Source: an uncultured Frankineae bacterium (GTDB taxonomy: Bacteria > Actinomycetota > Actinomycetes > Mycobacteriales > SCTD01). From it: 48,086 bases of DNA. This document shows, piece by piece, positions 1 through 48,086 of this stretch. A program made the translations under genes and the position numbers. A model generated the notes under the pieces. It ran no database searches, was not told the DNA's origin, and was given only the letters and a program-made list of their open reading frames with translations. Every line of letters begins with the position of its first letter. Positions within the stretch are counted from its first letter, which is position 1. The stretch lies in NCBI GenBank assembly GCA_902805775.1, contig CADCUB010000033.1, positions 1 to 48,086 of the forward strand, given 5' to 3'.

Positions 1-939
1 GTGGTGGTGCACGTCCCGCTCGGCGCTGCGCTCGGCCTGGCCGACGAGGTCGGCGAGCTGGTCGGACACGGACCGCTCGACCCGCAGCAGCTGGCCCAGA
101 TCCTGCTGGCCGGCCCCCGCCTGCGGGCGGTGCACGTCGACGCGCACGGCGTCCCGGTCAGTGTCGCGGACCAGGTGCATGTCCCGCCCCGCGACGACCC
201 CGAAGCCCTCCGTACGGTGCTGCTCGCTCTCGCTGCGACGCCACCAGGACCTGCGCAGCCGCAGCATCCGCACGACCATCAGTCACCCGTGGAGGCGCAG
301 CCACGTGGCGGCCCCGCAGTCCCGACCCAGCCACGGCAGCAGCCCTGTCCCCCCGACCAGCCGCACGCACCGCCATCGCCCGGCCAGCAGCACGCACCTC
401 GTCCGACCGGTCCGTACCGGCCGCCGCGCTGGCTGCGCCGGCTGGTCGAATTCCGCGCACCGCACTGCGAATGGCCCGGCTGCGGTGTCCGCGCGCAGTT
501 CTGCGACTTCGAGCACGACCGAGCCTGGCCGACCGGACCGACGTGCGCCTGCAACACCGGGCCGCTGTGCCGCCACCACCACCGCATCAAGCAGCAGCCG
601 TTGTGGACCAAGACCCGCGGCCGGTCCAGCGCCGTGACCTGGACCGACCTCACCGGCCGCCACTGGACTCGCCCGGCCCAGCACGACACCCCGGCACCGA
701 TCCTCCGAGCGCTGCCCGCCCTCACCTCGGCCGAGAGGCTCGACCGCAGCGAGCACATGCTCAGCCCGCAGGAGCTGGCTGAGCTGTTCGCCGACCCCGA
801 CCTCGACCCCCTCCAGCACGAGCTGCGCAGCCCCGACAGCGACCCCGACGCCCCCGACCACGACCGGCTCGCCGACCACCTCGACAGCGACACCCGCTGG
901 ACCCTCGACCTCGACGACCCCTACCTCTGGACCGCCTGA
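1..939 (+). CDS. DUF222/HNH endonuclease-domain protein, 5'-truncated by window edge
   Basis: The C-terminal half carries the HNH signature of the abundant actinobacterial DUF222-HNH family: a Cys pair (CEWPGC), then a D-F-E-H-D stretch, and finally LCRHHHR, spaced as in the His-Cys metal finger (about residues 155-200 of what is visible). The segment from about residue 75 to 140 is a low-complexity Pro/His/Gln linker. Family members are usually 400-700 residues and have an N-terminal DUF222 helical domain; only its end is present here, so the GTG at base 1 is probably internal and the gene starts outside the window. The acidic, Asp-rich tail is common in the family. Cellular role is unknown; these genes are often multicopy and have been linked to mobile or repetitive elements. 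Confidence 0.8.
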   Translation: MVVHVPLGAALGLADEVGELVGHGPLDPQQLAQILLAGPRLRAVHVDAHGVPVSVADQVHVPPRDDPEALRTVLLALAATPPGPAQPQHPHDHQSPVEAQPRGGPAVPTQPRQQPCPPDQPHAPPSPGQQHAPRPTGPYRPPRWLRRLVEFRAPHCEWPGCGVRAQFCDFEHDRAWPTGPTCACNTGPLCRHHHRIKQQPLWTKTRGRSSAVTWTDLTGRHWTRPAQHDTPAPILRALPALTSAERLDRSEHMLSPQELAELFADPDLDPLQHELRSPDSDPDAPDHDRLADHLDSDTRWTLDLDDPYLWTA

Positions 940-1357
940 CCGTCCGCTCGCCGGTGGTCGCGTTGCCGAGCGGCCCCTGGTGGTTGCGGCGGGCGCTCCG
1001 GACTGCCCCTCCTGCAAGGCCCGCGATCCCGGGCCCGGTCACCACCGTCTACTGGGACTGGCCACGGCGAGACACCGCTGGGACAAGGACCCGAGTGCGT
1101 GGGCAAGGCGTCGACGGCAGGTGCGCACGGGCGCCAGGGCCGGGCTCGTTCACCCGGATGCCGACGGCGCAGCCCCGGTCGGCGGCTGCCGGGACCGGCC
1201 GCCGGACCGGAGCCTGGACGACGGTGCCCGCGACCGCGGCGCCACGATGACGACGTGAGGATCCGGACGGTCACCGGCTCGCCCTCGGGCGGACCGGACC
1301 CGGTCGCCAGACCGTCCGAGGAGCGAGTGGCGAGACCGCCGTCGGGACGGAGGACTC
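940..1357. other. Intergenic region without a convincing gene
   Basis: This 418-base gap separates the HNH gene from the diguanylate cyclase gene. Several short open frames cross it, including one of 92 codons at 980-1258 with a CPSC pair near its start, but none has a good ribosome binding site or a recognisable domain. The last bases (1348-1353, GGAGGA) are the ribosome binding site of the next gene. I see no hairpin terminator and no clear promoter. Confidence 0.4.
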
Positions 1358-2011
1358 GTGGACAGAGAGCTCGCCCCGCTGCGGGTGCTGGAGCGCCCGC
1401 AGGTGGCGGCGGCCGTGCTCGCGGCCCTGCTCCTGCACGACCGGCACGCGCGGCGGCGCGCCGCCCGGCTCGACCGGGAGCTGCAGGCGGCCCGCGCGGC
1501 GCTGACCGCCCAGCGCGCGCAGGCCGCCGAGCTGACCCGCCGGCTGCACGTCGAGGCCCGCACCGACCCGCTGACCGGCCTCGGCAACCGGCGCCGGTGG
1601 TCCGAGCAGCTGATGCTCGAGCTCGAGCGGGCCCGGCGGTCCGGCGACGGCCTGGCCGTGGCGGTCCTCGACCTCGACCGGTTCAAGCAGGTCAACGACC
1701 GCGACGGCCACGCGGCGGGGGACGAGCTGCTGCAGCAGGTCGCCACGCACTTCGCGTCGTCCGTGCGCAGCATCGACGTCCTCGCCCGGCTCGGCGGGGA
1801 GGAGTTCGGCATCGCGGTGCCGCAGGCGACGCGCGAGGCCGCCGCCCAGGTGGTCGAGCGCGTACGCACCGGACTGCCGTCGGGCGTCACCTGCTCGGCA
1901 GGACTGGCCGTCTGGGACGGCCGCGAGTCGGCCGCCTCCCTGCAGGGCCGGGCCGACGCCGCGCTCTACCGCGCGAAGAGCGCGGGACGGGACCGGCTCG
2001 TCGTCGACTGA
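1358..2011 (+). CDS. GGDEF-domain diguanylate cyclase
   Basis: Predicted to make cyclic di-GMP from two GTP. The protein is 217 residues. Residues about 1-65 form a short hydrophobic patch followed by an Arg/Ala/Glu-rich helix likely to be a coiled coil; the GGDEF domain follows from the DPLTGLGNRR motif to the end. The active-site signature is GGEEF at 146-150, a functional variant of GGDEF. RSID at 137-140 lies five residues before it, which is the position of the RxxD inhibitory site, so product feedback inhibition is likely. The substrate-binding LDLDRFKQVND stretch is intact. The GTG start has a GGAGGA ribosome binding site five bases upstream. No PAS, GAF or transmembrane sensor is fused, so the input signal is not visible. 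It converges on cbiO with only nine bases between stop codons. Confidence 0.9.
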   Translation: MDRELAPLRVLERPQVAAAVLAALLLHDRHARRRAARLDRELQAARAALTAQRAQAAELTRRLHVEARTDPLTGLGNRRRWSEQLMLELERARRSGDGLAVAVLDLDRFKQVNDRDGHAAGDELLQQVATHFASSVRSIDVLARLGGEEFGIAVPQATREAAAQVVERVRTGLPSGVTCSAGLAVWDGRESAASLQGRADAALYRAKSAGRDRLVVD

Positions 2012-2020
2012 CCCGAGCGC

Positions 2021-2812
2021 TCAGCCCCGGGCGTCCGAGGCGACGCTGCGCGGGTCGAACCCGTACGGCAGCTCCAGGCGGTGCGCCCGCATCAGCTCGC
2101 CGTCGCCCAGCAGCTCGGCCGTACGGCCGTCGGCCACCACCCGGCCGGCGTCCAGCACGACCGAGCGGGGGCAGAGCTCCAGGGCGTACGGCAGGTCGTG
2201 GGTGACCATCAGCACCGTCAGGTCCAGGCCGAGCAGGATCTCGGCCAGCTCCCGGCGGCTGGCCGGGTCGAGGTTCGACGACGGCTCGTCCAGCACCAGG
2301 ATCGACGGGTGCATCGCGAGCACCGTCGCGACGGCCACCCGGCGGCGCTGGCCGAACGACAGGTGGTGCGGCGCCCGGTCGGCGGCGCCCGCCATCCCGA
2401 CCGCCTCCAGCGCCTCGGTGACCCGCGCGTCGATCTCGTCGGCACCCAGGCCCAGGTTGGCCGGCCCGAACGCGACGTCCTCGCGCACGCTGGGCATGAA
2501 CAGCTGGTCGTCGGGGTCCTGGAAGACGATGCCGACCCGTCGCCGCACCTCCTGCAGGTGCTCGCGCTCGACCGGCAGCCCGTCGACGTGCACGGTGCCG
2601 GACGTCGGGGTGAGGATCCCGTTGAGGTGCAGGACCAGGGTGGTCTTGCCGGCGCCGTTCGGCCCCAGCAGGGCGGTCCGCTCCCCGGGCTCGAGGCGCA
2701 GGTCGACGCCGTGCAGCGCCGCGTGCCCGTCGGGGTAGCGGTGGGTGACCCCGGACAGCTCCAGCGCCGGCGCCTGCTGACCGCCGTGCCGGCTCCCCTC
2801 GGGCCCGCTCAT
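2021..2812 (-). CDS. cbiO: Cobalt/nickel ECF transporter ATP-binding protein CbiO
   Basis: ATPase subunit of an energy-coupling-factor metal importer, 263 residues. Visible motifs in order: Walker A (GPNGAGKTT, near residue 47), Q-loop followed by the DPDDQLF stretch typical of CbiO/EcfA proteins, an ABC signature of the form LSFGQRRR, Walker B (ILVLDEPSS) and the switch His (VTHD). The start chosen is the ATG whose first bases overlap the cbiQ stop codon (ATGA, 2809-2812), giving translational coupling; a longer frame upstream runs antiparallel through cbiQ and is not used. It is last in the cbiM-PDGLE-cbiQ-cbiO operon. With one ATPase gene it would act as a homodimer under CbiQ. Confidence 0.93.
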   Translation of the reverse strand: MSGPEGSRHGGQQAPALELSGVTHRYPDGHAALHGVDLRLEPGERTALLGPNGAGKTTLVLHLNGILTPTSGTVHVDGLPVEREHLQEVRRRVGIVFQDPDDQLFMPSVREDVAFGPANLGLGADEIDARVTEALEAVGMAGAADRAPHHLSFGQRRRVAVATVLAMHPSILVLDEPSSNLDPASRRELAEILLGLDLTVLMVTHDLPYALELCPRSVVLDAGRVVADGRTAELLGDGELMRAHRLELPYGFDPRSVASDARG

Positions 2813-3570
2813 GCCAGCGCCGCCGACAGCGCCACCACGCCGGCCGCGGCCGGCAGGACGAACGCCGTCGCCCACTGGCTCGCCCGGGTGGGAGTGCGGC
2901 GCAGCACGGGCATGGTGCCGTTGAAGCCGCGCGAGCGCATGGCGAGGTGGACCCGCTCGCCGCGCTCGTACGACCGCAGGAACAGCGCCCCGAGCGACTT
3001 CGAGAGCACCGGCCAGGCCCTCAGTCCGGTGGCGGTGAAGCCGCGTGACTCGCGCGCCACGCGCATGCGCGCCATCTCGGCGGCCAGCACGTCGGCGTAG
3101 CGGACCATGAACGACGCGATCAGCACGAGCTGGCGCGGCAGGTGCAGCCGCTCCAGGCCGTGCAGCAGGTCGCGGATGGTGGTCGTCGAGGCGAGCACCA
3201 CGCTGGCCGCGACACCGAGCGAGCCCTTGGCCAGGATGTTGAACGCCCCGAGCAGCCCCGACTCCGACAGCGACAGGCCGAGGACGTCGACGCGCTCGCC
3301 GCCGGTGACGACCGGCAGGAGCAGGGCGAACACCAGGAACGGGACCTCGACCACCATGCGCCGCAGCACCAGCAGCGGCGAGAGCCGCGCGGCCAGGACG
3401 ACGGCGAGCAGCAGGGCGGCGTAGGCGCCGAAGGCCGCGTACGCCCGAGGGGGCGTGCTGACGACGACGAGGACGAACAGCACCACCGCCGCGATCTTGC
3501 ACTGCGCCGGGAGCCGGTGCAGCACGCTCGTCCGGTGGACGTACAGGGCGTGCGCGTGGCCTGCCCCCAC
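2809..3570 (-). CDS. cbiQ: ECF transporter transmembrane protein CbiQ
   Basis: The T-component that couples the ATPase to the metal-binding S-component. 253 residues, with about five or six hydrophobic helices (around 25-45, 50-70, 75-95, 110-130, 145-165 and the C-terminal 235-253). The cytoplasmic coupling region carries ARESRGF and a second MRSRGFNGT motif; paired Ala-Arg-x-x-Arg-Gly motifs are the family hallmark for ATPase contact. The N-terminus (MGAGHAHALYVHRTSVLHRL) is His-rich, as in many CbiQ proteins. It lies three bases downstream of the PDGLE gene and overlaps cbiO by four bases, so the genes are co-translated. Whether the metal is cobalt or nickel cannot be read from this subunit. 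Confidence 0.92.
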   Translation of the reverse strand: MGAGHAHALYVHRTSVLHRLPAQCKIAAVVLFVLVVVSTPPRAYAAFGAYAALLLAVVLAARLSPLLVLRRMVVEVPFLVFALLLPVVTGGERVDVLGLSLSESGLLGAFNILAKGSLGVAASVVLASTTTIRDLLHGLERLHLPRQLVLIASFMVRYADVLAAEMARMRVARESRGFTATGLRAWPVLSKSLGALFLRSYERGERVHLAMRSRGFNGTMPVLRRTPTRASQWATAFVLPAAAGVVALSAALA

Positions 3571-3573
3571 CCG

Positions 3574-3936
3574 CTACTCCCGTCCCGGCGGAGCACTCGC
3601 CGGGCGACGGCGGGCCAGCCGGGTGACCGCCCAGAAGAGCAGCGTCCCGACAGCGAGGGTCAGAAGCACGCCGATGACGCCGGCCAGGCCACCGGCCAGG
3701 CGCTCGTCGTCGATGCCGCGCACGGCGTAGTCGGCCAGCGGGGAACCGGCGAAGCCGCTGTCCCGTCCTGACTCCAGGAAGCCCTGGTCGCCGGCGACCT
3801 TCTCGAGGCCGTCCGGCGCGCCGCTGGCGTAGCCGCTGACGAAGCCGGCGAGCAGGAAGGCGAGCAGCAGGCCGCCGATCAGCACGCTCCTGGTCGTGCG
3901 CCGGCTCTGCGGCCGGCTCGTCGCGTCGACGCTCAT
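3574..3936 (-). CDS. PDGLE-domain (CbiN/NikN-like) accessory subunit
   Basis: 120-residue protein with two transmembrane helices (about 18-38 and 83-107) around a roughly 45-residue external loop. That loop begins with ASGAPDGLEKVAGD, the PDGLE motif that defines the CbiN/NikN-type accessory component of CbiM/NikM importers. In these systems the small subunit helps load metal onto the CbiM N-terminal metal site. It overlaps the end of cbiM by four bases (ATGA at 3933-3936) and is followed by cbiQ after three bases, so it belongs to the same transcript. In many actinomycetes PDGLE is fused to CbiM; here it is a separate gene, the cobalt-type arrangement, which favours cobalt without proving it. 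Confidence 0.88.
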   Translation of the reverse strand: MSVDATSRPQSRRTTRSVLIGGLLLAFLLAGFVSGYASGAPDGLEKVAGDQGFLESGRDSGFAGSPLADYAVRGIDDERLAGGLAGVIGVLLTLAVGTLLFWAVTRLARRRPASAPPGRE

Positions 3937-4631
3937 GCGGTGCTCCGGACCGCAGCGGTCTCCGCCGCCCGCTCGCGCCGCAGCACCCCGCGGGCGCCGT
4001 GGACGAGGTCGGGTCGGCTGCTCATGACCAGCCCGACGGTGAGGAAGGTGATGACGGCCTCCCCGATCCCGATCAGCACGTGCACGCCGACCATCGCCGC
4101 CAGGACGGCGGTCAGGGAGAGGTCCTCGACCGTGCCGCCGAGCGCGAACTGCAGCACGAACGACGCGGCCGCCAACGGCACCGACAGCGCTGCGGCGACC
4201 GCCGCGGCGATCGGCACGGACGCCCGGCGCTGGGGCAGCACGCGCAGGACGCCGCGGTAGACGAGGTAGCCGCCGAGCGCTCCGACGAAGGACATGTTCA
4301 CGGTGGACAGGCCCAGTGCGGTCAGCCCGCCGTCGGCGAAGAACAGCGCCTGCAGGAGCAGGACGACGGCCAGGCAGGTCGCGCCGATCCAGGGGCCGAC
4401 GAGCACCGCCGCGAGCACGCCTCCCAGCAGGTGACCGCTCGTGCCGGCGGCGACCGGGAAGTTCAGCATCTGGCCCGCGAAGACGAAGGCAGCCGTCAGG
4501 CCGGCCAGCGGGGCGGCCCGCTCGTCGAGCTCGGCGCTGCCCCTTCTGAGGCAGTAGCCGAGGCCTGCCACCGCGGCGACGCCGAAGGCGATGGAGGTGG
4601 GGGCGTCGATGAAGCCGTCCGGGATGTGCAC
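3933..4631 (-). CDS. cbiM: Energy-coupling factor substrate-binding protein CbiM/NikM
   Basis: Substrate-capture (S) component for cobalt or nickel import. The polypeptide has about seven hydrophobic helices and the conserved N-terminus HIPDGF, whose His-2 and amino terminus bind the metal in this family. For that reason I place the start at the GTG at 4631, which would yield M-HIPDGF and has a GGTAGGA ribosome binding site five bases upstream. An in-frame ATG at 4646 and GTG at 4655 would add five or eight residues and would block the metal-binding amino terminus. Conserved downstream motifs include GTSGHLLGG and the segment around STVNMSFVG. First gene of the importer operon; a perfect 7-bp inverted repeat stands just upstream (4655-4673). 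Final size 232 residues. Confidence 0.88.
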   Translation of the reverse strand: MHIPDGFIDAPTSIAFGVAAVAGLGYCLRRGSAELDERAAPLAGLTAAFVFAGQMLNFPVAAGTSGHLLGGVLAAVLVGPWIGATCLAVVLLLQALFFADGGLTALGLSTVNMSFVGALGGYLVYRGVLRVLPQRRASVPIAAAVAAALSVPLAAASFVLQFALGGTVEDLSLTAVLAAMVGVHVLIGIGEAVITFLTVGLVMSSRPDLVHGARGVLRRERAAETAAVRSTA

Positions 4632-4654
4632 TGCGGTCCTACCCATCGTGTGCA

Positions 4655-4673
4655 CCTGCGAAAGGGTCGCAGG
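4655..4673 (-). promoter_or_regulatory. Inverted repeat before cbiM, candidate metal-regulator operator
   Basis: CCTGCGA and TCGCAGG form a perfect 7-bp inverted repeat around a five-base centre, 24 bases before the preferred cbiM start. Position and symmetry fit either an operator for a Ni/Co-responsive regulator or a small leader hairpin in the 5' untranslated RNA. No regulator gene of this type is adjacent. The gap to the upstream sensor gene is only about 95 bases, too short for a cobalamin riboswitch. Confidence 0.4.
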
Positions 4674-4726
4674 AGTGGTGGGAAGTTAGCGCAGCGCCCG
4701 GACCCCTGCCAGCCCAACGGCGAGGC

Positions 4727-7700
4727 TCACACCTGCCGGTGCAGGACGACGAGCGTGCCGGTGGTCCCCGGCCGGACCTGCACCTCGGCCGCCGCCGCCA
4801 TGAGCGTCGCTCCGCGGCCGCGGTCCATGCTCGGCCGGCGCTCGCGCCAGCCGCCCGAGTCGCGCACCTCCAGGCGCACCGTACGCGCGTCGGCGTCGAC
4901 CTGCAGGCGTACGAGCACCTCGTCGCGGGCCGACTGCACCGGGTGCTCGACGGCGTTGTTGACCGCCTCCGACAGCCCGAGCAGCAGCTCGAACGCCACG
5001 TCGTCGTCGACACCGGCGCGCCGGAGCAACGGCGCCACCTCCCGCCGGACGCGTCCGGCGGCCTGCGGCGTCGCCTCCACCCGGAGCTCGGCCGCCACGT
5101 CGGTGAGCGGGGCCGACGCCGCCTCCTGATCCAGCTCGCGGTGCACCACCAGCACTGCGGTGTCGTCGGCGCGCTCGCCGCCGGGGATGTCGAGGACTGC
5201 CGTGACCAGCTCGCGCGGGGTGCCGTCCCGGACGGTGTCGAGACGGGCCAGCAGGGCCGACAGCCCCTGGTCCAGCGAGGTCGACCGGTCCTCGACCAAC
5301 CCGTCGGTGTAGAGGACGAGCCGGGCGTCCTCGGGCAGCTCGCCGAGGTTGCCGCTCGCGGGCAGGCCGAGGCCGGCGCCGAGCGGCGGGCTGACCTCGC
5401 CCTCGAGCCAGGCCGGTGGCTGCGCCCCGGTGACGACGGCAGGCGGCGGGTGGCCGGCGCTGCACCAGGTCAACGCCCCCGTCCCGAGGTCGAGGTAGGC
5501 CAGGAACAGCGTGGAGAAGGACGCGCCCGGCAGCCGGTCGACCAGGTCGTCGAGCGCGGTGACCGCCTCGCTCGGGCTCAGGCCCTCGAGGGCGTACGCC
5601 CGGACGGCGGTGCGCAGCTGGCCCATGACCAGGGCGCTGGTCAGGCCCTGGCCGGCGACGTCGCCGACGCTGAGCGCCACCCGCCCGTCGGGCAGGGCGA
5701 GCACGTCGTACCAGTCGCCGCCGACCTGGACCTCGCGCTCGGCCGGGCGGTAGGCCGCGGCCAGGCCGAGCCCCGGCAGCTCCGGCAGGCGCTCGGGCAG
5801 CAGGAAGGCCTGCAGGGTGGCGGCCACGGCCGTGTCGCGCTCGGCGTGCCAGGCCTCCTCGACGACCGCCGCGAGCACGCCGGTCAGCGGCTCGAGCAGC
5901 GCCCGGGTCTCGGGCCGCAGCGCGGCGGCGGCGGACAGCTGCGCCGAGACCGTGCCGAGCTGACGACCGCGCCGCCCGCGCACCGCGACGGTCACCACCT
6001 CGCCGTCGGTGGCCTCGCCGGCCGTCCCGTCGGCGGCGGGGTCGGTCGCCTCGTAGACGAGCCCCGTGCCCTCCTCGCCGCCGGTGAGCTGCACGCGCAC
6101 CCGCGGCGCCGCGAGGGCGGCCCGGACCTGCTCGGTCAGGGTGCGCAGGGCGTCGTCGAGCCGGCGTCCCGAGGTCACCAGCGCGGCCGCGTCGGCCAGC
6201 ACCTGCAGCTGCTGCACGTGCGCGCTGCGCTGGCGGGCCATGCGCAGGGTGCCGCGCAGCCGGGCGACGAGGTCCTGCGACACGAACGGCTTGACGACGT
6301 AGTCGTCGGCCCCGAGGTCGAGGCCCTCGACGCTGGCGCCCTCGCCGGCCCGCGCCGACAGCACCACCACCGGCAGCGTCGCGGTCCGGGGGTCGGCGCG
6401 CAGGGCCCGGACGAGCTCGAAGCCGTCGAGCTCGGGCATCATCACGTCGGTCAGCAGCAGGTCCGGCGGCTCGCGCAGCGCGGCCTCGAGCGCCTCCCGG
6501 CCGTCCGGCACCGCCTCGACGGCCCAGCCCTGCGCCCGCAGCAGCCGGGTCAGGTGCTCGCGCATGTCGGCGTTGTCGTCGGCGACCAGGACCCGGACGG
6601 CGCCGGCCTCGGGCAGGGTGGGGTCGGCGGCGGCAGGCGACGGCGCCGTCCAGGACGTCGCCTCCTCGACCGAAGCCTGCAGCGCGGTGCCGGTCGCCGC
6701 CGGCGCGGCGGCCTCCGGTACGCCGCCGGCTGCGGCAGCGCGCTCGGGCAGGCGCACGACGAACCGGGTGCCGACCCCGAGCTCGCTGGCGACCTCCACC
6801 GTGCCGCCCTGCAGAGCGGTCAGCTCCTGCACCAGCGCCAGGCCGATGCCCGAGCCCTCGTGGCTGCGGGACCGCGTGCCGCTGACCCGGTGGAACCGGT
6901 CGAACAGCCGCGGCAGCGCCTCGGCGGGGATGCCCACGCCGGTGTCGGCGACCTCCAGCCGCACGCCGAGATCGTCCTCGTCCAGCCGCACGCGGATGCT
7001 GCCGGCGAAGGTGAACTTCAGCGCGTTGCTGAGCAGGTTGGTGACGATCCCCTCCCAGTGGTCGGGATCGACGTGCACGGGGCGGGTCAGCGGCGCGCAG
7101 TCGACCTCGAGCCGCAGGCCGCCGCGTTCCACGGCTGCGCGGAAGCCGCTGGCGAGGGCGGTGGTGAGCGCCGCGAGGTCGACCGGCTGCAGGGCGGCCG
7201 ACGCCGTCCCCGCCTCCACGCTGGAGAACGTGAGCAGGTCGTTGACGAGCTTGAGCAGGCGGTGCGCCCCGCGGCGCGCGGTCTCCACCCGCTCGCGCTG
7301 CGCGGGTGCGAGCGGCTCCACCTCGTCGTCCAGGGCATCGCCCAGGGGACCGAGCATCAGGGTGAGCGGCGTGCGGAACTCGTGGCTGACGTTGGTGAAG
7401 AACCTCGTCTTGGCCCGGTCGAGCTCGGCGAGCGCCTCGGCCCGCGCGCGCTCCTCCTCGTACGCCCGAGCGTTGCGCAGGGCGACCGAGACCTGCTGGG
7501 CCAGCAGCCCGAAGAACGAGCGGTACGGCTCGTCGAGCGCCCGGCTGGGGGAGACCCCGGCCACCAGGACGCCCATGGGCGCCCGCGGGTCGCTGCCCGC
7601 CAGCGAGAGCACGACCGCCTCGCTCACCGGGTCGCCGAACGCCCCACCGGACAGGGGCGTCCCCGTCGGGACGAGCACCTGCACCGGTGCACCGGCCGCC

Positions 7701-8461
7701 GACCGCAGTCCCCACGGGTCGTCGTCGGCCGGACGGACGAGCTGCGGCAGGTCGGCGCCGTACGACGCGGCGCACCGCAGCGCCTCGCCCTCGCGCAGGT
7801 AGAGCCCGAGGAACGGGACGTCGAGGGGGTGCTCGGCGACCGCCGACACGAGCCGCCCGGCGGTGTCGGCGACGGACAGGGAGCGGTCGTCGCTGAGCGA
7901 CAGCGAGCCCAGCAGGCGCAGCCGGCGCTCGCCGACGACCTGCTCGGTGACCTCGCTGCACACCGTCAGCACCCCGCGGGTGACGCCCTCGTCGTCGCGC
8001 GCCGGGGCGTGGCTGACGCTGAACCAGGCCTCCTCGCGGTAGCCGGAGCGGTCGAGCAGCAGCTGCAGCGCGGGCACCCAGCTGGCCACGCCGCTGGCCA
8101 TCGCGTCGGCGATCAGCGGGCCGAGCACGGGCCAGCCCTCGGCGAGGGTGACGCGGACGTCGTCGCCCATCGCCGCGGGGTGGCGCTCGCCGATGAGCTC
8201 CGAGTAGGCGTCGTTGTAGAGCTGGGTGAACTGCTCGCCCCACAGCAGCAGCATCGGGTAGCGCGAGGACAGCACCGTGCGGACCAGGCCGCGCAGCGCC
8301 ACCGGCCAGCCGGCGGGGTCGCCGACCGGCGTGGCCGACCAGTCGGTGGCGGCCATCAGCCGGCCGGCCGCCGTCGCCGTGTCGAAGAGGCTGTCCGTGT
8401 CGCTGAGGCGGTCCGGGTCGAAGGGGCGGTCCTGCTCCGTCACCCCGGAAGTCTCGCCCAC
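4727..8461 (-). CDS. Hybrid histidine kinase fused to response receiver, SpoIIE phosphatase and RsbW-like ATPase
   Basis: 1244-residue cytoplasmic-looking signalling protein with no clear membrane helix. Domain order: PAS-like sensor (about 20-175, containing GWPVLGPLIADAM), GAF (about 190-335), HisKA with phospho-His near 360 in SHEFRTPL, HATPase (about 450-570; N-box and GSGIGLALV G-box visible), receiver (about 620-740; phospho-Asp near 671 in LLTDVMMPELDG and Lys in VVKPF), GAF-like segment (about 750-875), SpoIIE/PP2C phosphatase (about 890-1105; GGDWYDVL metal motif near 915) and a C-terminal HATPase_c_2 domain (about 1115-1244; EAVNNAVEH N-box near 1165). It therefore joins a phosphorelay to partner-switching outputs that normally dephosphorylate an anti-sigma antagonist and bind a sigma factor. 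No STAS antagonist gene is nearby. The GTG start at 8461 lacks a strong ribosome binding site; a GTG six codons later is equally possible. Confidence 0.87.
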   Translation of the reverse strand: MGETSGVTEQDRPFDPDRLSDTDSLFDTATAAGRLMAATDWSATPVGDPAGWPVALRGLVRTVLSSRYPMLLLWGEQFTQLYNDAYSELIGERHPAAMGDDVRVTLAEGWPVLGPLIADAMASGVASWVPALQLLLDRSGYREEAWFSVSHAPARDDEGVTRGVLTVCSEVTEQVVGERRLRLLGSLSLSDDRSLSVADTAGRLVSAVAEHPLDVPFLGLYLREGEALRCAASYGADLPQLVRPADDDPWGLRSAAGAPVQVLVPTGTPLSGGAFGDPVSEAVVLSLAGSDPRAPMGVLVAGVSPSRALDEPYRSFFGLLAQQVSVALRNARAYEEERARAEALAELDRAKTRFFTNVSHEFRTPLTLMLGPLGDALDDEVEPLAPAQRERVETARRGAHRLLKLVNDLLTFSSVEAGTASAALQPVDLAALTTALASGFRAAVERGGLRLEVDCAPLTRPVHVDPDHWEGIVTNLLSNALKFTFAGSIRVRLDEDDLGVRLEVADTGVGIPAEALPRLFDRFHRVSGTRSRSHEGSGIGLALVQELTALQGGTVEVASELGVGTRFVVRLPERAAAAGGVPEAAAPAATGTALQASVEEATSWTAPSPAAADPTLPEAGAVRVLVADDNADMREHLTRLLRAQGWAVEAVPDGREALEAALREPPDLLLTDVMMPELDGFELVRALRADPRTATLPVVVLSARAGEGASVEGLDLGADDYVVKPFVSQDLVARLRGTLRMARQRSAHVQQLQVLADAAALVTSGRRLDDALRTLTEQVRAALAAPRVRVQLTGGEEGTGLVYEATDPAADGTAGEATDGEVVTVAVRGRRGRQLGTVSAQLSAAAALRPETRALLEPLTGVLAAVVEEAWHAERDTAVAATLQAFLLPERLPELPGLGLAAAYRPAEREVQVGGDWYDVLALPDGRVALSVGDVAGQGLTSALVMGQLRTAVRAYALEGLSPSEAVTALDDLVDRLPGASFSTLFLAYLDLGTGALTWCSAGHPPPAVVTGAQPPAWLEGEVSPPLGAGLGLPASGNLGELPEDARLVLYTDGLVEDRSTSLDQGLSALLARLDTVRDGTPRELVTAVLDIPGGERADDTAVLVVHRELDQEAASAPLTDVAAELRVEATPQAAGRVRREVAPLLRRAGVDDDVAFELLLGLSEAVNNAVEHPVQSARDEVLVRLQVDADARTVRLEVRDSGGWRERRPSMDRGRGATLMAAAAEVQVRPGTTGTLVVLHRQV

Positions 8462-8527
8462 CGGGGGGCGGCAGGCCCGTCAACGGCCCTGGCGTCGCAG
8501 CTGGTGGGGCCGGACCGAGCGCGCAGT

Positions 8528-8571
8528 GTCCACCGGTCGTCCACCTGGTGGTCACCGACCGTCACTCGCGC
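8528..8571 (+). promoter_or_regulatory. Four 11-bp-phased repeats, candidate PHO box (PhoP operator)
   Basis: Heptamers GTCCACC (8528), GTCCACC (8539), GGTCACC (8550) and the weaker GTCACTC (8561) recur at exactly 11 bp, each followed by four variable bases. The actinobacterial PHO box is built of 11-bp direct repeat units with a core close to GTTCACC; the first three units here each match six of seven positions. The array ends 85 bases before the start of the exported glycerophosphodiesterase/5'-nucleotidase gene, a typical phosphate-starvation target. The match is by eye. Confidence 0.6.
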
Positions 8572-8655
8572 TGCCCCTGAGTGCTCTACCGTCCGGTCGT
8601 CGCGTCGGGATCCCGGCACCGTGCAGGGCCTGCACCGGCGGACGGAGGGAGCGCC

Positions 8656-11412
8656 GTGCGCATCGTCGCGCGAGTCGTCGCACAGGTCGCCGTGGCGACC
8701 GTCACCACGTCCCTGCTGGTGGGGTCGGCGGTCGCTGCCCCGCCCGCCCCGTCCGGTGCGCCCCCCGCGAAGGCCAAGGCGGACAGCACGGCCGACCGCC
8801 CGCTCGTCTTCGGGCACCGCGGCGCGAGCGGCTACCGGCCCGAGCACACGCTGGCGTCGTACCGGCTGGCGATCCAGATGGGCGCCGACTACGTCGAGCC
8901 CGACCTCGTCGCCACCAAGGACCGCGTCCTGGTCGCCCGGCACGAGAACGAGATCTCGACCACCACCGACGTCGAGACGCATCCCGAGTTCGCCGCCCGC
9001 AAGACCACCAAGACGATCGACGGCCTCCCCGTCACCGGGTGGTTCACGGAGGACTTCACCCTGGCCGAGCTCAAGACGCTGCGCGCCGAGGAGCGCATCC
9101 CGCAGGTCCGCCAGGAGAACACCATCTACAACGGGCGCTACGAGGTCCCGACCTTCGACGAGGTCATCGACCTCGTGCAGGACGAGTCCCGGCGGCTGCG
9201 CCGCAAGATCGGCCTGGCCCCCGAGACCAAGCACCCCACCTACTTCGACTCCCTGGGCCTGTCGATGGAGGAGCCGCTGGTCAACTCCCTCAACGAGGCG
9301 GGCCTGTACGGCAAGAAGGCACCGGTGGTCATCCAGTCCTTCGAGGTGCGGAACCTGCGCCAGCTCAACCGGCTCACCCGCGTGCCGATCCTGCAGCTGA
9401 TCGGCCTGACCGGAGCGCCGTACGACCGCGTCGTCGCCGGCACCACCGACACCTACGACACGATGACCACCGACGTGGGCCTGCGCCGGATCGCGCGCTA
9501 CGCCGACTGGATCGGCCCGGACAAGAACCGCGTCGTCCCGCGCACGCCCGCCGGGGCCCTGCTCCCGCCGACCGACCTGGTCGACCGGGCGCACGCGGCC
9601 GGCCTGAAGGTGGTGCCCTACACGCTGCGCAACGAGAACCGTTTCCTGCCGATCGACTTCCGCATCGGCGCTGACCTGAACGCCTACGGCGACGCCTTCG
9701 CGGAGTACGACCTGTTCTACGGCCTGGGCGTCGACGGGGTGTTCACCGACAACCCCGACACGGCGGTCGAGGCCCGCGAGGCCGGCCCCGCTCCGGTGCC
9801 GCTGCAGCTGCTCGCGATCAACGACTTCCACGGCCAGCTCGAGGCCGTGGGCGGCTCCACCGGCACCATCGCCGGCCAGCCCGCCGGTGGCGCCGAGTAC
9901 CTCGCGACGCACATCGCCGAGCTCAAGGCGGCCGCGGGACGGGCCAAGACCGTCACGGTGGCCGCCGGCGACCTCATCGGCGCCTCACCCCTGCTGTCCG
10001 CTGCCTTCCACGACGAGCCGGCGATCGAGTCGCTGAACCTGGCCGGACTGGACTACGCCAGCGTCGGCAACCACGAGTTCGACGAGGGCGCCGAGGAGCT
10101 GCTGCGCATCCAGAACGGCGGCTGCCACCCGGTCGACGGCTGCGCCGACGGCACGCCGTACGAGGGCGCGGACTTCCAGTACCTGTCGGCCAACGCCTTC
10201 CGCACCGCCACCGGCGAGCCGCTGCTCGCGCCCTACGCCATCGAGGACGTGCGGGGGGTGAAGGTGGGCTTCATCGGCATGACCCTCGAGGGCACCGCCG
10301 ACATCGTCAGCCAGCAGGGCGTCGCGGGCCTGGAGTTCGCCGACGAGGTCGAGACGGCCAACCGCTACGCCGCCGAGCTCCAGGAGCAGGGCGTCGAGGC
10401 CATCGTCGTGCTGCTGCACGAGGGCGGTGTCCAGACCGCCGGCGGTGGGATCAACGACTGCACCGGCTTCACCGGGCCGGTCGTCGACATCGCCGAGGGC
10501 ATGTCGGACGCCATCGACGCCATCGTCAGCGGGCACACCCACCAGGCCTACAACTGCGAGGTCGACGGCAAGCTCGTCACGAGCGCCAGCTCCGCGGGGC
10601 GCCTGGTCACCGACATCGACCTGACGCTGGACCGCACCACGGGTGACGTGCTCACCGCCCGTGCCGCCAACGTCATCGTCACCCGCAGCGTCGCGGCCAA
10701 CGCCGCGCAGACCGCGCTGATCGACCGCTACCGCACCGCTCTCGGGCCGGTGGCCGGCCGGCAGGTCGGGCAGGCGGCCGTCGCCCTGACCCGCGAGAAC
10801 GAGGTGCTGTTCGAGACGGCGCCCGGGCAGCCGGTGCGCGGGGAGTCGGCGCTGGGCAACGTCATCGCCGACGCGCAGCTCGCCGCCACCGACGACGAGC
10901 AGGGCGCGGTGGCGGCGTTCATGAACCCGGGCGGGGTCCGGGCCGACCTCGACGCCGGACCGGTGACCTACGAGGAGGCGTTCTCGGTGCAGCCGTTCGC
11001 CAACAACCTGGTCACCCTCGACCTCACCGGGGCCCAGCTCTCCTGCCTGCTCGAGCAGCAGTTCGCGGTCGGCCGCGTGCTCTACCCGTCGGCCTCCGTG
11101 TCGTACGTCGTCGACCCGGCCGGGACGACCGCTCCTCCCACGGACCCCTGCTCCGGGACCCGGGTGGTGGAGGGCAGCCTGACGATCGGCGGTCAGGCGG
11201 TGGTCGACACCTCGACCTACCGCGTGACGGTGAACAGCTTCCTCGCCGGTGGCGGCGACGGCTTCTCGACGCTGCGCGAGGGGACCGGCGCCGTGACGGG
11301 ACAGGTGGACCTCGACGCCCTCGTCGCCTACCTGGGCGCCGCGTCGCCGCTGCAGGCCCCGGCGCTCGACCGCATCCGCACGCCTGCGCAGACCCTGGCC
11401 CCCGCGGCCTGA
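8656..11412 (+). CDS. Exported bifunctional glycerophosphodiester phosphodiesterase / 5'-nucleotidase
   Basis: 918-residue secreted enzyme. Residues 1-33 are a Sec signal peptide ending near AVAAPPAP. Residues about 48-375 are a GDPD TIM-barrel with the FGHRGASGYRPEHT active-site motif (His near 54), the metal-binding VEPDL and a second HENE His; it should release glycerol-3-phosphate from lipid head-group diesters. Residues about 380-905 are a UshA/5'-nucleotidase unit: NDFHG, AAGDLIGASP, GNHEFDEG, the HEGG and SGHTHQAY metal motifs, then the C-terminal substrate domain with NPGGVRADL and FSVQPFANN. The GTG start has a GGAGGGA ribosome binding site five bases upstream and replaces a longer frame that lacks one. 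Four PHO-box-like repeats precede it and a strong hairpin follows. The fusion lets one exported protein recover phosphate from diesters and nucleotides. Confidence 0.92.
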   Translation: MRIVARVVAQVAVATVTTSLLVGSAVAAPPAPSGAPPAKAKADSTADRPLVFGHRGASGYRPEHTLASYRLAIQMGADYVEPDLVATKDRVLVARHENEISTTTDVETHPEFAARKTTKTIDGLPVTGWFTEDFTLAELKTLRAEERIPQVRQENTIYNGRYEVPTFDEVIDLVQDESRRLRRKIGLAPETKHPTYFDSLGLSMEEPLVNSLNEAGLYGKKAPVVIQSFEVRNLRQLNRLTRVPILQLIGLTGAPYDRVVAGTTDTYDTMTTDVGLRRIARYADWIGPDKNRVVPRTPAGALLPPTDLVDRAHAAGLKVVPYTLRNENRFLPIDFRIGADLNAYGDAFAEYDLFYGLGVDGVFTDNPDTAVEAREAGPAPVPLQLLAINDFHGQLEAVGGSTGTIAGQPAGGAEYLATHIAELKAAAGRAKTVTVAAGDLIGASPLLSAAFHDEPAIESLNLAGLDYASVGNHEFDEGAEELLRIQNGGCHPVDGCADGTPYEGADFQYLSANAFRTATGEPLLAPYAIEDVRGVKVGFIGMTLEGTADIVSQQGVAGLEFADEVETANRYAAELQEQGVEAIVVLLHEGGVQTAGGGINDCTGFTGPVVDIAEGMSDAIDAIVSGHTHQAYNCEVDGKLVTSASSAGRLVTDIDLTLDRTTGDVLTARAANVIVTRSVAANAAQTALIDRYRTALGPVAGRQVGQAAVALTRENEVLFETAPGQPVRGESALGNVIADAQLAATDDEQGAVAAFMNPGGVRADLDAGPVTYEEAFSVQPFANNLVTLDLTGAQLSCLLEQQFAVGRVLYPSASVSYVVDPAGTTAPPTDPCSGTRVVEGSLTIGGQAVVDTSTYRVTVNSFLAGGGDGFSTLREGTGAVTGQVDLDALVAYLGAASPLQAPALDRIRTPAQTLAPAA

Positions 11413-11419
11413 GCGCGGG

Positions 11420-11451
11420 AACGCCGGCCCGGGGTGCCCCGGGCCGGCGTT
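11420..11451 (+). terminator. Strong hairpin after the GDPD/5'-nucleotidase gene
   Basis: A perfect 15-bp inverted repeat (arms 11420-11434 and 11437-11451) begins eight bases after the stop codon. It lacks a long U-tract, as is common for high-GC actinobacterial terminators, and can serve the convergent DICT gene as well because it is symmetrical. Confidence 0.75.
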
Positions 11452-11459
11452 CCTCAGGG

Positions 11460-11963
11460 TCAGCCGGCGGCGGCTGAGGACCGCTGGACGGAGTGGAGCC
11501 CGCCCGCCGCCGGGCCGAGCAGCCGCAGGCAGCCGGCGACCACCTCCGGGTCGCGCGACACGGCGCACAGGAAGCTCCGGTCGAGGTCGGCGGCGGCCGG
11601 CCGTCTCAGGTCGGTGGCCGCGAGCACCACCGGAGCGCGCGACGACGCCAGCACGAGCACCCACTCGTCGCCCACCGGGTCGTCGTCGTCGACGTCCACG
11701 CCGCGCACACCGGGCGCTATCCAGGCGTGCAGACCCCGGGCGTGCACGGTGACCGGCACCCCGACAGCGGCGAGCCGGCCGTACAGCTCGCGCGTGCGCT
11801 CGCTCAGGTAGCGGGCGTCCTGCAGCGACGCGGCCACGGCGTCGGGTCGCTCGACCAGCGCCCCGCGCTCGAGCCGACGGCACAGCGCGAGCACCTCGGC
11901 CTTGGTCGCCAGCTGCGGCCGCTCCGCGCGGCTCACCACGGCGTACGGCGTCGGACTGTCCAC
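11460..11963 (-). CDS. Stand-alone DICT sensory-domain protein
   Basis: 167-residue protein resembling the DICT domain (named for its occurrence in diguanylate cyclases and two-component systems). Features seen: an N-terminal LATKAEVLALCRRLE helix, the central SERTRELYGRLAAVGVPV segment, and the WVLVLASSRAPVVLAATDLR strand pair that precedes the final helices. No output domain is attached, as in many actinomycete copies, which suggests it works with a partner in trans; DICT proteins have been associated with light or stress signalling but the ligand is unknown. The GTG start at 11963 has an AGGAGG ribosome binding site four bases upstream. An in-frame extension to 12215 is Arg/Gly-rich and unlikely to be translated. 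It faces the GDPD gene across a shared hairpin. Confidence 0.72.
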   Translation of the reverse strand: MDSPTPYAVVSRAERPQLATKAEVLALCRRLERGALVERPDAVAASLQDARYLSERTRELYGRLAAVGVPVTVHARGLHAWIAPGVRGVDVDDDDPVGDEWVLVLASSRAPVVLAATDLRRPAAADLDRSFLCAVSRDPEVVAGCLRLLGPAAGGLHSVQRSSAAAG

Positions 11964-12139
11964 CTGTCCTCCTGGTCGGCGCCGGAGGCGGGGCACGGCC
12001 TGTCGCCGCCCCCGCCGGTCCGGGCGGGTCGTGGCGGTGCTACCCGGCGGACCTCGGCTCACGCGACCGGTCCCGCACCCCCGTCCCGCCCGGGACCGGA
12101 CTGCGACGACCCGTGACGTTCGGCGGCCCGAGCCCCCGT

Positions 12140-12146
12140 GTTCACC
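12140..12146 (+). promoter_or_regulatory. Single GTTCACC unit before the phytase-like gene
   Basis: A perfect match to the PHO-box core heptamer lies 67 bases before the start codon of the phytase-like esterase, at a distance similar to the multi-unit sites elsewhere in the window. A related GTTCGGC lies exactly 22 bp upstream (12118), but the intervening 11-bp unit does not match. On its own a heptamer is weak evidence. Confidence 0.25.
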
Positions 12147-12213
12147 TGCCGGACCGCCGGCGGCAGGATCGTGCCGGGAGCCCGCGCGCCGACCTCTGCT
12201 CGGAGGACCCGCC

Positions 12214-13578
12214 ATGCCGACCCGCCCCGTCGCCGTCAGCGCCGCTGTCAGCGCCGCCCTGCTCCTCGGCCTGGTCGCCGCGCCTCAGGCCGCTGCGAGG
12301 GACCGGCGACCGGTGCTCGAGGCGCGCGCCGTGCTGCCCGCCGACACCTTCGGCCCCGGACCGGTGTCGGGAACGGCCCTGGGCCCCGGCCCGCTCAACG
12401 GCCGGACCCCGCCGTTCCCCTCCCAGCCGGTGCAGGGCTTCAGCGCCCTGATCGAGGACGGGGGCCCCGGCCACTACCTCGCGCTGTCCGACAACGGCTA
12501 CGGCGCCAAGGCCAACAGCGCCGACTTCCTGCTGCGGGCCCACCGCCTGCAGGTCGACTTCCCGACGGGCCAGGTGCGGGTGCGCGGCTCCCTGGGCTTC
12601 TCCGACCCGCGGGGGCTGGCCGGCCAGCCGCTCACCCGGCCCGACCGGCAGCTCACCGGCGCCGACTTCGACCCCGAGTCGATCCGCCGGGTGGCTGACG
12701 GCACCTTCTGGGTCGGTGAGGAGTTCGGACCGTCGCTGCTGCACTTCTCGGCGACGGGGGAGCTGCTGCGCCCGCCCGTCCGCCTGCCGGTGCCCGGACG
12801 GCTGGCGGCGTACGGCCGCGGTCGCGCCGTGGTGACCAGTCCCGACGCGCCGGAGCTGGCGGTGCCGGCCCCTCGGGGCGAGGACGGCGCGGTGCGGCCG
12901 CCGCTGGTGCCGGGTCCCGACGCGGCAGCTCGGGCGAACCTGCCGGGCAGCAGGGGCGTCGAGGGCATGGCGCTGTCCAGCGACGGCCGGACGCTCTACC
13001 CCAGCCTGGAGGGGGCGCTGGTCGACGACCGCGACCAGCGCCGCCGGGTCGTCTACGCCTTCGACGTGGCCCGCCAGCGCTTCCGCCCGGCGACGGCAGA
13101 CCTCCGCCTCGGGGCCGCGGGCGACGCCATCGGCGACCTGACCGCCGCAGGACCGTCGACCCTGCTGGTCATCGCGAGGGACAACGCACAGGGGGCGGCG
13201 GCCCGCACCAAGGACATCCTGTCGGTCGACATCTCGCCGTTCCGGGGCTTCCTGCCCACCACGCCCGTGGTCGACCTGCTCGCGCTGGACAACCCCGGTG
13301 CGCGGATCGGCGGCCCGGCGCAGCCCGGGACCGTGGGCCTCGGCGACCCCTTCGCCATGCCCTTCCAGACGATCGAGAGCCTGCTCGTGCGGCGCTGCAC
13401 GCTCGTCGTCGCCAACGACAACAACTACCCGTTCTCGAACGGACGCCGACCGGGCTCGCCGGACGACAACGAGATCATCTCGGTGCGGCTGCCGCGGTCA
13501 CCGACCGCCGGCCGTCCCCGCAGCGCGTCCGAGGCGCTGCTGCCCGTCGCCCTGCGACGAGCCCGGAGCGCGTGCTGA
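12214..13578 (+). CDS. Exported esterase-like phytase-family protein
   Basis: 454-residue secreted protein of the esterase-like activity of phytase family (a beta-propeller fold). Residues 1-30 form a Sec signal peptide (LLLGLVAAPQAAA). Family landmarks: GFSALIEDGGPGHYLALSDNGYG near residue 75, ADFDPESIRRVADGTFWVGEEFGPSL near 150, GVEGMALSSDGRTLYPSLEG near 250 and NDNNYPFSNGR near 405. Its biochemical substrate is not established; the family name reflects similarity to phytase-associated esterase activity. The ATG has a CGGAGGA ribosome binding site seven bases upstream; the longer frame from 11902 is not supported. It converges tail-to-tail with the receiver gene (three bases apart). Its company, with GDPD/5'-nucleotidase and PhoX nearby, suggests an organic-phosphate role. 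Confidence 0.83.
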   Translation: MPTRPVAVSAAVSAALLLGLVAAPQAAARDRRPVLEARAVLPADTFGPGPVSGTALGPGPLNGRTPPFPSQPVQGFSALIEDGGPGHYLALSDNGYGAKANSADFLLRAHRLQVDFPTGQVRVRGSLGFSDPRGLAGQPLTRPDRQLTGADFDPESIRRVADGTFWVGEEFGPSLLHFSATGELLRPPVRLPVPGRLAAYGRGRAVVTSPDAPELAVPAPRGEDGAVRPPLVPGPDAAARANLPGSRGVEGMALSSDGRTLYPSLEGALVDDRDQRRRVVYAFDVARQRFRPATADLRLGAAGDAIGDLTAAGPSTLLVIARDNAQGAAARTKDILSVDISPFRGFLPTTPVVDLLALDNPGARIGGPAQPGTVGLGDPFAMPFQTIESLLVRRCTLVVANDNNYPFSNGRRPGSPDDNEIISVRLPRSPTAGRPRSASEALLPVALRRARSAC

Positions 13579-13581
13579 CCG

Positions 13582-14232
13582 TCAGGGCAGCCCGATCAGC
13601 TGCAGCAGTGCGCGCGCCACGTCGTCCGGCGGGAGCTGCCGGGTGAAGACCGAGGTGGCGCCCGCGTCGAGCAGCGGCCCGACGCGGTTGCCGTACGCCG
13701 CCTGAGCGGTCACGACCGTGTCGGGGGAGAACTGGCGGACCTCGCGGACGACCTCGAGCCCGCCCAGCATCGCCAGCGCGTCCTCCACCAGGACGAGGTC
13801 CGGCTGCTCGGCGACGATGAGCCCGACCGCGTCCGCACCGTTCTCGGTCCGCGCGACGACGTGGACCCCGCGGTCCTCGAGCGCCCGCGTCAGCTTGCGG
13901 ACCAGCCAGTCGTTGCGGTGGGCCAGGACGACCCGGCGGTCAGCCGTGGACCGCATCAGCCCGCCGCTGGCGCGCAGCTGCTCGTGCGAGCGGGCGACGA
14001 GCGCGTCGTGCTGGCGGCCCAGCACCTCCAGCGAGCGGGCGGCGTCCATCCGCAGCTCACGGCTGTCCGCAGCCGCCGACGCGGCCTGCTGGCGCAGGCG
14101 ACGGGCGGCGTGGAAGTCCGCCATCCCGCGCAGCTGCTGCGCAGCCAGGTCGGGTTCGCTGCGCGGGCGCCACACCGGCGCCGTGGGGACCAGGGTCTCG
14201 GCGACCCGGAGGGGGGCGTTGAGGAGCGTCAT
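13582..14232 (-). CDS. Degenerate receiver-domain (pseudo-receiver) protein
   Basis: 216 residues. Residues about 30-90 are an Arg/Ala/Glu-rich helical region. Residues 99-213 have the fold pattern of a response-regulator receiver (VVLAHRNDWLVRKLTRALEDRG, then PDLVLVEDALAMLGGLEVV, then SVFTRQLPPDD). The phosphoacceptor position reads Glu-150 followed by Asp-151, the usual acidic pair after strand 1 is His-Arg-Asn-Asp, and the conserved strand-5 Lys is replaced in FTRQLPP. It may therefore be constitutively active-like or phosphorylation-independent. There is no DNA-binding output. The ATG has a TGAGGA ribosome binding site seven bases upstream. Longer upstream reading is antisense to the CHRD gene and rejected. 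Confidence 0.75.
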   Translation of the reverse strand: MTLLNAPLRVAETLVPTAPVWRPRSEPDLAAQQLRGMADFHAARRLRQQAASAAADSRELRMDAARSLEVLGRQHDALVARSHEQLRASGGLMRSTADRRVVLAHRNDWLVRKLTRALEDRGVHVVARTENGADAVGLIVAEQPDLVLVEDALAMLGGLEVVREVRQFSPDTVVTAQAAYGNRVGPLLDAGATSVFTRQLPPDDVARALLQLIGLP

Positions 14233-14536
14233 GCGGTAGTCCTCAGGAGCAGGGACGCCGTGCGACACGCCAGGCGTCGGACCACAGGGGGGTGGGACTG
14301 ACGGCTGTGGGCTCAACCGGGAGGACCTCAGACTAGCCGCTCCGTCCCCACATGACCATCCCCGCGACCTGCGGGACTGCGCCAGGACGCGGCGGGGGAA
14401 GGCAGGCGGACCGGGAGCTGCCGGCCCGGTGCTCGGCACGAGTGCCCTGTCCGAGGTGAACCGCCGGCGAATTCCGTGCGAACCTGTCCCGCCCGGGTCG
14501 GCGCTCGCCGGCCCTCGTCCCCCGAGAGGTGTGCGT
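14233..14536. other. Divergent regulatory region between receiver and CHRD genes
   Basis: About 300 non-coding bases shared by two divergent genes. It holds the ribosome binding site of the receiver gene at the left, the three-unit repeat at 14455-14483, and an AGAGG ribosome binding site (14525-14529) before the CHRD gene. I saw no further gene or strong terminator. Confidence 0.5.
14455..14483 (-). promoter_or_regulatory. Three 11-bp-phased repeats in reverse orientation, candidate PHO box
   Basis: Read on the minus strand, GTTCGCA (14483-14477), ATTCGCC (14472-14466) and GTTCACC (14461-14455) lie exactly 11 bp apart. All share a TTC core and the last is a perfect PHO-box heptamer. The site is 53-82 bases before the CHRD gene start and about 220 bases before the receiver gene; orientation points to the receiver gene, distance to the CHRD gene. 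Confidence 0.5.
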
Positions 14537-15247
14537 ATGACGCGCAAGAAGTCCCTGGTCCTGGCACTGACCGGTACCAGCCTCGCAGTGATCGCTGCCG
14601 GCACCGTGCCGGCCGCCGCAACGAGCACCGCTGTGCGCGGCAGCGTGCCCCTGCGGGCCGAGCTCGCCCCGCTGAACGACTCGGGCGTGCACGGAACCGC
14701 CACTGCGCGCGTGACCGGTGGGGGCAACCTGCGCCGCATCGCCGTCCAGGCGCACGGCCTGACGCCCGAGGGCCCGCACGCCATCCACATCCACTTCGGC
14801 GCCCAGGCCGCCCACGAGTGCCCGACCTTCCGCGACGACGCCAACAAGGACTTCCGCATCAACGTCGCCGAGGGCGTGCCGCAGTACGGTCCGATCGCCA
14901 TGTCGATCACCCGGACCGGCGACACGACCCCGGCCAGCGCCCTCGCCCTCGACCGCATGGCGGTGGCGCGCGACGGCCACCTGCGCGTCGCCCGCGTCAA
15001 CCAGCGGTTCACCGACCTCACCGACGTCGACGGCGCGGTCATCCCGGCGCGAGCGGTCGGTCGGGCCATCCGCGCCGGCCAGGGCGTCGTCGTCGTGCAC
15101 GGCATCGACTACAGCGGTGACGGCGCGTACGGCGAGAGCGCGGCGGGCGCGAGCGAGCTCGACCCGTCGGGCGCGACTCCGGCCGAGGCGACCGACCCGG
15201 CCGCCTGCGGCGTGCTCCGCCGCCTCCCGGACGGGCACAACCACTAG
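14537..15247 (+). CDS. Exported CHRD / Cu-Zn superoxide-dismutase-like protein
   Basis: 236-residue secreted protein. Residues 1-30 are a Sec signal peptide with cleavage near PAAATS. The mature part starts with a beta-strand segment (VPLRAELAPLNDSGVHGTATARV) typical of CHRD and Cu/Zn-SOD-like folds, followed by the histidine-rich HAIHIHFG motif, which resembles the GFHxHxxG copper-binding stretch of Cu/Zn SOD, then a VVVHGIDYSGDG segment and a final PAACGVLR. Similar actinomycete proteins are often annotated as superoxide dismutase or CHRD-domain proteins, but the full set of Cu and Zn ligands is not evident, so enzymatic activity is uncertain. The ATG follows an AGAGG ribosome binding site by seven bases; an in-frame GTG two codons earlier is possible. 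A candidate PHO box precedes it and a hairpin follows. Confidence 0.7.
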   Translation: MTRKKSLVLALTGTSLAVIAAGTVPAAATSTAVRGSVPLRAELAPLNDSGVHGTATARVTGGGNLRRIAVQAHGLTPEGPHAIHIHFGAQAAHECPTFRDDANKDFRINVAEGVPQYGPIAMSITRTGDTTPASALALDRMAVARDGHLRVARVNQRFTDLTDVDGAVIPARAVGRAIRAGQGVVVVHGIDYSGDGAYGESAAGASELDPSGATPAEATDPAACGVLRRLPDGHNH

Positions 15248-15268
15248 TCACACCTGCACCTGCACCTG

Positions 15269-15310
15269 CACTGCGCCGCTCCCCGGACTGTCCTCGGGGG
15301 CGGCGCAGTG
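15269..15310 (+). terminator. Hairpin after the CHRD gene
   Basis: Arms 15269-15284 and 15295-15310 pair through a perfect outer 10 bp and a nearly perfect inner part, closing on a loop of about ten bases. The hairpin starts 22 bases after the stop codon, just downstream of a short CACCTG triplication. Confidence 0.7.
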
Positions 15311-15522
15311 CTGTGCCGACCCGTCAGGAGCTCAGGCCCGGTCGCGCCGGGTCGCCGTGCCCGCGCCGGGCGTGCGACACCGCCGCGGCGCTCACTGTTC
15401 GCACACGCGTCACCACGTCCGGGTGTACGCCGGTGCGCTCCGGGCACGTCGGCCGCACCCGGACCAGCGCCTCGGGCCCTGCTCCCTGCGCCGCCACTCC
15501 CGCCCCCCTACTCGAGGATCCC

Positions 15523-16290
15523 GTGACCCAGCCTGCCCCCGCTCGCACCCCGAACCGCGCCACGAGCACCCAGCCCGAGCGCAGCTCGCGGCGCGCCGCC
15601 CGCAAGAGCCCTCTGGGCTGGCTGCCCTGGGCCCTGCTCGCCCTGCTCGGCTTGCTGCTGGCAGCGGTCCTGCTGGTCATCAACGCCGTCGACGACGACG
15701 GACCGGACGGTGCCGCAGGCGACTCGCTCGGCCAGGTCGGCAGTGGCGGTTCGGGCATCGACGGGCAGGACGGCGACGGCAAGATCGCCGGCACCGAGGA
15801 GGGCGCCGGCTCCGAGGAGGGCGGCGGCACCGAGGAGGGCGGCGGCACCGAGGAGGGCGGCGGCACCGAGGACGGCGGCGGCACCGGCACCGAGGACGAC
15901 GGCGGAGCCGGCGCAGGGGGGGCCGGCACGGCCGCGCTCACCGCGGACGGGCAGGACCTGCTCGCCGCCTCGGGAGGCAGCCTGGCCGACCGCGCCGGGC
16001 AGAGCGTCACGGGGACGGCCCGGGTCGAGTCGGTCGTGTCCGACGAGGGGTTCTGGGTCGGCAACAGCGCCACCGAGCGCGTCTTCGTCTACCTGACTCC
16101 CGAGGCGCGTCGCTCGCAGGGGGAGTCCGGCTTCCAGGTCACCGCCGGCCAGACCGTCCAGCTGGAGGGTGTCCTGACCGGCCTGACCGAGACACCGGAG
16201 GCGGCAGAAGGCGTCGAGGCCGCCGAGGGCCGCAGCCAGCTCGACAGCCAGGCCGCCTACGTGAGCGCCCGGGCGGTCTCGCTGACCTGA
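15523..16290 (+). CDS. Membrane-anchored protein with acidic Gly/Glu/Thr repeats
   Basis: 255-residue protein I cannot assign to a named family with confidence. Residues 1-35 are basic and cytoplasmic; one helix follows at about 38-58 (LGWLPWALLALLGLLLAAVLLVI). Next comes a flexible acidic linker with five six-residue units of the form GTEEGG at about 90-119. The C-terminal 110 residues form a compact domain (SVTGTARVESVVSDEGFWVG, then ERVFVYLTP, then GQTVQLEGVLTGL) with the strand pattern of an OB-like fold, as in some bacterial exported DNA-binding-like modules. The GTG start is preceded by GAGG at 15514-15517; the longer frame begins inside the upstream terminator and is rejected. It ends 30 bases before the VOC gene. 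Confidence 0.7.
   Translation: MTQPAPARTPNRATSTQPERSSRRAARKSPLGWLPWALLALLGLLLAAVLLVINAVDDDGPDGAAGDSLGQVGSGGSGIDGQDGDGKIAGTEEGAGSEEGGGTEEGGGTEEGGGTEDGGGTGTEDDGGAGAGGAGTAALTADGQDLLAASGGSLADRAGQSVTGTARVESVVSDEGFWVGNSATERVFVYLTPEARRSQGESGFQVTAGQTVQLEGVLTGLTETPEAAEGVEAAEGRSQLDSQAAYVSARAVSLT
15790..15879 (+). repeat. Five 18-bp tandem repeats inside the membrane-anchored protein
   Basis: Units at 15790, 15808, 15826, 15844 and 15862 share the form GGCACCGAGGAGGGCGGC with one or two substitutions in the outer copies. The two middle copies (15826 and 15844) are identical, consistent with recent slippage. Each encodes six residues, so copy-number change keeps the frame. Confidence 0.85.
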
Positions 16291-16318
16291 CCTGACCCGG
16301 CCCGGCCTACGGTCAGGT
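16285..16318. repeat. 8-bp inverted repeat spanning stop of one gene and start region of the next
   Basis: ACCTGACC at 16285-16292 and GGTCAGGT at 16311-16318 are perfect complements around an 18-base spacer. The left arm includes the stop codon of the membrane-anchored protein; the right arm ends two bases before the ATG of the VOC protein and contains its only weak Shine-Dalgarno-like AGG. It could be a weak terminator or could mask the downstream start. Confidence 0.5.
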
Positions 16319-16320
16319 GC

Positions 16321-17040
16321 ATGTACCTGGAGAACCTCGTCGTCGACGCCGTGCGACCCCAGCGGCTGGGCCGCTTCTGGGAGGCGGTGGTCGGCGGGGA
16401 GCGGCTGACCGACGAGCCCGAGAGCTTCGAGACGCGGCTGAGCCCCGGGGCCGGACCGGTGCTCGACCTGTGCTTCCAGCGCGTTCCCGAGCCGCCGTCA
16501 GAGCCGCTGCGTCTCCACCTGGACCTGGCGGGCGGGGCCGACCAGGCGCGGGTGGTGGAGCGGCTCCTCGGGCTGGGAGCGCGACACCTCGACATCGGTC
16601 AACGCGACGTGCCCTGGGTGGTGATGGCGGACCCGGAGGGCAACCCGTTCTGCGTCATGGAGGACCGCGAGGCGTACGCCGGCACCGGCCCGCTCGCGGC
16701 GCTCCCGCTCGACTCCGCTGCGCCCGACAGGGACGCGGCCTTCTGGTCCTGGCTGACCGGCTGGACGGACGTGCCCGGCGTCGCACCCCGGTCCCTGCGC
16801 CATCCCACGCGACGTGGGCCCCTGCTCGAGCTGTGCCCCGAGCGGGCGGGCAAGGGGACGGCGAAGAACCGGCTGCACCTCGACGTCCGGCTCGAGGCGG
16901 GAGACGACCCCGACGGCGTGGCGGCCGGCATCGGCGAGCGGGGCGGGCGCGAGCTCCACCCCGGGTGGGGTGAGCTGCCGTGGCGGGTCTACGCGGACCC
17001 GTCCGGCAACGAGCTCTGCGTGCTCCCCGCGCGGTCGTGA
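16321..17040 (+). CDS. VOC-superfamily protein with two glyoxalase-like domains
   Basis: 239-residue protein built of two similar halves (about 1-115 and 120-239), each with the beta-alpha-beta-beta-beta pattern of the vicinal oxygen chelate fold. Both halves end with the same type of strand: VMADPEGNPFCVM in the first and VYADPSGNELCVL in the second, the hallmark of the Glyoxalase_6 group in actinomycetes. The conserved metal ligands of true glyoxalase I are not obvious, so substrate and metal dependence are unknown; members include resistance and dioxygenase-like proteins. ATG start; its weak ribosome binding site lies in an inverted repeat. Confidence 0.85.
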   Translation: MYLENLVVDAVRPQRLGRFWEAVVGGERLTDEPESFETRLSPGAGPVLDLCFQRVPEPPSEPLRLHLDLAGGADQARVVERLLGLGARHLDIGQRDVPWVVMADPEGNPFCVMEDREAYAGTGPLAALPLDSAAPDRDAAFWSWLTGWTDVPGVAPRSLRHPTRRGPLLELCPERAGKGTAKNRLHLDVRLEAGDDPDGVAAGIGERGGRELHPGWGELPWRVYADPSGNELCVLPARS

Positions 17041-17103
17041 GTCCGGCGTGCGCGGCGAAACGGCGGCGGCGGCCCTCGACGCGGGTTCTTCCCGTGTGAC
17101 AAT

Positions 17104-17125
17104 GTTCACGCTCCGTTCATGCAGG
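17104..17125 (+). promoter_or_regulatory. Two-unit PHO box before phoX
   Basis: GTTCACG (17104-17110) and GTTCATG (17115-17121) are two 11-bp-spaced direct repeat units, each matching the actinobacterial PHO-box core GTTCACC in at least five of seven positions including the invariant TTCA. The site lies 62-83 bases before the phoX start codon, a usual position for PhoP activation under phosphate limitation. Confidence 0.65.
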
Positions 17126-17186
17126 CGCTGCGTCACGGCGAACGGCGCTGCGTTGGCTCGGCTTCGACCCCGACGATGGAGCTCAC

Positions 17187-19454
17187 GTGACCACAACGCA
17201 GGACGGCCCCCGGCGCCGCCTCCTCCCGCTGCTGACCCGCCACGGCAGCCGCAGCCACCTGACGTGCCACTACCGGTGCGGCAACGCCTGCGACGCACCG
17301 GTGCCCAACGAGACGGACAACCCCTACTTCGGGGACGTCGCGTCTGCCGTCGTCAGCCGGCGGGGCCTGCTCAAGGGCGCGGGGGCCGGTGCCCTCCTCG
17401 TCAGCGCCGGCACTGCGGGAGCGGCACCGGCTCTCGCGACGGTCGTCCCGCCGCCGACCCGCGGCCCCGGAGGTCGAGGAGGAGCAGGGCAGGCGGACTC
17501 GGCGCTGACCTTCACCACGGTCGGCCCGAACGTCCTCGACGAGCTGGTCACCGCTCCCGGCTACGCCTACGACGTCGTCATGCGCTGGGGCGACCCGGTG
17601 GTGCCGGGCGCGCCCGCCTTCGACATCGACAAGCAGACGCCGGAGGCGCAGGCCCAGCAGTTCGGCTACAACTGCGACTACATCGGCTTCCTGCCCCTGG
17701 CCGGCAACCGCAAGGGCGAGCGCCGGGCGCTGCTGATCGTCAACCACGAGTACACCGACGAGCAGCTGATGTTCCGGGGCGTGCTGTCGGAGAGCGCGCC
17801 GACGACGGCGGACCAGAAGCGGATCGCGATGGCGGCGCACGGCCTGTCGGTCGTGGAGCTCCAGCAGGTCCGCCGCACGGGGAAGTGGCGGCAGGCACGC
17901 CTCGGGGGCTACAACCGCCGGATCACCGCCATGACACCCATGCGCCTGACCGGTCCGGTCGCCGGGTCGGAGTACGTGCGCACCTCGGCCGACCCGGCCG
18001 GCAGGACGGTGCTCGGCACGCTGAACAACTGCGCCGGAGGCATCACGCCCTGGGGGACGACGCTGCACGGCGAGGAGAACTTCAACCAGTACTTCGGGAC
18101 CTCCGCGAAGATCACGGAGAACGCGAAGGAGCCCCGACTGGCCCGCTACGGCATCTCCACGGACAAGCCACCCAGCCGTCGCTGGGACGAGGTCGACCGG
18201 CGCTTCGACCTGACCTCGGAGCCCAACGAGGCCAACCGCTTCGGCTACATCGTCGAGCTCGACCCGTACGACCCGCAGTCCACGCCGGTCAAGCGCACGG
18301 CGATGGGCCGCTTCAAGCACGAGGGCGCCACCATCCGCATCGCCGAGGACGGCCGGGTCGTCGCCTACTCCGGCGACGACGAGCGCTTCGACTACATCTA
18401 CAAGTTCGTCTCCAAGGGCATCTACGACCCGGCGAAGGGCCCGGCTGCCCGCGCGCACAACATGACCCTGCTGGAGGAGGGCGACCTCTACGTCGCCCGC
18501 TTCACCGGCGACTCGCCGGCCGAGGAGATCGACGGCACCGGCCGCCTGCCCGGTGACGAGCAGTTCGACGGCACCGGCCGGTGGATCCCGCTGGTGCAGA
18601 ACGGCGAGTCGAAGGTGCCGGGCAAGTCGGTGGCGTGGGTGCTGACCTTCACCCGCCTGGCCGCGGACCGGCTCGGCAAGCAGCTCGACGACGCCGGGGA
18701 CTTCCCCGACCCTGCTGTGCCGGTCGTGGTGCAGCCGGCACTCGTGCCGACCCGGATGGACCGACCCGAGGACATCCAGACCAACCCGGTCAACGGCCGT
18801 ACGTACGCCGCGCTGACCAACAACTCCCGCCGCACGACCGGGCCGGACGAGGCGAACCCGCTCACGCAGTCGTGGGCGTTCGAGACCAACCCTGCGGGCG
18901 TGGGCTCGTACGAGAGGCGCCCCGGCAACCGCAACGGCCACGTCATCGAGTGGACGGAGACCGACGGGATCGCCGGACGCGACTTCTACTGGCGCATCTT
19001 CATCGTCGCCGGCGACCCGGAGAAGCCCGAGACCTACTTCGCCGGCTACGACAAGACCAAGGTCAGCCCGATGAGCTGCCCGGACAACCTGGAGTTCGAC
19101 GCGGCGGGCAACCTGTGGATCTCCACCGACGGCACGGTCCTGTCGATCGTGAACGCGCGGGAGGGCACCACCAGCGGGAGCAACGACGGGCTGTTCGCCG
19201 TCCCGACCGCCGGACCCGAGCGCGGGCACCTGCGGCAGTTCCTCACCGTGCCGGTCGGCGCCGAGTGCTCCGGACCGCAGATCACTCCTGACGGCCTGTC
19301 GGTCTTCATCGCCGCGCAGCACCCGGGTGAGACGGCCGGCTCCACGCTGGAGCGCCCGTCCAGCACCTGGCCCGACCGTCGCGCACAGGGGGGCTTCCCG
19401 CGGCCGAGCGTGGCCGTGGTCTACCGGCCGGACGGCGGCCGGCTCGGCAGCTGA
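17187..19454 (+). CDS. phoX: Tat-exported alkaline phosphatase PhoX
   Basis: 755-residue PhoX-family phosphatase, a calcium/iron enzyme that releases phosphate from phosphomonoesters outside the cell. The Tat signal is internal, as usual for this group: SRRGLLKG with the twin Arg at 58-59, then a hydrophobic run to about residue 82. Mature landmarks include FGYNCDYIGF, VNHEYTDEQLMF, GGITPWGTTLHGEENFNQYF, YGIVELDP-type segments in the middle and CPDNLEFDAAGNLWISTDG near residue 640. The N-terminal 50 residues include a Cys-rich stretch (CHYRCGNACDAP) also typical of actinomycete PhoX. The GTG start has a GGAG ribosome binding site. A two-unit PHO box lies upstream and a 16-bp hairpin downstream, so it is likely a single-gene PhoP-controlled unit. 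Confidence 0.94.
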   Translation: MTTTQDGPRRRLLPLLTRHGSRSHLTCHYRCGNACDAPVPNETDNPYFGDVASAVVSRRGLLKGAGAGALLVSAGTAGAAPALATVVPPPTRGPGGRGGAGQADSALTFTTVGPNVLDELVTAPGYAYDVVMRWGDPVVPGAPAFDIDKQTPEAQAQQFGYNCDYIGFLPLAGNRKGERRALLIVNHEYTDEQLMFRGVLSESAPTTADQKRIAMAAHGLSVVELQQVRRTGKWRQARLGGYNRRITAMTPMRLTGPVAGSEYVRTSADPAGRTVLGTLNNCAGGITPWGTTLHGEENFNQYFGTSAKITENAKEPRLARYGISTDKPPSRRWDEVDRRFDLTSEPNEANRFGYIVELDPYDPQSTPVKRTAMGRFKHEGATIRIAEDGRVVAYSGDDERFDYIYKFVSKGIYDPAKGPAARAHNMTLLEEGDLYVARFTGDSPAEEIDGTGRLPGDEQFDGTGRWIPLVQNGESKVPGKSVAWVLTFTRLAADRLGKQLDDAGDFPDPAVPVVVQPALVPTRMDRPEDIQTNPVNGRTYAALTNNSRRTTGPDEANPLTQSWAFETNPAGVGSYERRPGNRNGHVIEWTETDGIAGRDFYWRIFIVAGDPEKPETYFAGYDKTKVSPMSCPDNLEFDAAGNLWISTDGTVLSIVNAREGTTSGSNDGLFAVPTAGPERGHLRQFLTVPVGAECSGPQITPDGLSVFIAAQHPGETAGSTLERPSSTWPDRRAQGGFPRPSVAVVYRPDGGRLGS

Positions 19455-19460
19455 GCGCCT

Positions 19461-19500
19461 CGGCGACCCCGTCCCGGAGCTGTGCGGGACGGGGTCGCCG
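19461..19500 (+). terminator. Strong hairpin after phoX
   Basis: A perfect 16-bp inverted repeat (19461-19476 with 19485-19500) around an eight-base loop starts seven bases after the phoX stop codon. It can also serve the convergent CYTH-CHAD gene, whose stop is at 19522. Confidence 0.8.
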
Positions 19501-19521
19501 CTGCAGCGTGCGGGGTGGTGA

Positions 19522-21069
19522 CTAGTCGAACCACTTGCGCAGCCGGCGGCGCGAGACCGCGGCGCGCGCCTGCGGCCACCGGGCGACGGCGGCCTCGGCG
19601 CGCACCTGCTCCAGGGCGTGCAGCCGGCCGAAGGTGAAGCCGTTCTCGCCCGCCAGGTGCCCCCGGGCCCCCAGCTCGCGCAGCACCTGCCGGGTCACGA
19701 CGCCGTCCTGGAAGTCGCCCAGCGACTCCTGCAGCTCGGCGATCGCGGCGGCGTAGTCGCGGGCGGGGCGCCCGACGACCGGCTCCACCGCTTCGGCGGC
19801 GTAGCGCGTGCGCTTGGCGTCCTTGCGCACCTCGTGCAGCAGCTCGTCCTGCTCCGGCCCGCGAGGTGCGCGCTCCGCGGCCGACATCGTGCGGTCCAGC
19901 CGTCGCCACGTGCGGCGGACGAGCCTCGGCAGAGCCGCGGCTGCGTCGTCCGCCGCGGACGGCAGGAACGGCGGGGCCGCGACCAGCGCGTCGAGGGCGT
20001 CCAGCAGGCGCAGGTAGCGCTCGCCGTCCAGCTCGGCGAGCACCGCGTCGTGCGCGGCGCGGTGCCGCCGGGTCATCAGCAGGTCGATGCGGACCTGCAC
20101 CTTGCCCAGGACCAGGTCGTCGGGCTCGGCGGCGACCAGCTTCCGCAGCCGGGCGTGCATGACCTCCGCGTCGCGTGCCGCGCCGAGCACGCCCGCCAGC
20201 CACCGCAGCTCGTCGCGCAGGGGGTCGGTGCGCTCGCGCTCGAGCAGCGGCCGGAACGTCGCCAGGGCGCTGCGCAGCCGGCGGGTGGCGACCCGCATCT
20301 TGTGCAGCCCGTCGGGCAGGTCCCGGCGCGTGTGCGGGTCCCGGGCGACCAGCTCCGCCACCTGCGCGGCGAGGTGCGCCTGGACGGCGCTGCCCACGGT
20401 CGGCCGCGCGCGGCGACCCTTGCCGACGGCCTCCCAGGGCGGTGCGTCCTGCGACGAGGACGGGCGGGGCAGCACTCGGCCGAGCTTGGACGCCGACCTC
20501 GCCAGCACGGCGCCGGCGTCGAGCAGCTGCGGCTGCACGGCGTCGAGGAGCTCCCCACCGCCGGTCAGCAGCTCCACCTCCCACTCGCGCCAGGCCAGCT
20601 CGACCCCGTCCGGCAAGGGGCGGCCGACCACCGTGTCGTCAGCGAGCTCGGCCAGCGGTGTGCCGTCCGCGGCCAGCAGTCGTCGGGCGACGCGACGGGT
20701 CGACAGGCGGGCCACGGGGGCGAGCTCGCGGTCGCGCACGCGGGAGCGGACGAGCGCCGCCAGCACGTCGGGCACCGCACCCGGCTGCGCGTCGAGCACC
20801 ACCTCCTCGCGGGCGCGTCCGGCCGGGAGCTTGAGGTGCCAGCCCGCGTCCGTGCCGCCGGTGCGGTGCCGCAGGGTGATGCCGGCCGACCGGAGCCGCA
20901 GGTCGGCGGTGTCGAAGTAGACCGCCTCGAGCGCGTGCTCGTCGGCCGTGACGGTGGCGACGCCCGGCAGGCCGGTCAGCTCCGGCACCTCGGCGTCCGG
21001 GACGACGTCGTACTTGCGCTCGACCTCCAGCGACGAGCGCAGCGCTGCCGGAGACTGGTCACCAGCCAC
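19522..21069 (-). CDS. CYTH and CHAD domain-containing protein
   Basis: 515-residue two-domain protein. Residues about 10-205 are a CYTH/triphosphate-tunnel domain: the EVERKY signature (ExExK) near the start, then YFDTADLRL, GITLRHRTGG and a WHLKLPAG strand; this fold binds and often hydrolyses inorganic triphosphate. Residues about 225-510 are a CHAD helical domain with repeated basic helices and conserved His/Arg motifs (HKMRVATRRLRSAL, EVRKDAKRTRYAAEAV), which is known to bind polyphosphate. The pair is commonly found near polyphosphate or phosphate genes. I place the start at the GTG at 21069, seven bases after AGGAG; an in-frame GTG at 21084 would add five residues but has no good ribosome binding site. 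It converges on phoX across a shared hairpin. Confidence 0.9.
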   Translation of the reverse strand: MAGDQSPAALRSSLEVERKYDVVPDAEVPELTGLPGVATVTADEHALEAVYFDTADLRLRSAGITLRHRTGGTDAGWHLKLPAGRAREEVVLDAQPGAVPDVLAALVRSRVRDRELAPVARLSTRRVARRLLAADGTPLAELADDTVVGRPLPDGVELAWREWEVELLTGGGELLDAVQPQLLDAGAVLARSASKLGRVLPRPSSSQDAPPWEAVGKGRRARPTVGSAVQAHLAAQVAELVARDPHTRRDLPDGLHKMRVATRRLRSALATFRPLLERERTDPLRDELRWLAGVLGAARDAEVMHARLRKLVAAEPDDLVLGKVQVRIDLLMTRRHRAAHDAVLAELDGERYLRLLDALDALVAAPPFLPSAADDAAAALPRLVRRTWRRLDRTMSAAERAPRGPEQDELLHEVRKDAKRTRYAAEAVEPVVGRPARDYAAAIAELQESLGDFQDGVVTRQVLRELGARGHLAGENGFTFGRLHALEQVRAEAAVARWPQARAAVSRRRLRKWFD

Positions 21070-21278
21070 CGGACGGCTCCTCACTCAGGTGCTCGGGCTG
21101 TCGGCGTCCCTCGTCGGCGGTCACGGCAGGTCCCTGCCCGAGGTGGGGGAACGGCATGCCAGGGGCGGGAGGGCTGCTCCCCGGTGCGTCATGGACGCAG
21201 CGCAGACGGCGTCAGCAGGCTCCGGCGGTCGACGGCTTCACGACCGCCTACCGGCGCGAGCTGGGGCTGTGAGGGGCG

Positions 21279-22670
21279 CTAGCTGGTGGTGGCGCGTCGA
21301 CGGGCGCGGCGGTCGTAGCGGTCGTTCTCCCCGCCGAGCGGTCGGCCGAGGTACTCGCCCAGGGTGACGCCGGCTGCGAGGGCGAGCCCGACGGCGGCCG
21401 CGCGGACGAGCGTGCCGAGCCCGTTCAGCAGGTCCTGCTCCACCACGATCGCGAACAGGCCGTGGTAGATGGCCAGGCCCGGCAGCAGCGGGACGATGCC
21501 GCAGACCGCCACGAGCATCGGCGCGACGCGCAGCCGGGAGGTCAGCACCGCACCGCAGAAGCCGACGACCACCGCCGCGAGCCCGCCGGCCACCGCCGGG
21601 CCGCCGCCGAGTGCACCCGCCGCCTCGGACGTCGCCCACGACAGGCCACCGGCGAGCGCGGCGAGGCCGATCGAGCGCGGGCGGGCGTGGGAGGCCAGCG
21701 CCCAGAAGCCCGCGATCCCCGCGGACGACACGAGGCCGACGGCGTACACGGTCGGCGGGGACGGGGCCGCGACGTCCAGGGGGAGCTGCGCGCGCTGGGC
21801 GACGTCCAGGACGCCGGCGATCCCCACGACGATGCCGGCGGTCAGCGTCAGCACCTCGAACGCCCGCGCCGCCGCGGTGACCGGGAAGCCGTTGATCGCG
21901 TCCTGCGCCGAGCCGACCAGCGACAGCCCGGCGAGCAGCACGACGATGCCGGCCGCGACGACGAGGGAGCTGCGCACCTGCACCTCCCAGGCGACGAGCA
22001 GGACGGCCACGCTCGTCGCGAGCGCGGCCCCCACGGCCTGCTGGAAGAACAGCGGCAGCCCTCGGCGGTTCAGCGCCCGCATCGACTGCTCGACCACCGC
22101 GGTGGTGAGCGCTGCCGTGAGCGCCACCAGCCACCCGCCGCCGAGCAGGAAGGCCACCGACGCGGCCATGCCGACCCAGCCCAGGGTGTGGACGGTCCGG
22201 CGGTACGTCGGCGGCGCCGAGACGATCACGTCGAGGCGCCGGTGCGCCTCCTCGACGTCGAGCCCGCCCGCCGCGGCCTCGCGGGCCACGGCCGTGACGC
22301 CCTGCAGACGCGCGTAGTCCATCCCGCGCAGCCGTACGGTCCGCATGGCGGTGAGCGGGACGGCGCCCTCCCGTTCGTAGCTCACGAGCAGCGACGTGTA
22401 GGTGACGTCGACCTGGCACTGACGCAGGCCGTACGCGTCCGCGACGCGCAGGACCGTGGCGGTGACGTCGGCCGCCGACGCGCCGACGGCCAGCATCGAC
22501 TCGCCGATGCGCAGCGCGAGCCCGAGCGCCGCGTGAGCGACGAGGTCGTCGACGGCGCTCGGTCCGGTCCGCAGGGCGATCGGACCGGTGGGCGGGTCCT
22601 GTCCGGCCACCGCCCGCCATGCACGGCTCGACACAGGTCCGGAGGCCGCCAAGGGGGAGGAGGTCGGCAT
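21279..22670 (-). CDS. thrE: Threonine/serine exporter family protein (ThrE-type)
   Basis: 463-residue membrane protein in which both ThrE halves are fused, as in Corynebacterium-type ThrE. Residues about 40-150 are the cytoplasmic catalytic-like N-domain (LALRIGESMLAVGASAADV, then CQVDVTYTSLLVS and MRTVRLRGMDYARL). From about 165 onward there are roughly ten hydrophobic helices in two sets, ending in the LGEYLGRPLG segment. Predicted to export L-threonine and L-serine by proton antiport. An ATG at 22670 and a GTG at 22694 are both possible starts; neither has a strong ribosome binding site. No amino-acid biosynthesis gene is adjacent, so physiological substrate is inferred from family only. 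Confidence 0.88.
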   Translation of the reverse strand: MPTSSPLAASGPVSSRAWRAVAGQDPPTGPIALRTGPSAVDDLVAHAALGLALRIGESMLAVGASAADVTATVLRVADAYGLRQCQVDVTYTSLLVSYEREGAVPLTAMRTVRLRGMDYARLQGVTAVAREAAAGGLDVEEAHRRLDVIVSAPPTYRRTVHTLGWVGMAASVAFLLGGGWLVALTAALTTAVVEQSMRALNRRGLPLFFQQAVGAALATSVAVLLVAWEVQVRSSLVVAAGIVVLLAGLSLVGSAQDAINGFPVTAAARAFEVLTLTAGIVVGIAGVLDVAQRAQLPLDVAAPSPPTVYAVGLVSSAGIAGFWALASHARPRSIGLAALAGGLSWATSEAAGALGGGPAVAGGLAAVVVGFCGAVLTSRLRVAPMLVAVCGIVPLLPGLAIYHGLFAIVVEQDLLNGLGTLVRAAAVGLALAAGVTLGEYLGRPLGGENDRYDRRARRRATTS

Positions 22671-22755
22671 CACCCGACCACGGTAGGTCGGCACGCACCG
22701 CCCGACGGCCGTGTGGGGCGTCGTCGTCGTGTGGTGTCGGCGACAGCCGGTCGTG

Positions 22756-23502
22756 TCAGCCGGTGAGCAGCCGCGCCACGAGATCGGGCCGCTCGACGTG
22801 GGCGTTGTGCCCGCACCCGGGCAGCACCGCAGGTGCCGGTACGACGTCGGTGAGCTGTGCGGTGGTCACCATGGGGTCGTGCTCGCCACGGGCCAGCACG
22901 ACCGGCGCCCGAGCCGCCGCGACCAGCCCCGGCAGGTCGGGTGCGCCGACGCCGAAGGAGCGCTGGTCCAGGGCCAGGCGCCAGCGGCCGTCCCGCTCCT
23001 GCAGACCGGCCGCCACCAGCTCGTCGTCGGGGTCGACGAGCCCGTCGAGACCCGCGACGCGCAGGTGGCGCGCCGCCGCCTCCTCCCGCGTGTCGAACCA
23101 GCTCACCGGCCGGCCGGCGAGCGCCGCCGCCCTGGCCAGCTCGTCGTCCGACCAGACGGCCTTGATGCCGAGGCCGACGGCGCGGGTGACCTGCACACCG
23201 AACCAGCCGCTCGCGAGGGCCAGCCCGACCACTCCGCCGAGCGAGTGCCCGAGCACGACCAGCGGCTCGTCCGGCGGCAGCTCGCCGGCGACCGCAGCAG
23301 CCAGGGCGCCGAACGAGACGCGGGGCAGCGGGGGCGAGCCGCCGTGCCCGGGCAGGTCCACGGCGAGCCAGCGACCGGGCCAGACGTCGGAGACGACGGA
23401 GGTCAGAGGGGACCAGACCTCGGCCGTGGCGCCCAGCCCGTGCACGAGCAGGAGCAGCCCTGGCCCGGAGCCCCCGTCCAGGGTGCGCAGCCCGCTCGAC
23501 AC
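22756..23502 (-). CDS. Alpha/beta hydrolase
   Basis: 248-residue cytosolic alpha/beta hydrolase. Visible elements: oxyanion-hole HGLGATAEVW at 21-30, DLPGHGGS, the nucleophile elbow GHSLGG with Ser-87, the acid in GEHDPMV near 210 and the catalytic His in CGHNAHVERP near 232. The lid region is short and the substrate cannot be deduced. GTG start at 23502. It stands alone between the ThrE exporter and the TetR gene, both on the same strand, with about 60-90 bases on each side. Confidence 0.85.
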   Translation of the reverse strand: MSSGLRTLDGGSGPGLLLLVHGLGATAEVWSPLTSVVSDVWPGRWLAVDLPGHGGSPPLPRVSFGALAAAVAGELPPDEPLVVLGHSLGGVVGLALASGWFGVQVTRAVGLGIKAVWSDDELARAAALAGRPVSWFDTREEAAARHLRVAGLDGLVDPDDELVAAGLQERDGRWRLALDQRSFGVGAPDLPGLVAAARAPVVLARGEHDPMVTTAQLTDVVPAPAVLPGCGHNAHVERPDLVARLLTG

Positions 23503-23592
23503 GCGGCGCAGCCTCTCACAGCGGACCGGGGGAACGACCCCGGTCCTGCGTGCACCACGACCCGCCGGACGGTGCGGCCGCCGGGCCTACCG

Positions 23593-24150
23593 TCACCCGA
23601 CGGGCTCCGCTCGGAGCAGGTGCAGGAAGGCCCGGAACCCCTGGTCGGTGCGCTCCACGTCGCCCGTGGCATCGAGGTCCATGAGCAGGCCTCGGACGAC
23701 CGCGAGCACGACGGTGGCCAGGTCGGGGCGGCCGAGGCTGCTCATGCCGGCCTCCAGCGGCGCCAGCCAGTCAGTCGTCGCGACCCGCCGGAAGCCCGGC
23801 CAGAGCGGCTCGCCGGCAGCGTCGTGCAGCGGGCTGAACACCCGGAGGTAGGCCGCGCCCTGCGGGCCGGACATGACGTTCCAGGCGTGCTGGAGCGTGT
23901 CCGGGTAGGGCTCGTCGGGGCGTGGCTGGAGCAGGTGGCTCCAGGCCTGGACCTGACGTCGTCGCGCTTCGCGCAGCACGTGGCGCAGCAGGTCGTCGCG
24001 GGTGCCGAAGTGGTAGATGAGCATGCGCTGGGACGTGCCGGCCGCCGTGGCGAGCGGCTCGAGCCGGTCGGGGAGCCCGTGCTGCAGGGCGTGGTCGGTG
24101 CAGGCCGCCAGCAGTCGCTGCTTGATCTCGGGCTGCGGTCGTCTCCCCAT
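23593..24150 (-). CDS. TetR/AcrR-family transcriptional regulator
   Basis: 185 residues. The N-terminal helix-turn-helix covers about residues 8-55 (LLAACTDHALQHG, then LATAAGTSQRMLIYHFGTRDDLL, a good TetR recognition-helix pattern). The remaining 130 residues form the ligand-binding and dimerisation domain. Start is the ATG at 24150; a longer frame reads through the promoter of the neighbouring gene. It is divergent from the hydrolase/SnoaL pair with 73 bases between start codons, the classical arrangement for a repressor that controls both itself and its neighbour. Likely ligand: the small molecule handled by the neighbouring hydrolase. Confidence 0.85.
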   Translation of the reverse strand: MGRRPQPEIKQRLLAACTDHALQHGLPDRLEPLATAAGTSQRMLIYHFGTRDDLLRHVLREARRRQVQAWSHLLQPRPDEPYPDTLQHAWNVMSGPQGAAYLRVFSPLHDAAGEPLWPGFRRVATTDWLAPLEAGMSSLGRPDLATVVLAVVRGLLMDLDATGDVERTDQGFRAFLHLLRAEPVG

Positions 24151-24170
24151 GTACGGGACATTAACGTAAC
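24151..24170. promoter_or_regulatory. Imperfect palindrome, candidate TetR operator
   Basis: Bases GTACG at 24151-24155 and CGTAAC at 24165-24170 form an imperfect inverted repeat around a nine-base AT-richer centre, directly against the start codon of the TetR gene and 54 bases before the divergent hydrolase. A TAGCGT-like -10 element for the hydrolase is visible at 24183-24188. Confidence 0.4.
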
Positions 24171-24223
24171 TGGTGATACGCCTAGCGTCGTCGTCATCGT
24201 CCAACGGCACGGAGGAGACAGCG

Positions 24224-24922
24224 ATGAGAGTGGTGTTCGTCCACGGGGCGTGCGTGCAGGACGGCACGTGGTGGTGGCATCGCACGGGAGCACTGCTCGA
24301 GGAGCGGGGCATCTCCAGCCAGGCGCCCGGGCTGCCCAGCTGCGGTGAGACCGGCACGCCGCCCGGGCCCGACGGTCCCGGACTCGCGGAGGACGTGGCC
24401 GCAGTCCGCCAGGTGCTCGCCGCCGGCGACGAGGCGACCGTGGTGGTCGCCCACAGCTACGGCGGCATCGTCACCGCCGAGGCAGCCGCCGGCCTCGACG
24501 CGGTGCAGCACCTGCTGCTGGTGTCCAGCTACCTGCCCGAGCCGGGCGAGAGCCTGGCGACCTTCGGCAGCAGCGACGGGCCGGCGCCCTTCCTGGACGT
24601 CGACCCGGCAGCCGGGACGTTCGGAGTGCGGGCCGACACGCTCGCCGACACCTTCCTGCAGGACTGCGAGGCGGACGTGCAGCGGCAGGCCGTGGGGAAG
24701 CTCGCTCGGCAGGGTCTGCAGGTGATCGCGCAGCCGGTGCGGTCCGCCGCCTGGCACGACCTGCCCTCCACCTACCTGGTCTGCGCGCAGGACCGGGGGA
24801 CCCCGGCCGAGCGCCAGCGGGAGTTCGCCCGCAGGGCCGGCTCCGTCGTCGAGATGCGTACGGGACACCACCCCTTCCTCTCGCAGCCCGCCGCCGTGCG
24901 GGACCTGATCGTCGGCCTGTGA
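24224..24922 (+). CDS. Alpha/beta-fold hydrolase of the esterase/EstC type
   Basis: 232-residue hydrolase: FVHGACVQDGTWWWH near the start supplies the oxyanion hole, AHSYGG holds nucleophile Ser-78, CAQDRGTP holds the likely acid and TGHHPFLSQP the catalytic His near 219. This set of motifs matches the small salicylate-esterase-like/EstC group of alpha/beta hydrolases that act on small esters. The ATG has a strong GGAGGAG ribosome binding site six bases upstream. Its stop overlaps the next start by four bases (GTGA), so it forms an operon with the SnoaL-like gene; both are divergent from a TetR regulator. Substrate unknown. Confidence 0.86.
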   Translation: MRVVFVHGACVQDGTWWWHRTGALLEERGISSQAPGLPSCGETGTPPGPDGPGLAEDVAAVRQVLAAGDEATVVVAHSYGGIVTAEAAAGLDAVQHLLLVSSYLPEPGESLATFGSSDGPAPFLDVDPAAGTFGVRADTLADTFLQDCEADVQRQAVGKLARQGLQVIAQPVRSAAWHDLPSTYLVCAQDRGTPAERQREFARRAGSVVEMRTGHHPFLSQPAAVRDLIVGL

Positions 24923-25302
24923 CGACGACGCGCGAGCCCGCGATCGAGCGGCGGGAGCTGCTGCTGCGCGCCTACCTCGCCTACAACGCCCAGGACGCCG
25001 GACGCCTCCTGACCCTGGTCACCGACGACGTCGACTGGCCCGATGGCGCCGGGGGCAGGATGCACGGCAGGCTCGCGCTGGCTGCGTACTGGACCGAGCA
25101 GTGGTCACGGGTCCGCACGCACGACCACCCGGTGGCGTTCCAGGAGCTGGACGACGGTCGCGTCGCCGTCGACGTCGAGCAGGTGGTGCGCAGCCTCGAC
25201 GGCGTCACCGTCTCCACCGGTGCCTTCCTGCACCTGCACCGTGTCGAGGCCGGTCGGATCGCGCGGATGGACATCCAAGGCGCAGCGCCTGTGCGCCCGT
25301 AG
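24919..25302 (+). CDS. SnoaL/NTF2-like small protein
   Basis: 127-residue protein with the cone-shaped NTF2/SnoaL pattern: an N-terminal helix pair (LLLRAYLAYNAQDAGRLL), then TDDVDWPDG, a GRLALAAYWTEQW helix and three long strands at the end. Family members are enzymes such as polyketide cyclases and dehydratases or non-catalytic ligand binders. The GTG start overlaps the stop of the hydrolase gene, so the two are translationally coupled and presumably act on the same compound under TetR control. Confidence 0.82.
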   Translation: MTTTREPAIERRELLLRAYLAYNAQDAGRLLTLVTDDVDWPDGAGGRMHGRLALAAYWTEQWSRVRTHDHPVAFQELDDGRVAVDVEQVVRSLDGVTVSTGAFLHLHRVEAGRIARMDIQGAAPVRP

Positions 25303-25363
25303 GTGACGCAGCGGTCGCGGGAGCCTGCGACGGGGGGGCGACGACATCCCGGGTCCTGGCAGC

Positions 25364-25672
25364 GTGACGGGCCTCGGCGCTCCGCGTGCGCCGGGGACCG
25401 CGGGGTGCTGTGCTGCGCAGATCTGGCGGCTGATGCGGACCCACATCCTCGACGCCATCGACGAGCACGCCGGACCCGACGGCACCGTGCCGCTGAAGCT
25501 GGTGGTCGACCTGGCGCAGGAGCGGTACGCGACGCACCCGCTGTTCCCGAAGGGGCGCGTGCGCAACTACTGCACCTTCACCAAGGTCGACCTGGAGGCG
25601 CGGTGCGAGGTCGAGCGGGTCCCGCGGAGCGCGCCGCAGCGCATCATGCGCTGGCGGCCTGAGATCGCCTGA
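25364..25672 (+). CDS. Small conserved protein, DUF6958-like
   Basis: 102 residues. The part from about residue 20 to the end (WRLMRTHILDAIDEH, LFPKGRVRNYCTFTKVDLEARCEVERV) resembles a small uncharacterised actinomycete family I associate tentatively with DUF6958; the LEARCEVERV-type ending is its most recognisable part. No catalytic motif is obvious. The first 20 residues are poorly conserved-looking, and translation could start at the ATG coding for Met-24. It ends one base from the convergent glycosylase gene. Confidence 0.6.
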   Translation: MTGLGAPRAPGTAGCCAAQIWRLMRTHILDAIDEHAGPDGTVPLKLVVDLAQERYATHPLFPKGRVRNYCTFTKVDLEARCEVERVPRSAPQRIMRWRPEIA

Positions 25673-25673
25673 C

Positions 25674-26558
25674 TCAGTGCCGGCGGATGTCCGGCGACGA
25701 GCGCCGTGGGCCGTGCCGGGGAGGCGCCGGCGCGCGCATCGCGAGGCGCAGCACTCGGTAGCGGTGCGGGCGGTACGGCTCCAGCAGCGCTCGCATGACG
25801 GCGTCGTCGGCGCGGCGCTGCCCGGACAGGAGCCAGGCGACGCGCGAGGGGACGCCGTCGTCGCCCTCGACGACGGTGTCCGGGTCGCCCCAGGTGTGGA
25901 AGGACAGGCAGCTGACGGTCCACGGCCCGACGCCGGGGACGGCCTGGAGTGCCGCACCGGGGAGAGGCCCGTCCACCAGGCGCTCGAGTCGCCGGACCTC
26001 ACGGGCCGCGCTGACCAGCGCCTGTGCCCGGCGCCGCTCCAGCCCGAGCGGGTGCAGGTCGGTGTGACCGAGTCGGGCGACCAGCTCCGGGGCCGGGGGC
26101 AGCACGAGTCCCAGCGCCCCGGGCGCGGGCCGCCCCAGGGCGGTGACGAGTCGGCGCCACTGGTCCGCGGCGTCGGACCGGGCAACCCGCTGCTGCACGA
26201 CGAACCACGCGAGGTCGTGCCACAGCGTCCCCGTGGCCCCGACCCGGTCGCCGCGGTAGCGGCGCCACAGGTCCCGCAGCGGTCGAGGGCCCTCGGGCGC
26301 GAAGCCCGACGCGTCGTCCTCCAGGCCCAGCAGCCGCGGAACCCGCTCGAGCAGCCAGGCGGCGCCCTCTCCCCAGGCCGTCACGTGGACGTCGTCACCG
26401 TCGTCCCAGCGGACCTCCAGCGACGCCGGTCCCCGGGGCGTCCAGGTCGCCCGGGCGAGGCGGCCCGGCGACAGCGCGAGCGTGGGATCGCCCGGGGTCA
26501 TCGCGAGCGCGTCGAGCGTGCTGTCCAGGTCGACGCCGCTGCGCCGGAGCAGGCTCAC
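25674..26558 (-). CDS. DNA-3-methyladenine glycosylase-like (AlkA/HhH-GPD) protein
   Basis: 294-residue base-excision repair protein. The helix-hairpin-helix is LQAVPGVGPWTVSC (about residues 215-228), followed by the Gly/Asp-rich loop VVEGDDGVP where the catalytic Asp is expected. The N-terminal 90 residues form the small beta domain typical of AlkA (TWTPRGPASLEVRW). Upstream of the hairpin, WHDLAWFVVQQRVAR gives the conserved helix. Predicted to remove alkylated purines such as 3-methyladenine from DNA. GTG start at 26558. The Pro/Arg-rich last 20 residues look disordered. Confidence 0.84.
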   Translation of the reverse strand: MSLLRRSGVDLDSTLDALAMTPGDPTLALSPGRLARATWTPRGPASLEVRWDDGDDVHVTAWGEGAAWLLERVPRLLGLEDDASGFAPEGPRPLRDLWRRYRGDRVGATGTLWHDLAWFVVQQRVARSDAADQWRRLVTALGRPAPGALGLVLPPAPELVARLGHTDLHPLGLERRRAQALVSAAREVRRLERLVDGPLPGAALQAVPGVGPWTVSCLSFHTWGDPDTVVEGDDGVPSRVAWLLSGQRRADDAVMRALLEPYRPHRYRVLRLAMRAPAPPRHGPRRSSPDIRRH

Positions 26559-26597
26559 CCGAGCGGGTCGAGGTCGTGGGCGAGGGCTCTCGTTGCT

Positions 26598-27110
26598 CTA
26601 GGCACGGGCGTCCTGCGACCAGAGCTCGGTCACGGTCGCCGTCAGCTCGGGCAGGGAGAGGTCCGTCGCATCCAGCTCGACGTCGGAGAAGTCCGCACCG
26701 CGCTCACACGCGTGCAGATGACGGAACTCGGCGTCGGTCAGGTGGACCTGGCGGGTCGCCGCCCGCCGCAGCGCCTCGTCGAGCGACACCCTGAGGTGCA
26801 CGAGCAGCGGCCGCGCAGCGTGGGCCCGGTAGACCGAGCCGGCGTCCCAGAGGAGGACGTCGGTAGCCACGACAGCGAAGCCGGCCTCGGAGAACGAGGA
26901 CATGAGCATGCACGCATGGGCTGCAGCCAGGCGCGTCTGCCGAGCACCTTCCCCGGACTCCCAGCCTGGCGCGGCCCCTGAGACGACCAGCTGACGCAGG
27001 TCGTCCACCTCGATCAGCACGGACGCGGGCTGGCCGTCGGCCAGGGCCTTGGCGACCGTCGACTTGCCGACGGCAGGAGGTCCGGTCAGCAACAGCGGAC
27101 GCAGCCTCAC
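26598..27110 (-). CDS. P-loop AAA/kinase-like protein
   Basis: 170 residues. Walker A is GPPAVGKST at 10-18; a hydrophobic strand ending in ATDVLLWD (about 82-89) probably supplies Walker B, and the Arg-rich ALRRAATRQ stretch near 120 could be a lid. The overall size and pattern match small AAA_33-type nucleoside/antibiotic kinase-like proteins; the phosphate acceptor is unknown. GTG start. It lies 39 bases downstream, on the same strand, of nothing obviously related and precedes the AlkA-like gene. Confidence 0.72.
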   Translation of the reverse strand: MRLRPLLLTGPPAVGKSTVAKALADGQPASVLIEVDDLRQLVVSGAAPGWESGEGARQTRLAAAHACMLMSSFSEAGFAVVATDVLLWDAGSVYRAHAARPLLVHLRVSLDEALRRAATRQVHLTDAEFRHLHACERGADFSDVELDATDLSLPELTATVTELWSQDARA

Positions 27111-27181
27111 GGGCGCAGGCTACGGCGCCGGGACACCGGTGGCGGGTGCGCTGGCCCTCGGTGCTGCAGAGGCGCGGAGCG

Positions 27182-27889
27182 TCACGCCAGGTCCGACGCG
27201 GCGACCGGCGTGGCGAACGGGCGGCACCACACGAGCACCGTCCAGGCGCGCTCGACGTCGAGGTCGGCCGGCAGGGTGTAGCCGAACGAGCCGCGCTCGG
27301 CCTTCAGCTCGCCCAGGTGCACCCCCTGGTCCGGCGTCCGCGCGCCGGCGGGGACGAGGTGGACGTGCGGGCCAGGCGTCCCCTCGATGTCGACGTCCTG
27401 GAAGCGCAGGACGACCGTCCCGTCGACGGCGACCAGCGCCGTCCGACCCGAGGCCGAGTGGCCGACGCCCTCGAGCCGTGCGGACGACAGCTCGCGCGGT
27501 GCGGCGGCCCGCGCCGGCGGGTCGTTGGCCGTCGCCCGCGGCGGCACGTCGGCGACCGCGGCACCGTCCGCCGGCCGGAGCGGCTCGTCCAGGGTGCGCT
27601 GGAGGAACGACGGCGCCAGCAGGACGACGACGGCCCCGGCGACGAGCGCGTTGGACGCCAGCGCTGCAGCCCGCGGGCGTCCCGTCGTGCGCCGCAGTCC
27701 CCACGCCAGCAGGCGCCCGGCCAGCACCACACCGATGACGAGCAGCCACAGCCGGGGGCTGCGCAGGCCGTTCTCCACGACGCCGGGTCGCAGGGCGTAC
27801 ACCGCAGCCACCGCGAGGGCCGGCAGCGCCAGGCGGATGCCGAGGGCGCGGGCGCGGGCGGCTTCTTTCGACGCCTCCGGCGCGCTCAT
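27182..27889 (-). CDS. Membrane-anchored DM13-domain protein
   Basis: 235 residues. Three hydrophobic helices at about 18-34, 45-64 and 75-95 precede an external C-terminal DM13 domain (about 130-235) with the expected landmarks: GHSASGRTALV, VLRFQDVDIEGTPGPHVHLVPAG, then VHLGELKAERGSFGYTLP and VLVWCRPFATPVAASDL. The single Cys in the WC motif is a DM13 hallmark and has been proposed to take part in redox chemistry. The ATG overlaps by four bases the stop codon of the GH15 relic (27886-27889), so it once probably followed a real gene in an operon. Confidence 0.82.
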   Translation of the reverse strand: MSAPEASKEAARARALGIRLALPALAVAAVYALRPGVVENGLRSPRLWLLVIGVVLAGRLLAWGLRRTTGRPRAAALASNALVAGAVVVLLAPSFLQRTLDEPLRPADGAAVADVPPRATANDPPARAAAPRELSSARLEGVGHSASGRTALVAVDGTVVLRFQDVDIEGTPGPHVHLVPAGARTPDQGVHLGELKAERGSFGYTLPADLDVERAWTVLVWCRPFATPVAASDLA

Positions 27890-28116
27890 CCCCGTGCACC
27901 CGCGTCGGCGAGGGCCTGCGCGCCGTCCAGCCCGTCGTCACCGCGGTAGCGGTACAGCACCCCGCGCTCGTCGGACAGTCCCGCTGTGACCGCGTCGATG
28001 GTCGCGCTGGGCCGGGGGTCGTCGGGCGGCAGGAGCCGGGTGACCAGCGCCGAGGCGCGGCAGTCCGACAGGAAGGCGTGCTCGGCGATCGCCGTGCCCG
28101 CGGGCGTCGTCGCCAT
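27886..28116 (-). pseudogene. Internally deleted relic of a GH15 glycoside hydrolase (trehalase/glucoamylase type)
   Basis: A 76-residue frame that joins two distant parts of a GH15 enzyme. Residues 1-27 read IAEHAFLSDCRASALVTR, which matches the conserved N-terminus of GH15 trehalase-type proteins just before the DGSVDWLC motif. From about residue 28, LLPPDDPRPSATIDAVTAGL, then VLYRYRGDDGLDG, matches the C-terminal part of the same family (the LLPP.DPR..AT.DA segment followed by the YR....DGL stretch). The family is normally about 600 residues, so roughly 500 residues, including the catalytic Glu residues, are missing without loss of frame (junction near 28037-28041). The end is also cut. 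It is probably inactive, though it could still be translated because the DM13 gene overlaps its stop. Upstream is the divergent GTAACGCT repeat. Confidence 0.62.
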
Positions 28117-28142
28117 GCGGCTCCAGTGCCCGAGCGCAGGCG

Positions 28143-28182
28143 AGCGTTACACCGAGCGCCGGGGGAGGTCGTCCGTAACGCT
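28143..28182. promoter_or_regulatory. Inverted GTAACGCT repeat, candidate divergent ECF-sigma promoters
   Basis: AGCGTTAC (28143-28150) and GTAACGCT (28175-28182) are a perfect 8-bp inverted repeat with a 24-base spacer. Each copy reads GTAACGCT toward its own gene: one toward the GH15 relic on the minus strand, the other toward the ECF sigma gene on the plus strand. After each copy a GGGCAC follows within 11-12 bases. GTAAC-type -35 elements are common for ECF sigma factors, and ECF genes are typically autoregulated. Confidence 0.4.
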
Positions 28183-28301
28183 GCACCGGGCGAAGGGCAC
28201 AAGGAGCTGACGACGGGAGGTCGGCAGTGAGAACGACCGGTCCGCCTGCCGACCTGTCCGGCAGAGGGTCGTCCGAGACCGTGCGTCCCGAGGAGGTGTC
28301 C

Positions 28302-29024
28302 ATGGGCGATGACTCGCGGCCGGCTCCCACCGTGGACGAGGAGCGTGCAGCCGTCGACACGGCCCCGACGGACGCTGCCGATGCCGACCCGGACGCCCGG
28401 CTGCTCGTACGGCTGCGGGCAGGCGACGAGGCGGCCTTCAGCGAGCTCGTCGACCGGTGGTCGGCGCCGATGCTGCGGGTGGCGCTCATCCACACGGGCA
28501 CGCGGGCCGTGGCGGAGGAGGCCGTCCAGGACACCTGGCTCGCCGTCCTGCAGGGGCTCGACCGGTTCGAGGGACGCTCGACCCTGCGGACCTGGGTGTT
28601 CCGCATCCTGCTCTACACCTGCCGGGGCAAGGCCGAGCGCGAGCGGCGCGTCCCACCGATCAGCGACGTCCAGCGCTCGGCCGGCGAGATGACGGGGCGG
28701 CGCGCGTTCGCGGAGGACCGGTTCCTGCCCTCGGACCACCCGCACTGGCCCGGCCACTGGTCGCAGCCGCCTCGGTCGTGGATGCGCACGCCGGACGACG
28801 CGCTGCTCGGCAGTGAGCTGCGGCAGCACCTCTCCCAGGCGGTCGCGGCGCTGCCGGAGCGGCAGCGGCAGGTCCTCGTGCTGCGCGACGTCGAGGGCTG
28901 GACCTCCGAGGAGGTCTGCCGGTTGCTCGGTGTGCTGCCGGGCAACCAGCGCGTTCTGCTGCACCGGGCGCGCTCGACCGTGCGCGCCGCACTCGAGCCC
29001 TACCTCACCGTGGAGCGACCATGA
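28302..29024 (+). CDS. ECF-type RNA polymerase sigma factor
   Basis: 240-residue sigma-70-family protein. Region 2 covers about residues 27-95 (LLVRLRAGDEAAFSELVDRW, AVQDTWLAVLQGLDRFEGRSTLRTWVFRI); region 4 covers about 170-235 (LPERQRQVLVLRDVEGWTSEEVCRLLGV, HRARSTVRAAL). Between them is a longer than usual linker of about 70 residues with a Trp/Pro-rich FLPSDHPHWPGHW stretch. The ATG at 28302 has AGGAGG five bases upstream; an in-frame GTG at 28227 would add 25 residues but lacks such a site. It overlaps the anti-sigma gene by four bases (ATGA). A GTAACGCT element lies 120 bases upstream. Confidence 0.92.
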   Translation: MGDDSRPAPTVDEERAAVDTAPTDAADADPDARLLVRLRAGDEAAFSELVDRWSAPMLRVALIHTGTRAVAEEAVQDTWLAVLQGLDRFEGRSTLRTWVFRILLYTCRGKAERERRVPPISDVQRSAGEMTGRRAFAEDRFLPSDHPHWPGHWSQPPRSWMRTPDDALLGSELRQHLSQAVAALPERQRQVLVLRDVEGWTSEEVCRLLGVLPGNQRVLLHRARSTVRAALEPYLTVERP

Positions 29025-29287
29025 CCGACACCGACGACCTCGCCTGCATCGAGCTCGTCGAGCTGGTCACCGACTACCTCGAGGACGCCCTCGAGCCCGA
29101 CGTCCGGGCGCGCTTCGAGCAGCACCTGCCCAGCTGCCCCGGCTGCGAAGAGCACCTCGAGCAGGTGCGCCGGACGATCCAGGTGCTGGGCGCGCTCCCG
29201 CAGGACGAGCGCTTGTCGCCGCAGACGCGGGCGCGCCTGCTGGACGCCTTCCGGGAGTGGCGCGCGCACCCGCAGCCCGAGGCCTGA
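29021..29287 (+). CDS. Zinc-finger (zf-HC2) anti-sigma factor
   Basis: 88-residue cytoplasmic protein with the HxxxCxxC anti-sigma zinc finger: His-35, Cys-39 and Cys-42 in EQHLPSCPGCEEHL, with Cys-9 as the likely fourth ligand. No membrane helix follows, so it is a soluble ZAS-type anti-sigma, the kind that senses redox or metal state. Its ATG overlaps the sigma factor stop by four bases, showing co-translation and a stoichiometric pair. It should hold the ECF factor inactive until its zinc site is disturbed. Confidence 0.88.
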   Translation: MTDTDDLACIELVELVTDYLEDALEPDVRARFEQHLPSCPGCEEHLEQVRRTIQVLGALPQDERLSPQTRARLLDAFREWRAHPQPEA

Positions 29288-29292
29288 GCCGT

Positions 29293-29325
29293 CATTGGTC
29301 CGCTGCCTCCGCGTGCCATTGGTCC
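29293..29325 (+). promoter_or_regulatory. CATTGGTCC direct repeat, candidate MocR operator
   Basis: CATTGGTCC occurs at 29293-29301 and again at 29317-29325, start-to-start 24 bp, that is a little over two DNA turns. A plausible promoter follows at once: -35-like TGTCGA at 29326-29331 and -10-like TAGCGT at 29349-29354 with a 17-bp spacer, 40 bases before the sigma-like gene. MocR/PdxR regulators bind direct repeats of about this size, and a MocR gene is the second gene downstream. Confidence 0.5.
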
Positions 29326-29394
29326 TGTCGAACCGGCTCTCGCGGCCCTAGCGTCGGTCGGGCCAGCCCGACACCGTGACCCCCGGGAGCGACG

Positions 29395-29949
29395 ATGACA
29401 GCGGTGGCACCGGTCCTGCGGGACGAGCGGGGCTTCTCGGAGGCGCTCGACCGCTGGTCGCCGAGCCTGCTCGGGCTGGCGAGGTCCTTCGCGCCGGACG
29501 TCGCCACGGCGCAGCGCATGGTGGAGCGCGGGTGGACGAGCGCCCTGCGCTCGGGCCACCTCGACGACCCCGGCCGGCCGGTCCGGCTCGCCGTCGTGCG
29601 CGCGATGGCCGTCTCCGCGCAGCCGGAGGCCGACCTGGCCCTGGCTGCCGGGCAGCGCGCGCTGTGCCTGGCGATCCGGTCCAGCGGCGTGGTCGTCCTG
29701 CCCGGTCAGCGCGACCGGCGCGCCGCCACGGCGGTGGGCGCGACGCTGCCGGTCACGCCGGCACTCGGCGACCTCGACCTGCTCGCGCCGCCGCTGCGCC
29801 TCGTCCTGCTGCTCGTCGACGCCCACCGCTGGCCGGCGCAGGAGGTCGAGGAGCTGCTCGAGGTGCGCCCGGCGGCGCTGCGGGCCATCCTCGGTCACTC
29901 GCGGCGCGCCTTGCTCGCAGCCGTGCAGCTGCGGGGCGCGTCGGCCTGA
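29395..29949 (+). CDS. Degenerate sigma-factor-like protein
   Basis: 184 residues. The N-terminus (FSEALDRWSPSLLGLARSFAPD, then QRMVERGWTSALR) lines up with sigma region 2.1-2.2 in which the usual acidic and aromatic core contacts are lost, and the region after residue 140 (LLAPPLRLVLLLVDAHRWPAQEVEELLEVRPAALRAIL) lines up with region 4 but with a weakened recognition helix. The middle has no region 2.3-2.4 DNA-melting motif. It could be a decayed ECF factor or a protein that binds core polymerase or an anti-sigma without promoter activity. ATG start at 29395. The MocR gene follows 33 bases later, so they are probably one transcript. Confidence 0.6.
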   Translation: MTAVAPVLRDERGFSEALDRWSPSLLGLARSFAPDVATAQRMVERGWTSALRSGHLDDPGRPVRLAVVRAMAVSAQPEADLALAAGQRALCLAIRSSGVVVLPGQRDRRAATAVGATLPVTPALGDLDLLAPPLRLVLLLVDAHRWPAQEVEELLEVRPAALRAILGHSRRALLAAVQLRGASA

Positions 29950-29982
29950 CCGCCTCGCGCTCCTCGTGCAGAGAGGCGGGGC

Positions 29983-31518
29983 ATGGACCACGGCTCCCGG
30001 GTCGCCGAGCTGCTGCTGCTCGAGGTGCTCGCGGGCTCCGGGCTGTCGTTGCGCGAGCAGCTGCGGGTGCAGCTCGTCGACGCGGTCGAGGAGGGCCGGC
30101 TGCAGCCGGGAGACCGCCTGCCACCCTCGCGCCAGCTCGCCCGCGACCTGGGCATCGCCAGGGGGACGGTCGTCGACGTCTACGACCAGCTCGTGCACGA
30201 CGGCTACTTCGTCGCCCGGACGGGGTCGGGCACATCGGTCGCGTCGCGTGCAGCCCCCCGCGCCGTCGAGCCCACGGCGAGCCCCCCGGTCCCCATGTAC
30301 GACGTCCGCCCCGGCGGCCCGGACCTGTCGGCGTTCCCGCGCACGGCCTGGGCGATGGCGACCGCGCACGTGCTGCGCACGCTGCCCGACGCCGACCTCG
30401 GCTACGTGCCGCCGTGGGGCACCCGCGTCCTGCGCGAGCAGCTCACCCGCTACCTCGCCCGGACCCGCCACGTCGACACGGACGTCGACGGCGTCGTCGT
30501 CACCTCCGGCGTCACGCAGGCCCTGACGCTGCTGTGCCGCGTGCTGTACGCGCGCGGGCACCGGACGCTGGCGGTCGAGGACCCGAGCAACGCCATCCAG
30601 CGACAGGTGCTCGGCCGCTACGGGTTGCAGATCGTCGACGTCCCGGTCGACGCGGACGGCATCGACGTCGCCGCCCTGGCCCGGACCGGGGCGCGGGCGG
30701 TGCTGGTCACGCCGGCGCACCAGTACCCGACCGGGGTCGTGCTCAGCGCCCGACGGCGGGCAGCGCTGCTGGACTGGGCGGCCTCCTGCGACGGCCTGGT
30801 GGTCGAGGACGACTACGACGCCGAGTTCCCGCACGCGCGCACGTTCGTGCCGTCCCTGCAGGGCGCGGCCCCCGACCACGTCGCCCACGTCTCGTCGGTG
30901 AGCAAGACGCTCGCCCCCGGGATCCGCCTGGGCTGGGTCGTCCCGCCCCGCCGGCTGCACCAGGACCTGCTCGGCGCGAAGCGCGACGACGACTTCGGCT
31001 CCGGTGTCATCGGGCAGCACGTGCTGGCCCACCTCGTGGTCACGGGAGCGTACGACCGGCACCTGCGTCGGCAGCGGACGGCGTACGGCATGCGCCGGCA
31101 GGCGCTGGCGGCGGGCCTGGCCGCCGAGCTGCCGGACTGGCAGGTGCGCGGATCGCCGGCCGGGCTGCACCTGTGGATCGAGCCGTCCGGGCCCGTCCAC
31201 GAGGGGGCGCTCGTCGCCGAAGCGCTCACCCGGGACGTCCTCGTCCTCGGCATGTCGACCATGTGCCGCACCGTCGACCGGCGGGGACTGGTCCTCGGCT
31301 TCGCCCGGCTGCGCACCTCCGACGCGCCTCTGGTCGCGCGGCGGCTCGCCGAGGCCGTCCGTGCTGCCGGCGACGGCACGGCGGCGGACGCCGCGGTGCC
31401 CTACCTGCCGTCCCCCGAGGTCGCAGCGCGCCTGGGCACCACCGGCGTCGACTTCTTCCCGGCCGGTCACGGTCCGGGCCGTGAGCCCCCGCTGGTGCCC
31501 GACCGACCGGACCGGTGA
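29983..31518 (+). CDS. MocR/PdxR-type regulator (GntR HTH fused to class I aminotransferase)
   Basis: 511 residues. Residues about 15-85 are a GntR winged helix (LREQLRVQLVDAVEEGRLQPGDRLPPSRQLARDLGIARGTV); residues about 115-490 form an aminotransferase-like domain whose PLP Lys is Lys-308 in VSSVSKTLAPG, preceded by VVEDDYDAEFP. Such regulators use pyridoxal phosphate or an amino acid as ligand and bind direct repeats. Typical targets are pyridoxine synthesis or GABA/taurine genes, none of which is adjacent; the nearest gene is the sigma-like ORF upstream and the exported protein downstream. ATG start. A CATTGGTCC direct repeat before the upstream gene is a candidate autoregulatory site. Confidence 0.9.
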   Translation: MDHGSRVAELLLLEVLAGSGLSLREQLRVQLVDAVEEGRLQPGDRLPPSRQLARDLGIARGTVVDVYDQLVHDGYFVARTGSGTSVASRAAPRAVEPTASPPVPMYDVRPGGPDLSAFPRTAWAMATAHVLRTLPDADLGYVPPWGTRVLREQLTRYLARTRHVDTDVDGVVVTSGVTQALTLLCRVLYARGHRTLAVEDPSNAIQRQVLGRYGLQIVDVPVDADGIDVAALARTGARAVLVTPAHQYPTGVVLSARRRAALLDWAASCDGLVVEDDYDAEFPHARTFVPSLQGAAPDHVAHVSSVSKTLAPGIRLGWVVPPRRLHQDLLGAKRDDDFGSGVIGQHVLAHLVVTGAYDRHLRRQRTAYGMRRQALAAGLAAELPDWQVRGSPAGLHLWIEPSGPVHEGALVAEALTRDVLVLGMSTMCRTVDRRGLVLGFARLRTSDAPLVARRLAEAVRAAGDGTAADAAVPYLPSPEVAARLGTTGVDFFPAGHGPGREPPLVPDRPDR

Positions 31519-31592
31519 GCACGACGCGGTGACCCGCGGAGCAGGGACCGAGCGCCGCTCCCGTGCCGAGCGGACCGGTCGCGCCGGCGGTC

Positions 31593-31597
31593 GTAAC
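31593..31597 (+). promoter_or_regulatory. GTAAC element before exported unknown protein
   Basis: CGTAACAGC lies 82 bases before the start of the 423-residue exported protein and matches the first five bases of the GTAACGCT element before the ECF sigma gene. A CGTC follows 10-13 bases on. It may be a second target of the same sigma factor, but five bases alone are weak evidence. Confidence 0.2.
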
Positions 31598-31678
31598 AGC
31601 GGGTGGCGTCGTCGCACCGAGGTGGAGGGCGCCGTCGGCGCCCGGCACGTCCCCGACGCACGACCATGAGGAGCACTC

Positions 31679-32950
31679 GTGAGCACTACGCACCGCACGC
31701 CGGTCCTCGGCCTCTGCTGCCTCGTCGCCGGCGGCCTGCTGGTGGCAGCCGCCAACGGAGCGGCCGCGAGCAGCAGCGACCGCCGAAGTCCCACCACGGC
31801 GGTGACGGCGGCGAGCTCCGGGCCGTCCGTCGACCGGCGGCTCGCCGCCCGGGAGATCCGCACCCTCCGTGACTCCCGGCCCGACCGGGACCGCGGCCGC
31901 TTCACGTCGGAGCAGAACGTCTTCCTGCCGAGCACGATCGCGCTCGCCGACCTGGAGTCACCGGGGCTGGCCAACGCCACGCTGCCGCTGTACACGGGCA
32001 CCGGTCCCTCCGGTGAGCGGGTGCACTACATCCTCACCGAGGCCTCGGACTACACCGCGGCCAGGCGACTGGGCGTGAACTACGCCCCCAAGCTGGCCAA
32101 CGGTGCCGGCACCGGAGGGGACCAGCAGGTCACGGTCGAGCGAGGTCGGCTGCGGTTCAAGGGAGCCGTGGACTTCTCCCCGGAGCGGGTGCTCACAGCA
32201 GGGCCGGCTGGGTCGCCGTTCCCGCCTGCCGCCGCGCAGCCGGGCGCCGTGGCGGACGGCGAGTGGTCCTCGCTCGTGGTGCTGCCCAGCGGGATCGTCC
32301 TGAACGCGCAGGTCGTGGCGAACGCCACCGGCCTGCACGACCGGGTGATCTCCGTCGACCACGAGGCCCGCACGGTGCAGCTGCAGCTGCTGGACGGCTG
32401 GCAGGGCGGCGACCGGTACTACTACCACCTCGTCACCGACTCCTCCGACCCCGTCGCCGCGACGATCGAGCTGGGCGTCTACGCACCTCGGCTGGCGAAG
32501 CTGCCGGCCTTCGGGCGGAGCGAGCCGACCGACGACTCGGCCCTGCTGGGCTTCTCGCCCACCGCCAACGGTGAGACCGGGGCCGGGAACCCGGACCGCC
32601 AGGGGCTCAACAGCACGATCGTCGACGACGACCGCGACCCGGTGAACGTCTTCCCGCTGGACCCGGACAACCGCGCCCGCAAGGACAACAACTACAGCCC
32701 CCTGTGGGACGCGCACGTGTCCATGTGGACCGACGCCGCCATCGCTGCGGGGCAGCGGCGGGTCATCACGGGGTTCGACGACCTGGAGCAGCTCGTCGAC
32801 GCCGGCCTGCTCGGCAGCTTCGCGGGGAGCACCGGACGCGCGAACGAGTTCGTGGGCGGCCTCCGGGCCACGGGGATCATCATCAACTGCCCCGTGATCG
32901 CCCAGCCCTTCGAGGGCCAGGACCGCGCGCCGCAAGGACCTCGGTACTAG
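31679..32950 (+). CDS. Exported protein of unknown function
   Basis: 423 residues. Residues 1-30 form a Sec signal peptide (LCCLVAGGLLVAAANGAAA). The mature part has landmarks I recognise only as a conserved secreted family, possibly the one named DUF7482: TLPLYTGTGPSGERVHYILTEASD, LGVNYAPKL, VDFSPERVLT, YYYHLVTDSSDP, LGFSPTANGETG, VNVFPLDPDN and SPLWDAHVS. Two Cys residues near the end could form a bond. The repeated aromatic/Gly strands suggest a beta-rich extracellular fold. The GTG start has GAGGAG five bases upstream. It stands alone between MocR and a lipase-like gene; no enzyme motif was found. Confidence 0.78.
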   Translation: MSTTHRTPVLGLCCLVAGGLLVAAANGAAASSSDRRSPTTAVTAASSGPSVDRRLAAREIRTLRDSRPDRDRGRFTSEQNVFLPSTIALADLESPGLANATLPLYTGTGPSGERVHYILTEASDYTAARRLGVNYAPKLANGAGTGGDQQVTVERGRLRFKGAVDFSPERVLTAGPAGSPFPPAAAQPGAVADGEWSSLVVLPSGIVLNAQVVANATGLHDRVISVDHEARTVQLQLLDGWQGGDRYYYHLVTDSSDPVAATIELGVYAPRLAKLPAFGRSEPTDDSALLGFSPTANGETGAGNPDRQGLNSTIVDDDRDPVNVFPLDPDNRARKDNNYSPLWDAHVSMWTDAAIAAGQRRVITGFDDLEQLVDAGLLGSFAGSTGRANEFVGGLRATGIIINCPVIAQPFEGQDRAPQGPRY

Positions 32951-33033
32951 CCCCGGCCGCCGCCCGGGCCGTGCTGTCATGGGCGTCGGACCGCGGCGCA
33001 GGGCCGGGCTGAGCAGGTCGGCTGGGGGAGCCT

Positions 33034-33867
33034 GTGCGCGTGCGGTCGCAGCTCGGTGCACTGTCACCGCAGCGACGTCGCTTCGTGGGGTCGGTGGCGG
33101 CGCTGTCCGTCCTGCTCTGCGCAGGGGTCCTGGCCACCGTCGTCGCCTCTCGGGACGTCCCGGCGGCGCCCGTGCTGCAGGACCGGCCCGGGCCGGTGCT
33201 GCTCGTCCCGGGCTACGGCGGTTCGACGTCGGCGTTGCGGGTGCTGGCCGGGCGACTGCGCGACGCGGGGCGCACGGCGACGGTGGTGAGGCTGCCGGGT
33301 GACGGCACCGGTGACCTGCGCACGGCCGCGGAGGTGCTGGGTGAGGCGGCGGCGAGTGCGGTCGCGGCGGGTGCGCCGAGCGTCGACGTCGTCGGCTTCT
33401 CGGCGGGAGGCGTCACGGCGCGCTGGTGGGTCGCTGAGCAGGGCGGAGCGGCGATGGCCCGCCGCGTCGTCACCCTCGGCTCGCCGCACCACGGGACGCA
33501 GCTCGCCGGCCTGGGAACGGGGTTCGGCCTGCCGGGCTGCCCGCCGGCGTGCCGGCAGCTGTCGCCCGGGAGCGAGCTGCTCCGGACGCTCAACGGCGTC
33601 GACGAGACGCCGGACGGGCCCCGGTGGACCTCGGTGTGGACCGAGCAGGACGAGGTGGTCGTCCCGCCGGACAGCGCGCGGCTGGACGGCGCGACGAACG
33701 TCGTCGTCCAGCGCGTCTGCCCGGTCACGAGGCTGACGCACGGTGACCTCCCTCGTTCGCCGCTGGTCGCGGCGGTGGTGCTGGAGGCGCTCGACCGCGC
33801 ACCGGGCCGCGCGGCGTACGGGCCGGACGACTGCGCGCGGCTCAGCTCGCCACGTCCTTCGTCGTGA
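33034..33867 (+). CDS. Exported alpha/beta hydrolase (lipase/acyltransferase-like)
   Basis: 277 residues with an N-terminal membrane or signal helix at about 18-38. The catalytic part starts with LLVPGYGGSTSAL (oxyanion hole), has the nucleophile elbow GFSAGG with Ser-123, then TLGSPHHGTQLAG, which is a hallmark of bacterial triacylglycerol lipases, and a likely acid/His pair in the last 80 residues (TEQDEVV and LTHGDLPRSP). It is probably outside the membrane and acts on acyl esters. The GTG start follows a GGGGGAG-like ribosome binding site. Its 3' end overlaps the end of the convergent ABC permease gene by 26 bases. Confidence 0.83.
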   Translation: MRVRSQLGALSPQRRRFVGSVAALSVLLCAGVLATVVASRDVPAAPVLQDRPGPVLLVPGYGGSTSALRVLAGRLRDAGRTATVVRLPGDGTGDLRTAAEVLGEAAASAVAAGAPSVDVVGFSAGGVTARWWVAEQGGAAMARRVVTLGSPHHGTQLAGLGTGFGLPGCPPACRQLSPGSELLRTLNGVDETPDGPRWTSVWTEQDEVVVPPDSARLDGATNVVVQRVCPVTRLTHGDLPRSPLVAAVVLEALDRAPGRAAYGPDDCARLSSPRPSS

Positions 33868-34648
33868 AGTTCGCCCAGGCGGCGGTCAGGAACACGGCGA
33901 CGTACACCCCCTGGAGCAGCGTGCCGCGCACCAGGTCGCGCCACAGGACCGGATCGCGGAACAGGTCCACGAAGGCCAGCCAGTAGCGCGTCGGCAGGTA
34001 GGGACGCACGGACTGCGCCGCCTCCAGGCCCACCAGCACCGTGGACGCCACCAGCAGCGCCACCGCGCCGAGGGCCGCCGCCAGCGGGGAGTCGGTGACG
34101 GTCGACAGGAACAGCGCCACGGCCGCCACACCGAGCATCGACCAGCCGACGTAGAGCACCGCGAGCGCGGTGCGCCAGGTCGACTGGGTCGTCGTCAGGC
34201 TGGTGCCGCTGGTGGACGGCAGCGGCGCCGACGCGTCGAACAGCTGCGTGCCGAGCACGTGCGCCGAGGCCGCCACGAGGACCACGGCCGTGAGCGTGAA
34301 GGCCATGACCGCCACGAGCTTGGCCAGCAGCAGGCGGGTGCGCCCGACCGGCCGCGTGAGCAGGTAGCGCAACGTGCCGTCCTGCGCCTCGCCGGCGATG
34401 CTCTCGCCGGCGACGACGGCCACGGCCAACGGCAGGAACAGCGGCAGGACGATGGCCAGCGCGGCCGCCGGGAACAGGGCGCCGTTGGACAGCACCGCCG
34501 ACAGGAAGGCGGGACCGGTGCCCGGGCGAGGCGCGATGTCGGTCGTCGCGAGGAAGAACGCGACCATCGCCGGCAGCGCGACCAGCAGCGCCAGGCTCAG
34601 CCACGTCCGCGGCCGCCGGTACAGCTTGGCGAGCTCGACGGCGATCAC
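33842..34648 (-). CDS. ABC transporter permease (ABC-2 type)
   Basis: 268 residues with six hydrophobic segments: about 17-35, 55-78, 108-130, 155-178, 182-202 and 240-260. The pattern around SIAGEAQDGTLRYLLTRPVGRTRLLLAK is the conserved ABC-2/NatB-type motif after the second helix. The GTG start overlaps the ATPase stop by four bases (34645-34648), so permease and ATPase are co-translated. Together they would export a lipid, peptide or ion. A longer frame upstream lies inside the ATPase gene and is rejected. Confidence 0.88.
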   Translation of the reverse strand: MIAVELAKLYRRPRTWLSLALLVALPAMVAFFLATTDIAPRPGTGPAFLSAVLSNGALFPAAALAIVLPLFLPLAVAVVAGESIAGEAQDGTLRYLLTRPVGRTRLLLAKLVAVMAFTLTAVVLVAASAHVLGTQLFDASAPLPSTSGTSLTTTQSTWRTALAVLYVGWSMLGVAAVALFLSTVTDSPLAAALGAVALLVASTVLVGLEAAQSVRPYLPTRYWLAFVDLFRDPVLWRDLVRGTLLQGVYVAVFLTAAWANFTTKDVAS

Positions 34649-35553
34649 GCTGCTCCCGCGCGCTCGCCCGCCGCCCCGGCTGCCGCCAGGACGACGTCCT
34701 CGAGCTCGTGCCGCTCGGCCGCGAGGTGTTCGACGCGGACCCCGGCGCCGACGAGCACCGCGTTCAGGCCCGCCGGGTCGTGCCCCGTGACCAGCAGGCG
34801 GGTGCCGTCGGCGGCGGCGACAGCCCGGCCGAGCAGCGCGGCGGCCTGCGCCACGTCGGGTGTGCGCACCTCGATGCGGCCGGTCGGGCCGCCGAGCGCC
34901 TCCAGCTGGTCCTGCAGCACCAGGCGGCCGCGGTCCATGACCCCGACGCGGGTGCACAGCGCCGCCACCTCGGACAGCAGGTGGCTGGACAGGAAGATCG
35001 TCGTGCCGGCCTCGTTCAGGCGCACCAGCAGCTCGCGGATCTCCCGGATGCCCTGCGGGTCGAGTCCGTTCGTGGGCTCGTCGAGGACCAGCAGGCGGGG
35101 TCGTCGCAGCAGCGCCGCGGCCAGGCCGAGGCGCTGGCGCATGCCCAGGCTGTAGGCGCGGACCGGTCTGCGGTCGATCCAGCCGAGACCGACGAGCTCG
35201 AGGGCGTCGTCGATGCGCGCGCTCCTCGTCCGCCGGTCGCCGCCGGGGCCTGAGGCGTCGAGCAGGCGCAGGTTGGTGCGCCCCGACAGGTGCCCGTAGC
35301 TCGCCGGCTGCTCCACGACGGCACCCACCTGCCGCAGGGCGTCCGGGAGCCGGTGCGTGCCCAGCAGCTCGATCTGCCCGGCCGTCGGGTGCACCAGCCC
35401 GAGCAGCATGCGGATGGTCGTGGTCTTGCCGGAGCCGTTCGCGCCGAGGAAGCCGTAGCGGTCACCTGCTCGGACGTCCAGGTCGATGCCGCCGACGGCG
35501 GTCAGCGGGCCGTACCGCTTGAGCAGGCCGGTCGTCCGCACGACGCCGGTCAC
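34645..35553 (-). CDS. ABC transporter ATP-binding protein
   Basis: 302 residues, DrrA/NatA-like. Motifs: Walker A GANGSGKTT near 43-51, Q-loop region VVEQPASYGHLSGRTNL, signature YSLGMRQRLGLAAALL, Walker B LLVLDEPTNGLDP and switch His in SSHLLSE. The C-terminal 80 residues are the extra regulatory-type domain seen in this subfamily. The GTG start overlaps the stop of the LolA-like gene by four bases (35550-35553). Middle gene of a three-gene operon with the permease. Confidence 0.92.
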   Translation of the reverse strand: MTGVVRTTGLLKRYGPLTAVGGIDLDVRAGDRYGFLGANGSGKTTTIRMLLGLVHPTAGQIELLGTHRLPDALRQVGAVVEQPASYGHLSGRTNLRLLDASGPGGDRRTRSARIDDALELVGLGWIDRRPVRAYSLGMRQRLGLAAALLRRPRLLVLDEPTNGLDPQGIREIRELLVRLNEAGTTIFLSSHLLSEVAALCTRVGVMDRGRLVLQDQLEALGGPTGRIEVRTPDVAQAAALLGRAVAAADGTRLLVTGHDPAGLNAVLVGAGVRVEHLAAERHELEDVVLAAAGAAGERAGAA

Positions 35554-36653
35554 GCCGATCGCCGCGGGGGTGGCTGACGCCGCAGCTCGGCCAGGGCGGT
35601 GGAGATGACCTCCTGGGGCACGGTCCCGGCCAGCAGGTACGCCCTCCTCCCGTTGCGGGCCACCCGACCCTGCACCAGCGCGGTGGAGATCTCCGCCTCC
35701 CCCGAGAGCAGGGCGGTGTCGCCCTCGAGACCGCGCAGCAGCCTGCCGGCGGTGCGGCGGCGCAGCGGGACGACGCTGAGCGCGGTCAGCCCACGGCCGT
35801 ACGTCGCCACACCGCGCTGGTCGCCTGCGTCGGACCGCCGTGGCAGCCCGGCCAGCGTCGCCGGCAGCAGGTAGGGCGAGAACCGGTCGGCAGCCGCCGC
35901 GATGTCGGGCGCGTCGACCACCTCGACGCGGGCGTCCGTCGGCGGGGTGAAGCGCGTCCGGGACGCCGGCGGCGCCGACAGGTCGAGGTCGAGCAGCACG
36001 CTGGTCAGTGCGGCGCCCGCACCGCCACGACCGTGCACCTCCACCCGCAGGGCGAGCCCGGTCAGCGGCTCGACCCACAGGTCGATGTGGTCCACGGTCG
36101 TCCGCGACGGATCGGCGGGCCGCAGCCGGAGCCCGGCGGCGTCCCTGCCGGCGAGACGGCGCGCAGGACGTCGCTCGACGCGCAGGGCGGCGCTGCGGGC
36201 CAGGCGTGCGCCCAGCGCCGGCGCGACCAGGTCCGCGGCCCGCGGCAGTCGGACGTCGGCTCCACCGAGCAGGAGCGTCGCGACGCGGTCACCCGACTCC
36301 CACGTCCAGGTGTCCCCGCCGTCGACCACGACGTCGCTCTCGTCCGCCAGCGACAGCGCATCCACCCGGAACTGCGCCGGCCCGCGCCACCACGCCCGCA
36401 GGCGCGTGCTCCCGCTGATGAGCTCGGGCAGGTCCTCGAGGGCAGCGACGTCGGGGAGCACGAGGTCGCCGCGCGCCTCGCCGTAGCCGCTCCACGCCAC
36501 GCGGTCGCTGACGCGGACCCGTGCGAGCAGCGTGGCGGCGCTCACCGACGGCTCCTGCACCGGCCAGGCGCCGACCGCCGCGGGCAGTGCCACGAGGACG
36601 CCCACCAGCGTCAGGGCGAGGCACCACCGCCAGCCCGGGATCCGCACCGCCAC
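35550..36653 (-). CDS. LolA/RseB-like exported lipoprotein-carrier fold protein
   Basis: 367 residues. An N-terminal signal/anchor helix (about 8-30) is followed by a large beta-rich domain with the pattern of outer-membrane lipoprotein carrier (LolA) and RseB/MucB proteins: ASVLL-type ATLLARVRVSDRVAWSGYGEARGDL, a repeated LRAWWRGPAQFRVDAL strand, WTWESGDRVATLL, and in the second half HIDLWVEPLTGLALRVEV and FTPPTDARVEVVDAPD. Gram-positive members probably bind lipid or sense envelope state. In this window it is first in an operon with an ABC-2 exporter. Two GTG codons (36653 and 36647) are possible starts, neither with a clear ribosome binding site. Confidence 0.75.
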   Translation of the reverse strand: MAVRIPGWRWCLALTLVGVLVALPAAVGAWPVQEPSVSAATLLARVRVSDRVAWSGYGEARGDLVLPDVAALEDLPELISGSTRLRAWWRGPAQFRVDALSLADESDVVVDGGDTWTWESGDRVATLLLGGADVRLPRAADLVAPALGARLARSAALRVERRPARRLAGRDAAGLRLRPADPSRTTVDHIDLWVEPLTGLALRVEVHGRGGAGAALTSVLLDLDLSAPPASRTRFTPPTDARVEVVDAPDIAAAADRFSPYLLPATLAGLPRRSDAGDQRGVATYGRGLTALSVVPLRRRTAGRLLRGLEGDTALLSGEAEISTALVQGRVARNGRRAYLLAGTVPQEVISTALAELRRQPPPRRSA

Positions 36654-36803
36654 ACGGTAGGTCGCGGTGCCCGTCCGCGCAGCGTCGACGTTTGCCGCTG
36701 CGGCGCCCGGCAACAGGTCGAGGACCGTGAGGAGATGATCGATGTCGAGCGCGTCCGCAGGACCGAGCCCAGCGGCGCGCCGGCGACGTCGTGACGCCGC
36801 TGC

Positions 36804-37508
36804 ATGAGCCCCCAGGACCGGGGGAGCGGTGGGGGCGGCCGTCCGCCGACCGTCGACGTCGTCCTGCCGTGCCTCGACGAGGCCGAGGCCCTGCCATGGG
36901 TCCTCAGCCGCATGCCGCCGGGCTACCGCGCGGTCGTCGCCGACAACGGCTCGACCGACGGCTCCGCGGACCTCGCGCGCGCGCACGGTGCCCGTGTCGT
37001 CGACGTGCCGCAGCGCGGGTTCGGGGCGGCCTGTCACGCGGGCCTGCTGGCCGCCACGGCGGACGTCGTGTGCTTCATGGACGCCGACGCCTCGCTCGAC
37101 CCGCAGCAGCTGCCCCGAGTCGCCGGGCCCGTCCTCGCCGGTCAGGCCGACCTCGTGCTGGGCCGCCGCCGGCCGACGACGAGGGGTGCGTGGCCGCTGC
37201 ACGGGCGGATCGGCAACGCCCTGTTCGCCCGTGAGCTGCGCCGGCGCAGCGGCGTGGCGGTGCACGACCTCGGCCCGATGCGCGCCGCCCGTCGGCAGCC
37301 GCTGCTGGACCTCGGGCTCACGGACCGCCGGTCCGGCTACGCGCTGGAGATGGTCGCCGCCGCCGGTGCCGCCGGCTGGCGCGTCAGCGAGGTCGACGTC
37401 GCGTACGCGCCGCGCACCGGGCGGTCGAAGGTCACCGGTTCCGTACGGGGCACCTTGACGGCGCTGCACGACATGCGGGAGGTGCTGGCCCGTGCCGGCG
37501 CGCGCTGA
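36804..37508 (+). CDS. Family 2 glycosyltransferase
   Basis: 234 residues, GT-A fold. Seen: VVLPCLDEAEALPWVL, ADNGSTDGSADLARAHGARVV, the metal-binding D-A-D at 93-95 in CFMDADASLD, and a conserved GRRRPT...LHGRIGNALFARELRRRSG stretch, ending in RSGYALEMVAAAGAAGWRVSEVDV. This matches the dolichyl-phosphate-sugar-like/DPM1-type branch; it may transfer a sugar to a polyprenyl phosphate. The ATG start is 150 bases from the divergent LolA-like gene. It overlaps the next gene by 17 bases, so the two are coupled. Confidence 0.9.
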   Translation: MSPQDRGSGGGGRPPTVDVVLPCLDEAEALPWVLSRMPPGYRAVVADNGSTDGSADLARAHGARVVDVPQRGFGAACHAGLLAATADVVCFMDADASLDPQQLPRVAGPVLAGQADLVLGRRRPTTRGAWPLHGRIGNALFARELRRRSGVAVHDLGPMRAARRQPLLDLGLTDRRSGYALEMVAAAGAAGWRVSEVDVAYAPRTGRSKVTGSVRGTLTALHDMREVLARAGAR

Positions 37509-38178
37509 GCAGGTGCACCTGCTGGTCCTGGCCAAGGCGCCGGTCGCCGGGCTGGTCAAGACCCGGCTGTGCCCGCCCTTCACCCCGGAGCAGGCGGCGC
37601 TGCTCGCCGAGGCGGCGCTGCGCGACACCCTCGCCGCGGTCGCGGACACGCCGGCCGCCGCCCGCACGGTGGTCCTCGACGGGCGGCCCGGCGACTGGCT
37701 GCCCCCGGGCTTCGCGGTGCTGCCACAGCGGGGGGACGGGCTGGACGAGCGCCTGGCCGCCGCCTACGACGACGCGTGGGCGCAGACGCGAGCACCGCTG
37801 CTGCTCGTCGGCATGGACACCCCCCAGCTCACGCCCGCGCTGCTGACCGCGGCCGAGGCGCAGCTGCTGTCCGACGGGACGGACGCGGTGCTCGGCCTCG
37901 CTCGCGACGGCGGGTGGTGGGCGCTCGGCCTGCGCCGGCCGGACGCGTCGCTGCTGCTGGGCGTGCCGATGTCGACCGACGGCACGGGCGCCGCGCAGCG
38001 GGCACGGCTGGCCGGGGCAGGGCTGTCGGTCGGTGCACTCCCGGTGCTGACCGACGTGGACGACGCGGAGAGCGCGCGCGCCGTCGCCGACCAGTGCCCG
38101 CGATCCGGTTTCGCCGAGGCGCACCGTGCGCTGGTCGGCACCTCGACCGCCGACCGGGTCGAGCAGCTGGGGGCGTGA
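37492..38178 (+). CDS. TIGR04282/DUF2064-family nucleotidyl- or glycosyl-transferase-like protein
   Basis: 228 residues. The N-terminal LLVLAKAPVAGLVKTRLCPPFT is the family signature (AK.P..G.VKTRL), resembling nucleotidyltransferase loops; later landmarks are LLLVGMDTPQLTP, LGLARDGGWWALGLRRP and MSTDGTG. Family members are called arsenosugar biosynthesis glycosyltransferases, but the arsenic genes of that pathway are absent here. Position between a GT2 and a polytopic membrane GT-C-like protein suggests cell-envelope glycan work. GTG start overlaps the GT2 gene. Confidence 0.82.
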   Translation: MPARAEQVHLLVLAKAPVAGLVKTRLCPPFTPEQAALLAEAALRDTLAAVADTPAAARTVVLDGRPGDWLPPGFAVLPQRGDGLDERLAAAYDDAWAQTRAPLLLVGMDTPQLTPALLTAAEAQLLSDGTDAVLGLARDGGWWALGLRRPDASLLLGVPMSTDGTGAAQRARLAGAGLSVGALPVLTDVDDAESARAVADQCPRSGFAEAHRALVGTSTADRVEQLGA

Positions 38179-38185
38179 GCCCGCC

Positions 38186-39547
38186 ATGACCGAGCAGGTG
38201 ACGCGCTCCCGACGGCCGGCCCGGTCGTCGCGCCGCGGCCGGCTGAGCCCGGGGGCCGTGGCCCTCACGATCGCGGGGGGACTGCTCGCCCTCGCCTTCG
38301 GCGCCGAGCCGCTCGGCTGGTGGGGCGGGCACGTGCACCAGTGGCTGCCCCCGTTCAGCGCCCGCTTCGAGCCGGCGCTCGGGCCCGGCCTGCCGCTCGC
38401 CGTCGCCGTCGCCGTGGCGGGCGTCCGCTGGGGACCGGACCTCGCGCAGCGGCTCCGCTGGCGCAGCGTCCTGGTCCTGACCTGGGCGTCGGGCGTGCTG
38501 TGGGGGTTCGGCCTGGCGCTGCTGCGCGGGTGGAGCGGCGGCATCGTCGCGCCGCTGAGCCACGAGGACGAGTCGCTGGTCGACGTCCCGCGGGTCGACG
38601 ACGTCTGGGAGACGCTGCGCGTCTACACCGAGCGGATCCTGCTGACCGCCCCGGACCACTGGACGACGTACGAGTCGGGGCACCCGCCGTTGCCGCTGCT
38701 GTTCTACGTCCTGCTCGACCGCGTCGGGCTGGGCGGGCCGGGCGCCGGCGGCGTCGTCGCGGCGCTGCTCGGCTCCACCGCCGTCGTCGCCGTGCTCGTC
38801 ACGCTGCGCCGCCTCGGCGACGAGCGCCGCGCACGGGCGGCGGCGCCGTTCCTGGTCCTGACCCCCCTCGTGATCTGGACCGTCGTCTCGACCGACGCGA
38901 TCATCATGGCGGTGACCGCCTGGGGGATCGCCCTGCTGGCGGTCGCCGCGACGACGACGTCCCGCCGCCGCCTGCTGCTGTCGCTGGCCGCCGGGCTCGT
39001 GCTCGGGCTGGGCGTGTTCTGGTCGTACGGCATGGTGCTCATGGGGCCGGTCGCGGTCGCGGTGCTGCTCGCTGCGCGGACCTGGCGCCCCCTCGTCCCC
39101 GCCGTCGTCGCGGCTCTCGGTGTCGTCGCGGCGTTCGCCGCCGCCGGCTTCTGGTGGCTCGAGGGCATGCAGCTGCTCGAGGTCCGCTACTACCAGGGCA
39201 AGGGCGGCGTGCGGCAGTACTCGTACTGGGTCTGGGCGAACCTGGCCGTCGTCGCCGCCGCCGTCGGGCCGGCGGCAGTAGCCGGCCTCGGCCGGACAGC
39301 GGCCGGCTCGCGACGGTGGCGCGAGGCGTCGCCGACGGTCCTGCTCGCCGGGGGCGCCGCCGTCGCGATCCTGTGCGCGACGCTCAGCGGGCTGTCGAAG
39401 TCCGAGGTCGAGCGGATCTGGCTGCCCTTCATGCTCTGGCTGGTGCCGCTCGCCGCGCTCCTGCCCGCCGCGCACGCGCGCCGGTGGCTGGCGGTGGCCG
39501 CCGGGTGGGCACTGCTGGCGGGCGTCCTCTACCGGACGACGTGGTGA
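38186..39547 (+). CDS. Polytopic membrane protein, GT-C-like
   Basis: 453 residues with about 11-12 hydrophobic helices spread along the chain. The loop after the first helices holds a conserved-looking SHEDESLVDVPRVDDVWETLRVYTERILLTAPDHWTTYESGHPP, which has the acidic and aromatic character of the catalytic first external loop of GT-C glycosyltransferases such as ArnT/PMT-like proteins. A sugar would come from a polyprenyl carrier. The ATG at 38186 is seven bases after the stop of the previous gene. Specificity cannot be read; it fits a surface-glycan assembly unit with its neighbours. Confidence 0.75.
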   Translation: MTEQVTRSRRPARSSRRGRLSPGAVALTIAGGLLALAFGAEPLGWWGGHVHQWLPPFSARFEPALGPGLPLAVAVAVAGVRWGPDLAQRLRWRSVLVLTWASGVLWGFGLALLRGWSGGIVAPLSHEDESLVDVPRVDDVWETLRVYTERILLTAPDHWTTYESGHPPLPLLFYVLLDRVGLGGPGAGGVVAALLGSTAVVAVLVTLRRLGDERRARAAAPFLVLTPLVIWTVVSTDAIIMAVTAWGIALLAVAATTTSRRRLLLSLAAGLVLGLGVFWSYGMVLMGPVAVAVLLAARTWRPLVPAVVAALGVVAAFAAAGFWWLEGMQLLEVRYYQGKGGVRQYSYWVWANLAVVAAAVGPAAVAGLGRTAAGSRRWREASPTVLLAGGAAVAILCATLSGLSKSEVERIWLPFMLWLVPLAALLPAAHARRWLAVAAGWALLAGVLYRTTW

Positions 39548-39642
39548 CCTCGCCGCTCGGACGTGCAGCCGACGACCGCGTGCGGTCTGATCGGGAGCGT
39601 GCTGAGCAGCCTGTCGCCCGTGCCGGCCGTGCGAGCGAGGCG

Positions 39643-40698
39643 GTGAGCCGCGTCCTCGTGACCGGCGGAGCGGGCTTCGTCGGGGCGGCCGTGGTGGCCG
39701 CGCTGCTCGACGACGGGCACGAGGTGCGTGTCCTCGACAGCCTGGCGCCCGACCTGCACCCGCACGGCTGGCCGGCCCACCTGGACACCCGCGCCGAGCG
39801 CGTCGTGGGTGACGTGCGCGACCTGCCGGCGGACGTCCTCGACGGCGTGGACGTCGTGAGCCACCAGGCGGCGGTGGTCGGGCTCGGCGTGGACCTGCAG
39901 GACCTGCCGCACTACGTCTCCACCAACAGCCTGGGCACCGCCGCGCTGCTCGCCGCCATGGGCCGGGCCGGGGTGGGCCGGCTGGTGCTGGCCAGCTCGA
40001 TGGTCGTCTACGGGGAGGGCCGCTACGAGTGCGCGGAGCACGGGCTCGTCGCGCCCGGGCCCCGGCGGGAGTCCGCGCTCGCGGTCGGCGACTTCGAGCC
40101 GCCGTGCCCGGTGTGCGGCCACGCCCTCACCTGGGCGGTGGTCCCGGAGGACGCGCCGCTGGACCCGCGCAGCACGTACGCCGCGACGAAGGTGGCGCAG
40201 GAGCACCTCGCAGCGTCGTGGGCGCGGTTGTCCGGCGGCAGCGCGGTGGCGCTGCGCTACCACAACGTCTACGGCCCCTGGATGCCCAAGGACACGCCGT
40301 ACGCCGGGGTGGCGTCGCTGTGGCGGTCGGCGCTGGCGCGCGGCGAGCGGCCGCGGGTGTTCGAGGACGGCGCGCAGCAGCGCGACTTCGTGCACGTCAG
40401 CGACGTCGCGCGGGCCAACCTGCTGGCGCTGGGTGCCGGCGTCGACGGCGCACTGACCGCCGTCAACGTCGCCAGCGGCCGTCCGGTGACGGTGCTCGAC
40501 GTCGCGACCGCTCTGAGCGCCGGGAGCGACCTCGAGCCGGTGGTGACCGGCGAGTACCGGCTCGGGGACGTCCGGCACGTCGTGGCCTCGCCGGTGCGCG
40601 CGCGCGAGCTCCTCGGCTTCTCCGCCGCCGTGCTGCCCGCGGAGGGCCTGGCGGCGTTCGGCCGGGCGCCGTTGCGGGGGGACGCCCCGCCGGCCTGA
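39643..40698 (+). CDS. NAD-dependent sugar epimerase/dehydratase with zinc-ribbon insertion
   Basis: 351-residue SDR-type nucleotide-sugar enzyme. TGGAGFVG (7-14) binds NAD(P); the catalytic Ser is in ASSMVVYG and the Tyr/Lys pair in STYAATK. Between them is a four-Cys insertion (YECAEHG ... CPVCGHA, about residues 128-165) that can bind zinc, as in the dTDP-L-rhamnose 4-epimerase-like group. YHNVYGPWMPKDTPYAGV and RDFVHVSDVARANLLAL follow. The GTG start chosen lies 95 bases after the previous gene; an in-frame GTG upstream is possible. It would make the activated sugar for the preceding transferases. Confidence 0.86.
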   Translation: MSRVLVTGGAGFVGAAVVAALLDDGHEVRVLDSLAPDLHPHGWPAHLDTRAERVVGDVRDLPADVLDGVDVVSHQAAVVGLGVDLQDLPHYVSTNSLGTAALLAAMGRAGVGRLVLASSMVVYGEGRYECAEHGLVAPGPRRESALAVGDFEPPCPVCGHALTWAVVPEDAPLDPRSTYAATKVAQEHLAASWARLSGGSAVALRYHNVYGPWMPKDTPYAGVASLWRSALARGERPRVFEDGAQQRDFVHVSDVARANLLALGAGVDGALTAVNVASGRPVTVLDVATALSAGSDLEPVVTGEYRLGDVRHVVASPVRARELLGFSAAVLPAEGLAAFGRAPLRGDAPPA

Positions 40699-40717
40699 CC
40701 GCGGCGCGTCGTGCGGC

Positions 40718-41521
40718 TCAGGGCAGGACGAGGTCGTGGTCGATGCCGTCCAGGGCCTGGCCGCACGGGCAGTCCCGGTCGAGGGACAGCGTCCCGGCGA
40801 CGTCCAGCAGCAGCGAGCGGAGCCTGCCGGTGCTCTCGCCGAAGACCCGGAACACCTCCGCCTGGGTCACCGGCGTCCCGCCCTCGAGCCCGGCGTCGAG
40901 GTCGGTGACGAGCGCGACCGCCGTGTAGCAGAGCGCCAGCTCGCGGCACAGCACCGCCTCAGGATGGCCGGTCATGTTGACCACCGACCAGCCCTGCGCG
41001 GCGAACCACTGCGACTCGGCGCGGGTCGAGAAGCGCGGCCCCTCGACGACGACCATCGTGCCGCCGTCGACGACCGGCCAGTCGGCGTTGCGCGCGGCGT
41101 CCAGGACCGTCCGGCGGCCGACCGGGCAGTAGGGGTCGGCGAAGGGCACGTGCACCGCGCCGGTGTCGTGGAAGGTCTGCGCCCGCCCGGACGTGCGGTC
41201 GACCAGCTGGTCGCAGACGACCAGGGTGCCGGGCCCGAGAGTGGGGGACAGGCTGCCGACGGCGCACGGCGCGAGGACCTGCCGCACGCCCAGGCTGGCC
41301 AGCGCCCACACGTTCGCGCGGTAGGGGATGCGGTGCGGCGGGAAGCGGTGGTCGGCGCCATGACGCGGCAGGAACGCCAGCCGTCGCCCGGCGACCGTCC
41401 CTAGCAGGACCTGCTCGCTGGGCGGGCCGTAGGGCGTCTCGACCTCGACCGGCTGGGGATCGTCGAGCAGTGCGTAGAAGCCAGAGCCTCCGATGACGCC
41501 GATCTCCGCACGGTCGGTCAT
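40718..41521 (-). CDS. mtnP: S-methyl-5'-thioadenosine phosphorylase
   Basis: 267-residue trimeric nucleoside phosphorylase: GVIGGSGFYALLD binds phosphate, LPRHGADHRFPPHRIPYRANVWAL and the MTGHPEAVLCRELALCYTAVALVTDLDAG segment form the purine and ribose sites. The two Asp residues in VTDLDAG favour a 6-amino purine such as 5'-methylthioadenosine rather than inosine. It cleaves MTA to adenine and methylthioribose-1-phosphate in methionine salvage. The ATG start has GGGAGGG as ribosome binding site. No other salvage gene is next to it; it converges on the epimerase gene. Confidence 0.88.
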   Translation of the reverse strand: MTDRAEIGVIGGSGFYALLDDPQPVEVETPYGPPSEQVLLGTVAGRRLAFLPRHGADHRFPPHRIPYRANVWALASLGVRQVLAPCAVGSLSPTLGPGTLVVCDQLVDRTSGRAQTFHDTGAVHVPFADPYCPVGRRTVLDAARNADWPVVDGGTMVVVEGPRFSTRAESQWFAAQGWSVVNMTGHPEAVLCRELALCYTAVALVTDLDAGLEGGTPVTQAEVFRVFGESTGRLRSLLLDVAGTLSLDRDCPCGQALDGIDHDLVLP

Positions 41522-41726
41522 GATCCCTCCCTCTTCGGGCGTGCACCGTAGCGGCTGCCCCTCGGGCACGGCCTCCCGGCGGCGGCGGCGCCGTTGCCGG
41601 GGGTGGCCCCGCCTGCTCGACGCCCGGAGGCGCCGGTCCGGGCATCGAACCGGCGTCGGAAAGCCCCTCGACATCGCCCGCACAGTGAGGTCGGGCCGCG
41701 ACGGCCCTCTGACCCCGGGAGACGCC

Positions 41727-42182
41727 GTGCGCGCCTACGCAACGACCGACGGCCTCGCCGTCGTCGACCTCGTCGTCGCGGCGGGGATGTTCAGCCGGGA
41801 GGAAGCCGGCTTCCTCCCCGACGAGCTCCTGCCCGGCGACGGCGGCGGGACGTGCCTCGTGGAGGAGGCCGAGGACGGCCAGGGCCTGGCTTCGGTCCTG
41901 TTCTACCGGCCCGAGGAGGCAGCCGACCGCGCGTACGACCTGACGATGATCGCCGTCCGTCCCGACCTGCAGGGCGACGGACGGGGCGCCGCGCTCATGC
42001 GCCACGCCGAGGAGGACCTCCGGCGCCGCGGGCAGCGGCTCCTGGTCGTCAGGACCTCGGGCACAGCGCAGTACGACCGGACCCGCGCCTTCTACCGCTC
42101 CCTCGGCTACGCCGAACACGCACGCATCCCCGACTACTGGACCGACGGGGACGACCTGGTCCTGTTCACCAAGCGGCTCTGA
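41727..42182 (+). CDS. GNAT-family N-acetyltransferase
   Basis: 151 residues with the GNAT fold: LTMIAVRPDLQGDGRGAALMRHAEEDL gives the acetyl-CoA pyrophosphate loop (Q/R-x-x-G-x-G/A), preceded by the strand LASVLFYRPE and followed by TRAFYRSLGYAEHARIPDYW, where the Tyr residue is the usual general acid. Acceptor unknown. GTG start with GGGAG five bases upstream; longer frames lie against the mtnP promoter and are not used. Confidence 0.85.
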   Translation: MRAYATTDGLAVVDLVVAAGMFSREEAGFLPDELLPGDGGGTCLVEEAEDGQGLASVLFYRPEEAADRAYDLTMIAVRPDLQGDGRGAALMRHAEEDLRRRGQRLLVVRTSGTAQYDRTRAFYRSLGYAEHARIPDYWTDGDDLVLFTKRL

Positions 42183-42202
42183 CGGACACGATGAGCCGCC
42201 GG

Positions 42203-42586
42203 TCAGCCGTTGCTCCTGACCCGGCGGCCACGTGAGGTCGTCCTGGCGCGCTCGACCGTCGCAGCGCCGGCCGGCTGCATCCGCCCGTCGGCAAAGCTGC
42301 GCTCGGCGCGCTGCGCGTACGACCGGGCCCACGGCTGGGTCCGACGGGGGCTGACGAGCTGCCGGCTGCGCTCGTCGTCGATGCGCCGGCGGATCCCGTC
42401 GACCCAGCCGAACGCCACCAGCTCGTCGAGCACCTGCTCGTGCGGCACGTACCTGTCGGGGACGACCTTCTTCCACGTCACCAGCCACACCGCCTCGTGC
42501 TGACGGTGGTGGGCGAGCAGCCAGTCGTGCAGCTCCTGGGCGGATGCGACCTCGACGTGCTCGAACCGGTCCTGTGGCGTGCTCAC
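42203..42586 (-). CDS. YdeI/OmpD-associated-like protein, apparently C-terminally truncated
   Basis: 127 residues. The N-terminal two thirds match the YdeI/OmdA family well: SAQELHDWLLAHHRQHEAVWLVTWKK, then VLDELVAFGWVDGIRRRIDDERSRQLVSPRR. Family members continue with a further helical part of 60-70 residues after the ...GRMQPAGAA helix; here the reading turns to an Arg/Ser-rich tail (ATVERARTTSRGRR) and stops. Either a frameshift removed the end or this is a short variant. A GTG at 42586 starts the conserved part. It converges with the GNAT gene and borders a region that also looks decayed. Confidence 0.6.
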   Translation of the reverse strand: MSTPQDRFEHVEVASAQELHDWLLAHHRQHEAVWLVTWKKVVPDRYVPHEQVLDELVAFGWVDGIRRRIDDERSRQLVSPRRTQPWARSYAQRAERSFADGRMQPAGAATVERARTTSRGRRVRSNG

Positions 42587-43037
42587 CGGCGCGGGCCCAC
42601 AGCCCGGATGCTCGCAGCGCCGCCTACCCCCCGGCAACCGGGCCGGCTGACCGCAGGTCGGTCGACCGCCACCGCCGGAGCTGTCCGCCGTCGAGGCGCT
42701 GGCCGACCACCTGCTCGGTCCGGCGTGAGCGCCGCGCTGCTCAGCGGCATCGTCGGGCTGGCACCTGCTGCTGCTCGCGGGCTACGCCGCGGCGTACGTG
42801 CTGCCGTGCGCGCTGCTCGTCCTCGGTGCAGCGCGGTCCTGGCGCCGGCTCCGCCCGCGGCTCGAGGCGCTGTTCGCCCGCTTCGGCGCGGCGCGTGAGG
42901 TCGCCCGCTGGCCTCGAGGCGCGGTGACTGCGCGGTCTCGTCCTGGTCGACCCGATCCGGTCGTCGCCACGACGAACGGACGTCCCAATGGTGCTCGACG
43001 AAGGTCCCTCGTCCGACTGAGCTCTCCGTCGCGTCGG
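42587..43037. other. Degraded stretch with remnants of a small membrane protein
   Basis: No intact gene. On the plus strand the segment from about 42675 reads ELSAVEALADHLLGPA and stops, then a second start gives a hydrophobic run that continues only after a frame change near 42755-42765 as LLLAGYAAAYVLPCALLVLGAARSW and RRLRPRLEALFARFG (to about 42895). This has the look of a frameshifted one- or two-helix membrane protein. Confidence 0.35.
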
Positions 43038-43259
43038 TCAACGACGTCGTGCCAGCCATGCCGAGAGCTCATCGATGCCACGGGCTGCCTCGCGCCGTGC
43101 GCGTCGTTCGGCGATCGGGCCGAGCCAGCGCGGGTTGCAGGTGCGGTCGAGACCGTCGGTGGGGCGGCGCTGGTCGGCCGAGGAGGAAGCGCTCCGTTCG
43201 GTCGGCTGAGGCGACTCGGGGTCGTGGTCCGGCCCCGACGGGTCAGCTGGCGTGGTCAT
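43038..43259 (-). CDS. Small basic protein of unknown function
   Basis: 73 residues from an ATG at 43259 with a GAGGCGG ribosome binding site in front. The N-terminal half is polar and probably disordered; the C-terminal half (RTCNPRWLGPIAERRARREAARGIDELSAWLARRR) is a basic amphipathic helix. No domain recognised. Longer in-frame extension upstream looks non-coding. Evidence is composition and ribosome binding site only. Confidence 0.45.
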   Translation of the reverse strand: MTTPADPSGPDHDPESPQPTERSASSSADQRRPTDGLDRTCNPRWLGPIAERRARREAARGIDELSAWLARRR

Positions 43260-43530
43260 GGCGCACCGCCTCGAAGGTCGTCGTCGACATCGTCCGCGTC
43301 GTCCCCGGTCGTCGCCGACTGACACGGCCGACATGGCTGCCATGGCTTGCGACGCTGAGCTCCTGTGGGCCGTCGACGAGCTCGCCCGTCGAGTGCCCAC
43401 GACGGCGGCCTCCGTTCCGACCGGTTCGCACGGGCCCTGGACGCACCGCTGCAGAACCTGCAGGCCGACGTGCGGACCGCCGGCTACCACTCGCCGCGGT
43501 GCCCACGCTCCCCGGTGCCGCAGCTGCCGC
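43260..43530. other. Intergenic stretch with a possible frameshifted small gene
   Basis: On the plus strand the words MAAMACDAELLWAVDELARR (from 43332) and RFARALDAPLQNLQADVRTAGY (about 43417-43483) look like the two ends of one short helical protein but lie in different frames. I cannot name a family and it may be chance. Confidence 0.25.
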
Positions 43531-44757
43531 TCACGGGTTCCTGCCGTCGATGCGGATGACCAGCAGCGCGATGTCGTCCTCGTGCTCCTGGCCGACCAGG
43601 CTGGCGACGACCGCGCCGCACGCCGTCTCGGGGTCGATGCCGGCAGGCAGGCCGGCGAGCACGTGACTCAGCTTGGCCAGCCCTCGGTCCATGTCCTGTG
43701 TCCGGGTCTCGACGAGGCCGTCGGTGAACAGCACCAGCAGGGAGCCGGCCGGCAGGACGACCGCCCCCTCGCTGCGCATGGTGTGGTCAGGCGAGGCGAC
43801 GCCGATGAGCGGAGCGGCGCCCCGCCGCAGTGCGGTCACGTCGCCGTCCGGGCTCTTCAGCAACGGCGGCAGGTGGCCTGCGTTGGCGAACAGCAGCATG
43901 GCGTCGCCGACGTCGAGGACGAGGCGGCCGTAGATGGCGGTGGCGAGCTGGGCCATCTCGAAGTCCTGCACCAGCCGGTCGAGCCGGTCGAGCACGACCG
44001 ACGGGCTGCTGCCTTCGTAGGCGTAGGACCGCAGGACGCTGCGGAGCTGACCCATCGCGGCGGCGGCCGCGATGTCGTGGCCCATGACGTCACCGATGGC
44101 GATGCCGATGGCGCCGTCGGGCAGCGCGAAGACGTCGTACCAGTCGCCGCCCACCTGTGCCTGCCCGGAGCCCACGAGGTAGCGGGCGGCGGTGGTGACG
44201 CCCGGCAGTCGCGGCAGCACCGGCAGAAGGGAGCGTTGGAGCGTTGCGGACACCTCCCGTGCCCGGGCGTGTGCGGCTCGCTCGGTCTGCAGCCGGAGGA
44301 GGTAGCCCAGGGCCATCGCTGCCTGCTGGGCGAAGGCCGCCCCAACTGTCTTCGACTCGCTGCCGAAGGCTGCGGCGCCGTGCGCGTACAGGTTGAGTCC
44401 GCCGATGACCTCGTCGCCCCGGGACAGCGGCAGCGACAGGCTGCTGCCCACACCTGTGGCGCGCGCATCGTCGGTCACGCCCGGCCACCGCCGTTCGACC
44501 TCGAAGTCGTCGACGGCGACCTCGACGTCGTCGCGCATGGCGGTCAGGCACGGCCCGGAGCCGCGCTCGTACTGCGCGGTGTCGAAGGCGACGACGAACT
44601 CGTGCGACGCCGACACCACGCTCGGCTCGTCGTCGCGGATCAGGCTCAGGCTCGCGCCGTCGCACCCGGGGACTCCCTGGCACACCAGTGCGGTGAGGAC
44701 GTCGGCGGCCGACAGGAGCTCACGCTCGGGTCGCAGGTGCTCGTCCGCAGCGTCCAC
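43531..44757 (-). CDS. GAF-domain SpoIIE/PP2C serine phosphatase
   Basis: 408 residues. Residues about 12-165 are a GAF sensor (CDGASLSLIRDDEPSVVSAS, AMALGYLLRLQTERAAHAR at its end). A linker helix leads into a PP2C-like SpoIIE domain from about 180: RSLLPVLPRLPGVTTAARYL, GQAQVGGDWYDVFAL with the metal-binding Asp, IGDVMGHDIAAAAAMGQL, FANAGHLPPLLKS, LVLFTDGLVETRTQDMDRGL and EHEDDIALLVIR. It should dephosphorylate an anti-sigma antagonist in a partner-switching pathway; no such antagonist is encoded in the window. GTG start at 44757. Confidence 0.92.
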   Translation of the reverse strand: MDAADEHLRPERELLSAADVLTALVCQGVPGCDGASLSLIRDDEPSVVSASHEFVVAFDTAQYERGSGPCLTAMRDDVEVAVDDFEVERRWPGVTDDARATGVGSSLSLPLSRGDEVIGGLNLYAHGAAAFGSESKTVGAAFAQQAAMALGYLLRLQTERAAHARAREVSATLQRSLLPVLPRLPGVTTAARYLVGSGQAQVGGDWYDVFALPDGAIGIAIGDVMGHDIAAAAAMGQLRSVLRSYAYEGSSPSVVLDRLDRLVQDFEMAQLATAIYGRLVLDVGDAMLLFANAGHLPPLLKSPDGDVTALRRGAAPLIGVASPDHTMRSEGAVVLPAGSLLVLFTDGLVETRTQDMDRGLAKLSHVLAGLPAGIDPETACGAVVASLVGQEHEDDIALLVIRIDGRNP

Positions 44758-44766
44758 CCTCTCGCC

Positions 44767-45066
44767 CTACCGGCGCGCCGGCGATCCAACCGTCCGCAGG
44801 CCTCGGTGACCGGCGCTGGTCGACGGCGCGTGCCCGTCCTGCTGTCGTCGGACCTCCTCGCTCGCCCTGCCGGGCACTGCCGTCCACAGCAGGGTCCTGT
44901 CGACGTAGGGCCGCTGGGAGTACCTCGCCCGGGCCGCCGGCACCACACCCCAGGCCACGCCGAGGAGCGTGCGGCGGTCGGCCCGGCTGCCCACGAGGTG
45001 CTGCAACTCCCGCTCGACGATCCCGTGGTCGTCGGCCTGGGCCGCCCGCTCCAGCCGGCGAGGCAT
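44767..45066 (-). CDS. Possible small protein upstream of the GAF-SpoIIE gene
   Basis: A 99-residue frame from an ATG at 45066 with strongly GC-biased third codon positions. It reads MPRRLERAAQADDHGIVERE, then ADRRTLLGVAWGVVPAARARY and TLLWTAVPGRASEE. It ends nine bases before the SpoIIE gene on the same strand, a typical operon spacing. No family recognised and the ribosome binding site is poor; otherwise the 370 bases between 44758 and 45129 hold only the CBS gene promoter region. Confidence 0.35.
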   Translation of the reverse strand: MPRRLERAAQADDHGIVERELQHLVGSRADRRTLLGVAWGVVPAARARYSQRPYVDRTLLWTAVPGRASEEVRRQQDGHAPSTSAGHRGLRTVGSPARR

Positions 45067-45129
45067 GAGTGGTGAGGGACGGGGCAGCGGGAGGGGCGGT
45101 CCCGACGGCCCGACGACAGGAGCGATCCG

Positions 45130-45549
45130 ATGGCAGGCACAGCGCGCGAGATCATGACCGGTGGAGTGGAGTGCGTGCAGGAGGACGAGACCGTCCTCGA
45201 CGCTGCCCGCAAGATGAGCCAGCTCGGTGTCGGAGCGCTGCCGATCTGCGGCAACGACGACCGGCTCAAGGGCATGCTGACCGACCGCGACATCGTGGTG
45301 AAGGTCCTCGCCGAGGGCAGGGACCCAGGATCGACCAAGGCCGGTGAGCTGGGCCAGGGCAAGCCGGTGACGATCGGCGCCGACGACAGCCTCGAGGAGC
45401 TGGTGCGGACGATGGCGCAGCACGAGGTCAAGCGCCTGCCGGTCATCGACGGTCACCGGCTGATCGGCATGGTCAGCGAGTCGGACGTCGCAGCGCACGC
45501 GACGCCGGAGCAGGTCGTGTCCGTCGTCCGCGGGGTCTACGCGGACTGA
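45130..45549 (+). CDS. CBS-domain pair protein
   Basis: 139 residues forming one Bateman module: first CBS motif at about 8-62 (MTGGVECVQEDETVLDAARKM, LPICGNDDRLKGMLTDRDIVVKVL) and second at about 75-135 (GKPVTIGADDSLEELVRTM, VKRLPVIDGHRLIGMVSESDVA). Such stand-alone proteins bind adenine nucleotides and are often stress-induced. The ATG has AGGAG upstream. It is followed by the ZIP transporter 18 bases after its stop, so they may be co-transcribed. Confidence 0.93.
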   Translation: MAGTAREIMTGGVECVQEDETVLDAARKMSQLGVGALPICGNDDRLKGMLTDRDIVVKVLAEGRDPGSTKAGELGQGKPVTIGADDSLEELVRTMAQHEVKRLPVIDGHRLIGMVSESDVAAHATPEQVVSVVRGVYAD

Positions 45550-45567
45550 CGTGCGCGGGCGGCCGAC

Positions 45568-46251
45568 GTGCGCACGCTGCTGTTCGCCCTGGGCGCGTCC
45601 GTCCCGCTCCTGCTGGGCGGCGCGCTCGGCGCGTGGTGGACGCCACCTCGACAGCTGGTGGCGGTCGCGCTCGCGTTCGCGGCCGGGGCGCTGCTGAGCG
45701 CCGTGTCGTTCGACCTGTTCGCGGCCGCGGTCGAGGGCGGCGGCACACCGCGTGCCGCCCTCGGCTTCGCCGGCGGCGCCGTCGTCTTCGTGGTGATCGA
45801 CACCATGCTGGACCGGCACCTCGAGCGCGGCGCCGCCGGCTTCGCGCTGCTCGCCGCCGTGACGTTGGACGGCGTGCCTGAGAACGCCGCGCTGGGCGTC
45901 TCGCTCGTCGACGGCGGCAGCCTCGCGCTGCTGGCGGCCGTCTTCGCCTCCAACATGCCGGAGTCGCTGGCCGGTGCGGTCAGCATGCGTGAGCAGGGCC
46001 GGTCGCGGACGGCGGTGGTCGGGCTGTGGGGCGCGGCCGCGGTGCTGCTGGCGCTGGCGGTCGTGGCCGGGCGGCTGCTGTTCGCCGGTGCCGCACAGGC
46101 CGACCTGGCGCTGCCCCTGGCGTTCGCCGGTGGCGCTGTGCTGGCCTCGGTCATCGACACGCTCGCACCGGAGGCCTTCCGGCAGGGCGGGCCGTGGATC
46201 GCGCTGGCGAGCGCCGCCGGCTTCGTCATGACCTTCGAGCTGAGCGGCTGA
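45568..46251 (+). CDS. ZIP-family divalent metal transporter
   Basis: 227 residues with about seven or eight hydrophobic helices. ZIP hallmarks in helices 4-5: TLDGVPENAALGVSL and ASNMPESLAGAVSM supply the metal-binding Asp/Glu/Asn ligands of the binuclear site, and DTLAPEAF lies near the C-terminus. The His of the classical HxxPE motif is replaced by Asp (DGVPE), a variant seen in actinomycetes, so metal preference may differ from zinc. GTG start 18 bases after the CBS gene; converges with the alcohol dehydrogenase gene (three bases apart). Confidence 0.88.
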   Translation: MRTLLFALGASVPLLLGGALGAWWTPPRQLVAVALAFAAGALLSAVSFDLFAAAVEGGGTPRAALGFAGGAVVFVVIDTMLDRHLERGAAGFALLAAVTLDGVPENAALGVSLVDGGSLALLAAVFASNMPESLAGAVSMREQGRSRTAVVGLWGAAAVLLALAVVAGRLLFAGAAQADLALPLAFAGGAVLASVIDTLAPEAFRQGGPWIALASAAGFVMTFELSG

Positions 46252-46254
46252 GAC

Positions 46255-47469
46255 TCAGCCGGTCGGCCGCAGAGCGACCTTCGTCCAACCGCTCCCGCGC
46301 TGGTCGAAGGTGGCGTAGGCGTCGAGCACCGACGGCAGCTCCTCGACCTGCGTCAGCACGCTCGACGGGTCGACCGCACCGGTGCGGACGAGGTCGAGCA
46401 GCCGCGGGATGTAGCGGCGGTGGTTGCAGTTGCCCATCTTGACGGTGAGGTTCTTGTTCATCGCCGCGCCGGTCGGGAAGCTCGTCATCTCCGGCGGGTA
46501 GACCCCGATGATGCCGATGGTGCCGGCCTTCGCGACGGCCTGCACCGCCCACTGCAGCGACTGGCTCGGCGCGTCGCCCGGCACCCACGTCCCTCCCTGC
46601 GGGTGCTGCTCGGGGGCGACCTGCGCGCGCTCCTGCTCGAAGACCGCCGACTGCTCCTCGGCCTGCTCAGCGGCCGGCCCGCGCTCCGGCCGCTGCGCGT
46701 CGACGCCGACGGCCTCCACGACCCGGTCGACGCCGACGCCGGCGGTGATCTCCTGGACGACGGCGACCGGGTCCTCGGCGTTGAAGTCGACGACCTCCGC
46801 ACCGCGGGCGCGGGCCTGCTCGAGCCGGCTCGGCACCCCGTCGACGCACAGCACGCGCCCGGCGCCCTGCTGGTAGGCGCTGGTGATGGAGAACTGTCCG
46901 ACCGGCCCGGCACCCATCACGAGCACCGTGTCGCCCTGGCCGACCTCGGCGAGGCGGCAGCCGAACCACGCCGTCGGGTAGATGTCCGAGAGCATGATCG
47001 CCTGCTCGTCGGTGACCTCCTCCGGCAGCCAGACCGGCCCGATGTTGGCGTACGGCACCCGGGCGTACTGCGCCTGCAGGCCGTCGACGGGCCCGGTCGT
47101 CTGCGGCCCGCCGAAGAAGCACGTGCCGGCCGCCGGGCCGTTGGGGTTGGCCCGGTCGCACTGGGCGTAGTAGCCGGCGCGGCAGTACGAGCACGTGCCG
47201 CAGCCGATGGTCGACGGGATGACGACGCGGTCACCCGGGCGCAGGTTGCGCACGCCGGACCCCACCTCGCGCACGATCCCGAGGGCCTCGTGGCCCAGGA
47301 CCGTGCCCTCGACCATGCCGCTCATCGTGCCGCGCACGAAGTGCAGGTCGGTCCCGCAGATCGCACTCGTCGTGATCTCGACGATCGCGTCGGTCGGGTC
47401 CGAGATCCCCGGGTCGGGGACCTCGTCGAGACGGACGTCGCCCACGCCGTGCCACACCACTGCCTGCAT
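46255..47469 (-). CDS. Zinc-dependent alcohol/formaldehyde dehydrogenase-like protein
   Basis: 404-residue medium-chain dehydrogenase of the tdh/glutathione-independent formaldehyde dehydrogenase group. Catalytic zinc: Cys-38 in SAICGTDLH, His-Glu in GTVLGHEALG. Structural zinc loop: IGCGTCSYCRAGYYAQC. NAD-binding VMGAGPVGQFSITSA. A 30-residue Glu/Gln-rich insertion after EAVGVDAQ is known in this group. Substrate could be formaldehyde or a larger aldehyde/alcohol. ATG start; the AGGAG ribosome binding site is visible in the preceding bases. It is followed on the same strand, upstream, by the zinc-ribbon gene. Confidence 0.9.
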   Translation of the reverse strand: MQAVVWHGVGDVRLDEVPDPGISDPTDAIVEITTSAICGTDLHFVRGTMSGMVEGTVLGHEALGIVREVGSGVRNLRPGDRVVIPSTIGCGTCSYCRAGYYAQCDRANPNGPAAGTCFFGGPQTTGPVDGLQAQYARVPYANIGPVWLPEEVTDEQAIMLSDIYPTAWFGCRLAEVGQGDTVLVMGAGPVGQFSITSAYQQGAGRVLCVDGVPSRLEQARARGAEVVDFNAEDPVAVVQEITAGVGVDRVVEAVGVDAQRPERGPAAEQAEEQSAVFEQERAQVAPEQHPQGGTWVPGDAPSQSLQWAVQAVAKAGTIGIIGVYPPEMTSFPTGAAMNKNLTVKMGNCNHRRYIPRLLDLVRTGAVDPSSVLTQVEELPSVLDAYATFDQRGSGWTKVALRPTG

Positions 47470-47597
47470 CGCCTGCTCCTCGTGCCGGGGTCCGGGGTAC
47501 GTGCGCGGGTTGCCCGCCGCCGCACGACGGACACCTGCTCGTCGTGGGTCAGCGGCCTTGCGTCGGGCAGCTCACGGCTGTTCGCTCCCGGCGGTCC

Positions 47598-47759
47598 TCA
47601 GCGCGCGCTGCCGGGCTCGTTGCGGCGGGTGTCGAAGCTCCTGTGCCCGTTGGGGCACTCAGGGATCTGCTCGCCCCTCTCCGCGTGCACCTTCTCGTCG
47701 CAGTAGGCGCAGAAGTAGTCGCCCGTTTCCTGCGCCGTCTCGCCAGCGTGTGCGGCCAT
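47598..47759 (-). CDS. 53-residue zinc-ribbon protein
   Basis: Small gene that reads MAAHAGETAQETGDYFCAYC, followed by DEKVHAERGEQIPECPNGHR and a polar tail. The pair CAYC (17-20) and CPNGH (35-39) can form a small zinc ribbon or rubredoxin-like knuckle. The ATG is five bases after AGGAG. It lies 128 bases upstream of the alcohol dehydrogenase on the same strand and could be its first operon gene. Similar short proteins are frequent in actinomycetes; function unknown. Confidence 0.75.
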   Translation of the reverse strand: MAAHAGETAQETGDYFCAYCDEKVHAERGEQIPECPNGHRSFDTRRNEPGSAR

Positions 47760-47880
47760 GGTCGCTCCTCTCCGGGTGAGAAGGCAGTCATGTCCTGTTC
47801 CAGCCCGGACAAGCGCTCAGCGCGGCGGCGGAAGTCGCGATCGACGGCGCTGCCGCGGTTGGTGAGTGCGGTCGACCTCG

Positions 47881-48086
47881 TCAGGGCCTGAGTTCGACCA
47901 GCTCACCGCTGAGGCCGACCGAGCCCGCGTCTGCCCCCGGCCCACCTGCTCCTCCCGCGCCGGGTGCGCCGGCGACCAGCGTGGACGAGGCCACAGTGAC
48001 CGTGCCGGACCCGGCGATCAGCACAGCGATGCTCGGTCCGCCCGCGCCTCCACCGCCCGGACCGCCCGCGCCGCCCGCGCCGCCGT
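47881..48086 (-). CDS. Glycine-rich repeat protein, C-terminal fragment cut by window edge
   Basis: The minus-strand frame ending at the TGA 47881-47883 stays open to the right edge: a Gly/Ala-rich repeat run, then GGPSIAVLIAGSGTVTVASS and TLVAGAPGAGGAGGPGADAG, ending in LSGELVELRP. The alternation of GAGGAGGPGG stretches with a short S-I-A-V...T-V-T-V strand is typical of exported glycine-rich beta-helix repeats, like those of myxobacterial and actinobacterial surface proteins. At least 67 residues are visible; start and signal peptide lie outside. Confidence 0.6.
   Translation of the reverse strand, partial: GGAGGAGGPGGGGAGGPSIAVLIAGSGTVTVASSTLVAGAPGAGGAGGPGADAGSVGLSGELVELRP

Follow-up and report, generated by a model that had tools for sequence, protein, structure and literature searches.

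A probable PHO box upstream of a predicted secreted GDPD/5'-nucleotidase fusion gene in an uncultured Frankineae bacterium

Is the gene for a GDPD/5'-nucleotidase fusion enzyme in an uncultured Frankineae bacterium controlled by the phosphate regulator PhoP? In Streptomyces, it is established that PhoP operators are composed of 11-bp units whose core is GTTCACC (PMC4415409; PMC6283541). A sequence-only reading of the window, the whole 48,086-nucleotide stretch of DNA analysed here, had pointed to a four-unit array of such repeats before the fusion gene and had proposed that PhoP activates the gene directly. We examined the array, its promoter, the phosphate system of the host and the enzyme itself, and found this proposal well supported by sequence.

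Results

Three good repeat units and a degenerate one precede the fusion gene

The array is located in a gap of 194 bp with the fusion gene on one side and a divergent kinase gene on the other. The strings GTCCACC (8528-8534), GTCCACC (8539-8545), GGTCACC (8550-8556) and GTCACTC (8561-8567) do follow one another at exact 11-bp steps on the forward strand, as had been read from the sequence. The distance to the gene, given as 85 bases, is 84 bases between position 8571 and the GTG start at 8656. Scored with an 11-bp unit matrix, unit 1 (GTCCACCGGTC, 8528-8538) reached 9.0 bits, unit 2 (GTCCACCTGGT, 8539-8549) was the highest-scoring unit with 12.9 bits, and unit 3 (GGTCACCGACC, 8550-8560) reached 6.0 bits. 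The fourth string (8560-8571) fails as a true unit, with -4.8 bits for GTCACTC in the 11-bp register and a marginal 0.35 bits for CGTCACT, read one base earlier from 8560. Calling the array four-unit was therefore slightly generous, and it is best described as three good units and one degenerate unit. A PHO box consists of at least two 11-bp direct repeats with a GTTCACC-like core; the array has three such units in exact register, and a fourth is not required. The perfect GTTCACC is absent from all units, and both core units have a T-to-C change at position 3. The resulting GTCCACC is a legitimate variant, because the second unit is GTCCACC or GTCCACT in 5 of the 19 pstS boxes used for training.

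The array resembles conserved PHO boxes beyond chance

We used two matrices: a 22-bp pair matrix trained on 19 pstS boxes of the same family, with the own genome excluded, and a softer 11-bp unit matrix built from 38 units taken from the pstS boxes of 19 other genomes in the family. The background consisted of 264 kb of sampled stretches of the own genome (526,470 positions), complemented by a genome-wide pattern search. With the 22-bp matrix, the pairs at 8528 (20.3) and 8539 (16.0) were the two highest-scoring pairs in the 48-kb window, both strands considered, and the background maximum was 13.5. This first rank with a pstS-trained matrix bears out the PHO-box-like identity proposed for the array. 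Scoring with a PHO-box position weight matrix, which had been suggested as a check, gave 21.9 for the pair at 8528 with the unit matrix, compared to a background maximum of 15.3, and 28.0 for the array triple, compared to 9.8. The exact tail under a first-order background was 1.7e-10 per position for the triple, and chance alone would yield about 0.12 pairs and about 0.001 triples of this quality per genome; the exact tails agreed with the background counts observed. By both tests, the similarity of the array to conserved PHO boxes exceeds chance. The pattern search found 28 sites with at most two mismatches to GTTCACC-N4-GTTCACC, compared to 6 for a reversed control. Among these 28 sites, which cover such near matches to the pair consensus and are not a full ranking of the genome, the own pstS alone outscored the array.

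The promoter fits the family pattern with one extra helical turn

Downstream of the array is a probable -10 element, TACCGT (8587-8592, forward strand), located at +59 from unit 1 and the sole TANNNT between 8528 and 8656. In 11 of 20 pstS promoters of the family a TANNNT is found exactly at +49 from the start of the first unit, and three more of the 20 fit if the distance is measured from a second array or from one shifted by a single base. Three family pstS promoters share the hexamer TACCGT exactly. The position at +59 instead of +49 adds 10 bp, about one helical turn, and we infer that PhoP would occupy the same face of the DNA, one unit farther upstream than at pstS. A scan for the sigma-70 consensus gave no match, which is no surprise for a promoter that is GC-rich and depends on an activator. 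The ribosome-binding site GGAGGGAG (8644-8651, forward strand) ends 4 nt before the GTG start at 8656.

The genome encodes a cognate PhoR-PhoP system

The own genome (G000) is a 3.46-Mb draft in 167 contigs, 92% complete. Its pstS gene, on contig C131, is preceded by GTTCGCC, GTTCACC, GCCGTCC and CTTCACC at 11-bp steps, followed by TACCTT. Each of the other 19 pstS promoters examined in the family likewise has a PHO box. The phoU gene, on contig C70, has GTTCACC and GTTCATG upstream, 22 bp apart. Beside phoU are genes for a sensor kinase and a response regulator, a phoR-phoP pair divergent to phoU, and the genome thus has a cognate PhoR-PhoP. PhoP matched Mycobacterium tuberculosis RegX3 (2oqr) with 1.8e-110, and the recognition stretch VGDTKTLDVHVKRLR is identical; judged from its sequence, PhoP is a RegX3-type OmpR-family response regulator. 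The matches to the NCBIfam PhoB and PhoR models in the own genome were below their cut-offs, and therefore the identity of PhoP rests on the similarity to RegX3 and on gene order.

The predicted product fuses two phosphatases that are separate in the other genomes sampled

The gene downstream of the array (8656-11412, forward strand) encodes a predicted secreted protein of 918 amino acids with a signal-peptide-like N terminus. Its assignment as a GDPD/5'-nucleotidase fusion was confirmed by matches to the Pfam families GDPD (3.3e-46), Metallophos (calcineurin-like phosphoesterase; 3.1e-05) and 5_nucleotid_C (9.5e-33). The catalytic motifs HRG, EPD, RHEN, NDFHG, GNHE and GHTH are intact and distributed over both halves, so that the product has the predicted activities of a phosphate scavenger, as expected of a Pho regulon member.

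Elsewhere in the order, each half is encoded by a gene of its own. The matches listed from 24 genomes of the family, 299 of the order and 395 of the class included no protein spanning both halves, and the same holds for the 80 best named loci, which were checked with 1.5-kb flanks. The same domain order, the mark of an established fusion family, was thus not found elsewhere in the genomes sampled, and the literature, as far as it was covered, yielded no report of such a fusion. Two long open frames among the GDPD matches of other genomes (G325 and G001) appeared to be possible fusions and on reading encoded GDPD alone. At the junction (...NPDTAVEAREAGPAPVPLQLLAINDFHG..., about 9760-9820) the usual end of a GDPD meets the usual start of a mature nucleotidase, and the nucleotidase signal peptide is missing; this speaks against an assembly join and in favour of a genuine fusion. 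We lean towards a lineage-specific fusion that united a secreted GDPD and a secreted 5'-nucleotidase, phosphatases normally encoded apart, with clean loss of the nucleotidase signal peptide and a single PhoP operator.

The divergent gene that shares the intergenic region (4727-8461, minus strand, start at 8461) encodes a hybrid histidine kinase/SpoIIE phosphatase. There was no TANNNT facing this gene in 8462-8656.

Other PHO-like sites occur in the window

The third best pair in the window, GTTCACGCTCCGTTCATGCAGG (GTTCACG-N4-GTTCATG, 17104-17125, forward strand), scored 18.2, above every sampled background position, and is located 83 bp before the start of a gene for a PhoX alkaline phosphatase (17187-19454, forward strand; Pfam PhoX 4.5e-148). 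Adjoining PhoX on the minus strand is a gene for a CYTH-CHAD protein with polyphosphate-linked domains (19522-21084), which suggests that a small phosphate island extends over 8.6-21 kb.

A gene for a phytase-like esterase (12214-13578) has a single strong unit, GTTCACCTGCC (12140-12150, 15.7 bits), 74 bp before it. A weak unit, GTTCGGC, is found 22 bp upstream of the strong one; the phoU boxes have the same spacing. A PHO-like pair on the minus strand, ATTCGCC-N4-GTTCACC (14472-14451, 15.8 bits), is located in the gap that precedes a small gene for a response regulator (13582-14232, minus strand).

Separate GDPD homologues often have PHO-like arrays

We analyzed the upstream regions of the separate homologues. 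GDPD homologues with about 60% identity are found across the order, and 22 of 40 of their upstream regions contained a PHO pair at p<0.05, with 2 expected from first-order resampling; these regions come from related genomes, so that the 22 are not independent events and their number makes the evidence look more independent than it is. Many GDPD upstream regions of one family (f15) contain four 11-bp units and, downstream of them at +49, a conserved TCTGCT; this is the position of the pstS -10 element. The array in this group of upstream regions (L224-L253, order set, mostly f15) reads [AG]TTCA[CT]C, GGCCAGC, GACCAAC and GGTCAAT before TCTGCT at +49. Within the genus, p<0.05 was reached in 2 of the 5 closest GDPD-only and 3 of 5 nucleotidase-only upstream regions. 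None of the five closest GDPD-only regions of the genus has the exact array of the window, and its conservation is not to be expected when the gene itself was found in a single genome. Before 5'-nucleotidase homologues the enrichment was weak: p<0.05 was reached in 12 of 48 upstream regions, compared to 0 of 47 coding controls, the 48 being the named and order sets together, with partly overlapping lineages.

Discussion

The array is very probably a PHO box. We give a probability of roughly 0.87 to the reading in which PhoP binds it, helps RNA polymerase and activates the fusion gene under phosphate starvation. Direct activation by PhoP, as put forward by the sequence-only reading, is supported because several lines agree: the PHO-box identity of the array, the cognate PhoR-PhoP, the boxes at pstS and phoU, the matching -10 element, the PHO-like arrays of homologues and the predicted phosphate-scavenging product. 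What the computation shows is the array with its statistical excess and its match to the pstS boxes of the family, the presence of PhoR-PhoP, and the domains and motifs of the enzyme; we infer the binding and activation by PhoP, the response to phosphate and the two catalytic activities. Phosphorylated PhoP would bind the 11-bp direct repeats head to tail, most strongly at units 1 and 2 and cooperatively at unit 3 and perhaps the degenerate fourth unit. From there it could help RNA polymerase at a promoter with the TACCGT -10 element and a poor -35 region. Phosphate starvation would then switch on a secreted bifunctional enzyme that may cleave glycerophosphodiesters and 5'-nucleotides, releasing phosphate.

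Another OmpR-family regulator of the PolR, GlnR, MtrA or AfsR type might be the main binder, alone or in competition with PhoP, with an input that is not only phosphate. PolR of Microlunatus phosphovorus binds a near-identical repeat and its authors propose an overlap with PhoB/PhoP (PMC6754071), and the core units of the array depart from GTTCACC. However, the matrix that ranks the array so highly was built from pstS boxes, the genome has a full phoU/phoR-phoP system, and the gene downstream encodes a predicted phosphate scavenger; we consider a different main regulator unlikely. To the same degree we doubt that PhoP binds the array mainly to repress or control the divergent kinase/SpoIIE gene, or acts on both genes. 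The array is merely 67 bp upstream of the start of that gene at 8461, but the repeats are oriented toward the fusion gene, as they are toward pstS, the gap lacks a kinase-facing TANNNT, and the kinase has no known phosphate role.

Least probable of all, and very improbable, is that the array is a functionless repeat that arose by chance in GC-rich DNA. Partial matches are common at 75% GC, and the 28 near matches to the pair consensus in the genome (6 for the reversed control) illustrate this, but the triple score of 28.0 is far from the background maximum of 9.8, with 0.001 such triples expected per genome, and the array is intergenic, in the right orientation and before a gene of the correct kind. 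Activation of the fusion gene by PhoP hence remains our preferred reading: very probably a familiar kind of switch on an unusual, apparently rare fused enzyme.

If the fusion is as we describe it, one PHO box would drive a single exported enzyme that obtains phosphate from phospholipid head groups and nucleotides, and the gene would lie near the phytase-like and PhoX genes within a small phosphate-scavenging island. The rare bifunctional enzyme gains a testable phosphate response, and the operator grammar of PhoP, 11-bp units with a -10 element at a fixed distance, is extended to an actinobacterial family that has received little study. Because the alignment of pstS promoters across the family fixes the distance from operator to promoter, further Pho regulon genes become predictable. 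Otherwise, the regulation is of the expected kind.

The array shares with the PHO boxes of family pstS genes the 11-bp units, the GTTCACC-type core and the downstream TANNNT -10 element, but its -10 is at +59 instead of +49 and pstS has a GTTCAYC-type core unit. A direct repeat, GTTCAC-n5-GTTCaC, is also what the response regulator PolR of M. phosphovorus binds in its footprint; unlike PhoR-PhoP, PolR belongs to a different two-component system, for which an oxygen signal is proposed (PMC6754071). In Streptomyces coelicolor, SCO4152 is a PhoP-regulated extracellular 5'-nucleotidase (PMC7866108). The enzyme described here is likewise a predicted phosphate-regulated secreted 5'-nucleotidase, but as the C-terminal half of a fusion rather than a stand-alone protein. 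The PhoP-dependent glpQ1 and glpQ2 genes of S. coelicolor have four to five 11-bp units over the -35 region (PMC7866108). Our array differs in its core units, GTCCACC instead of GTTCACC, and in the gene that it precedes, whose GDPD is joined to a 5'-nucleotidase, but the arrangement is like that of the glpQ1 and glpQ2 operators, with a secreted GDPD gene behind 11-bp direct repeats of variable quality (PMC7866108).
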